Made by a program: the position numbers and the translations under genes. Shown here piece after piece: positions 1 to 64,000 of a stretch of DNA of 64,000 nt (positions within the stretch are counted from its first letter, which is position 1; each line of letters starts with the position of its first letter). The stretch is from the NCBI GenBank assembly GCA_905250025.1, contig CAJNOJ010000041.1:62001-126000 (forward strand). The letters run 5' to 3'. This DNA is from Adineta ricciae (Eukaryota; Rotifera; Eurotatoria; Adinetida; Adinetidae). The notes under the pieces were generated by a model that worked only from the letters and a program-made list of their open reading frames with translations, did not search any database and was not told the DNA's origin.

Positions 1-423
1 GCTCGGACGTAACAGTTGTTCTGCCATTACGCCGAACTGTGCTAAATACTTGTTGATTGTACAAATAATCCAGAAAATCGATCTCCCGAGCGGTAGATAG
101 AAGATAACTGAACTAGCTTTTGATGAGCTGTCGAAATTGTCACACTTGATTAAAGGTTTTTCATTCAATATGATGCATTTACTTCGACAGACGTGACCTT
201 CTTAATATTTTATATCTCTTCATCAATCTCATTTTGCCATACGTGAGTCTTTTAATCAAAACTTAAGTTAGCAAAGGACTCCTCTCAGTCAAAGTAAGTG
301 ACTAGACAATTCGAAGAAGAGCTTTATTCTATCTGACATGGAGTTATTTGTATTTATATTGAACTCGTCACCGGATTGATACGAAACACACAGGAAAGAA
401 GAGGAAAAAAAAAGATTTTGCTA
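1..423. other. Left-edge flank and INTS5 3' region
   Basis: No coding region is recognisable here. On the minus strand this is the downstream side of INTS5. A TTTATT at 323-328 (AATAAA on the minus strand), about 100 bases past the INTS5 stop, is a plausible polyadenylation signal. I see nothing assignable in bases 1-300. Confidence 0.5.
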
Positions 424-3400
424 TCACGAAATCGAGACAGTGTTTTGTAATTGTAAATGAAGAAAATGTTCAGCGATAGGTCCAACATCTGCAATATTCT
501 TTTGTATGACATATCGAATAGGATCGAAGTAAATCGAATCGCGAGCGATCATTGGTTGCGAGGTGGGTAATAATCTTGTTTGAGACATCTGTTGATTTTG
601 CTTCAAATAACTCCAGATGTTTAACAAAAGTGTAAAACAATCGTAGGCTGTGATGAATGGAAATAGTTCGTAGATCTCATTCAACGGGGGCGGAAGAAAA
701 CGAGCCTAGAAGAAAGACAAGAATTCAATGAGAGAAAACATTCCACGCAATTTCGTACTTTTTTCAGAAGAATGATTAAATTTGTGGAGAGCATTAGTTG
801 TTTGACAAAAGTTTTTGCTCGATCTTCACCACGAAAGTTCTCCCATTGAACAATCAAAGCGCACAATAAACAACGAACGATTGGCATGCACAGATGAAAG
901 GCAGTACTATCTATAAAGAAAAATAGAGTCAATTTGCTGAGGTATGAGTGAGTTAACCTGTTGCAATCATTTCGAATAGTATCCATACAAATGGTTGATC
1001 GTCAAGTCGACGAATTAATGCTAAATTTCTAAAATAGGAAAGAATTTATTCAAAATCATCGATACTATCATTTCGATTTACCTTTCATTCGGTGTTTTAT
1101 ACTGATCATCATCAAACTGAGAATCGATCGTCGAATCTGGGAGGATATTATCAATTAGTGATGTTGCTAAACTCAGAATTAATTGTGATTTCTGCGAATT
1201 TTCATTCGATATCAATTCATTGAACACATCGGTCATCAATATGTTATATTGATCCAGATGCTAAAGATAAGAGTCAAAATGCAGTCGTAGATTCTATTCG
1301 TCGTCCTTATTTCTTACCTGAATGGGTATTTTAATCCATCGATCAGTCATGAAATTCTTTTTGAATGACCGCGATGGTACTCGATTGGAAATCATGTTGT
1401 TCACGCTAAGATTCTGCTCTAGAAGTGAACTTGATACATCCATCGTGCGACGTGTTGTGCTCGTATCATCAATTTTATCAAAAGGCTAAATCAAACGACA
1501 AGCACGGATGAGCGCTTTGCATTCAAGGAGGAAATCATTTACACTTAGTTTAGGTACGATTACATCGATTAATGTAATCATTGTGAATAAACGAAAATCA
1601 TGGTTGTTAAAACTTAGGAAATTCCAGAGAGTATCGCGCCAGAGAAGCAGATTGTCCATTAGATTCTCATCGTTATCTTCGATGATTTTCATATGTAGAT
1701 CAGTGAATGAACAAGCAAGTTGAAGAATATGCTCATATGATGGTAACGTGTTGTAGCAATGTAATTGAAGAAAGATTTGACAGATAAGATGATAATCAGC
1801 GGCATTTTCACTTAAAAATCGACTGAAATGAGTGATTAATGACCAGATGATTGAATGGATTGAACGACTAGAGAGAAAGATCAAGAAATGTCTAATAGAC
1901 GAGGATATTCTAATGACAAACCTATTCGAGAATGTTCGTTCATCAATTGACAACAGTTTTAGAAGATTTTCGAGACATATTGCGATTTTTGATGAATCAT
2001 CTTGTTCAAATATCAGATTCAAACTATCACGTACACAATTGGAATGGTAATATTCAAATTCTAGATAGACATCTTGTAAAATATCAATCTAAAATCAAAT
2101 GAATGAAACTCCATCGAACTGTATTCGTATCTCAACAAAAGTTTACCGCAGTTGACCTTGTAAATATATACTGAACGTATTTTATCATTGTTTCATCGCC
2201 ATTGTAAAGCGCAATGTTGAAGCACAGATCGTTGACGAGTTGAATCTTTTGCGGATGTTTTGTATAGTTTAAAAGATCGAGAAGATAATCGAATGACAAG
2301 CGTAATGTTGACAAGATCGGTATGGCTGGTTTTTGGTTATCTTTTTGTAAACGAAATTTATAATGACATTCATGACATAGTTGTTGCAGAATGTGTTGAC
2401 AACTGTGGTGTAATGTAAGTTCAATTTCATCTTGATCTACAAATTCGAAATGAAGTACTTGTTGAAAGAGATAAGATGGTGAGTACCTGCAGGAATTTCC
2501 TCGTGAATGAAACTAAGAATGAACTGAATGATTTGAAATGCATCAGTGCGAACTCGCAGTAAGCCTGATAGAAATTCATTGGTTAACCTTCGAATGAAAA
2601 ATCAGTTTAGATGCGAAGAACGGAGGAAAAATTAGGCGAATTTACTGTGGAATGTCGATGCTTTTCGTTTGTCTTATTGATGAACACAAACGACGCAGAT
2701 TGAGAGCGTTTAAGGATCGATAGAGAGAATAATAGACGATATCACACAAAGGTCCCGTCGTCACCACAAATATCATTTGTATCAATGGAAGAATAGAAAC
2801 ATGCTTTTGAATATCATCACTTGCTAATAACGATTGAATTTGTTGTGTAAGAACTTGATGAAATACTTGAGGCTCTTGTTCAGCAATGATCTCAAGTGAC
2901 GACCAAACAGCATAGATACTTCGCACACCATGAACAATCTGAAATTGACTGGCTTCTTGTAAACTTAGTTGGATCAAATGTGAGATAAGAGTTTGACCAC
3001 ATCGTAAACTAAGAGAACAGTTCAGTAGAATTTGGAACAAGAATCAGAACTTGTTACCTTAAAGAGACAGTAACCCAATCAAAAACTGGCCGACTACGTA
3101 TCGACGCTTCGAGATATTTATTCAGTGCATTATTTGCAGTTGTCGAGCTGAAAAGACAATACGAATGGATGGCTAGGACAATCAATGATTTATACAACTT
3201 ACTCATGTGTAATGCAGGCGGAACATATCTTAATTAATACCATAGCTGCTTGACATTGTGTCCATAAATGAATTCGATCGTCCAATGTTTCACATTTTTT
3301 AATGTTTGCTTCATTGGCATATCGAACAGTGAGATCAAATAATTGATCGATTGACCACTAATGATCGAATTGAATAAATAATCTTAATAATTAATTTCTA

Positions 3401-3772
3401 GCTCACTTGTGCAAGGATGTCTGCCCAACTCTGCGACTGCGTTGCCAAGGAAATTAGTTTTGATTCAATCGTTGTTAGCAAATCGCTTACGTCTAGACAG
3501 AAATCGAGTTGAGAGAAAGTTTACGCAAAGGAGCTCGTTGATGGATTACTCGCAACTAAGGAAACATTTTGAATAAAACAATGTACACCGACACGGATTA
3601 GTGAGTTGAAATAATCGAAGATTGCATCGCGTGCCGATGGAAATGTTGTTAGCAGATTCAAACAAATCGAACACGTCCGTTCGAGATTATCTGGCGTTGT
3701 TAATGTTCGTGAATCAGCTGAATGATGGATAAAAAAGGCAAAATCTTGAGACAATTGATTCGATGAAGTCAT
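424..3772 (-). CDS. INTS5: Integrator complex subunit 5 (INTS5)
   Basis: This is a multi-exon gene for a large helical-repeat protein. Integrator is a nuclear complex that cleaves snRNA and other RNA polymerase II transcripts; INTS5 is one of its scaffold subunits. The N-terminus begins MTSSNQLSQDFAFFIHH and continues with a segment around FPSARDAIFDYFNSLI that aligns with the opening of animal INTS5. Later exons match the family blocks WSIDQLFDLT, LWTQCQAAMVLIKIC and FDWVTVSLRCGQTLISHLI. The last exon (IARDSIYFDPIRYVIQKNI) fits the family C-terminus. Introns are short, and the stop is at 424-426. The ATG follows directly after a TTTTTCAAG acceptor-like sequence and lies only 75 bases after the stop of the upstream Sds3-like gene, so the two may share a transcript. 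The identification rests on remembered family sequence; the exact exon edges in the middle are not all fixed. Confidence 0.75.
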
Positions 3773-3847
3773 CTTGAAAAATCAAAATTCTTCTCATTAT
3801 AAAAATTACTTATCAACAATTTTCTATGCTATGTAAAATGTCGGAGT

Positions 3848-4934
3848 CTATGTGTTACAATTTCGTTTACGAATAGTCACATGGCCGTCGTGTAGAAGTG
3901 AAAGACTAATACGATGTTTAACATTCGCTCCTAAACGGCGTACAAGCAAATCGTTTCGGCCGATAGACAAAACAAGTGCGGGGACGATTTCTAGACCATC
4001 AAAGACGAGAAAGATATGCGCATTACGAGCAAACCAGGCGTTCTGGTACCACAAACGACCATCTTCAATTCGTACGTCAATTGAAGACGACCTTCTTGTC
4101 GGCTCATCAACTTGATGAGTGAATAGATGCCTTTCAGTATGAAAAAGATTCCTTTGAATGTCTTGAATATCCTGCTCGATGACTGTTGTTGATAAACAAC
4201 GTTGCAGTTCAATTCCACCGAAGGGTGGTAAAAGAGAATTGCTTCGACTGAAGATTGACAAGTCTTTCAACGATGTCGATGTTAGTGAGGAAGTCTCCGA
4301 AGAACAATCACTGCCTATCGCTCGTCTGAGATTGTACGTTGAACGTTGTGTCGATTCGTTGGAGATGTGCCCATCGAGTGGAAGCCCGTCGTTGCCATCA
4401 GTCGATTGATTGCGTAGACGTGGATCATGGTCTGGAAAGTTATAAGAATGAATACTAATATTTTGATATTTGAAATCGAGAAAACGTCGTTGATCGTGCC
4501 ATGTCGCAAGTAGTTTCAATTTACAATCGAGTTTTTGCGTTTGAAATGTTTCTTTCGACAATTGGATTTCATAGCGATACATGTGATCAATAATATCCGA
4601 GCGATAATTATGCCAATGATTCAAACTTTTCACCTAAAATATCCATTTATGAAGAACGTCTATACCCCAAAATCCTTCCTCATACTTGTTTGTCGTATAA
4701 TCTTAACAATTGATGTAAACGTTGTTTGTATTGCCTTTGATGTTCGTCATGATCATCACTGTCTTGTTCTGCGAGGAGGTTACTGATTGTATGAGGTATT
4801 TGCCGTTTAGTTAAATTTCGTAACTGTTGTCTCAAATGACTCAAGCGTTTCTCTATCATCTTCAGCGATACTTTACCATTTGATGTTCTTCTCGACGAAC
4901 ACGTCGTCTGTCTAACTGATTCAACTGGACACAT
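3848..4934 (-). CDS. SUDS3: Sds3/SUDS3-like Sin3-HDAC corepressor subunit
   Basis: Two exons (4934-4686 and 4633-3848) are separated by a 52-base GT-AG intron and encode about 344 residues. Sds3 proteins hold the Sin3-HDAC complex together in the nucleus. The N-terminal half has an acidic and coiled-coil character (SLKMIEKRLSHLRQQLRNLT, then a charged helix). A serine-rich linker follows. The C-terminal 75 residues match the SUDS3 end domain: RIEDGRLWYQNAWF, then SIGRNDLLVRRLG and a terminal VTIRKR, as in vertebrate SUDS3 (RIEDGKLYYDKRWY and VIRRR). The coiled-coil half is more diverged. The gene sits between a second Sds3-like gene upstream and INTS5 downstream, all on the minus strand. Start choice is the first ATG of the open frame; an upstream leader exon is not excluded. 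Confidence 0.75.
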
Positions 4935-5131
4935 TCGAAAGTACTTAAATATGATCTTTTCTCTTAGAAGACAGTCAAGAAAACTTAGTATCTAGAATAA
5001 ACCAAAATACTATCAAATCACTAAACAAGGAAAAATACAAGAAATGTTTTATTACAAGAAGAAAAACAACACATCGAACGCAGTCTTCTGCCATTCTAAA
5101 TCATATATACACATATCGAAAAGAAAATAAG

Positions 5132-5911
5132 TTATTTTCGACTGTTTGTTATTATTCTTAAATCGTCTTCACACTCGTCATCTTTTATTGTCCATTTCGG
5201 CAGTTGAAAGATGCTGAAAGCTCCAACGAGACGTTTTCGAGCGGCTTGCTGTGGCGGAATCGGTGATAGAATGCCGCTGCTGCCCATGACATTCATAGTT
5301 AACAAGCTTGAAAATTCATCATCGTTCGCCGTCGAAGAAGACGCTGTTGTTTGCTGACCGATGTCGGGTCGTTGTCGGAAATTATACGCTTTAGCTTGCA
5401 ATGGATGCGGTGGTTGCATTGTGACGAGTAATGGGTCCGCGTCAAACGAACGTGAATGAATATCAATAGCCGAGCGCATCTCTTCGACAACGAGTTTACG
5501 TTTACGTCGAAGACGATCGAGTAAAAGTTCTTTCAATTCGCTTTTTTTTGCCTGGAAATGTTGTTGAGTGCAGCGCGTTTCTAAATCAAAACGACGGCTG
5601 ATTCGTTCTTCTTCGATCTTATAGCGTGCTTTTAATTGTAAGCAACTGTAACGATATGCATCAAGCAAAGCATTCAAACGATTCAGATCGATTGACGGTG
5701 TCGACGAATTGACATGTCGCTGTTCGAGTGCGGCTAGATCAGCATACAAATTAACTAGACGATTATCAATTACTGATGATGCTGATGGTGCGACACGATA
5801 ATTTTGACGACGTTGTTGTCGTTGGTGCTGCATCGTGTTGCTATTGAGTGAATGGAGTGGTAAGTCGGATGATAATGTTGTATTCGAATGAACTACCGAA
5901 GATCGATTCAT
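5132..5911 (-). CDS. Second Sds3/BRMS1-family protein, single exon
   Basis: This is an uninterrupted 259-residue frame. Residues about 60-150 form a charged coiled coil (LQLKARYKIEEERISRRFDL, then KSELKELLLDRLRRKRKLVV) with the spacing of the Sds3/BRMS1 core, which binds Sin3. After it come a basic NFRQRP motif and, near the end, WTIKDDECEDDLRII, resembling the short LTDEQIMEDL helix found late in SUDS3 and BRMS1. The SUDS3 end domain (RIEDG...) is absent. The N-terminus is Gln/Ser/Arg-rich. It differs strongly from the neighbouring Sds3-like gene, so this is not a recent tandem copy. Family membership is inferred from the coiled coil and linker order; a diverged or unrelated coiled-coil protein is possible. 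Confidence 0.55.
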   Translation of the reverse strand: MNRSSVVHSNTTLSSDLPLHSLNSNTMQHQRQQRRQNYRVAPSASSVIDNRLVNLYADLAALEQRHVNSSTPSIDLNRLNALLDAYRYSCLQLKARYKIEEERISRRFDLETRCTQQHFQAKKSELKELLLDRLRRKRKLVVEEMRSAIDIHSRSFDADPLLVTMQPPHPLQAKAYNFRQRPDIGQQTTASSSTANDDEFSSLLTMNVMGSSGILSPIPPQQAARKRLVGAFSIFQLPKWTIKDDECEDDLRIITNSRK

Positions 5912-6328
5912 CCCACCAACTTATTTTCAATTGCTCATTGACAAATATGAATAAACAACAAGACAAAAAAAACTGCAAACCGTCGCTTTCAATGGATATA
6001 CAGATTAATCCAATAGAAAATTATCTGTATTGACGATGCGTGACATCTATCGACGACCTATCTTATCGTGTGTATGGCAAAAAATGCACAGATCTTTTGC
6101 TTTTGAAGATTTTCGTTTATACAATAAATAATTCATAAAATGCTGTTTTAACAATTAGACGAGAAAAATGAATAAAAGGCGAAATTACCAATAGGAAAAA
6201 TTACGAAAAGTCTATTTCTGTTTTGATTTTGATTTAGAAGAAAAGACGAAGAGTATTTGCTTAAATCACAGGCTCGGTTGTTTTCTCTTGATACTAATGA
6301 TGATTTACATTTGAATATTGAAAATTAT
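5912..6328. other. Intergenic, Sds3-like 5' side and SNX 3' side
   Basis: About 420 AT-rich bases lie between the start of the second Sds3-like gene and the stop of the sorting nexin gene. Minus-strand polyadenylation hexamers are likely here. I see no further gene. Confidence 0.5.
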
Positions 6329-8191
6329 CTATGCGAGAGTTTCCGATTGTTGAATGAAACTCTTGATGGTTTGAATCTGAGCCTAAATGAAAAGCATTTC
6401 TTCAAAAAACTGTTGAGATTCGCAAGGAAAACTTACTTTCGTGTGTTTGACTTGCAATTCAGTGAATTCAATCAGATTCTTTCGGAACATTTGTACCCGA
6501 CGTGTTTTAAAATCGTTTAATTCTAAACAGAATTTCGAATATTTCCATATAAAATAGACACTGAAAGAAAATAAATCACCTTCTTTTGCTTTGCCCGAAA
6601 TTGTTTCGAATTTTGTTTTGATATGTTGTTGAGTTGTTTCTGCTTGTTGAACGTCTTTATTCTTTTGTCGCGCACGATCTAGATTCTTATTCGCCGTTTC
6701 GAAATCAGCTAAACAACGCGATCGACGATACATCAAATCCAATGCAGCCTTCGAATCTCGCATATAGTAACGTAATGTATCGGATAGTTTTAGATCGGTA
6801 TCTGATTGGATACGCGATTCTAATTTCTTTTTACAAAATCAAACAGAATAGAAACATGAAAACTTAGAATGGCATCTTACTCGGGCTTTTTCAAAGAAAT
6901 CCGCTAGGAGAAGAAAGTATCTAGAAGGAAAAAAATCAATAAAAAAAAGATGGGAGGGAGTTTAGACTTACTTAGTTAAATCACTTTTATCCGTTGTTGA
7001 TAGAGTATTCAAACCACTAGATAGTTTAATGTATGTATCGATCATATCTAGAACAAATTGGTCATCAAGGACTGTAAATGGACGAACGGTAGACTCACTT
7101 TTTTGGGTACGAGTTGCTTTGTCAGCAGCAGCTGTTGCTTCTTTGATTTTCGTATTGTACGTTAATAAGAATTGTTTCTGGCGCTCGAAAAATTCATCAG
7201 TTTCCTAAAGAAATGATTATTAATCTTCTTGAGCAGCTTCATTTGATATGCAAACCTTTTGATTTGCAAGAAGAACTTCATCCGCTGTTTTGGTTAATGT
7301 TTTGAAGAAGCCAGTGATTTGTTCTTTAGCATTTTTACCTCGAACACTCAACTAAACATAGCATGAAAAGATTGTCGATATGCATTTTGGAGAAATCTTT
7401 ACATCTTCTTTGTATTCGAGAAATACACGAAAATTATTATCATTACGAAAAATGGGATGTGCTGCGAGTCGTTGTAGGAAAACTTCATGCATTGAAACGG
7501 TTTTTTTAAACATAGCCAAATATTCGCTAAAAGGAGGCAATAAAGACAATCGTGAAGTGATAGAAGATCTCAACGCACGCTTCGAGTTCCTGTTTCATTT
7601 TCTCGTATTCTTCTCGCGTTAATGAACCTTCACTGTCACTTAGTTTTTGTAATTTTGCACGAGATGAATCGAAATCCGGACGAGGTGGAACTGGTGGAAT
7701 CTAAATTTAAGCATCAGCTTCATTTTCAGAGCAAAACTAACGACGAAAGAGGAAAACGTACAATTAAGCCAGCATATTCTTCGTTTTCGTTGTAACGATC
7801 ATGCAACCAAATGAATTCTTCGTGTTGTCGTGTCACACTAAATTCCGATTCTTGAAAAATCGATAGTTTCGACTATGAAAAACAAAAGAAAGTCCTATTT
7901 TCCAAACAAATTGTCATTCACAATGGATGTACCTTTGTATGCACAGTAAATTTCACTTTTTCTTTTTCACTAAGCGCATCCGATATATCAATACTAATAT
8001 CACTTTCATTCAGGTTCACCGTATCACTATGTTGTTGCTAAAGATAATTTTCAATGCAGCTCTTGCTGTGGTAATTTGCTTTGCATCTTACCTTTCCATC
8101 ATTAATATCCACATTATGCTCAGCTGTCTTTAAAAAAGAAACAAAATTATCGAAAATCGTTTTCATTACATTTCGTATAACATACAAGCAT
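6329..8191 (-). CDS. SNX6: Sorting nexin 5/6 (SNX-BAR, retromer-associated)
   Basis: This gene of roughly ten exons encodes a PX domain followed by a BAR domain. SNX5/6 proteins pair with SNX1/2 on endosomes and carry cargo from endosomes to the Golgi. The PX part reads [20 protein letters not shown], then [20 protein letters not shown] and a [18 protein letters not shown] block, all typical of SNX5/6. The BAR end has [37 protein letters not shown] and LQVKHTK, nearly family consensus. The last coding exon (6382-6329) encodes 17 residues after a 54-base intron (6436-6383); another intron is 6579-6523. The start is best placed at 8191, where a tiny exon encodes only Met-Leu before a GTATGT donor. 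That start is the least certain part. SNX5, SNX6 and SNX32 cannot be told apart; invertebrates normally have one gene. Confidence 0.9.
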
Positions 8192-8607
8192 TGCTAGAAG
8201 ATCGAAGAATAGAAATTAGATTTCTATATCTAGAAAAGACAAAACACACTGGAATATTTGAAATGAAACCTGTACGAATTGAGCAGTGATGCTGACGTAG
8301 TTGTGATTAGAAAGAGTTCTTTCTCAAGTCGTGTGTGATCGTCAGTCTCAAAGTAGATCTAATTAATCATAATGACGAACTCATCTTCAAATTACTCAGC
8401 TAACTCTTGACATGATCCTATAAGCTAAAAAAAACCCAACTTGAGCAATCATATAGTTCTCATCAATCGTTTTATTCAAATGATAGTAGAGTAACCAACA
8501 AAGCAAAGACACAAAAACAATGTGTTTGACATATTTTTGTTTGTTGTAATCAGATTTCTCCTTGTAACTGATGTTCGGCTTGTTTGCTTTTGTTACATTG
8601 TTGCGAT
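8192..8607. other. Intergenic between SNX and eL32
   Basis: About 415 bases without a gene. They hold the eL32 3' flank, with TTTATT hexamers for the minus strand, and the probable promoter or leader of the sorting nexin gene. Confidence 0.5.
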
Positions 8608-9130
8608 TTATTCTTTTTCTTCGGCACGTAGACGTGCGTGTGGATTGGTAACCTTAATGGCTAACTGTTGAGCACGTTCAATGATCTTCTTACGGTTTGG
8701 TGCTGAAACAGCGTGAGAGATTTCAGCAGCAAACTTACGGTTTTGCATCAATAACATTTCGAGTTCCTAAACAAGTCGCATTAGATGAATTTCGAAGAAT
8801 TTAACAAGCATTACCTTAACGTTGTTAACAAGAAATGGACGAAAACCATCTGGACGCATGTGACGTGTGCGTTTATCTGAACCATACCCAATCGATGGCA
8901 TCAAAAACACACCCTTGAAGCGTCGACGAACACGATTGTCAATACCTCTTGGTTTACGCCAGTTTGGCTATAAATGAACTTTGCATAATCAAAGTCTTAA
9001 AAAAGAGAAACTGCTAACATACACGAAGACGATCATATCGGTCGCTTTGATGGCGAATGAATTTCTTCGTGCGTTTTTTCACAATCTTGCCTTTGACTAA
9101 CGGACGTAATTTCGTCGATGTCGATGCCAT
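8608..9130 (-). CDS. RpL32: Ribosomal protein eL32
   Basis: Three exons encode a protein that matches eukaryotic eL32 along its whole length. It starts [20 protein letters not shown], passes through [42 protein letters not shown] and [10 protein letters not shown], and ends [18 protein letters not shown]. eL32 is a component of the large cytosolic ribosomal subunit. The stop TAA (8608-8610) lies inside an AATAAA hexamer. A CTTTCAG acceptor-like site lies about 20 bases upstream of the ATG (AG at 9149-9150 in plus coordinates), so the leader is probably spliced. The eS10 gene lies 245 bases upstream on the same strand. Confidence 0.97.
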
Positions 9131-9375
9131 CGTTTAAAACTTAATGATCTGAAAGTATTCAATGTTCATACGTAATGATTCTTTTGTTATCGAAATAAAA
9201 AATAAGGAGTTCGAAAATCAGATTTTCGGCCTATTTGAAGTGTGTTTTATTTGAGCCGAACAGAATCCATTGTTACCATCAAAACAAGTTCTTCTTTTTT
9301 TGCTCAGAAGTTTCTTTCACAAAAACAAACAAAAACTGACGATAACAAGATTGATGTTAGTAGAGATTTTTTTCT

Positions 9376-10047
9376 TTATTGTTGATCAGCGTTACCGGGA
9401 CCACCACGATTACTATCATTAAATCCACGGCCTCGACCATAACCACCACGCTAAACAAGCAAATCATCAAAGTACTGATCATGTTCTTCTTCCTACGGTA
9501 CACTTACGAATTCTGGTCGAGCACTTCCAGCGCCAACTTCTCCTTGTTTATCGTAACCGCCACGACGGTATTCTTGACGACTTTGGTCGGTTGGTGATGC
9601 TGGTCGAACGTTATCAACTAAGAAAACCGAAACGACGTCGAAATCGAGAAATGCTGTAACGTGAAACTGTACCTCGTTTGGCTGTTTTTGCTCCTTCTGG
9701 TCTTGTTGGTCGTTTAAGTGTAGCTGGTACAATTTCAGGTGGTAAATTAAGATATTCACGTAAGTAATTGGTACCAGCATTGTTCAAATACCAATAATAG
9801 TGACGCCATGCAAATTGTTCTTTAACCAAATCGCGCGATTTAAGTGACTAAAATATATGAAAATAAGAGGGGAAATTTTGAAAGACACGATTGAATTCGA
9901 AGGTACTTGAAGTGCTTTAATGACATGAATATTTGGCACTGGTATAGCTGGATGTTTATCAAGAGCGAAGTCTTTTTCAGCAACGACAACACCTTCCTTC
10001 ATCAAATATTCGTAGATGAGTGTACGATGTTTCTTGGGCATCAACAT
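9376..10047 (-). CDS. RpS10: Ribosomal protein eS10
   Basis: At least four exons. The first begins [20 protein letters not shown] and ends at NIHVIKALQ. The second reads [20 protein letters not shown], then [18 protein letters not shown]. The last exons carry the Gly/Arg-rich tail ([14 protein letters not shown]). All are diagnostic of eS10, a small-subunit protein near the mRNA entry and head region of the ribosome. The stop TAA (9376-9378) overlaps an AATAAA hexamer, as in neighbouring eL32. A long pyrimidine run ending TTTCAG lies about 35 bases before the ATG and could accept a leader exon. Confidence 0.97.
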
Positions 10048-10775
10048 GTTTCCGGTTTTTTCTTCTGATATCTACCGAGATCTGAAAAAAACAGACGAGG
10101 GAATTCCGGTGAAGAAAAAACTTTCATCGCGAGAAATTTTAAGCAAAAGTATTTATCATTAAACTAGCAATTTTGTTTATTGAAATACCGAATGGATTTG
10201 ATTGGATAGAATCGAGTAAAACACGGATTCTTGTTTAATGAACATCTCAACAAAGGTTTGAGAAAAACCTTTTTGAATTTACCATTTTTTCCTTCAAAAC
10301 AAAAAACGACCGATACGAATCGATACTTGAATAAAAACTTCATTTCACTTCGAGAAGAACCTTCGACCATCAATGACTGACATCTGTCCTGTACATGTAT
10401 TAATCACTCTGTAGATCATCTGACGAAAAATTTTTTTTGCAGGTAGGTCGACTATACACTGGGTGACGTCTATTCGTTTTGCTTACGTATTCTATCTACT
10501 CAATAATTGTACGAGTCACTAAACACACTATTTATAGTACATATTGTGTGAATCGAAAAGCACATGGATCGATAGTATAAGTTTTTATTTGAAATTTTTT
10601 ATAAAAATCAGCAAATACAAAATGCAACGATATGATATGTACTATATACATAGTAATACAAAAGAAAAACTCGATTAATTACATGAAACAAAACGCTTTG
10701 TATGTACAAATGAATGTACGATTTCCTTTTTCGGAAAAAGAACTCTGATGAAAGCCACTATTGAGTTGTCTGTTT
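10048..10775. other. Intergenic, eS10 promoter side and UBE2 3' side
   Basis: About 730 bases lie between the eS10 start and the UBE2-like stop. The open frames here are short and show no family resemblance. The stretch should contain the eS10 promoter, on the left, and the 3' end of the UBE2 transcript, on the right. Confidence 0.5.
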
Positions 10776-11390
10776 TCATTCAGTGATACTCTGACGATGA
10801 ATGATTGCTTTTTCGCGAAGAAGATCACCGTCATCAGTTTGAGAAAGTCCAGCAGCAACCTCATTTGTGTTATCGTCATCGCGATCATTTTCAACATCAT
10901 CAGCAACAGCTTCTTCGTCTTTGTCTTCTTCTTCATCCTCATCGGCATCAAGTGCATCCTGTATCAGTTCTGTTACACGACGATTGTATTCTGCTCGATT
11001 ATCTCGAAATAAAAGTGCGGCTTCTAAATTAGCAGGACTGAGTGGATTTGGATCGATTAGGAGAAGACGAATGGAATGAAGAATAGCTAAAATATCATAG
11101 GACGGTGTCCAGCCATCTTTGAGTATATCAACACAAATACGACCATCTTCCCACCAAACATTCGGATGAAAGACCTTTGTCACGAAACGAGCTTGTGGTG
11201 GACGAAGGGGATAATCTTCTGGGAAGATTAATTGAAGTTGAAACACACCCGATTCATAGATACTATCTTCTGGTCCACAAATAATCGCATTCCAGATGAA
11301 AAGATTATCTGCAGAGGGACTAGCATCGATACCTTCGACTTTATTTTTCAATAATTGTCGAAAATCTTGTTGCAATCTTCGCATAGCCAT
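10776..11390 (-). CDS. RAD6/UBE2A-like ubiquitin-conjugating enzyme with acidic tail
   Basis: A single exon encodes 204 residues. E2 enzymes take ubiquitin from E1 on a cysteine and pass it on with an E3 ligase. The UBC fold is complete: MAMRRLQQDFRQLL, WNAIICGPEDSIYESGVF, FPEDYPLRPPQARF, the HPN motif in KVFHPNVWWEDGRICVDIL (active-site Cys about residue 91), then LLLIDPNPLSPAN. No CDC34-type insertion follows the cysteine, so it belongs with UBE2A/B (RAD6). The tail from about residue 152 is very acidic (DADEDEEEDKDEE), a feature of yeast RAD6 that vertebrate UBE2A/B lack. The Met at 11390 fits the RAD6 start; the frame stays open further upstream, but that part looks non-coding. Intronless in an intron-rich neighbourhood, so a retrocopy origin is possible. 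Confidence 0.88.
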   Translation of the reverse strand: MAMRRLQQDFRQLLKNKVEGIDASPSADNLFIWNAIICGPEDSIYESGVFQLQLIFPEDYPLRPPQARFVTKVFHPNVWWEDGRICVDILKDGWTPSYDILAILHSIRLLLIDPNPLSPANLEAALLFRDNRAEYNRRVTELIQDALDADEDEEEDKDEEAVADDVENDRDDDNTNEVAAGLSQTDDGDLLREKAIIHRQSITE

Positions 11391-11939
11391 TGTGAATGAG
11401 CAAAAACAAACGAGGTTATCTAGAATATAAATAGAGAACATGTTATGAATGACTCGATATGTAGAGCACGTATTCGGAATGAAATTAGCGATATTTCTTA
11501 ATAGAAACTTCCTATTTGTGATCAAAACGACGATTGGCGAAAGTCAACAATACCATTATGAAGGTCAATCAGAGTGCTTATATTAGTGCATGTTTTGATT
11601 GAACTAACATTAGTTTTGTTCTGACCTTATTGGTTATGTATTGATGAGCCACTGTGTGTTTTCTAATCGAAATATTAGAGGCTGATGGTAAGCATGTAGG
11701 GAAAGCAGTAAATGTGCGTGTAGAACTAACGAATTCAGAGTATTTTCATGAGCTCTTTTCTCTCTTTTCCCTCTATGTTTTCTTACTTATTCTACGCTGA
11801 CTATTCATATATTAAAAATCCAGCAGATAAAAACATATTCCCCAAACATTCTTGACGTACGCTTCGACCAGGTTAGTTCTGATTGATTTATATTCTTCAT
11901 CTGAGCACGCACCCATTCTTTCAGATTTTCAAATAACTA
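11391..11939. promoter_or_regulatory. Divergent intergenic region UBE2-like / secreted orphan
   Basis: About 550 bases separate two genes transcribed away from each other, so both promoters should lie here. No specific element could be recognised. Confidence 0.35.
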
Positions 11940-12284
11940 ATGACTCATTCTATTCATATTTTCACTATTACTACCGTTCTATTATTTCTTGTTCTACAAA
12001 TCAATGCTGGTTATTGGATATGCGATTGGGTACACGGTCGTGGCTGGATGTACTGTGCACGTGGATTTTGCACGACATATCATGGTAAAAAACGAAGTAT
12101 CTCGATGATCGAGGATCAAACAAGTCCCATACAAAACTACGATGGTATATTCTGTGTCAACAAGACGTTCTGTTACACATGTGCACCAACTGATGACGAT
12201 ACCTGTCGCCTTACTTTACAAGCAACATATTTCTCACCAATGGACACATACAAAAAACGGGCAACTGAAACGGTCTGTGGATAA
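11940..12284 (+). CDS. Small secreted cysteine-rich orphan protein
   Basis: This frame encodes 114 residues. Residues 1-24 (MTHSIHIFTITTVLLFLVLQ, then INAG) form a clear signal peptide with a cleavage site after INA or INAG. The mature part of about 90 residues contains eight cysteines (WICDW, MYCARGFC, IFCVNKTFCYTC, DTCRL, TVCG), enough for four disulfides, plus one possible N-glycosylation site (NKT). I do not recognise the family. It has no obvious intron. Role unknown; secretion is inferred from the signal peptide. Confidence 0.6.
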   Translation: MTHSIHIFTITTVLLFLVLQINAGYWICDWVHGRGWMYCARGFCTTYHGKKRSISMIEDQTSPIQNYDGIFCVNKTFCYTCAPTDDDTCRLTLQATYFSPMDTYKKRATETVCG

Positions 12285-13194
12285 CCTTCAGAACTTTTTC
12301 GGGCGAAATTATGATGTATTGATATATCTAAACGGAGAAAAAATATATACGTACGACCAATAATATTGATCAGTCCGATTGTTTGTAATTTCGCGTTAAC
12401 TGACTGTTAACTTTCAGAATAGTTATACACATTCACAGGTGGGTATATATACCTCTACAAAATGCGTAAGCGTATATTTATATCAAGCTATGTCACAGGT
12501 AATGATTGTGAACAGATGCATTGCTCGCATTCTTTCGATGAATAGAAAAGGACTAGCTAGTATGAAAGTAATGCATGGAATGATCGCATTCGACAATGAG
12601 AAACGACGTCATTACCTGAGTCATATTTTTGTATGATGAAAAAAGATAATTATGAAGGGAGAGAGAGAGAGAGAGATAAAAAAGGAGCAACTTATTGAGA
12701 TATAATTAGATGGCCTTTAACTCATGTGAATATATATTATCTTATTCCTTTATCTTTCTGACCCATTCAACTGGATCCGAGTACTCGCTTCATTGTTAAC
12801 TGTATCCGAAATACCGATTTTGAAATCGATGCTCAATCCCTTTCAGTTGTTGGCTTGCATAAAGGAACATGTGATTTAGCTGTCCAATTTTTCCGCCTGA
12901 CATTTACAGGTTGATAATATTTGTACGTCATTTACCTTCCTATCATCATTCATCTATAACAATCATGTGCTTATTTTACAAGACGCAATTAAACATAGAA
13001 AAGGTACGAAAACATGCTTTTCTCTCGCCGTCGGACAAAGTGAAGATTAATATAGGATGACTAAGTTTGTCCAATTCAGGCATTTTTTAATATCACGAAC
13101 AATAAATCTAATATACTGTGTAAACCTAGTGAGAGTAACATATTGTTAACAAAAAGAGTATAGATTAATCTTCTGCAGAAGTCAAATGGGAAAT
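12285..13194. other. Intergenic, no gene seen; GA microsatellite
   Basis: About 900 bases between the secreted orphan and the innexin stop. A short (GA)n run sits at about 12660-12676. Short frames present are not convincing, and no conserved coding signal was found. Confidence 0.5.
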
Positions 13195-14406
13195 TTAAAC
13201 ATCACTGCTTTTTAATGGTATCTCGCTTGGTGGCAGTGGCAGTGGCGGTGGCGGAGATGGTGATGATATATGTTGTTGATCGGGTTGTTGTTTAGTTGTA
13301 TAATTTCTTAACAAATTATTTACGACATCCGTTGAAATAAAAGCTTGAGCATTTCGCTCGAGAATTCTTAAGATTAAAACGCCATCTTGCATAAGAAACT
13401 CGCGTGTGAATGCCTGGAGTACAATTTCGTCCATGTTTGGTTTCGATACGCTTTTACGATAGAGATCACGAATGAAATTCACTCGACTTTGCAGTACACA
13501 TGTGTAATAGAGTGTGAAAGCAAACGCGATCAAATTGGAAATAAATACATAGATCAGCCAGAACCAAGCAAGAGAAAACAACTTTTCATTCAACATATTG
13601 ATCGGCAAAACACATTGAACAGTATAGCGGTGTAAATTGCCAACTTCACGAATACGTAGATCACATAATGTTATCCGAGGAAAGTACGGTGAATCCGTTA
13701 ACACCGAATTTCGAACAAATATACTGTACCATACATCGTATCCATAGAACCAACCTGGTAAACCTAAGACTACGTGAATAAAGATCAATTGGATGAACGA
13801 ATTGAGTAAATAGAACAGTTTAACTATTAAATACATTGTACTGAGATAATTTCCTAGACGTTTACCACTTGTACATAATAATATTCGACAACATCGATTA
13901 CCGAAACCATCATCGTCGTCATTCGGTTCACAATAGTTTTCAATAGCGCAAGTTATCGTTTTCACTTGCTGTTTCGATACTAAATATTGTAAATCAATAC
14001 CAGAACGTGTATTCATCGATCGCCACAGCATTCGTGGTAAATAGAAGAAAAATGCAGAGAGAAGAAAAATAAATGGAACCCACTGGTAATAACCGATCTC
14101 TGCTCGTTCACGCACTTCTTTACTATGCGGTACCGTACTATTCGTTGGTACATAATACGTATTTGATATCCAACAATAATTATCTGTATATTTTGTGTAA
14201 GCACCGACAAATTGAGCTGGTACCCAACAAGTAATTCTATTGAAAACGAATGGACTGCCTGATGCAACGACTGCACATACGAGTAAGAATGCTGCGGTAT
14301 AACGATGATTTATTCGGTCAGAATGTTCATCATCATTCGACGATTTGATTGATTTAATCCATGGAAGTCCTTGAGCAGCACCGAATAATTTACTCGCCAT
14401 GATCAA
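13195..14406 (-). CDS. Innexin gap-junction protein
   Basis: A single exon encodes about 403 residues. Innexins form gap junctions and hemichannels in protostome plasma membranes. There are four transmembrane segments: about residues 36-55, 109-125, 195-215 and 285-310. The first extracellular loop has two cysteines (CWVPAQF ... NYCW), and the family signature YYQWVPFIFLLSAFFFYLPR lies at the second membrane segment. The second loop also has a pair (TLCDLR ... VQCVLP). The C-terminus is cytosolic and ends in a proline-rich stretch (SPSPPPPLPLPPSE). The start is either the Met at 14406 or the one at 14400 (MASKLFG). Confidence 0.95.
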   Translation of the reverse strand: MIMASKLFGAAQGLPWIKSIKSSNDDEHSDRINHRYTAAFLLVCAVVASGSPFVFNRITCWVPAQFVGAYTKYTDNYCWISNTYYVPTNSTVPHSKEVRERAEIGYYQWVPFIFLLSAFFFYLPRMLWRSMNTRSGIDLQYLVSKQQVKTITCAIENYCEPNDDDDGFGNRCCRILLCTSGKRLGNYLSTMYLIVKLFYLLNSFIQLIFIHVVLGLPGWFYGYDVWYSIFVRNSVLTDSPYFPRITLCDLRIREVGNLHRYTVQCVLPINMLNEKLFSLAWFWLIYVFISNLIAFAFTLYYTCVLQSRVNFIRDLYRKSVSKPNMDEIVLQAFTREFLMQDGVLILRILERNAQAFISTDVVNNLLRNYTTKQQPDQQHISSPSPPPPLPLPPSEIPLKSSDV

Positions 14407-15549
14407 CTAGAAGCAGAATTCATAAAATTCAAATCGATCGAGAGGGAAAATGAGGAAGAAAGTCAAAAACAACAACGGCAAGAAGAAAGCCTTGAAAAGA
14501 TTTTATTGTAATTTTCGTTTGTCAACTATTCATTTGATATATGTGCATACGGATTGTTGTAAAGAGAAATGTTGAAAAAATAGCTATGTCGAATCACGGC
14601 TCGGAGCTTTTTTCTCGATGATCGTATTTGTCTTCTGACACCTCTCCAGCGCGCTCTTTTTTTTCATTCTTTTTTGAATTATACTGATTCGAAACGACTC
14701 CGTAGTATTGACCTTGTCTCCTATTTTCTATTTTTTAATTCTTATCTTTCGTATACTTCATATCATTAAGAATACAATTCGTATTAGACTGAAAAAAAAA
14801 GACCATAATAAAAAATGCGAATAAATACGAAGAAGACAAATGTTAATGACAAAGAGAATCGTCGAAAATCACTAGCGAAAATAGTCGTTTATGATATTTA
14901 TTGACACACTCGCTTTCATCTGTTGCTCTCTATGATGAAATTCATGACGATGTCTTACAACAGATTTTTATGTAATCTACCGACGAGTGTTTCAATTTGA
15001 TAGTTATCAATAGAACAGCACTTCAAGGTGTTTTATAGAACTTGAAGATGTTAATGAAATCTCAAGTAAGATACTTGATTTGCATGTTCGACCATGAAGA
15101 AGAAAGCAAATCAAATATTAAAACGTGTTGTAATTTAAGATAAATCAGACGTTTGAAAAGAGTAATAGTCGACAGTGCTTCTCTTTCTTTTGATCAATTA
15201 TTAATGTTTGTTGTCTTACCTATCTGATCGATCTATCAAATCAAATGATTTCTTCTTTACCAAGTGAAATGTTATTTGATAAGAAACACAAAACAAAAAG
15301 ACTTGTAGTAATTTAAACTTTTGTAATCCATAACAAACGAATGTTTGCGCTGTATATTTTATGTGAAGCTCATTTTTCAAGTGTACTTGAATATTTCATC
15401 GAATATAACGTACATATGACGTATAAGAAGCTAAAGATCAAAAAGATTCGAGATTCTGAAAAACACTGAACAAATGCATAGTGAAAATCATAGCAGAGTT
15501 AGATGAGAGAGATTGAGATATTTCGTCACAAAGAGTCAGTTTTGAACTT
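14407..15549. other. Intergenic, innexin promoter side and CAP 3' side
   Basis: About 1.1 kb of AT-rich DNA with no convincing coding frame. It should hold the innexin promoter on the left and the CAP 3' UTR on the right. Confidence 0.5.
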
Positions 15550-16977
15550 TTAAACACCAGCAGATTCATTCGGAACAGTGATCAACTGTTTGCCGGCTTT
15601 TAAATGCGTTTTGAATTGTTCGGGGATTGGATGTTCTTTGTATTCACCATCACCAAATGGAACATTGACTGTCATTTCGGATGATTTCGATGTGATGAAT
15701 TCAGTGTCGAGTGATGTTTTCGATAGATATACATGGCAGCCATCGGTTTTCTCGATTTGAATCGTCGGTACACGATCGATGACTTGGATTTTCATGCTAC
15801 GACAGTTGATGAATTCAACTAATGAGACAACTGATGTAAATTGAAGTCCAACTTTCGTGCATTGATCGAGAACAATGGAATTGACTTTTCCTTCAATTTG
15901 AATCGTACAGTTGGCGCATTTGTAGATGTAAACTGTTTGTTTCATATTTGTTTCAGAAATTTTGAGATCAGCTCGATTGGAAAAGTATTCTACCATCCAT
16001 TTGTTACCTTCTAATGCTAATTTAGGTGAACCTGTAGTTGATGTTGCTGCTGCTGATGACGAAGTGTTCGAACTTGATGCCTGCAGAGACATAATAATTA
16101 GTAGATATGAATGATACGGAAACAAAAAGTACTCACATGACATTTGTTCGATCGTTCGACTGGTTGATCGACTAATTTCTCTCTCAGCTGAGTATTTTTA
16201 TGAAGTTTAAGTTCGTCCGGTACTTTCTTCAAATGCGCTGTTACACCCATGCCCAATGCGTTGATTGAGTTCATTAATTCTGTTCGTGACTGACCGTCAT
16301 CAGCGTGCGTTGTTGATGATAACAAATCAGAAGTCGGTGGAGGCGGGGGAGGTGGGGGTGCGGACGCAGCGCTTGAACCGTGTTGACTGCCATGAGCACC
16401 CCAAGTTAAACCAGTCGTATGATGTTGTTTCACGTATGCATGCAAATCATTCAAAACCTTCATCCAGTCTTTCACCCATTCAACGTGAGTTGGATCTTTT
16501 TCTTTGAACTCTTTCAAAACACGATTAGCATAGAATTGTGCGGCGTCAGACATTTCCTTGATATGTGGAGCAGGCGTAGGCGAAACGAGGATCCACCCCA
16601 GTGCCGGAATACCTTCCGAAATGGCAGAGAGATGATTGAAAAAAGGAGATTTGCGATTCTTGTTCGTATATGCTACATAAGAAGATTTGTAAGAACGAAT
16701 GTTTTGATGATTAATACTTACCGCAAATCGCTTCAATTTCTGTCGATTGCGGTTTAATTAATTCTTGTATCTGTTGATCATTAGTTGGCTTTTTATTTTG
16801 CAAAGCACTTCGCAGAAATTGCTGTTGAGCACTGAATAAACGCGTAACATGATCGATCATAGCCGGCAATTCGCCGCCAAGTTTGCGTGAAGCCGTCGCA
16901 AATGGTGCCAATGTATTTTCCAAGATCGCATTGTAATCTTTCAAAGCAGGTAAATGATCATTCGATTGTGAAGCCAT
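15550..16977 (-). CDS. CAP1: Adenylyl cyclase-associated protein (CAP)
   Basis: Three exons encode an actin-monomer recycling factor that works with cofilin. The first exon (MASQSNDHLPALKDYNAILE) starts the helical-folded N-domain. It is spliced at AIC to AYTNKNRKSPFFNHLSAISE and GIPALGWILV, which is the conserved HFD block. Then come a poly-proline stretch (SAASAPPPPPPPPTSD), a WH2-like linker, and, after the second intron (donor GTGAGT near 16134), the C-terminal beta-solenoid CARP domain: LEGNKWMVEYFSNRADL, VYIYKCANCTIQIEGKVNSI, CHVYLSKTSLDTEFITSKSS, then EHPIPEQFKT. Order, length and motifs are those of animal CAP. Stop at 15550-15552; start at 16977. Confidence 0.95.
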
Positions 16978-17954
16978 CTGTGTCTGAAGTAAATTTATCT
17001 TTCAACGACACACTTGATCAAAAGGACTATTACGTCGACGCGATAACGTTGTTTTCAGCAAGATAATTTCTAGAAATAGAAATATATATGTACATATACA
17101 CAATGTCTAAACCACCGCCCACATGCAAAGAGAGGAGAAAAACAAAAGTACTGTATGGTATAAATATGTGTATCTTCATTGAAAAAAGGAACGCCCACTC
17201 AAAATTGTTGTGGCATTTATCTTATATTTTCTTCTGTCACCGAGACAAAAAACTCCGAACGCAAGGAAAAAAGGCAAGATGAATAAGTGCATAGTCGACA
17301 ACAGTACTCTGGATTGTTGAGATACATATTCATCTTAGAATAACAAGACGAAGGAAATAAGAATACAGATCGTAATCAATAGCACGATGCTTTTCCTTCC
17401 TCCTACCGGTCATTATCTTGACCGTCTTTTCCTCTTCTTCTCCTTCTTCTTCTTCTTTTCTTTTCTCTGCTTATCAGAGATGAAAAAAGAATTGAATGAA
17501 TTGCAAAGGAAAGACGAAAGAAAGAGAAAAACGGAACAGTTATCAATTGGTTATCCAAGTGACTACTCAAATCTTGAGGTCGCTTCTCAATCGTCTGACC
17601 TCTTCGTTTATCGTCATGCCATAGAAATTCCTTGGGGATTTATGAAAAAAACACACTATAGTTACAAGAAAACAATAATTTTTGGCACAATAATTTCTTT
17701 TCTAGACGAGTAAAACTATGATCCTATTCGTTTTATCACCAAAGTAAAGTCGAGTATTTCAATGTTGACGTTTGCTTATCAACTGATATTTTCGCATGTT
17801 TTGCTTTCCTTTCTGCTTCTTCTTGAATGAAATAAACCGAACGCAAGGACAAATCATGGAATAAAGTATGAATGATCAGAGATTATATTTCTCCGTTAAT
17901 TAGAACAACTTTGACGAATTGATTTCGTATTTCTTTGTTTTCTTTCAGTTTTCT
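16978..17954. promoter_or_regulatory. Divergent intergenic region CAP / GalT-like
   Basis: Nearly 1 kb separates divergently transcribed genes and should contain both promoters. A phenylalanine-rich open frame at 17387-17713 is a low-complexity CTT run, not a likely gene. A TTTCTTTCAG acceptor-like site at 17941-17950 may join a leader to the plus-strand gene. Confidence 0.35.
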
Positions 17955-19975
17955 ATGCACATCCTTACCCAAATTATTCATGTATGGATATCACTTCCAT
18001 CAAGAATGATCGTGCAACTTCGACGAGAAGTATCGATATTCTTCCTTCTTCTCACTCTTGGCTTTCTCGTCATTTTGCTCTATCAATTGCATTATACCGT
18101 CGATCCAACCAAACGATTCACATCCTCGAATTTATCGAAAAACCAACATTTTGAAATATTGAACGATGAATATCCATCTGTTCGTATCATAAATCGACAT
18201 TTGATTGAATAATTTTGCTTTGAATTCGTTTAGTCATGGTATCGAAAGTATTGTTTTCGACTCAAACCAACACAAATTTTAGCAGTAGATAAACTGCCGA
18301 AATATTTGAAAACTGCTCGATTATCCAATGATAAAAATTGTCAGTAAGTAATTCAAATGAATGCTTTGTTCGATCGATCTAAGTGCCGTTTACTTTCAGA
18401 CGATTCGTAACGATATTCGACGCTCTATTTCGTTTAGACGAAATTGTTGGCGCACTGAAAGTATCATCAGTTTATTTAGAAAAAATCAATCAGTGGTTAC
18501 ACAATGACGAGTCACTTCTGGAACAAATACGACAGCAGGTAATTAAAACTGAAGTACGAGTACTTTGATAGAATAATTTCAATGAAAAACTCTCGAACTT
18601 GTCAACGATCTCAAATGTATTCTTTTCAAGCGCATCATCAAAGTATACAATCGATATACACACGAAGAAATGTTATACAATTATATGCGTAGTCGTCGAC
18701 CGCAAACTAAGAGCGAAGTCTCCTCGGAAAGCTAGTAGGCATTGTCTGATTGTCTTAGAAATGAATGCTTTTGTTGTATGATATGCATCTGATTACTTCT
18801 CCAGATTCGCTTTCGAGAATCCGAGATTTTATCATGACTTTTACTATTTCTATTTAGTACTTCAAAATTATTGGAAGACAGCAAGAAAAGCTGTGATTTC
18901 TGTGGGAGAAATTATTTGAAGTAAGTTCGACGAAATTAACGCTCATGACCAACTAGTAAACCGCGATTTCTTCGTTAGTTCAACCGCTGAAGATAGTTTC
19001 GGTCGTCTCGAACACCGTCTATCGTATACAGCTGCAAATACCTTCAAATACGATCGCTGGCACACATTGATCGTTTCGCGTAACCATGATACACTGCATT
19101 TAACAGAAGAAGAAATCGCCGATATGTTCGAATTAACCAAAGAATGGTTCGAGAAAGCATACAAAACTGAACCAATATACACTTGTCCGGAAATGATCTG
19201 GGATGCCATGCCTAAAAGTGGCGCGTCACAAATGCATACACATCTTCAAGCTAGTCTAGGATATGAAATTTATTATGGAAATATTGAACGTACAAGGCAA
19301 GGTGCAAGACTATACGGTCAAATGAATGATCTAAGGAATTACTTCTCCGATTATGTTTATATTCATCAAGTGTTGGGTTTAACAATTCCAATCGGACGAG
19401 CACAGATTGTCGTTCATCTGGTGCGTTGCATTGGAATAAGAGAGATAGAGAGAGATTTTCTGATGTTGTTTTTATTTCCAGACACCGATTAAAGATCTTG
19501 AAGTGATGATTATTGACGAAAAGCTTGACCGAGATTTCTACAAAGCTTTACATTTACTTTTTCGAAGTACGGTGAAAGATTGATTGAAAATTAATATGTA
19601 GTAATTCTTCATTTAGCTTTTGTCGATGATCTCAATGAATACAGTTTCAGTTTGGGAATGTATTTACCACCAATGGTAAGACTAAACATCGTGCTCGAAT
19701 GTATTTCAGAATTTCTTTCTTCCTTTTAGAATGAATCAGCTTTAACTAATCATGAAATGCCAGTTGTATGTCGTCTTCTCTTTCGCAATCCTGTGACAAA
19801 TCTACGATCGGATATGAATGGACTTGATCTGTACACGGTAAGTATCGAATTTTCTTATAGGAAAAACGTTTTGTTTCGCTCTTTGCGGCTATTCTAGAGC
19901 TCAGTAATCGGCAAAGATCGTTACATTCTCTATCAACAGTTACAAGACGGTATTAACAAACGTCTAAGATCGTAA
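17955..19975 (+). CDS. Membrane-anchored GalT/HIT-superfamily-like protein
   Basis: A multi-exon gene. The first exon encodes a hydrophobic segment (VSIFFLLLTLGFLVILLYQL), probably a type II signal anchor, so the rest would face the lumen or outside. Further exons carry a CDFC pair (around 18884-18895), DRWHTLIVSR with a histidine, and MPKSGASQMHTHLQASLG. The order Cys-x-x-Cys, His, His-x-His-x-Gln matches the zinc and catalytic layout of galactose-1-phosphate uridylyltransferase and the HIT superfamily. The C-terminal part (MPVVCRLLFRNPVTNLRSDM) ends in ...INKRLRS at 19972. Starts at 17955 or 18006 are both possible, and one early donor is weak (GTTCGT near 18181), so that junction is uncertain. 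Substrate unknown; a nucleotidyl transferase or hydrolase is inferred only from the motif layout. AATAAA hexamers lie at 20196 and 20206. Confidence 0.6.
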
Positions 19976-20251
19976 TTCAAGTTCTAATCGTCTCAATAAC
20001 ATTGTTTTCGACTAATATTCTTATCCGTCCTGATTTTTATTCTTCTCATAGTTGTTGTCATACTGATTCAACTTATCATTCTAAACTTTGTTATTTATTC
20101 TCTCACTCTCTTCATATCTGCCGTGATTTTGCTTGTACTTACTAACAGTTTATCTTTGTTCTTGTTATTATTTATTTATACAAGTGTAAGACATGAATAA
20201 ACGGAAATAAAACAATATTTAGAAAAAACTATCGAGTTAGATGCATCGCAT

Positions 20252-21082
20252 TCAAATATTTCGATAATTACGACGTCGTCCTGGTATAATTCCACTGATC
20301 ACTTCGCCTGGTTTGGATGAATATATTTCAACATCGGCATTTTTCAGTGCACGAGCTAATACAAATGCAAATATTAAACCAAGTAATTCGAAAAGTAGCA
20401 AAATGCTTGCACATGCAGCAACAATCGGTAAATTCTTTTCTAATAAATCAATGATGGTCTTAGGACAGCCTTTAACAGGGTTTTCAAAACATAGTGTTGG
20501 CGGCTTGACATTGTGATTGATGTAATCTTGGATGCCATTTACTCCGCAGCACGTCAGAGACTTCTCAAGATCATGGAAAGCGTCTATGACTACAGTGTCA
20601 TTGTTATCGAGAGCAGTGGTGAAAACTTGCGTTAAACCATCCTTGTATACCGATTCGAGTTTATCTTTGAAAACAATGGCTGTGATAAAGCCAGCTAACT
20701 GAAGAATGACTAGAACGATTAAAATCACAGCATAGGAGTACAGTAAGCATCTGTTGTGACGTAGAGTTCCTTTGAAAAAACAAATATTTTATTCAAAATT
20801 AACCAAATTATTTCTATTTCAATACATACCAAGGCAACCGAGTAAAGATATAAGAACAGCGAACAGTCCGCCACCAATTAGAATAAAGGCTAAAAATCCC
20901 AACGATTGACTTTTGAAGTCGCTCACGTGTGAAAGTTTGGTGAGGACATCGTTAAAATGTGTATCGACCTTGATGTAAATGCCTATGCCACAAATCACTA
21001 GGCCAATCAATAGAAATATTATGTTCAGGAGAAGTAGCATGCCTCGAGAAAAGGCAACTCCGCAAGATAGTTCCCGTGCCAT
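20252..21082 (-). CDS. Tetraspanin
   Basis: Two exons (21082-20830 and 20770-20252) are separated by a 59-base intron. The protein has four transmembrane segments: two in exon 1, with a short first loop between them, then LIVLVILQLAGFITAIVF and a last one near IVAACASILLLFELLGLIFA. The large extracellular loop has the CCG signature (KSLTCCGVNGIQDY) and further cysteines (PTLCF, KGCPK). The join LLGCLG-TLRHN is typical of tetraspanins, which organise membrane microdomains. It is distinct from the tetraspanin at 27327-28250. Confidence 0.92.
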
Positions 21083-21528
21083 TGTCGAGAAATGTATTGT
21101 AGAAACGAAGAAATAGGTAACGACTAAGATGAGAAAAAAGTGTGTAGTTTTTTTATATAAAGCTAATCTTTCGAAAACAGACCGAAGAAACGATAAGAAA
21201 CATGGAGAGAACAAGAAAATTCTAGTTGACAATAACGTCATTAGTCCGTTTTGACGAATTTTTATTTATTTCTAACAATCAGAAAAGATAGGTAAGCGAA
21301 GATAAGAATGATTCAGTATCAGCAATGACAAAACATCCGTAGAAGGTGATGCGAGATCTTCAAGCAGCGTTATCAAAGTCCGTTTATTAATATTCGAAAG
21401 TATTTCTTTTGTTTTCAATAAAAAAAAAGGGAAAATCTATCACGGCGTTAACATAGTTGTTTGCTGAAAATAAATCGCCAAAACTAACTAGCATATTTCT
21501 GTTATCATATAGAAATCTTTTATCATAA
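21083..21528. other. Intergenic, tetraspanin 5' side and malate synthase 3' side
   Basis: About 445 bases with no gene. A TTTATT at 21383-21388 (AATAAA on the minus strand), about 140 bases past the malate synthase stop, is a plausible polyadenylation signal. Confidence 0.5.
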
Positions 21529-23803
21529 TTAGAGTGAACTGCGAATTTCTGCTGTTGTTTTCTGTTGTTTTGCTTTGAATTCGCGTCGTCGACGATGAAG
21601 AATCGGTTCTGTATAACCATTCGGTTGTTGAGCACCATCGAGAACAAGATCGAGCGCAGCTTGAAACGCAATACTGCCATCAAAATCAACTGACATCGGT
21701 CGATAATCAGAACTGTCCGCATTTTGTTGATCAACAATCTTGGCCATTCGTTGAAATGTTTCGACGGTCTGTTGTCTGTTGATTAATCCATGTCGTAACC
21801 AATTAGCAAGTAATTGACTTGAAATACGTAACGTTGCTCGATCTTCCATTAATCCAACATTATCAATGTCGGGTACTTTTGAGCAGCCGATACCTTGATC
21901 AATCCAACGAACAACGTAACCAAGAATACTTTGAGCATTGTTGTCTAATTCTCGTTGAATTTCTTCGGATGTAAGTTTTTTCGTTAAAACTGGAATAGTT
22001 AGTAAATCATCGAGATAATCATTGAGTAACGATGATGAAGCTGCAATATCAGCTTGACGAGCAAAAGCATCCACTTGATGATAATGTAAAGCATGAAGAG
22101 TAGCTGCAGTTGGCGAGGGGACCCATGCACATGTTGCTCCTGCTTTCAGATGAGCGATTTTCTGTTGAATCATTGCTGACATCATGTCAGGCATGGCCCA
22201 CATGCCTTTACCAATTTGTGCTTTGCCTGGTAGACTATGTCTTAAACCGACGTCGACGTTATTTTTCTCATAGGCCGATAGCCACTTCGTGTCTTTCAAT
22301 TGCCCTTTCGGTAGGACTGGACCAGCTTCCATTGATGTATGAATTTCATCGCCAGTTCGATCAAGAAATCCCGTGTTTATGAAAACTAATCGATCTTTTG
22401 CTTCACGAATGCAAGCACTAAGATTCAATGTTGTTCGCCGCTCTTCATCCATGACGCCCATTTTCAAAGTATGCTGCGGCAATTGAAGAAGATCTTCCAC
22501 GCGTGAAAACAATCGCGATGTAAATGCTACTTCTTCTGGACCGTGTTGTTTTGGTTTGACGATATACATCGAACCCGTACGACTATTTTTAATCGTCTGT
22601 GTCGACGTATTTTTAAGATCATGTAAAGCAATTAAACTTGTTATGACGACATCAAGAATACCTTCAGGAATTTCCTGATGATCTTTATCGAGAACTGCAT
22701 TCGTATACAATAGATGACCAACATGACGGATGAAAAGTAAAGATCGGCCAGGTAATGTCAAAGTACTGCCAGTTTTGGACGTATAAACTCGATCAGGATT
22801 TAACTTTCTTGTAATTGTTTCTTTGCCTTTACTAAATCGTGCTTCCAGAGTGCCTTTCATTAATCCCAACCAATTTCGGTATATTTCAACTTTGTCATCA
22901 GCATCCACTGCTGCTACTGAATCTTCACAATCGACAATCGTTGTCAATGCCGATTCAATTATCACATCCTTGACGCCAGCTGGATCGTTTCGGCTACGCG
23001 GCGGATCGATTTGGATTTCAATGTGAAGACCGTGATGAACAAGAAGAATAGCACTGGGCTTATCAGCCTGACCTTGGTAACCAGCAAATTGACCTGATGA
23101 TTGTAATTTAGCAACTGTTCCATTCAAAAGAGTAATCTAATACATATGAATATTGAGATCAAACAAAAAACACAGAACTCTTGCTTACTTTTAATTCTCC
23201 GTTTTCGACGCTATATTTTTGAGCATTAGCATGTGATAAACCGTCGGATAATGGAACAGCTTCATCAAGAAATTTACGCGTGAACGCAATGACTTTATCA
23301 CCACGTTTTTTGTTATATTTCGTTGTTTTCTCACAACCATCCAGTTCTGGTATGGCATCTGTTCCATATAAAGCATCGTAGAGCGAGCCCCAACGAGCAT
23401 TGGCAGCGTTCAATGTAAATCGAGCATTCATCAATGGTACAACTAATTGTGGACCAGCTCGAATTGCAACTTCTTCATCAACATTACTTGTTCTAATTTG
23501 AAAATTGTCAGCACCAGTTCGTGGACACAAATATCCAATGTCATATAGAAATGATTTGTAAGTAGCCACATCAGTGCGCTGGCCTTGATGTGTTCGATGC
23601 CATTGATCGATTTTGGCTTGTAAATCATCGCGTTTCTGTAAAAGAGCACGATTTTCAGGCGCGAAATCATTCACAATTGCTTGTACACCCGCCCAAAAAG
23701 CGAAAGCATTAATGTTTGTACCAGGTACAGCTTCTTGATTGACGAAGTTAAAAAGAACTTTCGAAATGTACAGTCCTCCGACTCGTATACGATCACTTGC
23801 CAT
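21529..23803 (-). CDS. glcB: Malate synthase G (bacterial type), with one intron
   Basis: Two exons, 23803-23189 and 23136-21529, separated by a 52-base GT-AG intron, encode 740 residues (E. coli enzyme: 723). The enzyme condenses glyoxylate with acetyl-CoA to malate. The match to malate synthase G runs end to end: [138 protein letters not shown]. By my alignment Arg342, Glu436, Asp464 and Asp637 correspond to the E. coli catalytic Arg338, Glu427, Asp455 and Asp631. The protein ends RSSL; a terminal SSL could be a weak peroxisomal signal. This isoform is typical of bacteria, while animal malate synthases of the glyoxylate shunt are usually type A, so horizontal origin is likely. The intron and animal neighbours argue against contamination. 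Confidence 0.95.
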
Positions 23804-25041
23804 GTTAAACTTTCGCACTCGTACGAATGTCCCTACTGACAATAAAGAAAATGTAACTCGCGTTCTTTTTTTTCCTTTATCTTAGTCGAGGTTTCTTGTA
23901 TTCGAGTCAATAAAAACAAGACGTAGGTGTATTTTCGTACGCACGTCGTTCGAAAGAGAAAAACAACACATTATCGTTATAGTTGCTTTCTGTCTAGTGG
24001 ATCCAATCCGATTAAATAGAACTGGCGACTTTCAGCTCGTTCTCTATAACTTGTGATTGTTGACCAATGACTAGACATTGAGCATAATGCTGAGTATTTT
24101 TGCATTTTTTTACTCAAAAATTCAAGTAAAAAGCATTTTGCAATAGTATTGATACTGAGTACATAGAACTGAGTACAAAACACTTGTGTAATAATGTACC
24201 TGCATATCGCTTCTTCGGCTGCGAATTATCAAGCTTTTTCCTATTTTATCTTAATTAGAATGTGAAGTTTCATCTAAATTCATATGTGTGATATGCTTCT
24301 GCAGAGCTTTATCACATATGGTTCTTCAGAAGTGTGTACAGTATAGTCAAAAGAAAGAGTAAGAGAATATACAATCACAAGGCTAAAGGTCAATTAAGCA
24401 AAAAAAACGTCAATCAATCGTGAGCGTGAAAGTGTGAGTGTTAACAAAGAAGACGGATCTACATCTTCATCTTTATTAACGTGCAAATCTCCATCCTCAC
24501 CCTCGTACCCTAAAGATGTGGAATTTTTATGGGAGTAATAGGATTAGAAAATATAAATATGTAATTATTTGTCTGGTCCTGAAGTTCTTAGGAAATTACT
24601 TATAAGACCGATGCTGTGTAGTGATAACAATTTGAATGTGAAAGGAGGAAATTGTCTAGATAACAATTTTTTTGTAACAGAAACTTTGGTAATCATTCTT
24701 TTTCTAATAAAAATCATTTTGAATTTGCTTCCAGAAGAGGATCAATGGTCAGTAGAATGCGCGATACATGTACAATATACAAATTATATATATTAGATGT
24801 CGCCATCATCAGTGGAATTGGAAAAATTCTTCAGATTCACGTTGAGTTCAAGTAAATTTCATTTTCAAGAAAAATTCTCCGAAATATCATTTTTTTAAAT
24901 TAAAAGAATCTTATCATAATTAATGACTTTACACAAAAATACCCGTTTTATAACTTATCTTTTCTTTCCACTCACACATACGTATCGAGTGTACATACAT
25001 AGTTCTTTGACTGATTGGATACGAAAATATTTTCTAACACG
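23804..25041. promoter_or_regulatory. Divergent intergenic region malate synthase / Tudor gene
   Basis: About 1.2 kb between divergently transcribed genes should hold both promoters. It contains an imperfect inverted repeat at 24281-24320 (arms CATATGTGTGATA and TATCACATATG), and repeated ACTGAGTAC words near 24150-24175. No gene is seen. Confidence 0.35.
24281..24320. repeat. Imperfect inverted repeat
   Basis: The arms CATATGTGTGATA and TATCACATATG are complementary except for a two-base insertion and enclose about 16 bases. It could form a hairpin or bind a dimeric factor. No function can be assigned. Confidence 0.5.
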
Positions 25042-26237
25042 ATGAGTTCCCGTTGTGGTAGATTGAATTGGTCGAATATAGAAGTACATATTTCGGATAA
25101 AGCAATTGAAAAACAACATCAATTTACTGCATCTGCTTCTCCCTTATCAACCAATACGGTATCGGCGGATGATGAACAAGAGACAAGTTTACCAGCTGCA
25201 ACCAAATCAGCGTGGAAACCTAAAACTGGCGTTGGTGAAATGCGTATGGAAGAATTCGTTGGTAATTTTATGTTGACAAGTAATAAACTAGACATAGTTG
25301 TCTGTTAATTTTGTCGTTATTTTTGAATTTGTGTAGATGCTGAAGAAGTAGCTATTGATCGAAAATATAAAAAGCAGGCGACGCGAGTTGAATATTCTAA
25401 AGTTTCGTCTATTCCTAAACCAGTGCGCATATCAAATCGTTTGCAATCTATTCGAGATACGCCGTTATCAATACGTATCACCAATCTATTTGTTGGCCAA
25501 CATCTTTTAAACGTTTTTGTCTGTCATGTTGAATCGTGTTCAAATATATACATCATGTTTGGTGATGATTACAATCGAGCAACGAAATTATTCCAAGAAA
25601 TGAATGCCTGTGAGGAATTGATTCGACCGCTAAATACGAATTTTGAGTAAGTGAATTTGAGCCTCATGGCTGACAAATATTTGTATGGAATTCAACGTTA
25701 GAACGAAAGAAAAAGATCTTGTTGCTTTACGTCATGAAAATAATTGGTTTCGTGGCTGCTGTTTAAACTCTACTAGTACACATGTCGATGTTTTCTGTAT
25801 TGATTCAGGTGCGACAATCACCTGTTCAAAAAATGGTAAAGTACTTCGAATTTATATCTTTACACATACAATTTTCTTTCTTTTCAATATAGATGTTCGT
25901 CGTTTACCGGATATGTAAGTTCTAAATGAACACGATCTATTTACTTTATTTTCTTTTTTCATTAACTTTTGATTTCGGACATCGCCGCCATGCTGTATCG
26001 AATGTTCACTCTCTGGCTTACCCTCGCTGTCGAATACAATTCATACGGAATGTTTTGAGCTTCTATGTATGTTCAGTTACTATTTGTTTTGATTTACTCA
26101 CTTTGAATTCTATAGATAAAGATCGATATGAAGCAATTGTTACACGAATTGATGCATCGAATCGTCCAACAATTGTCTTGTATTATGAGAATGAAAATGT
26201 CAATGATCAATTACTTGCAATGCTCAACATAGTCTAA
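25042..26237 (+). CDS. Tudor-domain protein
   Basis: About five or six exons. Exon 1 starts MSSRCGRLNWSNIEVHISD, a polar low-complexity region, and is spliced after MEEFV to DAEEVAIDRKYKK. An extended Tudor region follows: IRITNLFVGQHLLNVFVCHV, a helix with NRATKLFQEMNACEELI, then VALRHENNWFRGCCLNSTST and VDVFCIDSGATITC, the classical Tudor core with aromatic Trp-Phe, Cys and Asp positions. The last exon (DKDRYEAIVTRIDASNRPTI) resembles the start of the SNase-like half and ends ...LLAMLNIV. Tudor proteins of this kind bind methylarginine on Piwi and related germline proteins; that role is by family only. The start at 25042 is chosen over an in-frame Met at 25015. Confidence 0.75.
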
Positions 26238-27326
26238 GCAATGATACGAAACTTGTCTTTATTTGTGAAATACTGCTTCTAATTGCTTTTGTTTTCTTTC
26301 GAATAAATGTATACATGAAAGGACATGACTCTTGTCTGCAGAACAAAAGATGAATTGTAAATAATTGAATGTACGTACATCGATATTACCAACTATTCAA
26401 ACAGACCTTGCGTGTATCTATTCAATACATATCGAAACAAATAATAATGAAGTATCAATATTATCAAATTTATCGATAAAATGCGCTCGTTGTGTTTGAT
26501 AAGTATGTTTGATTAAATCTCTCTAATCTATGACGTGACATACGTCAATTTTCTGGGTGGATAAAGATATACTCGAATAAGTATCCTATTGACAATAATC
26601 AATTGTACATGTGATTATTGCGCTATGCTAGGAGAGAAGAAAAAGATTTTTTTTTTCAAAATATTCTCTGATGTAACTCAGCTTAAAGTTCAATAGTACA
26701 TAATCTTATTTTAACATAAAAAGACAATGATACGTTTTAGAGGCACATACACAAATAAATAGTTATATAATTAGCATATTTTATATGAATTCTCAAATGT
26801 CAGCGAAATTCGCATTTTCTTAATCATCATCAACGTTTAGAATGAGTATCAACACGTCACAGTCATTTTTTTGTTCTGTTCTTCTCCATACTCATTACCG
26901 ATATCCATACCCACGCATTCGTAGATCTACATGGCATCAGATGCAAAAAATGTCGTTGCTATCGAGCGTATACAAGAAGAAAATGAGAAAGAGACAAAGC
27001 GAAACATGTGAATTAATGCCTATGACCGATGTCAACATATTGGCCATTATATTTCAGCGCGTTTAATGTAATTGACGAGAGCATTGAGAAGTTTTTGTAA
27101 AGAAACAGAGAAGAAAGAAGAGAGAAGAGAAAACATATATATATATTGTTCTCGTTTTCAATTCATAATATAATCTTCATTCGATCAAACAGGCACATAC
27201 TCATAGGACGGCACAAGCACTTCTTTAGAACTATACACATTAGTCATATCACATACGGTCAGACGGTCTGTCTTTTTCTTTTTTTCTAGAACGTGATCCA
27301 TCGCATTTTCGTCTTCATAATTTACA
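26238..27326. other. Intergenic, no gene seen
   Basis: About 1.1 kb of AT-rich sequence with AATAAA-like hexamers just after the Tudor gene and presumably the promoter of the second tetraspanin on the right. The frames here (for example 26842-27066) show no recognisable family. Confidence 0.5.
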
Positions 27327-28250
27327 ATGGCGTCAGGACGTGGTCGCGGTAGTATGTCATTGGGCATGAAGCTCATTCGCTTCCTTATTGTTCTTCTTAA
27401 TCTGGCTTTTATTATGGTGGGCTTAATTTTACTTGCAATCGGAGTATTTGTTGTCAGAGATCCTAAAATGCAACAACTCCGTCCATTATTAAATCCAGAT
27501 ATAGCCGCGCAATATTCGCAAGGTCTCTCAAATATCGAAATATTTGCTATTGGGTTAATTGCAGTGGGTGGTGTCTTATTATTGATCGGATTTCTTGGTA
27601 GGAAAACAGTGATTCATTGAAATTTGAAATGTCAAATTGATTCTCTTTTAGGCTGTTGCGGAGCTATCAAAGGCTTTCGATTCTTACATCTTCTTTATGC
27701 TGCAGTCGTTGGTCTTGTCATTCTTGCTGAAATTGCCATTGTTGTCATATTTTTTCTCTATCAAAGTCGATTTCGCACACAACTTGTTGCTAAACTTCAA
27801 GATTCCATCGCTGTTAATTACGTTGGCATTCCTCTTAACAATAAAACCGTGGCCAACTCAGCATCGCTTTCATGGGATTTTGCTCAGTTCAATTTACAAT
27901 GTTGTGGAGCTGTGAATAAAAATGACTTTATACGTGCCGGTAATTGGACACGACAAAATCCATACGATACATCGAAGCAATTAGTTGTCCCATTCACATG
28001 TTGTCCATTAAATGCAACAAAAAGTTGGACACAATTACCCACAAACTATTCTTCGGCAACTCAATGTGCAACAACGGGAGAAACTGCTTATGTTCAAGGC
28101 TGCTACGATCGTTTAGCTGATATCTTATCTTCGTATAAAACTGGTGTGATCATTGGAGGTGTTGTTGTTCTCGTTATCGAAGTGCTCGCTCTTGTTTTTG
28201 CTGTACTTCTCTACCGTCGTAAAGAAGATGAAGTCTACGATACATTGTGA
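27327..28250 (+). CDS. Tetraspanin (second)
   Basis: Two exons, 27327-27597 and 27652-28250, with a 54-base intron that joins GFLG to CCGAIKG. Four membrane segments are clear: LIVLLNLAFIMVGLILLAIG, IFAIGLIAVGGVLLLIGFLG, LLYAAVVGLVILAEIAIVVI and GVIIGGVVVLVIEVLALVFA. The large loop carries the CCG motif (FNLQCCGAVNKNDF), a CCP pair (PFTCCPLNATKSW) and two more cysteines, plus several N-glycosylation sites. The cytosolic tail is short (YRRKEDEVYDTL). A membrane organiser by family. Not closely similar to the first tetraspanin in this window. Confidence 0.92.
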
Positions 28251-28662
28251 ATGTAAACGATAACAACAATAGTGAAGTGTTCTGTTTGTACTGTTCATTT
28301 CATATCTATCATTATTATTCTTTCTATGCGGTGCTTTGCGTGATAACAATCGAAGGAAAAAAAAGCAACAACTAAACGCTTCTTCTTTCTTTTTCGTTTC
28401 TTTGGGAAGGGATCATGGGTAATAAAAATGTCGAACTTTTTATTTCACTTCAACTCATCAACTATACATGCATGCGCAATATCAATAAAAACGAGGCAAA
28501 TTTGTTTGCATAAGCGAATTTCAACATCGATTCGAGTGAACTCAATCGAGCGACGATCTTATGAAAATGTCCGACTCATCCCTGAGGAAATCAAACACAA
28601 CACTAATAGGATTAGTAATGTCTTGATAATGATGTAGAAGAGTGAACATGAATGTATTTTAT
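28251..28662. other. Convergent intergenic region
   Basis: About 410 bases between the tetraspanin stop (plus) and the GPCR stop (minus), holding both 3' ends. No gene seen. Confidence 0.5.
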
Positions 28663-29682
28663 TCATGAAAGGTCACTTTTTGTTTCACAATGAAAAAGTT
28701 GAACGGGTATAATACGATTCGAACACTGTGGCATTGAGCAATGAAAACACGAATAGAATTTTGCCAATTGTTTACGAAATGTTGAACTGCCTAAGTAAAG
28801 AAAGAAGACGTTGGTCGCATTGCGCGTATATAATAAAGTATTGCTTCCAAGCAGAATGATATCACCGTACTCTTGATTTGAAATGCGTGAGAAAAATACC
28901 GAAAAACATAATCGATTTGGTAATGTTAACATCATGTATACAGCACACATGCCGATCAACATAAAGCACAGTCGTTGCTTTTGGTGATTTGATTGAAGAT
29001 TAATTCGACGATTGTACAGCTTAATTATGATTAAAACAATGCCGAGTGTCATGATCACAAATGGAGTGATATACATGACAACTAGATGTATCCATGGATA
29101 AATTTTGTCGTAGAAAAACATGATGTTTGTATTGAATGACTGATAGCATACGATTTGATCTGTACGTTCGTCTCGAACACCCAATGATAGGAGAAATCCA
29201 TCCAGGAGAAATAATAAAAGAATAATTACAATCGATATGATCAATGCATGATGACGTTTCGTCATGTGTGTTCGATAGAATTTTGACCGAAGGATTAAAG
29301 TTCGATCGATTGCTATGAGAGTCAGAAATAGAGCTGATAAGTGTAAAGTATAAAAACTAAGAAAAGCAATACTACGACAAAGAAATAAGGACTGATCAGA
29401 TAATTGTATTCTGTCATTGAATTCCATAATTATATAATTCAAATTCCATTGATAGAGTGAAAGAGTATCGGATAGAAATAGAAATATGAAATAAATGTAT
29501 GTTGAACGGCCTCGACGACGTTGCCGGCAAAGAATACAAAAAATACAAAGAAAATTACCCATTGTACCAATGATAATCAGAATAATTGGAATGACTCCAG
29601 CAAAAACCAATTCAACGGTTTGGAATGGTCTGTTATCAGTTTTCCGTGGCCATGGCATTTTATGTTCTAGCAGATATGACAC
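28663..29682 (-). CDS. Rhodopsin-like 7TM receptor (GPCR)
   Basis: A single exon encodes 339 residues with seven hydrophobic segments. TM1 has GTMGNFLCIFCILCR (the conserved GN). The TM3 end reads LTLIAIDRTLIL, placing Asp-Arg at the DRY position with Thr instead of Tyr. TM7 ends RNATNVFFLYLGSSTFRKQL, with NVFFLY where NPxxY is usual. A disulfide is likely between Cys in the first loop (SLFLCRS) and Cys in the second (IVCYQSF). Together these point to a peptide-type class A receptor of the kind greatly expanded in rotifers and other spiralians. The ligand cannot be guessed. The start is the first Met at 29682; Met at 29658 (MPWPRK) is an alternative. Confidence 0.85.
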   Translation of the reverse strand: MSYLLEHKMPWPRKTDNRPFQTVELVFAGVIPIILIIIGTMGNFLCIFCILCRQRRRGRSTYIYFIFLFLSDTLSLYQWNLNYIIMEFNDRIQLSDQSLFLCRSIAFLSFYTLHLSALFLTLIAIDRTLILRSKFYRTHMTKRHHALIISIVIILLLFLLDGFLLSLGVRDERTDQIVCYQSFNTNIMFFYDKIYPWIHLVVMYITPFVIMTLGIVLIIIKLYNRRINLQSNHQKQRLCFMLIGMCAVYMMLTLPNRLCFSVFFSRISNQEYGDIILLGSNTLLYTRNATNVFFLYLGSSTFRKQLAKFYSCFHCSMPQCSNRIIPVQLFHCETKSDLS

Positions 29683-30351
29683 TGTTCTCAGTTTGGAAAG
29701 AAATGAACGACAAGTTTCATTTTACTGAAGTGAAAGTCATTCCATCAAGAGTATACTTTTCTTTTAAATGTTATTATCATGAACGACAAAAGTATTTAAA
29801 TATAAATAACTTATTATGAGGAGACAGTCACCTGCTAAACACAACATATTTGTTGCCATACTTTTCTATTCAAAATTGTAAATGACGATGTAGTATGGAC
29901 TGCTTTATAAATAGGATGTGAACGTCATATGAGGTATAGGGCACGCCTACGGTTGGTAGGATCAATACTGAAACGAACGCGAAAACGACATCTAACGCGT
30001 TACGGTGTGGTCAGGACTGGACGCTCCCATCGTCTCTCGGCCCGGTTTACCATCTGCTCTCATATTCGATCATAATACCCTTTCTTGTTCTTTTGTGTAA
30101 CATAGCTGAATAGCTCAGTCGATCCCCGCAGCCGGAGATACACTTCTTTTGTCGCCTATCGACAAAATATCTTTATTTTCTCCATTGTATAACTATTGAA
30201 AACTTTTGCACAGAAAAATGATGCCAGATTAAGATGCATATTCGTATAAAACAGGAATACTATTCACATAGGAAGAAGAATACATATGATGTATTGGTAC
30301 GGGTGAAAGACAGCTCAAGAAATGGAATTATTTACATAATTTTGCTAAGCT
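29683..30351. other. Intergenic with decayed tRNA sequence
   Basis: About 670 bases between the GPCR start and the TRPM stop. Apart from the tRNA-like relics at 30001-30137 I see no gene. A TRPM 3' UTR is expected at the right end. Confidence 0.5.
30001..30137 (+). pseudogene. Decayed tRNA-Glu-like sequence in two pieces
   Basis: Bases 30001-30052 resemble the intact tRNA-Glu at 35320: CGGTGTGGTC, a deletion over the D-loop, then GACTGGACGCTCCCATCGTCT and GGCCCGG. The acceptor stem is broken and the anticodon loop reads CTCCCAT. A second piece at 30105-30137 joins a D-arm-like TAGCTCAGTCG to a T-arm and acceptor-like GATCCCCGCAGCCGGA. Neither can fold as a tRNA. They may be relics of one or two tRNA genes or of a tRNA-derived short repeat. 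Confidence 0.6.
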
Positions 30352-33300
30352 TCATTCGGCCATTGTTGACGCTTCACATGTAATTTTGACATGCGAAACT
30401 GTTTTACGAAGTTGACGTAATTGAGAATCCACTTTTTCTTGCCAATTCGCTTCTGATTGTTTGTCTTTCGCAGCTTGTTCGAACACATCACTTTCATAGG
30501 CAAGTGCTTCACGTCGTCGTAAATTTAAGATTTGATCAGATGATAACTCAGCTAGAAAAATAAACCATACTATATGTGAATATGTAGACAGACAACATCA
30601 AAAGAAGGTCAAAATTGGGAATAAAAGCACATTTACCACCTTTACAAAATCCTCAGTGAACATATAGTCGAAGGAAGACACACACTCACCGAAGAATGAT
30701 GTCTGTCCTAGAATATAGAAGATAACACAGAAGAAGGATAGTCGAATTGAATGACGAAAATGAAAGGACTTTGAAAGAACGGCAAGGTAGAAACTTCGTG
30801 AACTTACGATTGAAAGGTTTCGATTCGTAATTTCCTGTACTCAAAAGATTCAATGGTGGAGGTAATGGGGCGAGAATTGTGTATTCCTTAATAATGTGAT
30901 AACTAAATCATGAAAGTGGAAACAATATCTATATGCGAAAAAGTGGAAAATGAACTCACCGATGAAATTTCCATAGTGTATCCATTTTGGAATACATTCG
31001 ATCGAATGTATTACTACAAAAATGTACATGTTGAATATTTCAAGAGAAACCTCTATGGAATACGTACGAAAACATTGCAACAAGAAGATTAACTAAAAGA
31101 ATATTGCTAATAGCCATGTAAAATGCTAATAGTACAAATGCTGCCCAGCCAGTTAATTCGAAATTATCTAAAGAGGGGATCATTTGACGAGAGTATTCAT
31201 TTCGACATCCTCTTCTCACCTTTAACGTCATCCAGATCGTTAATTTGACCAAACACATGCCTAGAAACGGCGACTGAATGGAAAACTTATTTCAATAGCA
31301 AACAAACTTTTACCAGTAAGCCGCATGAAATATTTTACGAAATATCGCAAGATCAAATGGTGGCTGACCACTCTTCAGTAATGAGAATGACGCCACACCG
31401 TACGCCGATGTAAAAACAAAGAATATCGAGAAGAAAGTCATCATGTCGTTGAGCTAAATGAAAAAAGAAAATGAATGAAACTTTCACTCGAACATAGTAT
31501 CAAGTGAATAGCAAGGCATGCAAATAAACATAAGACATGTTCGTTTGTCAAACCGTTCGAAGCACGGACCACTCCTACCATAGCTTGTATCATCAAAAGC
31601 ATTGGTCCAACTGTTCGGTCGATCATCAATAGAATTAGTAAACGAATAAACCACAGAACAACATCAACAGCAAGAAACGCTCTATTTTCGGCGAAAGAGA
31701 TATCGATAAACCATGGAATATTCTCAGAATAATATCAAACCTTGCTGCATTCAATGTTGTTTTTGTATTGTAAGATTCCAAAATAATCGAAGCGACGTAC
31801 ATGATGACGCAGAGTGTGTCCAGTTTATTCCACGATTCATCCAAATAGAGTAGAACAGTTTGTACGATGCTGTTCTCTTTCGTTTTGAATAATTTCGCCT
31901 GCATGGAAAAGAAAACATTTTCTATTGAGATCGCAGAGAAGTCGTCTTACCTGTCGGAATTCCTCCAATGCAAACATAAACACCCAGATGTTTATGATTA
32001 ACTGCAACAATGACCATGAACATTTGGACGATTTTGGTCGCGCACAAAACATGTCATCGGCTGCACAGGTGCCATTTTGCGATAGAAATATTATTTCTTC
32101 GTTCAATTCTATGAGTGACGGTTTAACAAACAGGACAAGATACGATAAGAGACATAGGAAGATTATGTAGAAGAGAAAGTGAACTTGGTATTTAACTCGT
32201 GGTCGCGATAATTTATTCTTCATTGTTAAGACATGTTTGATCACATTCTGTTGATCTTTTGCTCTAAAATTCACATGCGATAGAATGAATGTCTTTTGAT
32301 CGAACAGAAATTTTCTTACTGAATGCCTGTTGTTGCATGGCCGAACGAGGATGCCGTACTCGCCAGCATACGATCGAAATGTTTGCCTTTTATCTGAAAA
32401 CGTCTCAAAGAATTAAAGTTAAGCGTAATAAACAGCATATGTACCTTTTGTGTAGTTTCTCCACTCCAGATAAAATCGAACACTTCTTGAACAGCTGTAT
32501 GTCCAACGAAATCCTCGCTATGCGACATGACTAAATAACAGAGTAGAAGATGAAATTTGATGAATCATTGTCTACATACTGGCAACTTCTAATGATGATA
32601 GTTTATTGAACTCGAAATTCTCGCGTTTTAACGCTAAACGTGCCATGTTGGGATTAGATAGATATAAACATTGAAGAAGGCGCATAGCAAGATTTTCATA
32701 TTCACTAAAACAAATCAGTAATATTTAAAAATCATCATCGCCTTTCTCCCCTACTCGGCATGATCTCTCAGTTTTTGAACGGTAACAATTTCTGTCGAAC
32801 TTCGTTTGACGCACAGTTCAGCTGTATGACGATACACATGCGCAGCGATAAGAGCACCGCATAGACGATCCTAAGGAGCAAAAGCATATATTGAATTTCA
32901 GCTAAATTGTAACTTACATTTAACCGTCTCCAAAAATGTAATGATAGATTATAATGATCAAAAAATACTGCCCAGAGAAATAATTTCACATTGATTGATT
33001 GTATTTCATCCTCTGCTGTTTCAATATTTTCATCCGGCTAAAATTCGACCAAGTCGCAATAATTATCATTGATCTCCAAATCAACTTACTGAATGGTATA
33101 CATTATCAAGACTACAACCGAAATCTTGTTGAATGCATTCGAGAAACAAATCATGATTATAATTCTACAAAGTATTTTCATCGATTGCTTCTAACTAATC
33201 ATCAGCATTTCTTACCATCTTTACACTTAACTCACATTCGAACTTTTCCCCAAGATTGTCCGATGTAATACCACATGTGTCCTCCAGAACATGAAGAAAC

Positions 33301-35050
33301 TGAACTTGATCACGTATGATTGCCATTTTTGCTAATTGGATTAGATCCTTGAAAAGGCAAATTTATGAATTTCAACACGACAAACAACTGTATTACCTCT
33401 TCTGGCATGTCTGGATTAGAACGTAGCATTCGACTAGCAAACTTCGGTTGATTCAAATCGAAAGCCAACGATAAGTGTAATTTCAACGATGATAAACGTT
33501 GGTTTTGATTAGCTAAATATGCAATTAAACTTAGAATCTCGTTTCCGAACAACAACGATGAAGATTTACCTGTAACCAATGCTTCGAGCAGGTACAAAGA
33601 AAGATCATCATCTTCATCACAAACACGTATTTTTTTACATCGAGTGACAGCTAGATATGTTACTAATGTGATTAAATCTTCAGTTAAATCACTGCCAAGT
33701 AATTGATTGACCAAAACTTTCAATTCTCGAAGAAAAGTGCTTGTCAATACTCTGAAAGCAATGATCATTCACAGAATTCAATCGGATGTTCAACTAATAT
33801 GATCTACTTCATTTCTGAGCCATGGACACATGTTCCGCCACTTCGAATTTTATCACAAACCCAAGTGAGTACATCAGCTAATCCACCTGAGCCCTAGGAT
33901 ATATTGAAACTTTTCTTTTGGCTTCTTTCCATTTAACACCCCGTCTTACTCGAATAATGACTAATCCGAACTTTTTACGGTCAATTTCCGCGCTTAACAA
34001 TCGATGAATCGGTTCAACGTTCTCTACATCGCCACCATAGAGTAATATAATCTTCGGCACGCTAACTACAAACATATTTTTATTGATAAAACTATGGCAA
34101 TCGAAATGTTTCGCAACGTACCACATTCGCTCTTATCACTATCTCGTACTCGTCCAATTTCTTCCACACAGCGTTGTAAAATCGTCGTTCGATCGACTAA
34201 ATCTTCTTGTTTTCTACCATATAGAATAACACGTGATAAGCGTTTATTCAACACTCGATAATTTGCATAGCCACATGAACTTGTTTCAGTTTTCGCTTTA
34301 TCTCCAAAACCATTTGTAATTGCATTGGCTAGTGATTGATAATCATGTGGTGCATCTTCTAGCTGCAATGACAAAACTACTTTAAAAAACATGTTTACTC
34401 TCTCAAATAAATTCTTACAGGTACTGAAGGACAGACATCGTAACCAATTGTGACGAAACGTGAAAGAGGAATATCATTTGCAAGATATTGCTGTTTGGTT
34501 ATTTGAATAATACGTCCAGCAACTGAATCCTAGATGAATACAGATCCGCATTCTTAACATTTTCTTAGCGTGAAAATCTTTCTTACGTGACGGACATTAC
34601 TGAACAACCATGGGGCGCCTTGATCATTACTTAGTTTGTTTCTTCCTAAGAAAATCAAATGTGAGTAATACTTCTCGATGATCGATATTAATTACCTATG
34701 TCAAGTAGTAGTCGTGCAACTGACGCTGAAAATAGCTTTTCATTGAAATCATTCAATCGGTCACTTGAATTGCTAATTCCTCCTTTGAGGACGATAATTA
34801 TTTTGGGTGATGGTAAATCAAAAGCTTTGTTCTGAAACACCGTTTGAATGGCATGGCAAAGGTCTTCTTCGTGATTGAAGTAGACTAACTAGAAACATAG
34901 AAATAAAACAATCATCGTTAGATTATTCATAGTTCAACGAACTTGTGCTGACTTTTGACCACCAGGTTTCATTGCGACACGAGAATACGTAACATTAGCT
35001 ACTGTTGGAAGAATATTTTCATCGGTTAGCAACATTGGTAACGACGACAT
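30352..35050 (-). CDS. TRPM-family cation channel
   Basis: A gene of roughly twenty short exons. The N-terminal TRPM homology (SLOG-type) region includes GAPWLFSNVR, IPLSRFVTIGYDVCPSVP and KIIIVLKGGISN. Ankyrin-like helices follow, then the membrane domain. S6 reads AISNILLVNLLVAMF and is spliced over a 54-base intron to SNTFDRMYSKMDTLWKFHR, the TRP box of TRPM channels (consensus WKFQR). After it come EYTILAPLPPPLN and a C-terminal coiled coil (LRRREALAYESDVFEQAAKD) ending ASTMAE at 30352. There is no kinase or Nudix domain, so it resembles the short TRPM types. The start MSSLPMLLTDENILP at 35050 lies 14 bases after a TTTTAG acceptor-like site. These channels pass mono- or divalent cations in response to temperature, calcium or lipids; the stimulus here is unknown. 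Confidence 0.85.
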
Positions 35051-35319
35051 GAGAAATGATTTTCTAAAACAAAAAAAATATAAGAAAAACATGTCGATAA
35101 ATCATTATCTCGCCTATCTTTCTCATCGAATCGAAAGGTTCGCTATTTTCTTTTCACCCCATGTGACAAACAATATGGAGATAGACACATATGTATATGC
35201 ATCATCGGTGACAAACCAATCAATAATCTTTTCTCTCTCTCTCTCGATGATACAGTCAGATAAACAAATGTGAAGAAAAGAGTACATATGTATAGATATT
35301 TTCGGAGATAGATTTACCA
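35051..35319. promoter_or_regulatory. Intergenic between TRPM start and tRNA-Glu
   Basis: About 270 bases with a (CT)n run at about 35232-35247. It should contain the TRPM leader or promoter on the minus strand. No gene seen. Confidence 0.35.
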
Positions 35320-35391
35320 TCCGGTGTGGTCTAGTGGTTAGGATTGGACGCTCTCACCGTCTAGGCCCGGGTTCGATCCCCGGCACCGGAA
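35320..35391 (+). tRNA. trnE(CTC): tRNA-Glu (anticodon CTC)
   Basis: This 72-base tRNA folds fully. The acceptor stem TCCGGTG pairs with CACCGGA in seven pairs, with discriminator A at 35391. The D-arm region is TGGTCTAGTGGTTA (A box). The anticodon stem is GGACG/CGTCT around loop CTCTCAC, giving anticodon CTC at 35353-35355, which reads GAG. The T-arm CGGG-TTCGATC-CCCG contains a perfect B box. A run of T from about 35396 follows at once and would end RNA polymerase III transcription. The CCA end is not encoded, as expected in eukaryotes. Confidence 0.97.
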
Positions 35392-35394
35392 CTT

Positions 35395-35403
35395 CTTTTT
35401 TTT
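35395..35403 (+). terminator. RNA polymerase III T-run terminator
   Basis: An uninterrupted T run follows the tRNA-Glu within a few bases, the usual RNA polymerase III stop signal. Confidence 0.8.
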
Positions 35404-35638
35404 CTCGATACTTCTCGACTGAATACGTAAGATCTTATGCGTCAACTGAATTTTATTGGGCAGGTCATACAGTACGACGTGCTTAGGCAGACTAGCTGAA
35501 CTTGACTTTTTTTCGTCAATGATAGGTGTCACTTTGTCTCACTGTTCCCTAGTTGGCTGCCACTCTAATACAATAGAAACGCAAGAAAAAAAGCAAACTT
35601 TTTACGCATGTTTGTGTTATGTTGATAAGACGAAAGCG

Positions 35639-36442
35639 ATGAATCTAAACGATAATCATATAAGCCTTACCCATCGATCTTGCTCACCGCAAACAGATAA
35701 TTCCAATCCAGACTGTGATGATAGTGAAGACGAATCTGATCAAGACATTCAACATATTCTTCAGACAGTCGGCCGAAATGATTGTTCAATCTCATCGCCA
35801 GATTACTATGATTCGCGTCGCTATGAAATTATGTACGAAATGATGAACGTTGAAAAGCAATTCGATGAACTAAAAACGATTCTCTACGAGGAAAGTATTC
35901 TTTTTATTGACAGAAAACTACTTGCAATAGAAAACGAAGAAGCACCTGAATATCAACACGAATTAACTAAATTATACGATGAAATGAAGGTACATTTGGA
36001 TGTTGCCAAACGGCGGCACGAAATCGAACTTCAAGCACTAGAAAATGCGACCCAATCGGAACTGTTAAGTTTAAACCAAACGCTAGAAAATGATAAAGTT
36101 CTCTTATATCATCACATGCAAGAAAACCTCCAGGAACAGATCGACGAAATTGAAAATTTAAAGATGAAAAGTGAATTAAGTGCAAATATTTTACAAGAAA
36201 TTCATCCAAGTGAACATCAACATTCAATGAAACGTCGAGATGCAACTGATCCTACGAAAGCTACCAACCGAAAAAAAGCCCGAACAGCCGATAAAGATAA
36301 CTTGGCGATTTTTTATCAATTATCTGATATGAATATAGTTGAAGATTGGGCGATCATTCAGACGTCTCTCCAGCGATCAGCGATTATTTTAGATGAAAGT
36401 GATGGTGAAGAATCAGATATGCAAGACGATACAAACCATTGA
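35639..36442 (+). CDS. BRMS1L: BRMS1/BRMS1L-like Sin3-HDAC corepressor subunit
   Basis: A single exon encodes 267 residues. BRMS1 proteins are Sds3-family parts of the nuclear Sin3-HDAC complex. After an acidic N-terminus (DCDDSEDESDQDIQ) comes the family core: SRRYEIMYEMMNVEKQFDEL, then ENEEAPEYQHELTKLYDEM, which aligns with human BRMS1 (ECVSEMLDLEKQFSEL, ERAPEYTEPL). A long coiled coil follows (LENDKVLLYHHMQENLQEQI), then a basic nuclear-localisation-like stretch (NRKKARTADK) and the end motif IFYQLSDMNIVEDWAIIQTS, matching IVYMLQEIDILEDWTAI of BRMS1. The frame is open further upstream to near the tRNA, but similarity starts after 35639. The tRNA-Glu lies 250 bases upstream on the same strand. 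Confidence 0.88.
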   Translation: MNLNDNHISLTHRSCSPQTDNSNPDCDDSEDESDQDIQHILQTVGRNDCSISSPDYYDSRRYEIMYEMMNVEKQFDELKTILYEESILFIDRKLLAIENEEAPEYQHELTKLYDEMKVHLDVAKRRHEIELQALENATQSELLSLNQTLENDKVLLYHHMQENLQEQIDEIENLKMKSELSANILQEIHPSEHQHSMKRRDATDPTKATNRKKARTADKDNLAIFYQLSDMNIVEDWAIIQTSLQRSAIILDESDGEESDMQDDTNH

Positions 36443-37119
36443 GTAATGTGATAAAGCGTAGTTTTAAGAAAAACAACACATTTTTTCTAAACAAAATTAA
36501 CATGTGTCACAGTTTTTATCTTGATCTCGAATGTACGCCAAGAAAGTCATCTTCGTGATCACTCGAGACGTTTTACTTTTAACCTTTTGTTTTTCTTATC
36601 TCCACAGCGTATGCACAACAACACGACTTGATTTTTCTACTGAATTTTTGTGATATTTTTCTCAAATCTATCGTTGATTGTATCACGCGATACGCATGAT
36701 TATTGTCTTATTACGTTTTGTTTTTTGTTAAATACAGAACAGTTGTATCTAGACAACGCAAGACACTAGCTAAAACATGTACTTATTTCTCCTCGATAGA
36801 AATATTCACTTTATTTGTTTATTTGATGTATCCAGATGATCATCAATTCGCGGCGTGTTTTCGTTTCTTCGATATATAAACCTGGACGTCTATCTGTCTA
36901 TCTATATGACGAGGAGAAAAAGAAAATGGCGCTTTCAAGATAAAAGAAAGATAAGTAAATACATATTAGTTGACTTGATTCAAGTAGTACACCTATAGGT
37001 ACCAGATATTCATGTTGATATTCGATTGTTACTTTATTTTTTCTTTAATTTTGATATTATCTTGTTGTTTTTTTCTTTTTGTAGACAATTCCTATTGTTC
37101 CTGCTTATTTTAGCTATCA
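36443..37119. promoter_or_regulatory. Intergenic, acetyl-CoA carboxylase promoter side
   Basis: About 680 AT-rich bases between BRMS1-like and acetyl-CoA carboxylase. A TTATTTTAG acceptor-like site ends at 37113, six bases before the carboxylase ATG. No gene seen. Confidence 0.35.
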
Positions 37120-40100
37120 ATGGATAGAGATAGTAGCGAGAATGATTACCAATCGAATGTGGAAGATAAAACGAATCCTCAGTCGACCAGAGTCTCATTT
37201 GATCTTGATCCTGCTCAACATCGCGATGGTTTCGAAGAATCCTTAGAAGAAATCGATGAATTTCTTGAACTTTCGACGAATTCCACTGCTCAATCTATGT
37301 CATCAATGGACTCAGCGACAAATCTGAATAGCGATGGAGCTAATACTAAATCAACATTTCATAGCTCAGCCGTTGAAAATAAATCAAAACTGAAAGCCTG
37401 TAAACGGTACGTGCCAAACAATGTGCTCTTCCTTCCCCTCTCTTCACGTTTTCTAACAAGCACAGAATGAAAAAACACGATCGATATTTGCAACTGAAGG
37501 ACAAATGACGATTTTTTTGCATCACGTAATTGATTGATTTAGAAGAAATTTTCTTTTTTTCTTGTAGGAATATGTCAGGAATTTCATTTTCATCGATGAC
37601 ATCTTTCCGACAATCGTTCTCCGTATCGACTCCCAAAGAACTTTGCGATTTTCTGGGTGGTGGGCGCGTAATCAATAAAGTAATCGATAACACGGTTTTT
37701 TTCGATTGATTTATGGACGCTTTTCCCTTTAGATTCTTATTGCCAACAATGGTATTGCGGCTGTCAAGTGTATGCGATCGATCCGACGTTGGTCCTATGA
37801 AATGTTTCGTCAGGAGAACGCTATTAAATTTGTTGCTATGGTGACACCGGAAGATATGAAAGCAAATGCTGGTTCGTGTCTAGAGTTTTAGCATTTCTCC
37901 TATTGGTTATTTCGATTTTCCTAGAGTATATTCGATATGCTGATCATTATGTGAACGTTCAAGGTGGTCCGTCGCATATGAACTACTCTAATTGTGAGCT
38001 CATTCTTGATATTGCAAAACGATTTCCTGTAGAAGGTTTGTTTTATGCCATTCGAATGAATTAGATTCGAGTGAAATTAATGTTCATTTCAGCTGTTTGG
38101 GCTGGATGGGGCCATGCATCAGAAAACCCAAAATTACCCGAATTACTCCATCGTCATGGAATCGCTTTTATCGGCCCACCTGAACAGGCTATGTGGGCAT
38201 TAGGCGACAAGATTGCATCGAGTATTATTGCTCAGAGTGCAGATGTACCGACATTGCCTTGGAGTGGATCACGTAAGTTTCATGAATAGATGTCTAAATG
38301 AAGAAAGAAGGACGGTTTTCGAGAACTTGTCGATTAGTTTAAATGACTGTCTCTGTTAGATCTCAAACTCGATACTAGTGATCAGGATCGGGATTGTGTT
38401 AACGTACCCATGGATTTATATGAAAAAGCTTGCGTTACTGATGCAAAACAAGGTGTTGAAGTAAGTGTTTAATTCTTCATTCGACGAAGAAGCGACATCC
38501 ATCATTGTTTTCTTTTTCATGTTAGATTGCAGCTAAAATTGGTTTTCCCGTTATGATCAAAGCATCCGAAGGCGGTGGTGGTAAAGGAATTCGCAAGTCG
38601 ACTAGTCGAGATGATTTTGAAAATCTTTTCCGACAAGTAAGAAAATACTTTCGTTCGTAAAACAACTTTCATCGCTTGTTACCGCTTTAGGTACAAACCG
38701 AGGTTCCTGGCTCGCCCATATTTCTCATGAAATACGCTGACAGCTGTCGGCATTTGGAAGTACAAATTCTTGCTGATCAACGTGGCCAGGCGATATCGTT
38801 GTTTGGTCGAGATTGTTCAATTCAGCGACGACATCAGAAAATTATCGAAGAAGCGCCCGCAATCATAGCACCACCGGATATTCTTGAACAAATGGAAAAA
38901 GCGGCTGTACGTCTTGCAATGCTAGTCGGCTATGTCAGGTTTGTTTTTCTTCGAATTTATCTATTGAAATATCACAAAAATACGAATATTCTTCTAGTGC
39001 TGGAACAATCGAATATTTGTATAATCCAAATGATCAATCATTCTTCTTCCTTGAACTTAATCCTCGATTACAAGTTGAACATCCTTGTACAGAAATGGTT
39101 ACTGACGTCAATTTACCTGCATGTCAATTACAAGTAATGATCAACCATTATCCTATATATTTACATTTTTCCTTCAAAAGATCGCTATGGGTGTGAGTTT
39201 GCATCGAATCAAAGACATTCGACTTCTGTATGGCGAGGAACCATTTGGCATTTCACCTATTGATTTCAATGAACCACCGAATAAACCTTTACCGCATGGT
39301 CATGCCATCGCTGCTCGTATTACCAGTGAAAATCCGGATGAAGTAAGTGATGGAAATGCGCACAAGGATTATGGAGGAAATATTTTTTAGGGATTCAAAC
39401 CAAGTTCTGGAACAGTTGAAGAGTTGAATTTTCGCAGCCGACAAAATGTTTGGGGATATTTTAGTATATCATCAGCTGGTGGTCTACATGAATTCGCTGA
39501 TTCTCAATTTGGACACATTTTCTCACATGGCGATACACGAGAAGATGCTCGAGAGTTCGTTCGAACGAAGCTTTGATTATTGTTCATTTCTTTTACATTT
39601 TCTTTCTTTTTTCAGAAATCTTGTTGTTGCATTGAAAGAATTATCAATTCGAGGAAGTTTTCACTCGACTGGTAACGTCAAGCTATTTTTGGTATTTCCA
39701 TTCACCAATTCATTTTCATTGTTTTGCAGTGGAGATTCTAATCCGTTTACTAGAGACAGACGTATTTATTAACAATACAGTGAAAACAAGTTGGCTCGAT
39801 GGTCTCATTGCTGAACGTTTTCAAACCGAAAAGCCTGATATCATGATATCAATTGTCTGTGGTGCTCTACATGTTGCTGACGAAAAATTTCGAAGCAATT
39901 ATCAAAATTTTCAATCGTCACTCGAGCGGTAAAAACCCGCACTTCGCTCTTCTTCCTATTCTCAATCGATTCGATTTTCTAGTGGTCAGATATTATCAAT
40001 GAATACTCTATCGATTTCTGCGTATGTAGACTTAATCTACGAACAATTCAAATATCGATTACAAGTTAGTTTTTCGAATGACTTATTGTGAATATAAAAT

Positions 40101-43100
40101 GAGATTCTCTGTCGATCTTTAGGTAACTCAATGCGGTCCAAGCAGTTTTTTCATTGCGATGAACGATTCTTATGTTGAAGTGGAAGCCCATCGGTAAGTG
40201 TGAAAAGATGGAAATATTTTTTCTGAGCGAAGATATATTTTAGAATGAAAGATGGTGGAATGTTGATAAATCTAGATGGATCTAGTTATACAACATTTAT
40301 GAAAGAAGAAGTGGACAGTTATCGAATCATAATCAATAACAAATCATGTGTTTTCCAAAAAGAAAATGACCCATCCGTATTGAGGTAGATGAAAACTTAA
40401 CTTTTGGTGAACATTTCCTATCTTTTTGCATTTTAGATCACCATCTGCAGGAAAACTTCTGCACTATACGATCGAAGATGGTGGATCGGTTGAAGCTGGT
40501 CAAGTGTATGCTGAGATCGAAGTGATGAAAATGGTTACTGAATTGCGATGTCCGTCGAAAGGACAGTAAGGAAACGATTTATCTTTGAAATTACATGTCC
40601 GTTCATCTTTAGTCTTCAATGGCATAAACGTCCAGGCGCCATTCTTGATGCTTCGTGTATTCTCGCACGTATTATATTCGATGATCCTCGTGCTGTACAA
40701 CAGGCGATATCGTACGAGGGTAAATTCAGCTTTGAAATAACCAATCGTTCGATCAGTACAAAAGTGAATCAAGTATTTCAAAAAACCAAGGAAACTTTGG
40801 AAAATATTCTTCGTGGTTATACGTATCCTGAACCGTATTTTCGCGAACGACTCAGATTAACTGTGGAAAAGCTGTTCTCTATTCTTCGTGATCCATCTTT
40901 GCCTCTACTTGAAGTTGAAGAAATACTTTCCAATATATCTGAACGTATTCCGAAAGAAGTCGATAAAGAAATCAAAAAATTAATGAAAAGCTATCTGAGT
41001 AACTTAACATCCGTTCTCATTCAATTTCCATCCCAGTCCATCGCCACGTGTTTGGACAATTACGCAGCAAAATTAGAACGTCGTACTGATCGAGAGGTCT
41101 TCTTCACTACAGTTCAAAGTCTTGTACAACTAGTACAACGATATCGCACCGGTATTAAAGGACATATGAAAACGGTGATTACAGATTTAATCAGAAATTA
41201 CTTAAATGTCGAAACATTATTTCAATACGGACAATATGACAAATGTTTAACACATTTACGCGATAAACATAAGATTGAGATGCACAAAGTTGTCGAAATT
41301 GTCTTCTCACATGCGAATTACAATTCCAAGAACGCTTTAGTCATTATGTTGATTGATCTTCTATTCGAACGCGATCCACGATTAACTGATGAACTAACCA
41401 CTTTATTAAGCGAATTAACAATGTTAACACATACGAATAATGCTAAGGTTGCATTGAAATCTCGTCAAGTTTTAATCGAATTTCAACAACCGCCATATGA
41501 ACTACGATTGAATCAAGTTGAATCGATCTTTCTAAGTGCACTGGATATGTATGGACATAAATTGTGTCAAGATAATCTACAAGTAAATCATCGAACTATA
41601 ACGAAATTTGTTTGTTATGCATTCAATTTAGAAACTAATCCTTTCCGAAACAAGTATCTTCGATGTCTTACACACTTTTTACTACCATTCAAATTTACAA
41701 GTACGACAATCGGCACTTGAAGTAAGTTAAACCTTGCTATTGAATTTCGGCACATTTTGAAATGAACTCCTCAGGTCTATGTTCGTCGATCGTATATCTC
41801 CTATGATCTTCATAGTATCAAACATGGACTACTTTCTGATGGAACATCGACCGTTCAGTTTTCTTTGTATTTACCATTGAATCATCCTAATCGGTACCGT
41901 GTGACTTTGCTCTCGTTTGGTATTGTCAAATGAGGTTTCATTGTAGATTGTACGTACAAGAACATACAGTGCGGCGAGGAAGTTTCAGCGATGAAATGAT
42001 GATGCTGGACGGTGATGATCCACAATTATTCCGACGTAAAGGTATCATTGCTGCATTTGATAGTTTGGAACGAGCAAAAAAGTGAGTACTATTCGTAAAA
42101 AGCCCTAACTAGATTATATTTTGCTGAAAAAATTTAGTTGCTTTGATGAATTGTTAATTCCATTCACGGAGACATCTCCCATCACTCGTTCTTCAAAAAC
42201 AGGACGACGAGCAATACGTACACATAATCGACAAGGTTCATTCGATAACAAAACTGCTCAAAAATCCACATCAGACGTACGAACGCAAAACACCGTGTTC
42301 TTCAGACTAATTCATCTCAATTGCATTTCTAGATTGATCAAGCAACTAATCTCATATACGTCTTCATCAAAGATGATGCTAATCTTCAACAGAATCTGAA
42401 ATTAGAAGATATCTTCTTGGAATTTGTACAATCGAAAGTACGTCGAAAGATTTCCTTTCAATGAATTCTATTTTCGATATGCATAGAAACAAATCTGCAA
42501 TTCGAAAAACATTCGTCGAATTACATTTTCTCTGGCTACGAAAGTAAAGATTTTCAAATCAAAATACAACGAAAGCACTTGTGTCTTTCTAGCGACAATT
42601 TCCAATCTATTACACCTACCGCAAACGATTAGATGTAATTTCTCTTCTTATATCAAAAAGCAGGTTCACTAAACTATAATCTACTGTTTACTTTAGTTTG
42701 AAGAAGATAAAATCTTTCGAAATCTCGAACCAGCTCTCGCTTACCAACTCGAACTCTATCGTTTACGTTCATTTGACTTAGAATTCGTGCCGACATCGAA
42801 TCACAATATGCACATTTACCTCGGCAAAGCAAATGTTCACAATAAACAAAGTGAAACCGCTGATTATCGTTTATTCGCACGAACAATTATTCGTCACTCG
42901 GATTTAGTCACCAAAGAGACAAGTTATGAATATCTACAAAATGAAGCAGAACGACGTCTGCTCGAAGCTATGGATGAACTAGAAATTGCCTTCTCACATC
43001 CATTAGCAAACAAAACCGATTGTAATCACGTGTTCATGTGTTTTGTTCCAACAGTTTGCATTGAACCAACTAAATTAGAAGAAAGTGTTCGTGGAATGGT

Positions 43101-46100
43101 CCTCCGTTATGGTAAGCAAAATTCCTTATTTTAAACACAAAAATATGCACTCCCTCTTCCTGTAGGTATCCGTTTATGGAAATTACGTATTCTTCAAGCT
43201 GAATTAAAAATGAATATTCGCTTAGCTCAGGATTCCGAACCTACGCCTTTCCGTGTATTCATGACCTACGAAAGTGGCTACCATCTGGATATTTCCTTAT
43301 ACCGAGAGGTAACCAATCAATCAACAGGACAAACTATTTTTCAAACATACAACATTGGTAAAACCGGCCCGTTGGATGGTCGCGCATTACATGATCCTTA
43401 TCTAACAAAAGATCAACTACAATACAAACGTTTCACCGCTCAATCAAATAGTACGACTTACGTTTACGATTTACCTGAAATGTTCCGTCGCGCATTACTA
43501 CATTCATGGAAACAATATTTTGAACTGAATAAGTTAAAAGATCAAGCGATACCAAAAGATAATTTTATTTGCCAAGAACTTATTCTTGATAATTTCAAAC
43601 AAGATGAGAATAATTCATCGTCGATACTTTCTCCAGGTTCGATCTCGGCAACTAGTACACCAACCATCACAACAATCTCAACTCCTACTATAGACAGTGA
43701 ACATTCACCATCCACACCGACAAGTTCGACACCAATATCATTAGAAGCAACTTCACTGAACTCCGATGAAATCAATAAGAAATTGAAACAATGCGGTTTA
43801 GTTACTCGCACTCGTTCACCGGCAGAAAATGATTGCGGTATTGTTGCTTGGCGAGTCCATATGAAAACACCTGAATGTCCAGAAGGACGAACGATTATTG
43901 TCATTGCCAATGATATCACATACAAAATCGGGTCATTCGGTATAGATGAAGATTTATTATTTCAACGCGCATCGGAATTAGCACGGTTAGAACGTGTGCC
44001 ACGCATCTATGTTTCCGCAAACAGTGGTGCACGTATTGGTCTTGCTGAAGAATTAAAATTTCTCTACCATATTGCCTGGAATGATGCAAAAGACATTGAT
44101 AAAGGTATACGATATTTATATTTGACACCGCAAGATTACGCACGTGTATCGACATTGAATTGTGTACGAACAGAAGTTGTCAATGAAGATGGAGAGACAC
44201 GATATAAGATTGTCGATATTATCGGCAAAGAGAATAGTTTAGGTGTGGAAAATCTCCGTGGCTCAGGAATGATTGCTGGAGAAACTTCACTTGCTTACAA
44301 TGTCATCGTATGTTAAATAGATAAAACAGTGAAGTTCTTGTCATACTCATTTCTTTTTCTACTAGCCAACGATCAGTTTGGTCACGTGCCGCGCCGTTGG
44401 TATTGGTGCGTACCTCGTTCGACTCGGCTCGCGTGTTATACAAGTAGAAAATTCTCACATTATTCTCACTGGTGCAGGAGCATTAAATAAAGTTCTCGGT
44501 CGAGAAGTTTACAATAGTAATAACCAATTAGGCGGAACACAAATTATGTTCAATAATGGTGTAACGCATGATGTGGTTAAAGATGACTTTGATGGATGTT
44601 TACTTATATTACGTTGGCTTTCCTACATGCCGAAGACGATGTTACATCTACCACCGACACAGCCTATTTTACACGATCCAATCGATCGTCCAATTGATTT
44701 CATTCCAACGTCGACACCTTACGATCCGAGACACATGATTCAAGGGCGACAGTTAGCATCGTCGCAATCGAATCTAGGTCATTTGGATTCGAATATATCA
44801 ATGGCTGCTTCGTTTCAATCAGGTTTCTTTGACAAAGATTCATTTGTTGAAATTATGAAAGGTTGGGCTAAGACAGTTGTTTGTGGTCGCGCGCGTCTGG
44901 GCGGAATTCGTAAGTTGCTATTAGAGAGTGTCATTTTGTAATTAACTATCTCTTTCTCTCATCTTCAAGCGATGGGTGTCATTGCTGTTGAAACACGAAC
45001 AGTTGAAATGGAACAACCTGCTGATCCCGCAAATTTCGACTCCGATGCTCGTACCATTCAACAAGCCGGTCAAGTTTGGTTTCCTGATTCTGCATTTAAA
45101 ACAGCTCAAGCAATCAATGATTTCAAACGCGAAAACTTACCATTAATGATTTTCGCTAATTGGCGAGGTTTCAGTGGTGGAATGAAAGACATGTTCGATC
45201 AAATCATGAAATTTGGTGCTTATATTGTCGATGCGCTTCGAGAATATGAACAACCAGTTTTCAGTTATATTCCACCATTTGGTGAATTACGTGGCGGCGC
45301 TTGGGTTGTTATTGATCCAACGATCAACTTACGTTACATGGAAATGTACGCTGATCAATTGAGTCGTGGAGGTGTACTCGAACCAGAAGGTACTGTGGAA
45401 ATCAAATATCGTATGAAAGATTTAACACGTACAATTCATCGACTCGATCCGATTTGTCGAGATTTGATGAAAGAAATTTCGTCGTGCACGATAGGACAGA
45501 CTACGGTGAAAGAAGATCTTGAAAGACAAGTAGCTGAACGAGAAAAATTCTTACTACCGGTGTATCAACAAGCTGCTGTAATGTTCTGTGATCTACACGA
45601 TACTCCCGGTCGTATGTTAGAAAAAGGTGTCATTCGTGTAAGTATATTCATGGTCAATTGAATACAATCAACTCTTTCGTTTTCCATAAGGAAATTTTGG
45701 AATGGCGTACAAGTCGCGAGTTCTTTTACTGGAGATTAAAACGTCGTTTAGCTGAAAATAACATTATCAAAACAATGCTTTTACTCGAACCAACTATGAA
45801 TTACCAATCAGCGTCAATTTACATTCAACAGTGGTTTAATGAAGATCATCAAAATGATGTAAGCGAACATTTCCTTTCGTTACCATACATTCCATCCAAT
45901 GGCGTGTTTAGAATACACAATGGGCACAAGACAAGCTTGTTACCGAATGGTTCGAACAATTTCAAACGTCATCATCCTCGTCCTTTCATAGCCGTATGAT
46001 GACATTACAAAGAGAAAATGCTCGACAAGATGTTCAGCGGTTTGTTTTCCGTGTTTGATGCAAAATCTTTTGATTTCTTTTCCTTTTCAGATTACTTCAA

Positions 46101-46199
46101 ACATATCCTGATCTTCTGTCGGACATATTAACAGCTGTCAGCGGTGAACAACGCAGTGAACTGAATCGTATTTTGAACAGTCATGCAACTTCACAGTGA
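37120..46199 (+). CDS. ACC: Acetyl-CoA carboxylase (multidomain)
   Basis: About twenty exons over 9 kb encode the cytosolic enzyme that makes malonyl-CoA for fatty-acid synthesis. In order: a serine-rich N-terminus; KRNMSGISF, a match to the AMPK site of animal ACC; biotin carboxylase ([30 protein letters not shown], the ATP-grasp loop [34 protein letters not shown]); the biotin carrier EVMKM with the biotinylated Lys codon at 40528-40530; the long central domain; and the carboxyltransferase ([92 protein letters not shown]). The final exon ends [14 protein letters not shown], stop 46197-46199. Intron 1 (37407-37567, 161 bases) is long for this window. All domains look intact. Confidence 0.96.
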
Positions 46200-46441
46200 A
46201 CATGCAGATTTCCATCATTTAGTTTTCTTGTCGTATTTTTCCAACCTTTTAACTTGCTTTTGTTACTGATTTTTTCATTAGTTTCGCCTTCGATTCTATC
46301 TGATATCATCATCTCCTCTTTCTTTTTAAACAGGTGATTGTTTTTCTGACCAGTGCGTCATTGAACATCAATAAATGTTTACTCACGCATACACGTCGCA
46401 GTTTCTAATAAGAAAATTTGCTTTTTTGCAGAAAAAAAGAC

Positions 46442-48216
46442 ATGCTGTTCAATGAACCGTGGTCTCTATCTGTATCACTTTTCGAACGTGCCTTAGCTTG
46501 TATTAATTTGGCTGCATTTCTCTCATCGCTAGTTCAGTGGCGCGGTCAAATCGGTAGCACAGGGATTCTACCTGCTCGCCATATCGTTCGCCATTGGAAA
46601 GAAAGGAAAATCACGTTTTTTCAACGTCCGACACTTTGCTTACTGATTTCCGATTCCGATGATTTCCTATTGGCATTGCATTGGATAGGCATTATCTGTT
46701 CAATTCTGGCTTTCTTCGCGTTGATTCCAACAGGTATTTGTCTGATCGGTTGCTGGCTTTGTTACTCGTCATTGGTCACTGTCTCGACAACCTTTATGAG
46801 CTTACAGATGCACTCAAATCTATTGGAAACAGATCTACTCTATATTCTCTGCTCACCGTTTCTTGCCATACAACCAGAAGTGTTAGTTTTCATCCAATGG
46901 TCACTACTATTTCGAATCATGCTCGGTGGTGCTGTGGGCAAAGTAAGTTTACTCGTCAATATAGAAATCTAACCATTACATTTCTTTGCATTTTAGTATA
47001 CAGGTGGAGATCCTAGTTGGAAGGATGGTACAGCCATGTCGTGGCATTATTGGACCCAGTAAATATTTCTTTTCCTGTAAAACTATCTGAATATGATTGA
47101 TTTGTAGACCGTTACCAAATCCACTGTCACCTATTTTTTATCGTATGCCCGCTTCTGTTCATAAAGTCGAAACTTACTTTACGTACGTTAGTGAAGGCAT
47201 TGGAGCATTACTTTGCTATACGCCGCAAACAACTCGATGGCTTGCATTTGTATTCTTCCTGATGATTTTACTGGGGATCAATTTCACGGGAAACTATGCA
47301 CATTTGGCGCCGCTGACAATCACGGAAATGATTTTACTTTTGAATGATAATGTTTGGCGTTCGCTAATTCCATTTCAATGCATTATTTCATTTCTGGAAT
47401 ACACATCTACTCCGCCATATGTGGTCGCGTGGCCATTTAAATTGATACCATGGGCATTTATCGGTCTGCCTTACTTTTTCATTTCACTTGTACCGTTACT
47501 GGCAACATTTCATGATGAAAATCCCTTTTCGTGGCCAATCTTTACTCGTTATTCATCTCATCCGTTGAAAGTCACACAATTTATCTACCGACATACGTCC
47601 TTTCAAAGATTTTTCCTACGACCATGGAATTACATCATGAATTGGTCGGAAAATGGGCACGATCTAATTTCACCGATTCGACTCGCCGGTCGTTATGTCA
47701 AATTTGCACATATGACCAAACGTCGTTGGGAAATCATCATCGAAGGCAGCGATGATGGAAGCATTTGGCACGAGTATGATTTCAAGTATAAACCGTCGAA
47801 TATCAACAAGCCTTTGCCAATTGTTCCATTTTGTCATATGCCCAATTTGGACTGGCGCCTTTGGTAAGTGAAGAAGCTTTCGATATAGAGAATGCGACCA
47901 TAAGGTTTTTCTATTCAGGTTTTTGCCGAATGAAGCTGCGCGAGGTTCACCGCCTCCAGCCTGGTTCAATGTATTCTTACAGCGTATTCTAGAGCATAAT
48001 CAAGCAGTTCTATCATTGCTCGGCCCATCGCCGGAACCATTTCGGAAAAGGCCACCGAAAATGTTACGCGCATCGTTATATGACTATCGCTTTACATATA
48101 AACGCGACCAAGATCCGAAACAATTGGTGGAATGTCTTCCTGCGGATCAAATCGGTAAAACTTGGTATCGAAAGCTTGTTCGTCTATACACAAATGCGAG
48201 TAAAAAAGATGAGTGA
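46442..48216 (+). CDS. LMF2: Lipase maturation factor (LMF)
   Basis: Four exons: 46442-46942, about 46997-47059, about 47108-47864, and about 47920-48216. LMF proteins sit in the ER membrane and help secreted lipases fold. Family blocks are plain: QWRGQIGSTGILPARHIV in the first loop, YTGGDPSWKDGTAMSWHYWT, then QPLPNPLSPIFYRMP, GINFTGNYAHLAPLTI, and in the lumenal domain EIIIEGSDDGSIWHEYDFKY. There are at least six membrane segments. I call it LMF2-like only by general resemblance; LMF1 is not excluded. The ATG lies 10 bases after a TTTTTTGCAG acceptor-like site and 242 bases after the acetyl-CoA carboxylase stop on the same strand. Confidence 0.9.
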
Positions 48217-48349
48217 TAAAAATATTTTTTTTGTTAGGTTTATTGTCATGTTACATAATCTAGTCTCGAAAGTAATCAAGCTTAATTCGTATTTGTAGTC
48301 CTATTCTGTTTGAATATTTTATTCCTGTTTTGTATTTTGACTGGAACCT

Positions 48350-50141
48350 CTAGTCGACCTGGCGTAAATAAACAACGAACGAACGAACTAGTGCAATTTG
48401 TTTTTGAATCCAAATCTGTAGTCTATCGTACCAGTTGAATGTTTTTGGTACGATTTTAATGACGATTGATGTACCGTTCTTCGTTGACGTTGCCGGCAAA
48501 AATTCATAATAGTTTCGAGTAGGTGACGTCCAGGTTAACGAACTGGCTGGAGAAACATCGATATTATTACCCTGAGGGTAATTCAAATCTTCATTAATAT
48601 AAACGACTGTTGGTTGATGAATATCTGTGTTGATAATGAATGTTAGTTGAAATACTGCTGTCTTCGGATCAAACATCATACTAACCGGAAGACCTAATCG
48701 ATAGGAGACATTTACGAATAATGACGGATTGACTTAATAGTCGAGTTACCTGCGATTGCTTGTGCATAAGAGCGTGAAAGTGCACGTACTTTATTGACTT
48801 CTAGTTTACCATCTTCGGTATAGAACGATTCGGTCGTTGCTGGACTCGCTGCCGTGGTTAAATCTTCGTACTTTTTGAACTGCCAATAAGACCAACCTAA
48901 GTTTATCAAAGTTGATAATCAAACGATAGCTCCGATTTTTTTCTCATTTACTTTGAAGATAGTCATCTGCAATTCCGGTTATGCGAGTGATTTCTGTCAC
49001 ACCTTCAGTAGAATTGCTAATCGCACCGAATTCAGTTAACATCATTCCGCCGAACTTCTTCTTCTTCGCTTCTTCATATCTTGAACTGATTGCAAATACA
49101 TCATCAACATCACAAACCAAATCTGATTTCGGATCGCCCTGTTTCGTAACATCAATGCAATAGATATGATAACTAAATGCTTGACGATCGTTGTATTTCA
49201 CACCACCAGGTCCTTGTTCAAGTCCTGTCTGGAGTAAATCAGCAACGCACGGTTCATAGAAAATGATACGTTTATCATCAACTTGACGGATAGTTTCGTG
49301 TAGTTTTTTATACATCGGAGCAAGATATGTTCGATCGACCTGACCGATTCGCACCGCATCAATAAGTTTGGAAAATGATGGTTCATTCAATAGTTCATAG
49401 CCAAGAACAGACGAACGGTTAGCAAAAGTACTGGCAATAGTACGCCAGAACGACGCGAACGAATCAAGTACGCCTTGCTCATTTGTGTATCTAGAAAGAA
49501 ACGATATTCTATGATGAATGGACAGTGTGCTAAGATACATACATCATTTTGAATGTAGTCATCACGGCTTCCGTCAGATAATATTGAAAAAACGGCCGTT
49601 TTAAACATGCATCCAGAGTTGGATAGCCTGTATCGGGTTCTCGTGTTATATTCGTTGCTAACGGAAATGGAAAGCCATACAGTGTAGAATTGCCTAACTT
49701 TTGCGCTACCCAATCGGGTACTCCTTCGCCGCAAAAGTATCGTGAAAGAACATCTTGATGGCAATCTAATAAAGCATAGATGCCTTTATCTTCCATCATT
49801 TGCACAGATTTTGATAATTGCGAAAGGTACTGTTGATTAATTTCAGCTTCCGATGTTGGATTTACGCCCATCCACGCTGTGTAGAATCGAACTACATTGA
49901 AGCCCCATTGATGGAGATTGGTTAAGTCGTCCTCTGTCAAAGACTTTTGCGGATCGAAATGTGTTAAATTTGGAAGAAATGGTGGAAGTTTGTAGACAAC
50001 ATTTACACCGTGAAAGATTCGTACACGACCGTATTCATCAACGAAATGTTGAGTTGCTGGGTCAACTTGGATACGAGGCAATTGACCAACTGTACAAGAA
50101 ACAAGAAAAGTGAAAATCACAAACGAAATAACGTGCAGCAT
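48350..50141 (-). CDS. Endoglycoceramidase-type glycoside hydrolase (GH5)
   Basis: Four or more exons encode a secreted enzyme with a signal peptide (MLHVISFVIFTFLVSCTVGQ). Endoglycoceramidases cut the bond between the sugar chain and ceramide of glycosphingolipids. The GH5 barrel is complete: FHGVNVVYKLPPFLP, GFNVVRFYTAWMGVNPT, YALLDCHQDVLSRYFCGEGV, LGYELLNEPSF with the acid/base Glu, KRIIFYEPCVADLLQ, FSYHIYCIDV, and GGMMLTEFGAISNS with the nucleophile Glu. Then WSYWQFKKYEDLTT and, after an intron, a C-terminal beta domain. The RIFHGVN and DCHQD motifs place it with endoglycoceramidase rather than other GH5 enzymes. In animals such genes are mainly known from cnidarians, so its origin is of interest. 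It is convergent with LMF: the stop codons are only about 130 bases apart. Confidence 0.88.
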
Positions 50142-50494
50142 TGTGTTGGAGATAAAGACCAATAAAAACAAACACACACCACGTATTTATACCGAAAAAG
50201 TGATCAAAATCCAGATGGCATTTACTCTCACCATATGAAATGAATGCATAAAGAATGATGCAGATAATCAAAATTCATCCGGACGTATTGCATATTATCT
50301 TAGAATACTTTTTCTGGAACAAAACCAATAATAGTTTGACTTATATATTATATAAGTCATTTCAATGTATTATCTTGAGTAAAGATCTTAACCACATACG
50401 ATCACTTGATATGTTATTTTTATCTTCACGATGATACTACATTTTTTCCATTCATGCTCTAAGTGCGCTGATAAAGCCACGACATACTTCATTT

Positions 50495-50788
50495 ATGTGC
50501 TTGGTGAATGCAACGTCATCCGTTACTTTTCCGCGAAAGACGAACGCGTCTATTCGACATTGCATTCAATTAAATGCTTATAATAAAAAACGTACTGATT
50601 TGTGTCAGACGCGACAACTTCTCTTTGATACACAGATTATTTTTTACAGACATCTTTCGCAATTACTTCCACCGAACATGAGAAAGCATTTTTCGAACAA
50701 TGGACTACTGCCATCTGTCTCGACAAGCGAAAAACTTGGAAATTTTTTTCATTTAATTTCTCTTTTTTTTCTCACGCACTGTCGTTGA
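50495..50788 (+). CDS. Doubtful hypothetical ORF
   Basis: This 97-residue frame begins MCLVNATSSVTFPRKTNASI and contains a run of ordinary-looking residues (QTRQLLFDTQIIFYRHLSQL) but ends in a hydrophobic low-complexity tail (FFHLISLFFLTHC). It resembles no family I know. It may be a gene remnant or chance. Confidence 0.2.
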   Translation: MCLVNATSSVTFPRKTNASIRHCIQLNAYNKKRTDLCQTRQLLFDTQIIFYRHLSQLLPPNMRKHFSNNGLLPSVSTSEKLGNFFHLISLFFLTHCR

Positions 50789-50984
50789 CGTTTGCCGTTG
50801 TAGATTTCGATGTTATAAATCTCATCCGAATCGGTTACATTCATTGTTAGGGGACAAAATGAATATGAATCATGATCATTCAAATGACGTCATCCTGTGC
50901 TTAGCTTCCTTGAACGTTTGAAAAATCAAACGAACAAGTACTAGTCTGCTTCACCGCGTAGAGGTGACAGGATTTCAACGAAGC

Positions 50985-51235
50985 AGGTGGATATTTTTTT
51001 GGGTTTTTTTAAAAATTTTACAATTTTTTTGTCGACATAAAATCGTTTTTGTTTAACTTGTTTTTTTTGTTAAGTTTTGCCATTTTCTTGCTTTTTTTTG
51101 GCGACCACACGGTTGCAGGTTGTTGTTTGAGTTTTTTTAAGTTTTTTTAAGATTTTGCGGTTTTTTTGTCGACGATAACATTCGTTACCGTCGTTTTTTT
51201 GCTTGTTAAGTTTTTTTGTTTGTTTGAGTCATATT
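50985..51235. repeat. T-tract low-complexity block
   Basis: Runs of six to eight T recur every 10-25 bases, separated by short words such as GTCGAC, AAGA, GTTAAG and CTTG. GTCGAC appears twice right after a T run (about 51031 and 51169). It is strand-asymmetric (T on plus). No coding potential. Confidence 0.7.
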
Positions 51236-51360
51236 GATTCCAATAAATATCACATAAATTCGAAATGTTTTTAATGAATGTCGTTTTTCACTATTTTTTT
51301 GGTTGAACTTTCCTAAGTTTTTATGTGACACATTGTCACATTTGCACACCAATAACCAAA

Positions 51361-51483
51361 CTATGCACATAAGGAACCATATGTACAAGATTGAATTAAC
51401 TGCGGCGCTTTGCCTTCATCGCTTGTGAGAACATCGGCGGTTGATGCGTCAATAATGACGATTTCTTCGTATCCACGAGCCAT
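51361..51483 (-). pseudogene. Short GC-richer coding-like fragment
   Basis: A 40-residue frame starts MARGYEEIVIIDASTADVLT, passes through SDEGKAPQLIQ and ends in TAG. Its base composition is visibly richer in G and C than the surroundings (codons GCC, ACC, GCG, CCG), as in real exons. No acceptor or partner exon was found with confidence. It could be a lone exon of a broken gene, a first exon, or chance. I do not recognise the family. Confidence 0.3.
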
Positions 51484-52363
51484 CACCGAACGAAGTCACT
51501 CACGTTTAACTCAACGATAAATTTACCGGTGAGTTGGACTGTGCTGAATCACGAATGACTAGTGAGAACTATGTTCGCTGCTCATTATATATAGGGACAG
51601 GATGGGAAAAAAAGAGAAAACGAGAGAAATAATGCGATGATACTTTGGACACTATACATTCTCTTTTTCAATTCTTTTCTTTTTCTCTCATTTTGTCGTC
51701 GACGCCTTGTGTGCTTAATATATATACTATTTGTTGGTTATTACACAAGTTTCAAGCAATCGGTAGCTAAAACAGATATGCAACCACAACAAGAAAGGGA
51801 AAAAATAGTCATACCTTGGATATTTCCCTATCCGGGAGTCTTTACAATGTCTGACACTTTATCATTACAATTCTAAATATAGATTTCCGTTGAATGAGTA
51901 CTTTATTTTGATATTACATCTATGTAATTTGGGCATCTGGCTTGTATCATAATCTAAGTACTAATAGCTTCAGACGAAACATTATGATTGTATCGTATTA
52001 CTTCAAGTTCCTGAAGAAACATTGTTGGCTAGAATTGAAAAATTAGAAAGATATTTAAACAAATTCAACTAGGACAAAGCTAAGTTCAACGTTACGCTCT
52101 TGCTGTAGATAGCAAATGAATTACTATGAGATAAGAAGATCGATTGTATACAGTATAATACAGTAGATGTCACTAAACAACAGTAGATAACAGATAATAG
52201 ACGAACGTTTATCTGATTGGACAGGTTTTAAACGAATTAAATCGTTTCCTTTCTTTTTTTTTCTTATTCAACTCAAGTCAATCCATTTCATTTGTTCTAC
52301 TCAATATTTTACGAAAAAACCTGCCAACATTTTTCAGACAAATTTATCTTAACGAGTAGAAGA

Positions 52364-55300
52364 ATGGCTGCTGGTTCGTCAGCAAACGGCAGTAATCCTC
52401 CCTTCCTACCAACGTATGATAAAACTCCTCTTTCGTATCTGCTCGAAACAGCTGTACACAAAACTTACCATGAGCTCTACACAATGGCTGATATGTATGC
52501 ATCTTTCTCTCATATTCTCTATCGTTTCTAATGACTCTTTTCTGAAATTTTAGTTTGCCCAGTAAAACAAATCTGGAACGGTAGAAATTTCTGAATAAAA
52601 CTCTGAATTGATTCAACTTTATTTCGTTTCTATCTAATTAGAAAAGAAGAATTAGTCAAATTCGCTTGCCGCACTCGCCAATTATTTATACGAATTTTAG
52701 CTGTCGTCAAATGGGCTGGAACAGCCGGAAAAGTGAATGCATGCGAAGTAAATATTCAATGTTGAAGAAACTAATCTTCTAACTTTTTTCTTCTCAAAGA
52801 ATATTCAAAACTTTTTGGAAGGACGAGCTCGTGTTGTGCGTGAAACGTCGGACGCTTTAGCTCATATCGCACGGGAAAAACTTCTTGATGCAAGGTAAGC
52901 AACAAAAACGCACTCTCACCTCGAATAGCCTGGTGTCTTTCTTCTAGATTACCAAATTATCCTATCACAGATGCTGTGGATGCCTTGTCACTTGGTTCAG
53001 TGACTTTCTTACCTGAAAGAATATCGGTTTGTGAAAGCTTGATGTTAGCCTTAAAACGAAAGCTGTTTTATCTAGGAAGCAACAACTCCCTTTATAGCTG
53101 CAACCGAAGCTGAACGTCAAGAAATTTTACCACGTCTTCAACAAATTCTCACCGCTAGATTAGCTATTGCGGAATTGCCTCTTCAGTTCACCAATGTTAC
53201 AATTAGTATGTTGTAGATCTGATTCATTTCATCGGTTCAGACATGTAATTGTAGAAAATGGTATTGTAACATTGGCTGTTGAAGGAGAATTCGAAGTGAA
53301 ACTAGGTATAACAAGTGATAATCTCTTTGCACCTTGGCATGTCTACAAAACGAAATTATTCTTACGTGATCCGGAAGAACCAGGTGAGATAGATACAACT
53401 GTATCTGTTCGATATAAACTCTTTTTTTTTCTCCTCATAGAACAAGAACTTGTCCATCCTGCACAAGTAAGTTTGTTTTACTTTGCAGCACAAGATAAAC
53501 TTGAACATTATATTTTTAGATGCAAACTTTAACGAACTACATACAAAGTTGGCTAATCGAATCAGAAAATCCACTCGTGGAATTGTATCGATATTTACGT
53601 AAATAATTCATTCTGTTCTTCAAAATGAGATCTTCACATTATTCTCATTTAGATTATTATTGTCAATCGTTACGTTTGCAAATCTTATACGAACAAGTAG
53701 ATAACTGCGTGTGGGAAGTATTTGATATTATTCGCATATTTTAGGCTTATCGAATACGCAATCGAAGTAGCAAGCAGAAATATTTATATTTATCAAATTA
53801 TATTCCATGTAAAAGTTTCAATATTGAATATTGGAAGGAATATCACCTCAATGGTTTCAATAATCCACATAAGAAAAACATGACGAATGAGAAATTCCGT
53901 GGTAAATCTCATTAGTACTTAAGTAATGAATTTAAGACGAGATTTTAGATTTCGGTATGACAATTGTTTGTGATGATGAGGGTAAATTTCAAATTATTCA
54001 TTGGCCACCGTTACCTATCGAAGATAGTGTTGCTATCCTACAACTCTTAGAAGTAAAACAGAGTAAAGAGAATGATATTTTGATTAATATATCGGTTTTT
54101 AGAAGCCAACGTTTACAATCGAGGAAATTCTCAATCGAACGTTGTCTGCACGATGTCAACGTCGATTTGAAGTTTGTAATTCGTCCTTTGAAATTCATTT
54201 TACGAAAATACTTGTTCTAGGAATTGAAAGAAACAATCTTAGCAACAACTTGCGAGAGTAGTACGTGAAATAGCTTCATTGATAAAAAATTTATCATATT
54301 GTTCGTTTAGTTGAAATCGATCCGACAGTTCCTGTACTAAAATGTGAATTATTACTTGAAAGCACATCGGAAGAGATGTTATTTATTTCCATAAGTCCAT
54401 TTTCGGGTTTATACAAAGTCGTCTCCTATATAGGTAAGTAAAATCTCGCCTCATTCATTAAAAAACACGTTTTTTTTTTATTTCAGACTCTCAATATCTA
54501 CAACAAATTGAACATGCACTCAATCGTGATCAGAATAGTCTACTCGAATCAATCAATTTATTCAAGTATGACAACTATTCCTTCGATTGTGACAAGTATA
54601 TCCAATGTATTTGTTTAGAATTCGGTTAATTCAACAACGTATTCCACCATTAGTCGCTCACCTCAATTGTCGTGTATTCACACGTTTACCGTCATTAAAT
54701 CCGCGACACGAACTCATCATTCCCTTTCTCCACAATAGCGTTTTCATTGAACTTGCTCATAACGAAGGATATTACATTGTAAGGCATACTTCGTGTATAT
54801 TTCTCTTTTGAAATCTATGCTCTCTTGCAGCTGATTCATATCTCGGATGTAAAACAACTGTTGATTCAATATTATTTACTAATTGTTGAAAAGCGCACAT
54901 CCGCTCATGATCCGTTAGTGATTCAGCAACAGAATTCACCATATAATCAGCAGGCGATGCTAGCCAGCGACGAGTACGCAAAATGGACAATAGAACCGCT
55001 GGTGCTATGTCCTTTGGATCCAACGGCTTTCTTACGAAAAGAATCAATCGAAGTAAGGCGAATGATAGACTCGTTGTTTTTTCTCATGGAAAGATTGGGA
55101 CTGTTTTAGATAAAAGATTCATTTCAATTCGATAAAATGAGGGACACCATCGCGGATGAAAGTAGAACACGACAGGCTCGATCGGTAAGAAATATGTTCG
55201 GTACGAATTTGGGAATAACATTGCATTTCTAGACGTCAATTCTGTCGTTGAAACTGCTATTAAAATTGGTTAATTATTACGATGAGATGTTAACATTCAC

Positions 55301-58300
55301 TTTTCTAAAAGAAGAAGTAAGTTTTTGTGAAGACGTTTCATATTGACGTATGCTCGTTTAGTTTCAACGTAAGAAAACCATCTGTAAAGGTATTATCTAC
55401 ACCCCATGGACGGGCATTCCATATCTTGACATCATTCGGTGAGTGCACTTTTGAAAGAGCGCCGAAAGTGTTCATCGTTTATCTTCGGATAGGACATCGA
55501 CGGGCGATGATGCATTTTCATCGAATACTGAACTTTCGAGTTATATTAATGAATGCTTTTGGCCGCGAATTTCTTCCTGTACGATTCGAATGGTCTATAC
55601 TCTACGTGATACAGCTCATGCAAACAAATATACTGAGAGACAATGGACTTTACAAGTAATTTTGATATTATTGTGGATCTTTTTCTTGTTACTGAGATTA
55701 TGTGACTAAAATGTTGCACTTTTTTTCTTGTTTTAGTTGAATCTCGTAGATGGTAATTATTTTCATAATTCGATTATTAAAAGTAAGCTGAGCAAATTTG
55801 TTTTGAGCTCGAAGAAATTTCGTATTCCTAGCGCCATACAACTCCACACTGGTTTGTACTCAAATTGCATCTAAATTCTATCCGAAAGTCGTCGATTTTA
55901 TTCATATCGAACTTCGAGCTGCATTTGAATTAACGCATTTATTTGAGAATTATGTGTTATCACTATCAGGTATGTACTGTTGAAAACTAAAGTCAATATG
56001 CGTAGAGAATTTCATGTTTAGAATCAGCCGATCTACGTGCAATCGCAGAAGTTAGTCAGTTCAATTTCTTCAAGTGTATGATACATTATGGACCCAATTT
56101 TGCTTTTGCCGTTCGTATTTAGCGAAAATGTTGAATCCGCTGTTCGAATGAGCGTTTTTTTTTCTCTGCATTTTAGATTGCGTTGACGCATGTAATCAAT
56201 CCAAATCAACAACAAGATGGAAATTCTACGAATATTGGAGCGATGTTTGATTTGCGTTTTACGACAACAAATAATAAATTCTTGTACACAACCCATCAGC
56301 TACTGAATGCTAAGCTACTTCAATTTTTGAATCGAACACGCTCGTTGAAGCAGTTCATTCGAGTAAAGCCAAATCTAATAGTGCATTCTCTATTAGGAAG
56401 CTTTTTTTTGTTTATTTATTTAGTTACTACATATGACTGCAATTCCGATGGCTTCCATCGGTCGATTGAATTGTTTCAATCGTCCAATTGTTCTCACAAA
56501 TCAAGTTCGTTTTCTCAGATCCATCTGCGTCTTCATTGTATAGAATTTCTATATAGGGTACATGCATTCAATCGATACTCACACTAGTTCCTTATACAGA
56601 AGTCCGATGGCGTTTACTTTTCGGTCAAATTTTTGCATTAGACATCCAAATCTGTGGACCTAATCTTATCCTTATACGCGATGGAGCCTACAGTGTACAA
56701 TTGAACCATACATTACCTGATGTTTCACCCATACCGCGATTAAAGGTACAGATGAAATGACTTCTTCAGATAAATGCAATCTTCTGCTTTCTAGGATTTC
56801 TTATCGAAATATGCCGATGATCGAGGTTTAACATTTGAATTTATGCATATTACTGATCGATTTCGTGATCGAGACTTTCTTTTACCTGAATTGCAGCTAC
56901 CCCCACTAGCACCCCCTACATCAACTGCAACAATCACAAATCCTCCATCGAATCGGCCAGCAACATCAGGAAACGCGCCAACTCCACATTTACTTCCACC
57001 TGTTGGTACACCCGCATCATCAATAAATCCCTTGACACCTGGTAGTGTCGGTCCGAGCAGTCAATCACAAGTACAAGCAAATTCACCTTCGCAACCAATT
57101 ATCGCGCCAAGTCCTGGCTTTATGAATATGGGCTCACCAATGATGATGAATACAATCGGTTCACCGATGACAAATACTTCCACAACTCAACTGACAGCAC
57201 CATCACCTATGGGCATGCCAACGCAATCACCAGGAAATATCTATGGTAAATATCAATCATTTACATAATGATTAAAAGTATAAAGTAAATAACTTCGTTA
57301 AATTCTCTTAGATATGCCGTATATCAGTCCTGGAAATCGACAATCTGGCTCAACATTTCCCGGTTCATTTCTTGGACCATCGCCTGGTACACCTGCTAAT
57401 AATAACACAATTACATCTGCACCCACTCCAACAAACATTCGATCCGATGAAAATGCGACTAGTACGTGATAGAAATTCTCTATTGTGTTGTTTATTTTTG
57501 ATTGTCAATGTTTAGATACGATCAAATCGACGTCAGCATTGTACAGTTATAATCGCCATTTATCGGTTAAACAATATCCGGTCTATATGAGTCAGCAAAC
57601 GTTTTTTCGAATGGTGTTCACTCCCGATGGACGACAATGGTCGAAATTGGAATCCTTTCTTGCATCAGCTGTTCTTGTTAAACATTTCCATTCAGCTGTT
57701 GCTGACCTTTACGATCAGAACAATCCAGCAGTAAGTCAACGTTCATCGAAGTTTCTCTTAATTCTCTTCAAAATCTCCTTCAGATACGACCGGTGCCAAA
57801 CGAACAAGATACATATCGAATAGAACACTTATCTATACAAATAGTCTTTGTATTTGATAGTAATACAGCTACGTTTCGAATCCAATTAACATCTATCTCA
57901 GACTCAACTTCGCAACAGCAACAAGCTCCGAATTTCGTTTGGTTAAATGATGAACTTCAAACATTGGAAACGTTTTTCAATGAAACTTTTTTCCCCATAT
58001 CAATCTTAAGCAATTCAACGAATCAAGTCATTACACCAACACTTGACGCATTATCATTAGCAGCAACAGCACCTAATCGAAATTCCGTCATGGCAACATT
58101 TGAACGAATGCTCTCATTTATTCATCCGCGTGTTCTACGTGATCTAGTCAAAGTGATTCGACTTGAACAGGTATGCTGAACTGATGTTTTATCATGAGAA
58201 CTCATCTGATTGTTTCAGAATCCTGATAATCAATACTTATGGCGTGTACGATGGTGTTTAACAATTCCCTCTGGCAATGGTTTTCAACAAGTGGGCCATC

Positions 58301-58741
58301 CAGGAATTTCTTGTCAACCTGGTCAGCCCTACGTTTTTCTCGTATGTTCGATTCATAGCCAATCTCTTGATTTTCTTCATTGTTGCTTCTCGTCTAGTTT
58401 CAATTCACTCCACGAACAAATCGAAATGAACTTCAAATGTCTGCGAATTTTAACATGTCACCATTCATCGTCCCATTAACGCATGATGTCACAACAAACC
58501 AAACTAATCTATGGGATCGATTTCATAAGCAGATGCTCTTGGGTAATGAACATAAATATCAGACTATTATCAACACTCTCAAATTATCCCGTGACAATAC
58601 TAGTAAATGTATGAATATCATTCTTTTCGAAACGAATCTTTCGAGTTATTGTTGTTTTTAGACGAATGTTCATTGTATGTCTCAATCATGGAATTAATCA
58701 TGAACTTGCAGCTACCTTCGATGTCGAACTATCTGTCTTGA
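52364..58741 (+). CDS. MED14: Mediator complex subunit 14 (MED14)
   Basis: About twenty-five exons. MED14 is the backbone of Mediator, which links transcription factors to RNA polymerase II. The N-terminal block is diagnostic: PLSYLLETAVHKTYHELYTM, spliced to ILPSKTNLER, then VKFACRTRQLFIRILAVVKW, the repeated helical segment FLEGRARVVRETSDALAHIA, and LPNYPITDAVDALSLGSV. Late in the protein is a Pro/Ser/Thr-rich linker (56890-57440; NPLTPGSVGPSSQSQ, MGSPMMMNTIGSPM) as in vertebrate MED14, followed by the C-terminal domain (QTFFRMVFTPDGRQWSKLES, NPDNQYLWRVRWCLTIP, FTPRTNRNELQ). Start at 52364 follows an acceptor-like site. The last junction is uncertain: reading through gives a stop near 58660, splicing to the next exon gives 58741. 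Middle exons are short and diverged. Confidence 0.9.
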
Positions 58742-59138
58742 TAGATGTGTTTTCTCGTTTTCCTTTTATTCGATTTGTATATTTCAAAAGAACGAAAACA
58801 ACGACCTTATGAGAGAGAAAAACAGAGATCTTGAGTTGTGTTCAAGAGAAGATTTTCTTGTGTAATTATTTATTACTTGCTTTCGTAGATCTGATTATCA
58901 AAGCGTGTGTTGTCAAACAAAGGAGCGAACGTGTTTTTTTCTCTTTTTCCGTCATTTCATGAGAAATTGGAATATGCTGTGTGTTGTCTCTGCTCGGTTC
59001 TCTCCTTTTCTTTTGTTGTTTCATGTATTGTTATGGTTTTTCTAAGGAAAAAAAGAGATATATATGTATCTTTGGTTGAAAATTAATGAAATCGACGGAA
59101 TATTGTCTTTTTAAGATTATCGCATTGGAAATTTATGT
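58742..59138. other. Intergenic between MED14 and orphan ORF
   Basis: About 400 pyrimidine-rich and AT-rich bases, the MED14 3' end and probable promoter of the next gene pair. No gene seen. Confidence 0.5.
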
Positions 59139-59639
59139 ATGAAAAAGCAATTGAAACGAATACAATTTATTCATCGACGACAAAATGAGGAATGTCGAAG
59201 ATTCTGGCAAATTGTTGATGATCAACATATGATCACACTGGAAGATGTTTGGAAAAACGCTAATCTGTCGTCATTAATTAATAACCATAAATTTTATTCG
59301 TGCCAAACGAAAACATTGTTACCTGATTGGTATCATGTTGATTTGTTGTATGATAATGAACGAATTTTGATCGAAGAATTTGATCAAAGGTATTACAAGT
59401 CTTTTCAGAATCTCTTCCCTTCATTTTCTCGTTTGTCACTTAGTCCGACAATCAATAAACCCTCAATTATTAAACCGGAAGATTTGAAAATTCTCTCAAA
59501 GAAGAAGCAATTGAATGTAGTTCTTACTAATCGATCATTTGTTATTACTAATAAACATTCGATTCCGAAGGGTTTCTATCACCAGTGGGACAATGGCAAA
59601 ACGCACAGAGCAACACATAGCTGTCGATTGATATTCTAA
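59139..59639 (+). CDS. Orphan protein upstream of RRP36
   Basis: An uninterrupted 166-residue frame in AT-rich DNA is long enough to be a real gene. It begins MKKQLKRIQFIHRRQNEECR and contains VDDQHMITLEDVWKNANLSS, TLLPDWYHVDLLYDNERIL and a basic C-terminal half. It has no signal peptide or membrane segment. I do not recognise the family. Its stop (59637-59639) is only 20 bases from the RRP36 start, with a TTTTTCAG acceptor-like site between them (AG at 59648-59649). So either it is the first gene of a two-gene transcript, or this is a 5' exon region of RRP36 read in another frame. Confidence 0.5.
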   Translation: MKKQLKRIQFIHRRQNEECRRFWQIVDDQHMITLEDVWKNANLSSLINNHKFYSCQTKTLLPDWYHVDLLYDNERILIEEFDQRYYKSFQNLFPSFSRLSLSPTINKPSIIKPEDLKILSKKKQLNVVLTNRSFVITNKHSIPKGFYHQWDNGKTHRATHSCRLIF

Positions 59640-59659
59640 TGTTTTTCAGATAGGTAACG

Positions 59660-60665
59660 ATGTTTTTCCGTGATAAAGTCGCCAAGGTATCTTTGCGAGA
59701 CATGCTCGAAATTCAAGAGCGTCTCGGCACGAAAAAGTAAGTGAAGTGAACTTATGCATAGGAACCATTTTATACGAGTGTTTATTTAGTTTTACTAAAG
59801 CATTACAAAATGCAGAAGACGAAAAAGAAGAAGAAGAAGATGCGGACGATGTTGAACAATCGAGTACTGAACGAAAAAAACCAACGACGAATACAAAACC
59901 AATTTTAAATCAACAAGCATCAAGATCAGAGTAAACGAATATTTGATCATGTGTAAACTTGATGTTTTATGTTTCTAGACCGATTGAAGTGTCGTCGAAA
60001 AGACGTCCGATGAAACGAGACCAAATTCCTGTTCATCTACGTGGTAGACGAAAGATCATTGATCCGCGATTTAATGAACAGTTCGGTGAATACGATGCGA
60101 AGGAGTTCCGACAATCTTATCATTTCATTACTGATATGCGTCGAAAAGAATTAACCGTAAGAAACAAACTTTAAGAATGAAAGATTTGACGTTGTTAAAT
60201 GTTAGGAGCTGAAAAAGCAATTGAAAACCTGCGAAGATCCAACGGAAAAATCGAAATTGAAAACAGTTATCAATCGTCTTGTATGTTTTTGTTTGTCTGC
60301 GACAAGTGTCGAGCTTGGAGTCTTTTGAATTTCAGAAATCTCAAGTGAAAAATGTCGATGATATCGAACGTGTGGAGAAGATTTCCAAAGATATCCAAAA
60401 GAAAAGTGAAACACTTGCTAATGGTGGTGAATCGACACCTTATATAACTAAAGGTAAAGATCGATTGAGTGATGCGTAGAAATAATCTGTTTTTTTTTCT
60501 GTTCAAATAGAGGTGCGCAAAGTGATGAAACTGGCAACAACTTATACAGATTTGAAGAATACAGGACGAATCGATTCATACTTAAGCAAGAAACGCAAAC
60601 GTATAGCAAGCAAGAAGAAGAAACAGATGCCGACCAGACGTGTCGACGACGATCAAGACGATTGA
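59660..60665 (+). CDS. RRP36: rRNA biogenesis protein RRP36
   Basis: Five exons encode a nucleolar protein of the small-subunit processome, needed for early cleavages of pre-rRNA. The N-terminal SLRDMLEIQERLGTK matches the family LLELQ..VGTK motif. An acidic stretch (EDEKEEEEDADDVEQ) follows. The central RRP36 signature is DPRFNEQFGEYDAKEFRQSY, then FITDMRRKELTELKKQLK. The C-terminus is lysine-rich (SKKRKRIASKKKKQMP). The start MFFRDKVAKVSLRD at 59660 lies 11 bases after the acceptor-like TTTTTCAG. AATAAA at 60685-60690 follows the stop by 20 bases. Confidence 0.93.
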
Positions 60666-60684
60666 TCGGTATTCTAACGATCAG

Positions 60685-60690
60685 AATAAA
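60685..60690 (+). promoter_or_regulatory. RRP36 polyadenylation hexamer
   Basis: A perfect AATAAA lies 20 bases after the RRP36 stop codon, in the usual position for cleavage shortly downstream. Confidence 0.6.
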
Positions 60691-60961
60691 GTTTTGTTGT
60701 TATATCTTCGGAGATGTTTTCTGTTATAACATATAAATTCGCTTGGTTTTTGTACTATCTAAGATATTTATTTAGTTGTTCTACATAGACAAAAGCAAAT
60801 CTCTAACTAAGATACAAGAAAATCCGTACACTGGCATTCGGTATGCTGAATAAAATAAGAATAAAAGTGTACAATTCAGAACATCTTCACTAGTTTTGAA
60901 CTTCTTTGCCACATTTAATCTAGAGCAAGAAACGAGATATGAAAAGGACAAAAGAGAGAAA

Positions 60962-62448
60962 TCATCGTACCATAACTTTAATGGCTTGTCCACTTTCAGC
61001 CATTTCAAAAGCTTGAACAGATTCCTTAATATCATATCGATGCGTGATCAATGGCTTAACATCGATACGACCAGATGCGATCAAGCTCAAGGCAGCTGGA
61101 TAACAATTAGCATAACGAAAGACACCGCGAATATCGATTTCACGAACAGCAGCATTGACAATAGGTAACGATGCTAATGGACGTCCAAGTCCAACAAGAA
61201 CGACCACACCTCCTGAAGCTGTGCCCTGAAGAGAAAGCGGACGTTAATCCTTGTTTATTCTGTAAAGAATTAATTACGTAGAATGTTGTTTGAATGGATG
61301 ATTCAGCACCAGAACATTCAATGGATATATTTGGCATACATCCAAGTGTTTCTGTTACCTTCTGTGCTGTTTTCTGTGCATCATTATCAGCAAGTAGGAT
61401 ATAAGTAGCTCCAACTGTCTTGGCAAAATCAAGCCGAGCTTGGCTAATATCTTTATAAATTCAAATCTACAACATGACATGATACGGATCAATCGCACGT
61501 CTTACCGGTCATGATGATCGTATCAGCTCCCATGGCTTTTGCAGCTAACATGCTGACAAGGCCAATAGGTCCTATAGATATTATTTGCAGAGATTCTATC
61601 GAGTCGATTTAGATATAAATATTACCAGCTCCAGTAATCAAAACTTTCGAGCCAATAGTAACACCAGCACGACGGCAAGCATGTACACCAACACTTAACG
61701 GCTCACAAAATGCGCCTTCTTCATAAGTGACATGATCTGGTAATCTATTTATAGGTCTCTTTTAGTCCAATGCCGTAGAAAAACTTCGCTCATACTTAAA
61801 GCAAAAATCAGCAGCGTGCGTATGGTAGCGTGCGATACTTCCATGAACAGGTGGTGTGGCAAGAAACACAACATCTGGACAAAGGTTGTAACGACCAGTT
61901 TTGCAAAAATCACATCGACGACAAGGTACACCAGGTTCGATAGTCACACGATCACCTGATAAACTCGACTGTCATGACACGAGAACGTTTTTATTACACA
62001 GTGTTACCTTCTTTTAGATTTTTCACATTCGGTCCGACTTTTATGATTTTGCCTGAACTCTCATGACCGAGTACCATCGGTGCACGAACGATGAAATCTC
62101 CAATCGCGCCTCGTTTCTAATACACGATCACGACAGAATGGATTGAGACAAACAGATAGATGAGATTTACCCAATAGTGTACATCGCTACCACAGATTCC
62201 AACACTTTGCATTTCAAGTAGAACTTCTACACACATACATGATGGATATTCAATCGAAAAAGCAAATTTCTCAGTAAGCGATAGATATGATTACCTCCAT
62301 CTTTTGGTTCGGTGACTGGAAAAGGCTCCTTAAAAAGATGGAAGATTATATACATATGGTATGTTTATGCAGTTCAGTATCGTACCAAACGAAGGTCATC
62401 AACCTTGTGTAGAACAAGTGCAATATTTTCGTCAAGTGCTAGACTCAT
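60962..62448 (-). CDS. SORD: Sorbitol dehydrogenase (zinc MDR family)
   Basis: About eight exons encode a cytosolic enzyme that oxidises sorbitol to fructose with NAD. The start is [20 protein letters not shown]. The catalytic-zinc motif is [10 protein letters not shown], followed by [20 protein letters not shown], the [20 protein letters not shown] cysteine cluster at the structural-zinc position, and a [10 protein letters not shown] segment. The later exons carry the Rossmann fold ([23 protein letters not shown]). The last exon ends [20 protein letters not shown], then [14 protein letters not shown] at 60962. Order and length match animal SORD. It diverges from eL19. Confidence 0.93.
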
Positions 62449-63072
62449 GTTGATTTAACGTGTGTTTTATTTTCGGTAGTGTGTCGAGTATAGATTCCTA
62501 TGAAGAAGTTTATATACGATAGTACGAAAGAGAAAAAACGAGGAGGAAAGAAGAAAAGGGGGTGCGGTGATAAAAGAATCTGTCGTAAATATTAGTTTTA
62601 TTATCTCTATCAATAACAATTTATATAATAGTAAACATTCAGAGTCAACGAATCTGACCTCGAAAAAGTCTATCTTCAACCGACACAGTTATATAACGCA
62701 AAATCTCTTTCGAAGTGCGAGGTGCGATTAGATAGTTTTCTTTCTTTCGTTTTCCTTTCGTTCCCGCTCGTTCTGACAGGTTATTTGTAGACCAATAGAA
62801 ACATATTCTACGAATTTTTAATTATTTACCTCTTGCTAATGAACTATACGAAGGAGATCAATCTAAATATTCGACAGAATAATGATAAAATACGAAAGCA
62901 TGACGAAAAAGATGATATCGATTCATCCTCCTCGTATTTGTATATCCAAGAAATAGCGTAATGGTGGACCAATGAAAATCCATGGACTAAACTTGTCTGA
63001 CGACCCTATGCAAGTTTACTAACCAAGTGCTTTTTGAAAAAAACAACATCGGAATCATCGTTTTAGTATAAA
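62449..63072. promoter_or_regulatory. Divergent intergenic region SORD / eL19
   Basis: About 620 bases between divergent genes. It should hold both promoters. No gene or recognisable element seen. Confidence 0.35.
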
Positions 63073-64000
63073 ATGAGGTAATTTTATCTTCTGAATTCAA
63101 CTTTTCTATTCGATCCATTTAGTTCTCTTCGAGTTCAGAAGCGACTCGCTTCATCAATTTTAAGCTGTGGTAAAAAGAAAATTTGGCTCGATCCAAACGA
63201 AGCCAACGAAATTTCCAATGCCAATACCCGTAAGTTGAACGTTTTCTTCTGACTTTCCAGTTACACTGAGTTTCCCTTCAACAATCATCGATTTTTGATA
63301 CCCATATAACATGAATCGATACACAGGAAGGGTAAAATATAAACTATCCTTTCGATTTGTTTTCTCCTTTGTCGATTTTTCAATTCAATCGGTATCTAAC
63401 AAACGAAACGAACATTACACATTTTCCGTGCACAGTTTCTGAAAACGAAATGTTTTATTTTCTTTAGGTCAAAGTGTACGTAAACTGATTAAAGATGGTT
63501 TGATTATTAGAAAACCAGTTGCAGTACATTCACGTTTTCGTACACGTAAAAACATTGAAGCTCGCCGTAAAGGTCGTCATATGGGTCATGGTAAACGAAA
63601 AGGTACAGCTAATGCTCGTATGCCAACAAAGGTTAGTTCTTCCAAGCACAAACTCGCATTAGTTTTTATTCATTACGCAACTTTCAGATTCTTTGGATCC
63701 GCCGTATGCGTGTATTACGTCGTTTATTGAAAAAATACCGTGCAGCTAAAAAGATCGATCGTCATTTGTAAGTTCGAAATGAGGAAAACGAAGAAAATGT
63801 TCAACGGAATCTCGTCTAGATACCACGAACTCTACTTGAAATGCAAGGGTAATGTTTTCAAAAACAAACGTGTCTTAATGGAATTCATCCATAAGAAGAA
63901 AGCTGAAGTTCAACGTACGAAAATGCTTTCCGATCAAGCTGTTGCTCGTCGTGAACGTACCAAGGAAAAACGTACCCGACGTGAACAACGTATTCTTCAA
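63073..64000 (+). CDS. RpL19: Ribosomal protein eL19 (3' end outside window)
   Basis: Exon 1 encodes only ATG-AG and is spliced (GT at 63078) to [20 protein letters not shown], then [15 protein letters not shown]. Next exons read [60 protein letters not shown] and [20 protein letters not shown]. This is eL19, a large-subunit protein at the base of the ribosome, near consensus. The frame is still open at the window's right edge ([12 protein letters not shown]), so the C-terminal part is missing. Confidence 0.97.

What the first reader, a model, noticed from the sequence alone, without database searches (positions are those of the whole stretch)
21529..23803. Bacterial-type malate synthase G in an animal genome, with a spliceosomal intron
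The sequence shows a full-length malate synthase G, with all catalytic residues by my alignment, interrupted by a 52-base GT-AG intron between GELK and ITLL, and flanked by a tetraspanin and a Tudor gene. Isoform G is a bacterial enzyme; animal glyoxylate-cycle malate synthases are normally type A. The simplest reading is horizontal gain followed by intron gain and domestication. With isocitrate lyase it could let the animal make sugar from fat during starvation or drying. The protein ends in SSL, which might send it to peroxisomes.
Basis: partly seen in the sequence, partly recalled or inferred. Interest (0 to 1): 0.8.

Follow-up and report, generated by a model that had tools for sequence, protein, structure and literature searches.

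The report
Bacterial malate synthase adopted by animal
An animal genome, probably a rotifer's, carries an old, intact bacterial enzyme gene that has gained an intron, and neighbouring clues suggest it may help turn purine waste into usable carbon rather than fat into sugar.

Summary
On the minus strand, 23803-21529, two exons and a 52-nt GT-AG intron encode a 740-aa malate synthase G (MSG) with its active-site residues kept. A second MSG (70% identical) lies on contig C11 between the same neighbours, with a 52-nt intron at the same place; dN/dS is about 0.13. One old bacterial acquisition, intron gain, then block duplication explains this; it is not contamination. The setting fits a bdelloid rotifer, where foreign genes are common.

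The proposed glyoxylate-cycle role is weakened: the genome already has a predicted isocitrate lyase-malate synthase A fusion gene. The C11 copy instead lies 101 nt from the only ureidoglycolate lyase (AllA) gene found, and the genome has uricase, HIU hydrolase, a bacterial-type PuuE-UraD fusion and allantoicase. I therefore favour glyoxylate disposal at the end of urate/allantoin breakdown, like yeast Dal3-Dal7. That function is inferred; AllA adjacency is in one copy only and could be chance. The SSL ending is not a consensus peroxisome signal, and the C11 copy lacks it.

The parts
23189..23803 (-). MSG exon 1 (codons 1-205, starts [10 protein letters not shown])
   Evidence: family
23137..23188 (-). 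52-nt GT-AG intron, phase 0; a 52-nt intron lies at the same codon boundary in the C11 ohnologue (19 of 52 positions identical, ungapped)
21529..23136 (-). MSG exon 2 with TIM-barrel and C-terminal domain, stop at the 21529 end; 11-residue tail ending SSL
20252..21265 (-). tetraspanin gene (two exon frames), the neighbour on the 3' side; its counterpart on C11 lies beyond AllA
18383..19894 (+). HIT/GalT-like gene, several exon frames (main frame 84% identical to the C11 counterpart). Name by eye and from a Pfam HIT match of the C11 copy below the cut-off (E 0.021); the window frame itself had no Pfam match
15550..17001 (-). adenylate cyclase-associated protein (CAP) gene, colinear with C11
27321..28250 (+). 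second tetraspanin gene, colinear with C11 on the other side of MSG

Best explanation
This is a full-length malate synthase G gained from a bacterium (nearest genome matches are Pseudomonas, donor not resolved) by an ancestor of this animal. It entered a gene-rich region between two tetraspanin genes, gained one short spliceosomal intron, and was then copied with its neighbourhood when the block was duplicated (probably the bdelloid tetraploidisation). Both copies have been kept under purifying selection. The enzyme most likely condenses glyoxylate with acetyl-CoA to malate. Its main glyoxylate source is most likely purine/ureide breakdown: urate (uricase), HIU hydrolase, UraD and PuuE (one fused protein of bacterial type), allantoicase, ureidoglycolate lyase (AllA, gene 101 nt from the C11 MSG, tail to tail), then MSG. 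Shown by sequence: gene, intron site, ohnologue, selection, and presence of the pathway genes. Inferred: splicing, catalytic activity, pathway role, cell compartment, host identity.
For: MSG identity. Animal setting and shared neighbours of the C41 and C11 copies: (frame by frame: CAP 58-80%, HIT/GalT-like up to 84%, tetraspanins 45-73%, MSG exon 1 65% and exon 2 71% identity). Same intron site and length in both copies. dN 0.215, dS 1.65 (NG86, 729 codons; YN00 failed). Pair 100/100 among 80 bacterial rows and E. coli GlcB. AllA: one match found in the genome, over its NCBIfam cut-off, 246 against 230; 62-72% identical in 10 of 10 Pseudomonadaceae genomes tried (64-68% by tblastn for the eight fetched). 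PuuE-UraD fusion of 479 aa (530 against 425 and 198 against 96 bits), best plasmid match 74% over 98% in Rhizobium. Allantoicase 437 bits against 278. Uricase and HIU hydrolase genes 108 nt apart. A predicted ICL-MS A fusion already covers the glyoxylate cycle. Yeast precedent: DAL7 malate synthase disposes of glyoxylate from allantoin breakdown (PMC3646786, passages).
Against: No RNA, protein or activity data. AllA is beside only one of the two MSG copies; no trace was found in the window. The AllA and MSG genes are convergent, not an operon, and 0 of 80 bacterial MSG loci carry AllA or allantoicase in the flank held, so the adjacency may be chance. Isocitrate lyase frames on C181 could also feed MSG. 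Animals also have transaminases for glyoxylate (established knowledge, not searched). Pathway genes lie on several contigs. No eukaryote protein collection was available, so a eukaryotic intermediate donor is not excluded.
Confidence: 0.55

Rival explanations
1. MSG serves general glyoxylate or glycolate detoxification from several sources, with no special link to ureides; AllA adjacency is chance in a region that gathers foreign genes.
For: E. coli GlcB lies in the glycolate (glc) gene group. AllA is absent around the window copy, is convergent with MSG on C11, and is not found in the flanks held of any of 80 bacterial MSG loci.
Against: The only AllA gene found in the genome lies 101 nt from one of only two MSG genes found.
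Confidence: 0.3
2. MSG is the malate synthase of a glyoxylate cycle together with isocitrate lyase, making sugar from fat in starvation or drying.
For: Isocitrate lyase exists in this genome, fused and as further frames on C181. An isocitrate lyase gene is listed among top-ranked genes of Adineta vaga in space (PMC12220480, passages).
Against: Isocitrate lyase and type A malate synthase are already predicted as one fusion protein, with two gene copies. The C181 lyase sits next to a 2-methylcitrate dehydratase gene, hinting at the methylcitrate cycle. Neither MSG copy is near a lyase in the stretches read.
Confidence: 0.22
3. The gene came from another eukaryote (fungus, protist, alga) that had itself taken it from bacteria.
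For: The pair sits on a long stem (0.57 in the quick tree) and the donor is unresolved in the careful tree.
Against: Nothing positive; no eukaryotic MSG could be searched here.
Confidence: 0.15
4. Contamination or a bacterial contig misassembled into the animal genome.
For: Up to 64% identity to bacterial MSG.
Against: Intron, animal neighbours on contigs of 552 and 939 kb, 70% identical ohnologue with the same intron, GC 0.40 where the window as a whole has 0.365.
Confidence: 0.01

Closest known systems
Bacterial malate synthase G (GlcB), TIGR01345; solved examples 5oas and 1d8c (their species, P. aeruginosa and E. coli, are recalled)
   Same: Full length, same active-site residues.
   Different: Lies in an animal genome, one predicted spliceosomal intron, about 36% different from the nearest bacterial protein found.
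Foreign genes of bdelloid rotifers (PMC3499245, PMC5916493, PMC4632278; passages only)
   Same: Bacterial metabolic gene, ohnologous copies, short intron. Purine metabolism heads the foreign-transcript pathway table of PMC3499245 (28 of 58 EC numbers; species Adineta ricciae recalled).
   Different: The word malate is absent from all three main texts; allanto- is absent from the two in which I looked for it (PMC3499245, PMC4632278). Supplements not seen.
Yeast DAL cluster (Dal3 ureidoglycolate lyase, Dal7 malate synthase)
   Same: Ureidoglycolate lyase and malate synthase genes in one cluster; Dal7 removes glyoxylate from allantoin breakdown (PMC3646786, passages).
   Different: Dal7 is type A (recalled), this is type G; here only one MSG copy is linked and the two genes are convergent and of bacterial type.
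Nephromyces urate-to-malate route (PMC6320678, passages)
   Same: Proposes urate to glyoxylate to malate by malate synthase in a eukaryote, with isocitrate lyase not needed.
   Different: Apicomplexan; no ureidoglycolate lyase orthologue found there; here AllA is present.
Animal malate synthases and nematode ICL-MS (PMC1630690, parts 1-2 of 6 and passages)
   Same: Transfer of glyoxylate enzymes into animals is known; the C455 gene has the nematode domain order.
   Different: MSG is another isoform than the malate synthase exons of C455, which match malate_syn_A; malate_syn_A scores only 48 bits on MSG.

Membership tests
Malate synthase G (TIGR01345) | Full-length match over the curated cut-off | tested here: met
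   1113 bits against 989; residues 5-728 to profile 2-720 of 721
Malate synthase G (TIGR01345) | Catalytic and metal residues (E. coli R338 and D631 named in PMC3112382, passages; E272, E427, D455 recalled) | tested here: met
   all five identical in the C41 and C11 copies
Malate synthase G (TIGR01345) | Malate synthase activity | not testable with these tools
   needs expressed protein
Horizontally acquired, domesticated animal gene | Animal neighbours and an intron on the same contig | tested here: met
Horizontally acquired, domesticated animal gene | Nested among bacterial relatives | tested here: inconclusive
   all sampled relatives are bacterial and the pair is 100/100, but its place is unresolved and no eukaryote collection was searched
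Horizontally acquired, domesticated animal gene | Intron removed in mRNA | not testable with these tools
   no RNA data; the shared intron site in the ohnologue is indirect support
Bdelloid rotifer genome | Ohnologous colinear blocks plus near-identical homologous copies | tested here: met
   C41/C11 block; second copies at 92-95% DNA identity over the long stretches of the allantoicase, uricase and ICL-MS regions. Species not named; other taxa not excluded; telomere test uninformative
Peroxisomal PTS1 protein | C-terminal [SAC][KRH][LM] (recalled consensus) | tested here: not met
   SSL in the C41 copy, AQH in the C11 copy; both uricase copies of this genome end SKL
Ureide catabolic partner of AllA | Conserved genetic linkage with AllA | tested here: inconclusive
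   linked on C11, not in the window, not in the flank held of any of 80 bacterial MSG loci

The most novel reading that the evidence does not exclude
An animal has assembled, in large part from bacteria and in separate steps, a complete route that burns its own or dietary purine waste: urate to allantoin to ureidoglycolate to glyoxylate and, by malate synthase G, to malate, so that nitrogen waste returns carbon to central metabolism. The AllA-MSG pair on C11 would be an animal counterpart, reached independently, of the yeast Dal3-Dal7 pairing.
Probability: 0.42. Interest if true: 0.65.

Novelty: new member of a known kind. Interest (0 to 1): 0.45.

Why it matters
Many animals stop purine breakdown at urate, allantoin or urea, and malate synthase G is known as a bacterial isoform (recalled). 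A domesticated MSG whose twin has a ureidoglycolate lyase gene beside it, in a genome that also has a bacterial-type PuuE-UraD fusion, gives a concrete, testable example of how transferred genes can extend an animal pathway step by step. The shared intron and the ohnologues date the gain before the block duplication. It also corrects the simple 'glyoxylate cycle' reading, since the genome has a separate predicted ICL-MS A fusion.

Tried and rejected
Bacterial operon as the source of the AllA-MSG pair: not supported by the bacteria sampled; 0 of 80 MSG loci hold AllA or allantoicase at E up to 1e-5 in the flank held. Of the 80, 58 have about 9 kb on both sides and 68 at least 3 kb.

Pseudomonas as proven donor: not claimed. 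A quick tree of 73 rows put the pair with Pseudomonadales and Mycobacteriales (97, SH-aLRT only; 10 of 80 bacterial rows had been dropped because the translated stretch held a stop). The careful tree with all 80 (one of them, L120, only 397 aa) gave no supported set beyond the pair. The AU test did not reject the pair plus a Pseudomonadaceae core (p 0.309), which is no proof; that core left out 5 of 26 Pseudomonadaceae rows and added a row labelled Pantoea. Among plasmids, exon 2 alone matches Azospirillum and Aminobacter at 65%, as well as Pseudomonas genomes do. A 14-row AllA tree was unresolved with long branches; it even paired the animal row with the long Sinorhizobium row (86/84).

Telomere repeat test for a bdelloid genome: uninformative; the backward control is a rotation of the same repeat.

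Animal-type allantoinase (TIGR03178) in this genome: not completed, so its presence or absence is unknown.

Literature (open library, full text): bdelloid with malate synthase and isocitrate lyase (2 papers); glyoxylate cycle, malate synthase, horizontal, rotifer; bdelloid, horizontal, allantoicase; bdelloid with allantoin; ureidoglycolate lyase, animal, horizontal gene transfer; rotifer with isocitrate lyase; malate synthase G, horizontal gene transfer, eukaryot-. No listed title describes this gene. Most papers listed were not opened; no supplements could be read.

Full report
What is there. The finding's coordinates are exact, with the gene on the minus strand. Exon 1 is 23803-23189, the intron 23188-23137 (52 nt, GT-AG, phase 0), exon 2 23136-21529 with the stop; the spliced protein has 740 residues. 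Read through without splicing, the exon-1 frame ends at 23159. The protein matches NCBIfam malate synthase G over its curated cut-off (1113 against 989 bits). Eleven of the 12 solved sequences it matches are MSG chains, and the best one aligns without a gap across the exon junction. Residues at E. coli positions R338, E272, E427, D455 and D631 are kept in both copies of this genome; R338 and D631 are named as catalytic in PMC3112382 (passages), the rest is recalled. Malate synthase A scores only 48 bits, so this is not the type A enzyme.

Not contamination. The window lies in a 130-Mb genome of 1033 contigs. Neighbours are a CAP gene, a HIT/GalT-like gene (name weak), two tetraspanin genes and, further on, a rhodopsin-family receptor gene. 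The Pfam search of the genome for the malate synthase barrel gave eight matching stretches, which I assign to four genes: the window MSG, a second MSG on contig C11 (939 kb), and two copies of another gene on C455. The C11 MSG stands between counterparts of the same neighbours; frame by frame the identities are CAP 58-80%, HIT/GalT-like up to 84%, tetraspanins 45-73%, MSG exon 1 65% and exon 2 71% (70% overall). Its intron is also 52 nt and falls at the same codon boundary, though only 19 of 52 positions agree without gaps. Over 729 codons dN is 0.215 and dS 1.65 by NG86 (YN00 failed), a ratio near 0.13. So the gene and its intron are older than the duplication of the block, and both copies have been under purifying selection. 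Published bdelloid genomes show such diverged ohnologues and median introns of 55-67 bases (PMC5916493, passages). Other loci here have second copies at 92-95% DNA identity over their long stretches, as expected for separately assembled homologues.

Where it came from. In a careful tree of all 80, E. coli GlcB and the two animal copies, the animal pair is 100/100 but no larger supported set holds it. A quick tree with 70 of the 80 had put it with Pseudomonadales and Mycobacteriales. A tree with the pair held to a Pseudomonadaceae core is not rejected (p 0.309). On plasmids, exon 2 matches Azospirillum and Aminobacter equally well (65%). The source is bacterial as far as sampled; the donor is open, and no eukaryote collection could be searched.

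What it probably does. It exists: contig C455 has two copies (93-95% DNA identity) of a gene with isocitrate lyase exons followed by type A malate synthase exons. The exons join in frame across a predicted 133-nt intron in both copies, and in one copy also across the predicted 53-nt intron before it, which links the lyase to the synthase part; the second copy lacked the acceptor motif I searched for, so there that junction is unchecked. This is the domain order known from nematodes (PMC1630690, parts 1-2). Further lyase frames on C181 stand beside a 2-methylcitrate dehydratase and a urea transporter gene. Hence a glyoxylate cycle would not need MSG.

The C11 copy points elsewhere. 101 nt from its 3' end, tail to tail, is an uninterrupted ureidoglycolate lyase frame (AllA), over its NCBIfam cut-off (246 against 230) and the only match of that family found in the genome. 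It is 62-72% identical to AllA of 10 of 10 Pseudomonadaceae genomes tried (64-68% by tblastn for the eight fetched); of five other genomes tried, one Mesorhizobium has a 44% match and three Mycobacteriales and one Azospirillum have none. The genome also encodes uricase (both copies ending SKL) and HIU hydrolase on the same strand, 108 nt apart where measured; a 479-aa PuuE allantoinase-UraD fusion of bacterial type in two tandem copies, 99.7% identical in DNA, 74% identical to one continuous stretch of a Rhizobium plasmid; and allantoicase as an uninterrupted 342-residue frame in two homologous copies. The GC content differs (PuuE-UraD 0.49, allantoicase 0.43, AllA 0.41, MSG 0.40), and so do the best matches, which suggests that pieces arrived separately. 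Whether allantoicase is native to animals was not settled (52-57% to bacteria; 225 bits to the solved allantoicases). With these genes urate can be taken to glyoxylate, and MSG would make malate of it. In yeast the Dal7 malate synthase does this job in a cluster with Dal3 (PMC3646786, passages), and a similar route was proposed for Nephromyces (PMC6320678, passages).

Limits. AllA lies beside only one MSG copy; no trace is seen in the window, so it was lost there or gained on C11 later. None of 80 bacterial MSG loci has AllA or allantoicase in the flank held, so the pair was not carried over as seen in these bacteria. Chance adjacency is a live rival. Activity, splicing and location are untested. 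The SSL end does not fit the PTS1 consensus (recalled) and is missing in the C11 copy.

Verdict. A real, old, domesticated bacterial MSG in an animal, of a kind already well known from bdelloids; the new part is the possible link to purine waste. PMC3499245 (passages) lists purine metabolism first among foreign-transcript pathways, 28 of 58 enzyme numbers, and glyoxylate metabolism with 7 of 22, so parts of this may already be in its tables.

Noticed in passing
G000 C455 (L011:4760-8310 and L012:4847-8410, minus strand): Two copies, about 18 kb apart, of a predicted isocitrate lyase-malate synthase A fusion gene with many introns, 93-95% identical in DNA, nematode domain order.
   Followed up: partly
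G000 C287 (L130:2326-3765 and 6137-7573, minus strand): Tandem uninterrupted PuuE-UraD fusion frames, 99.7% identical, GC 0.49 in a 0.38 surrounding, 74% to a Rhizobium plasmid: looks like a later bacterial gain.
   Followed up: partly
G000 C181 (L028:1177-5231, minus strand): Isocitrate lyase frames, a 2-methylcitrate dehydratase frame (756 bits) and a urea transporter frame in a row; possible methylcitrate-cycle pair.
   Followed up: partly
G000 C84 (L131:2760-3918) and C110: Uricase gene ending SKL with an HIU hydrolase frame on the same strand just downstream, in both copies (108 nt apart on C84).
   Followed up: partly
window 28250-52240: About 24 kb between the second tetraspanin and the next block shared with the fetched part of C11; that block (52.2-58.7 kb) is inverted relative to C11.
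   Followed up: no
L011:3-3677 and L012:2-3743 (C455, minus strand): Long frames (1225 aa, and 1000 plus 263 aa) downstream of each ICL-MS copy, ankyrin- and helicase-like by eye only, duplicated with it.
   Followed up: no
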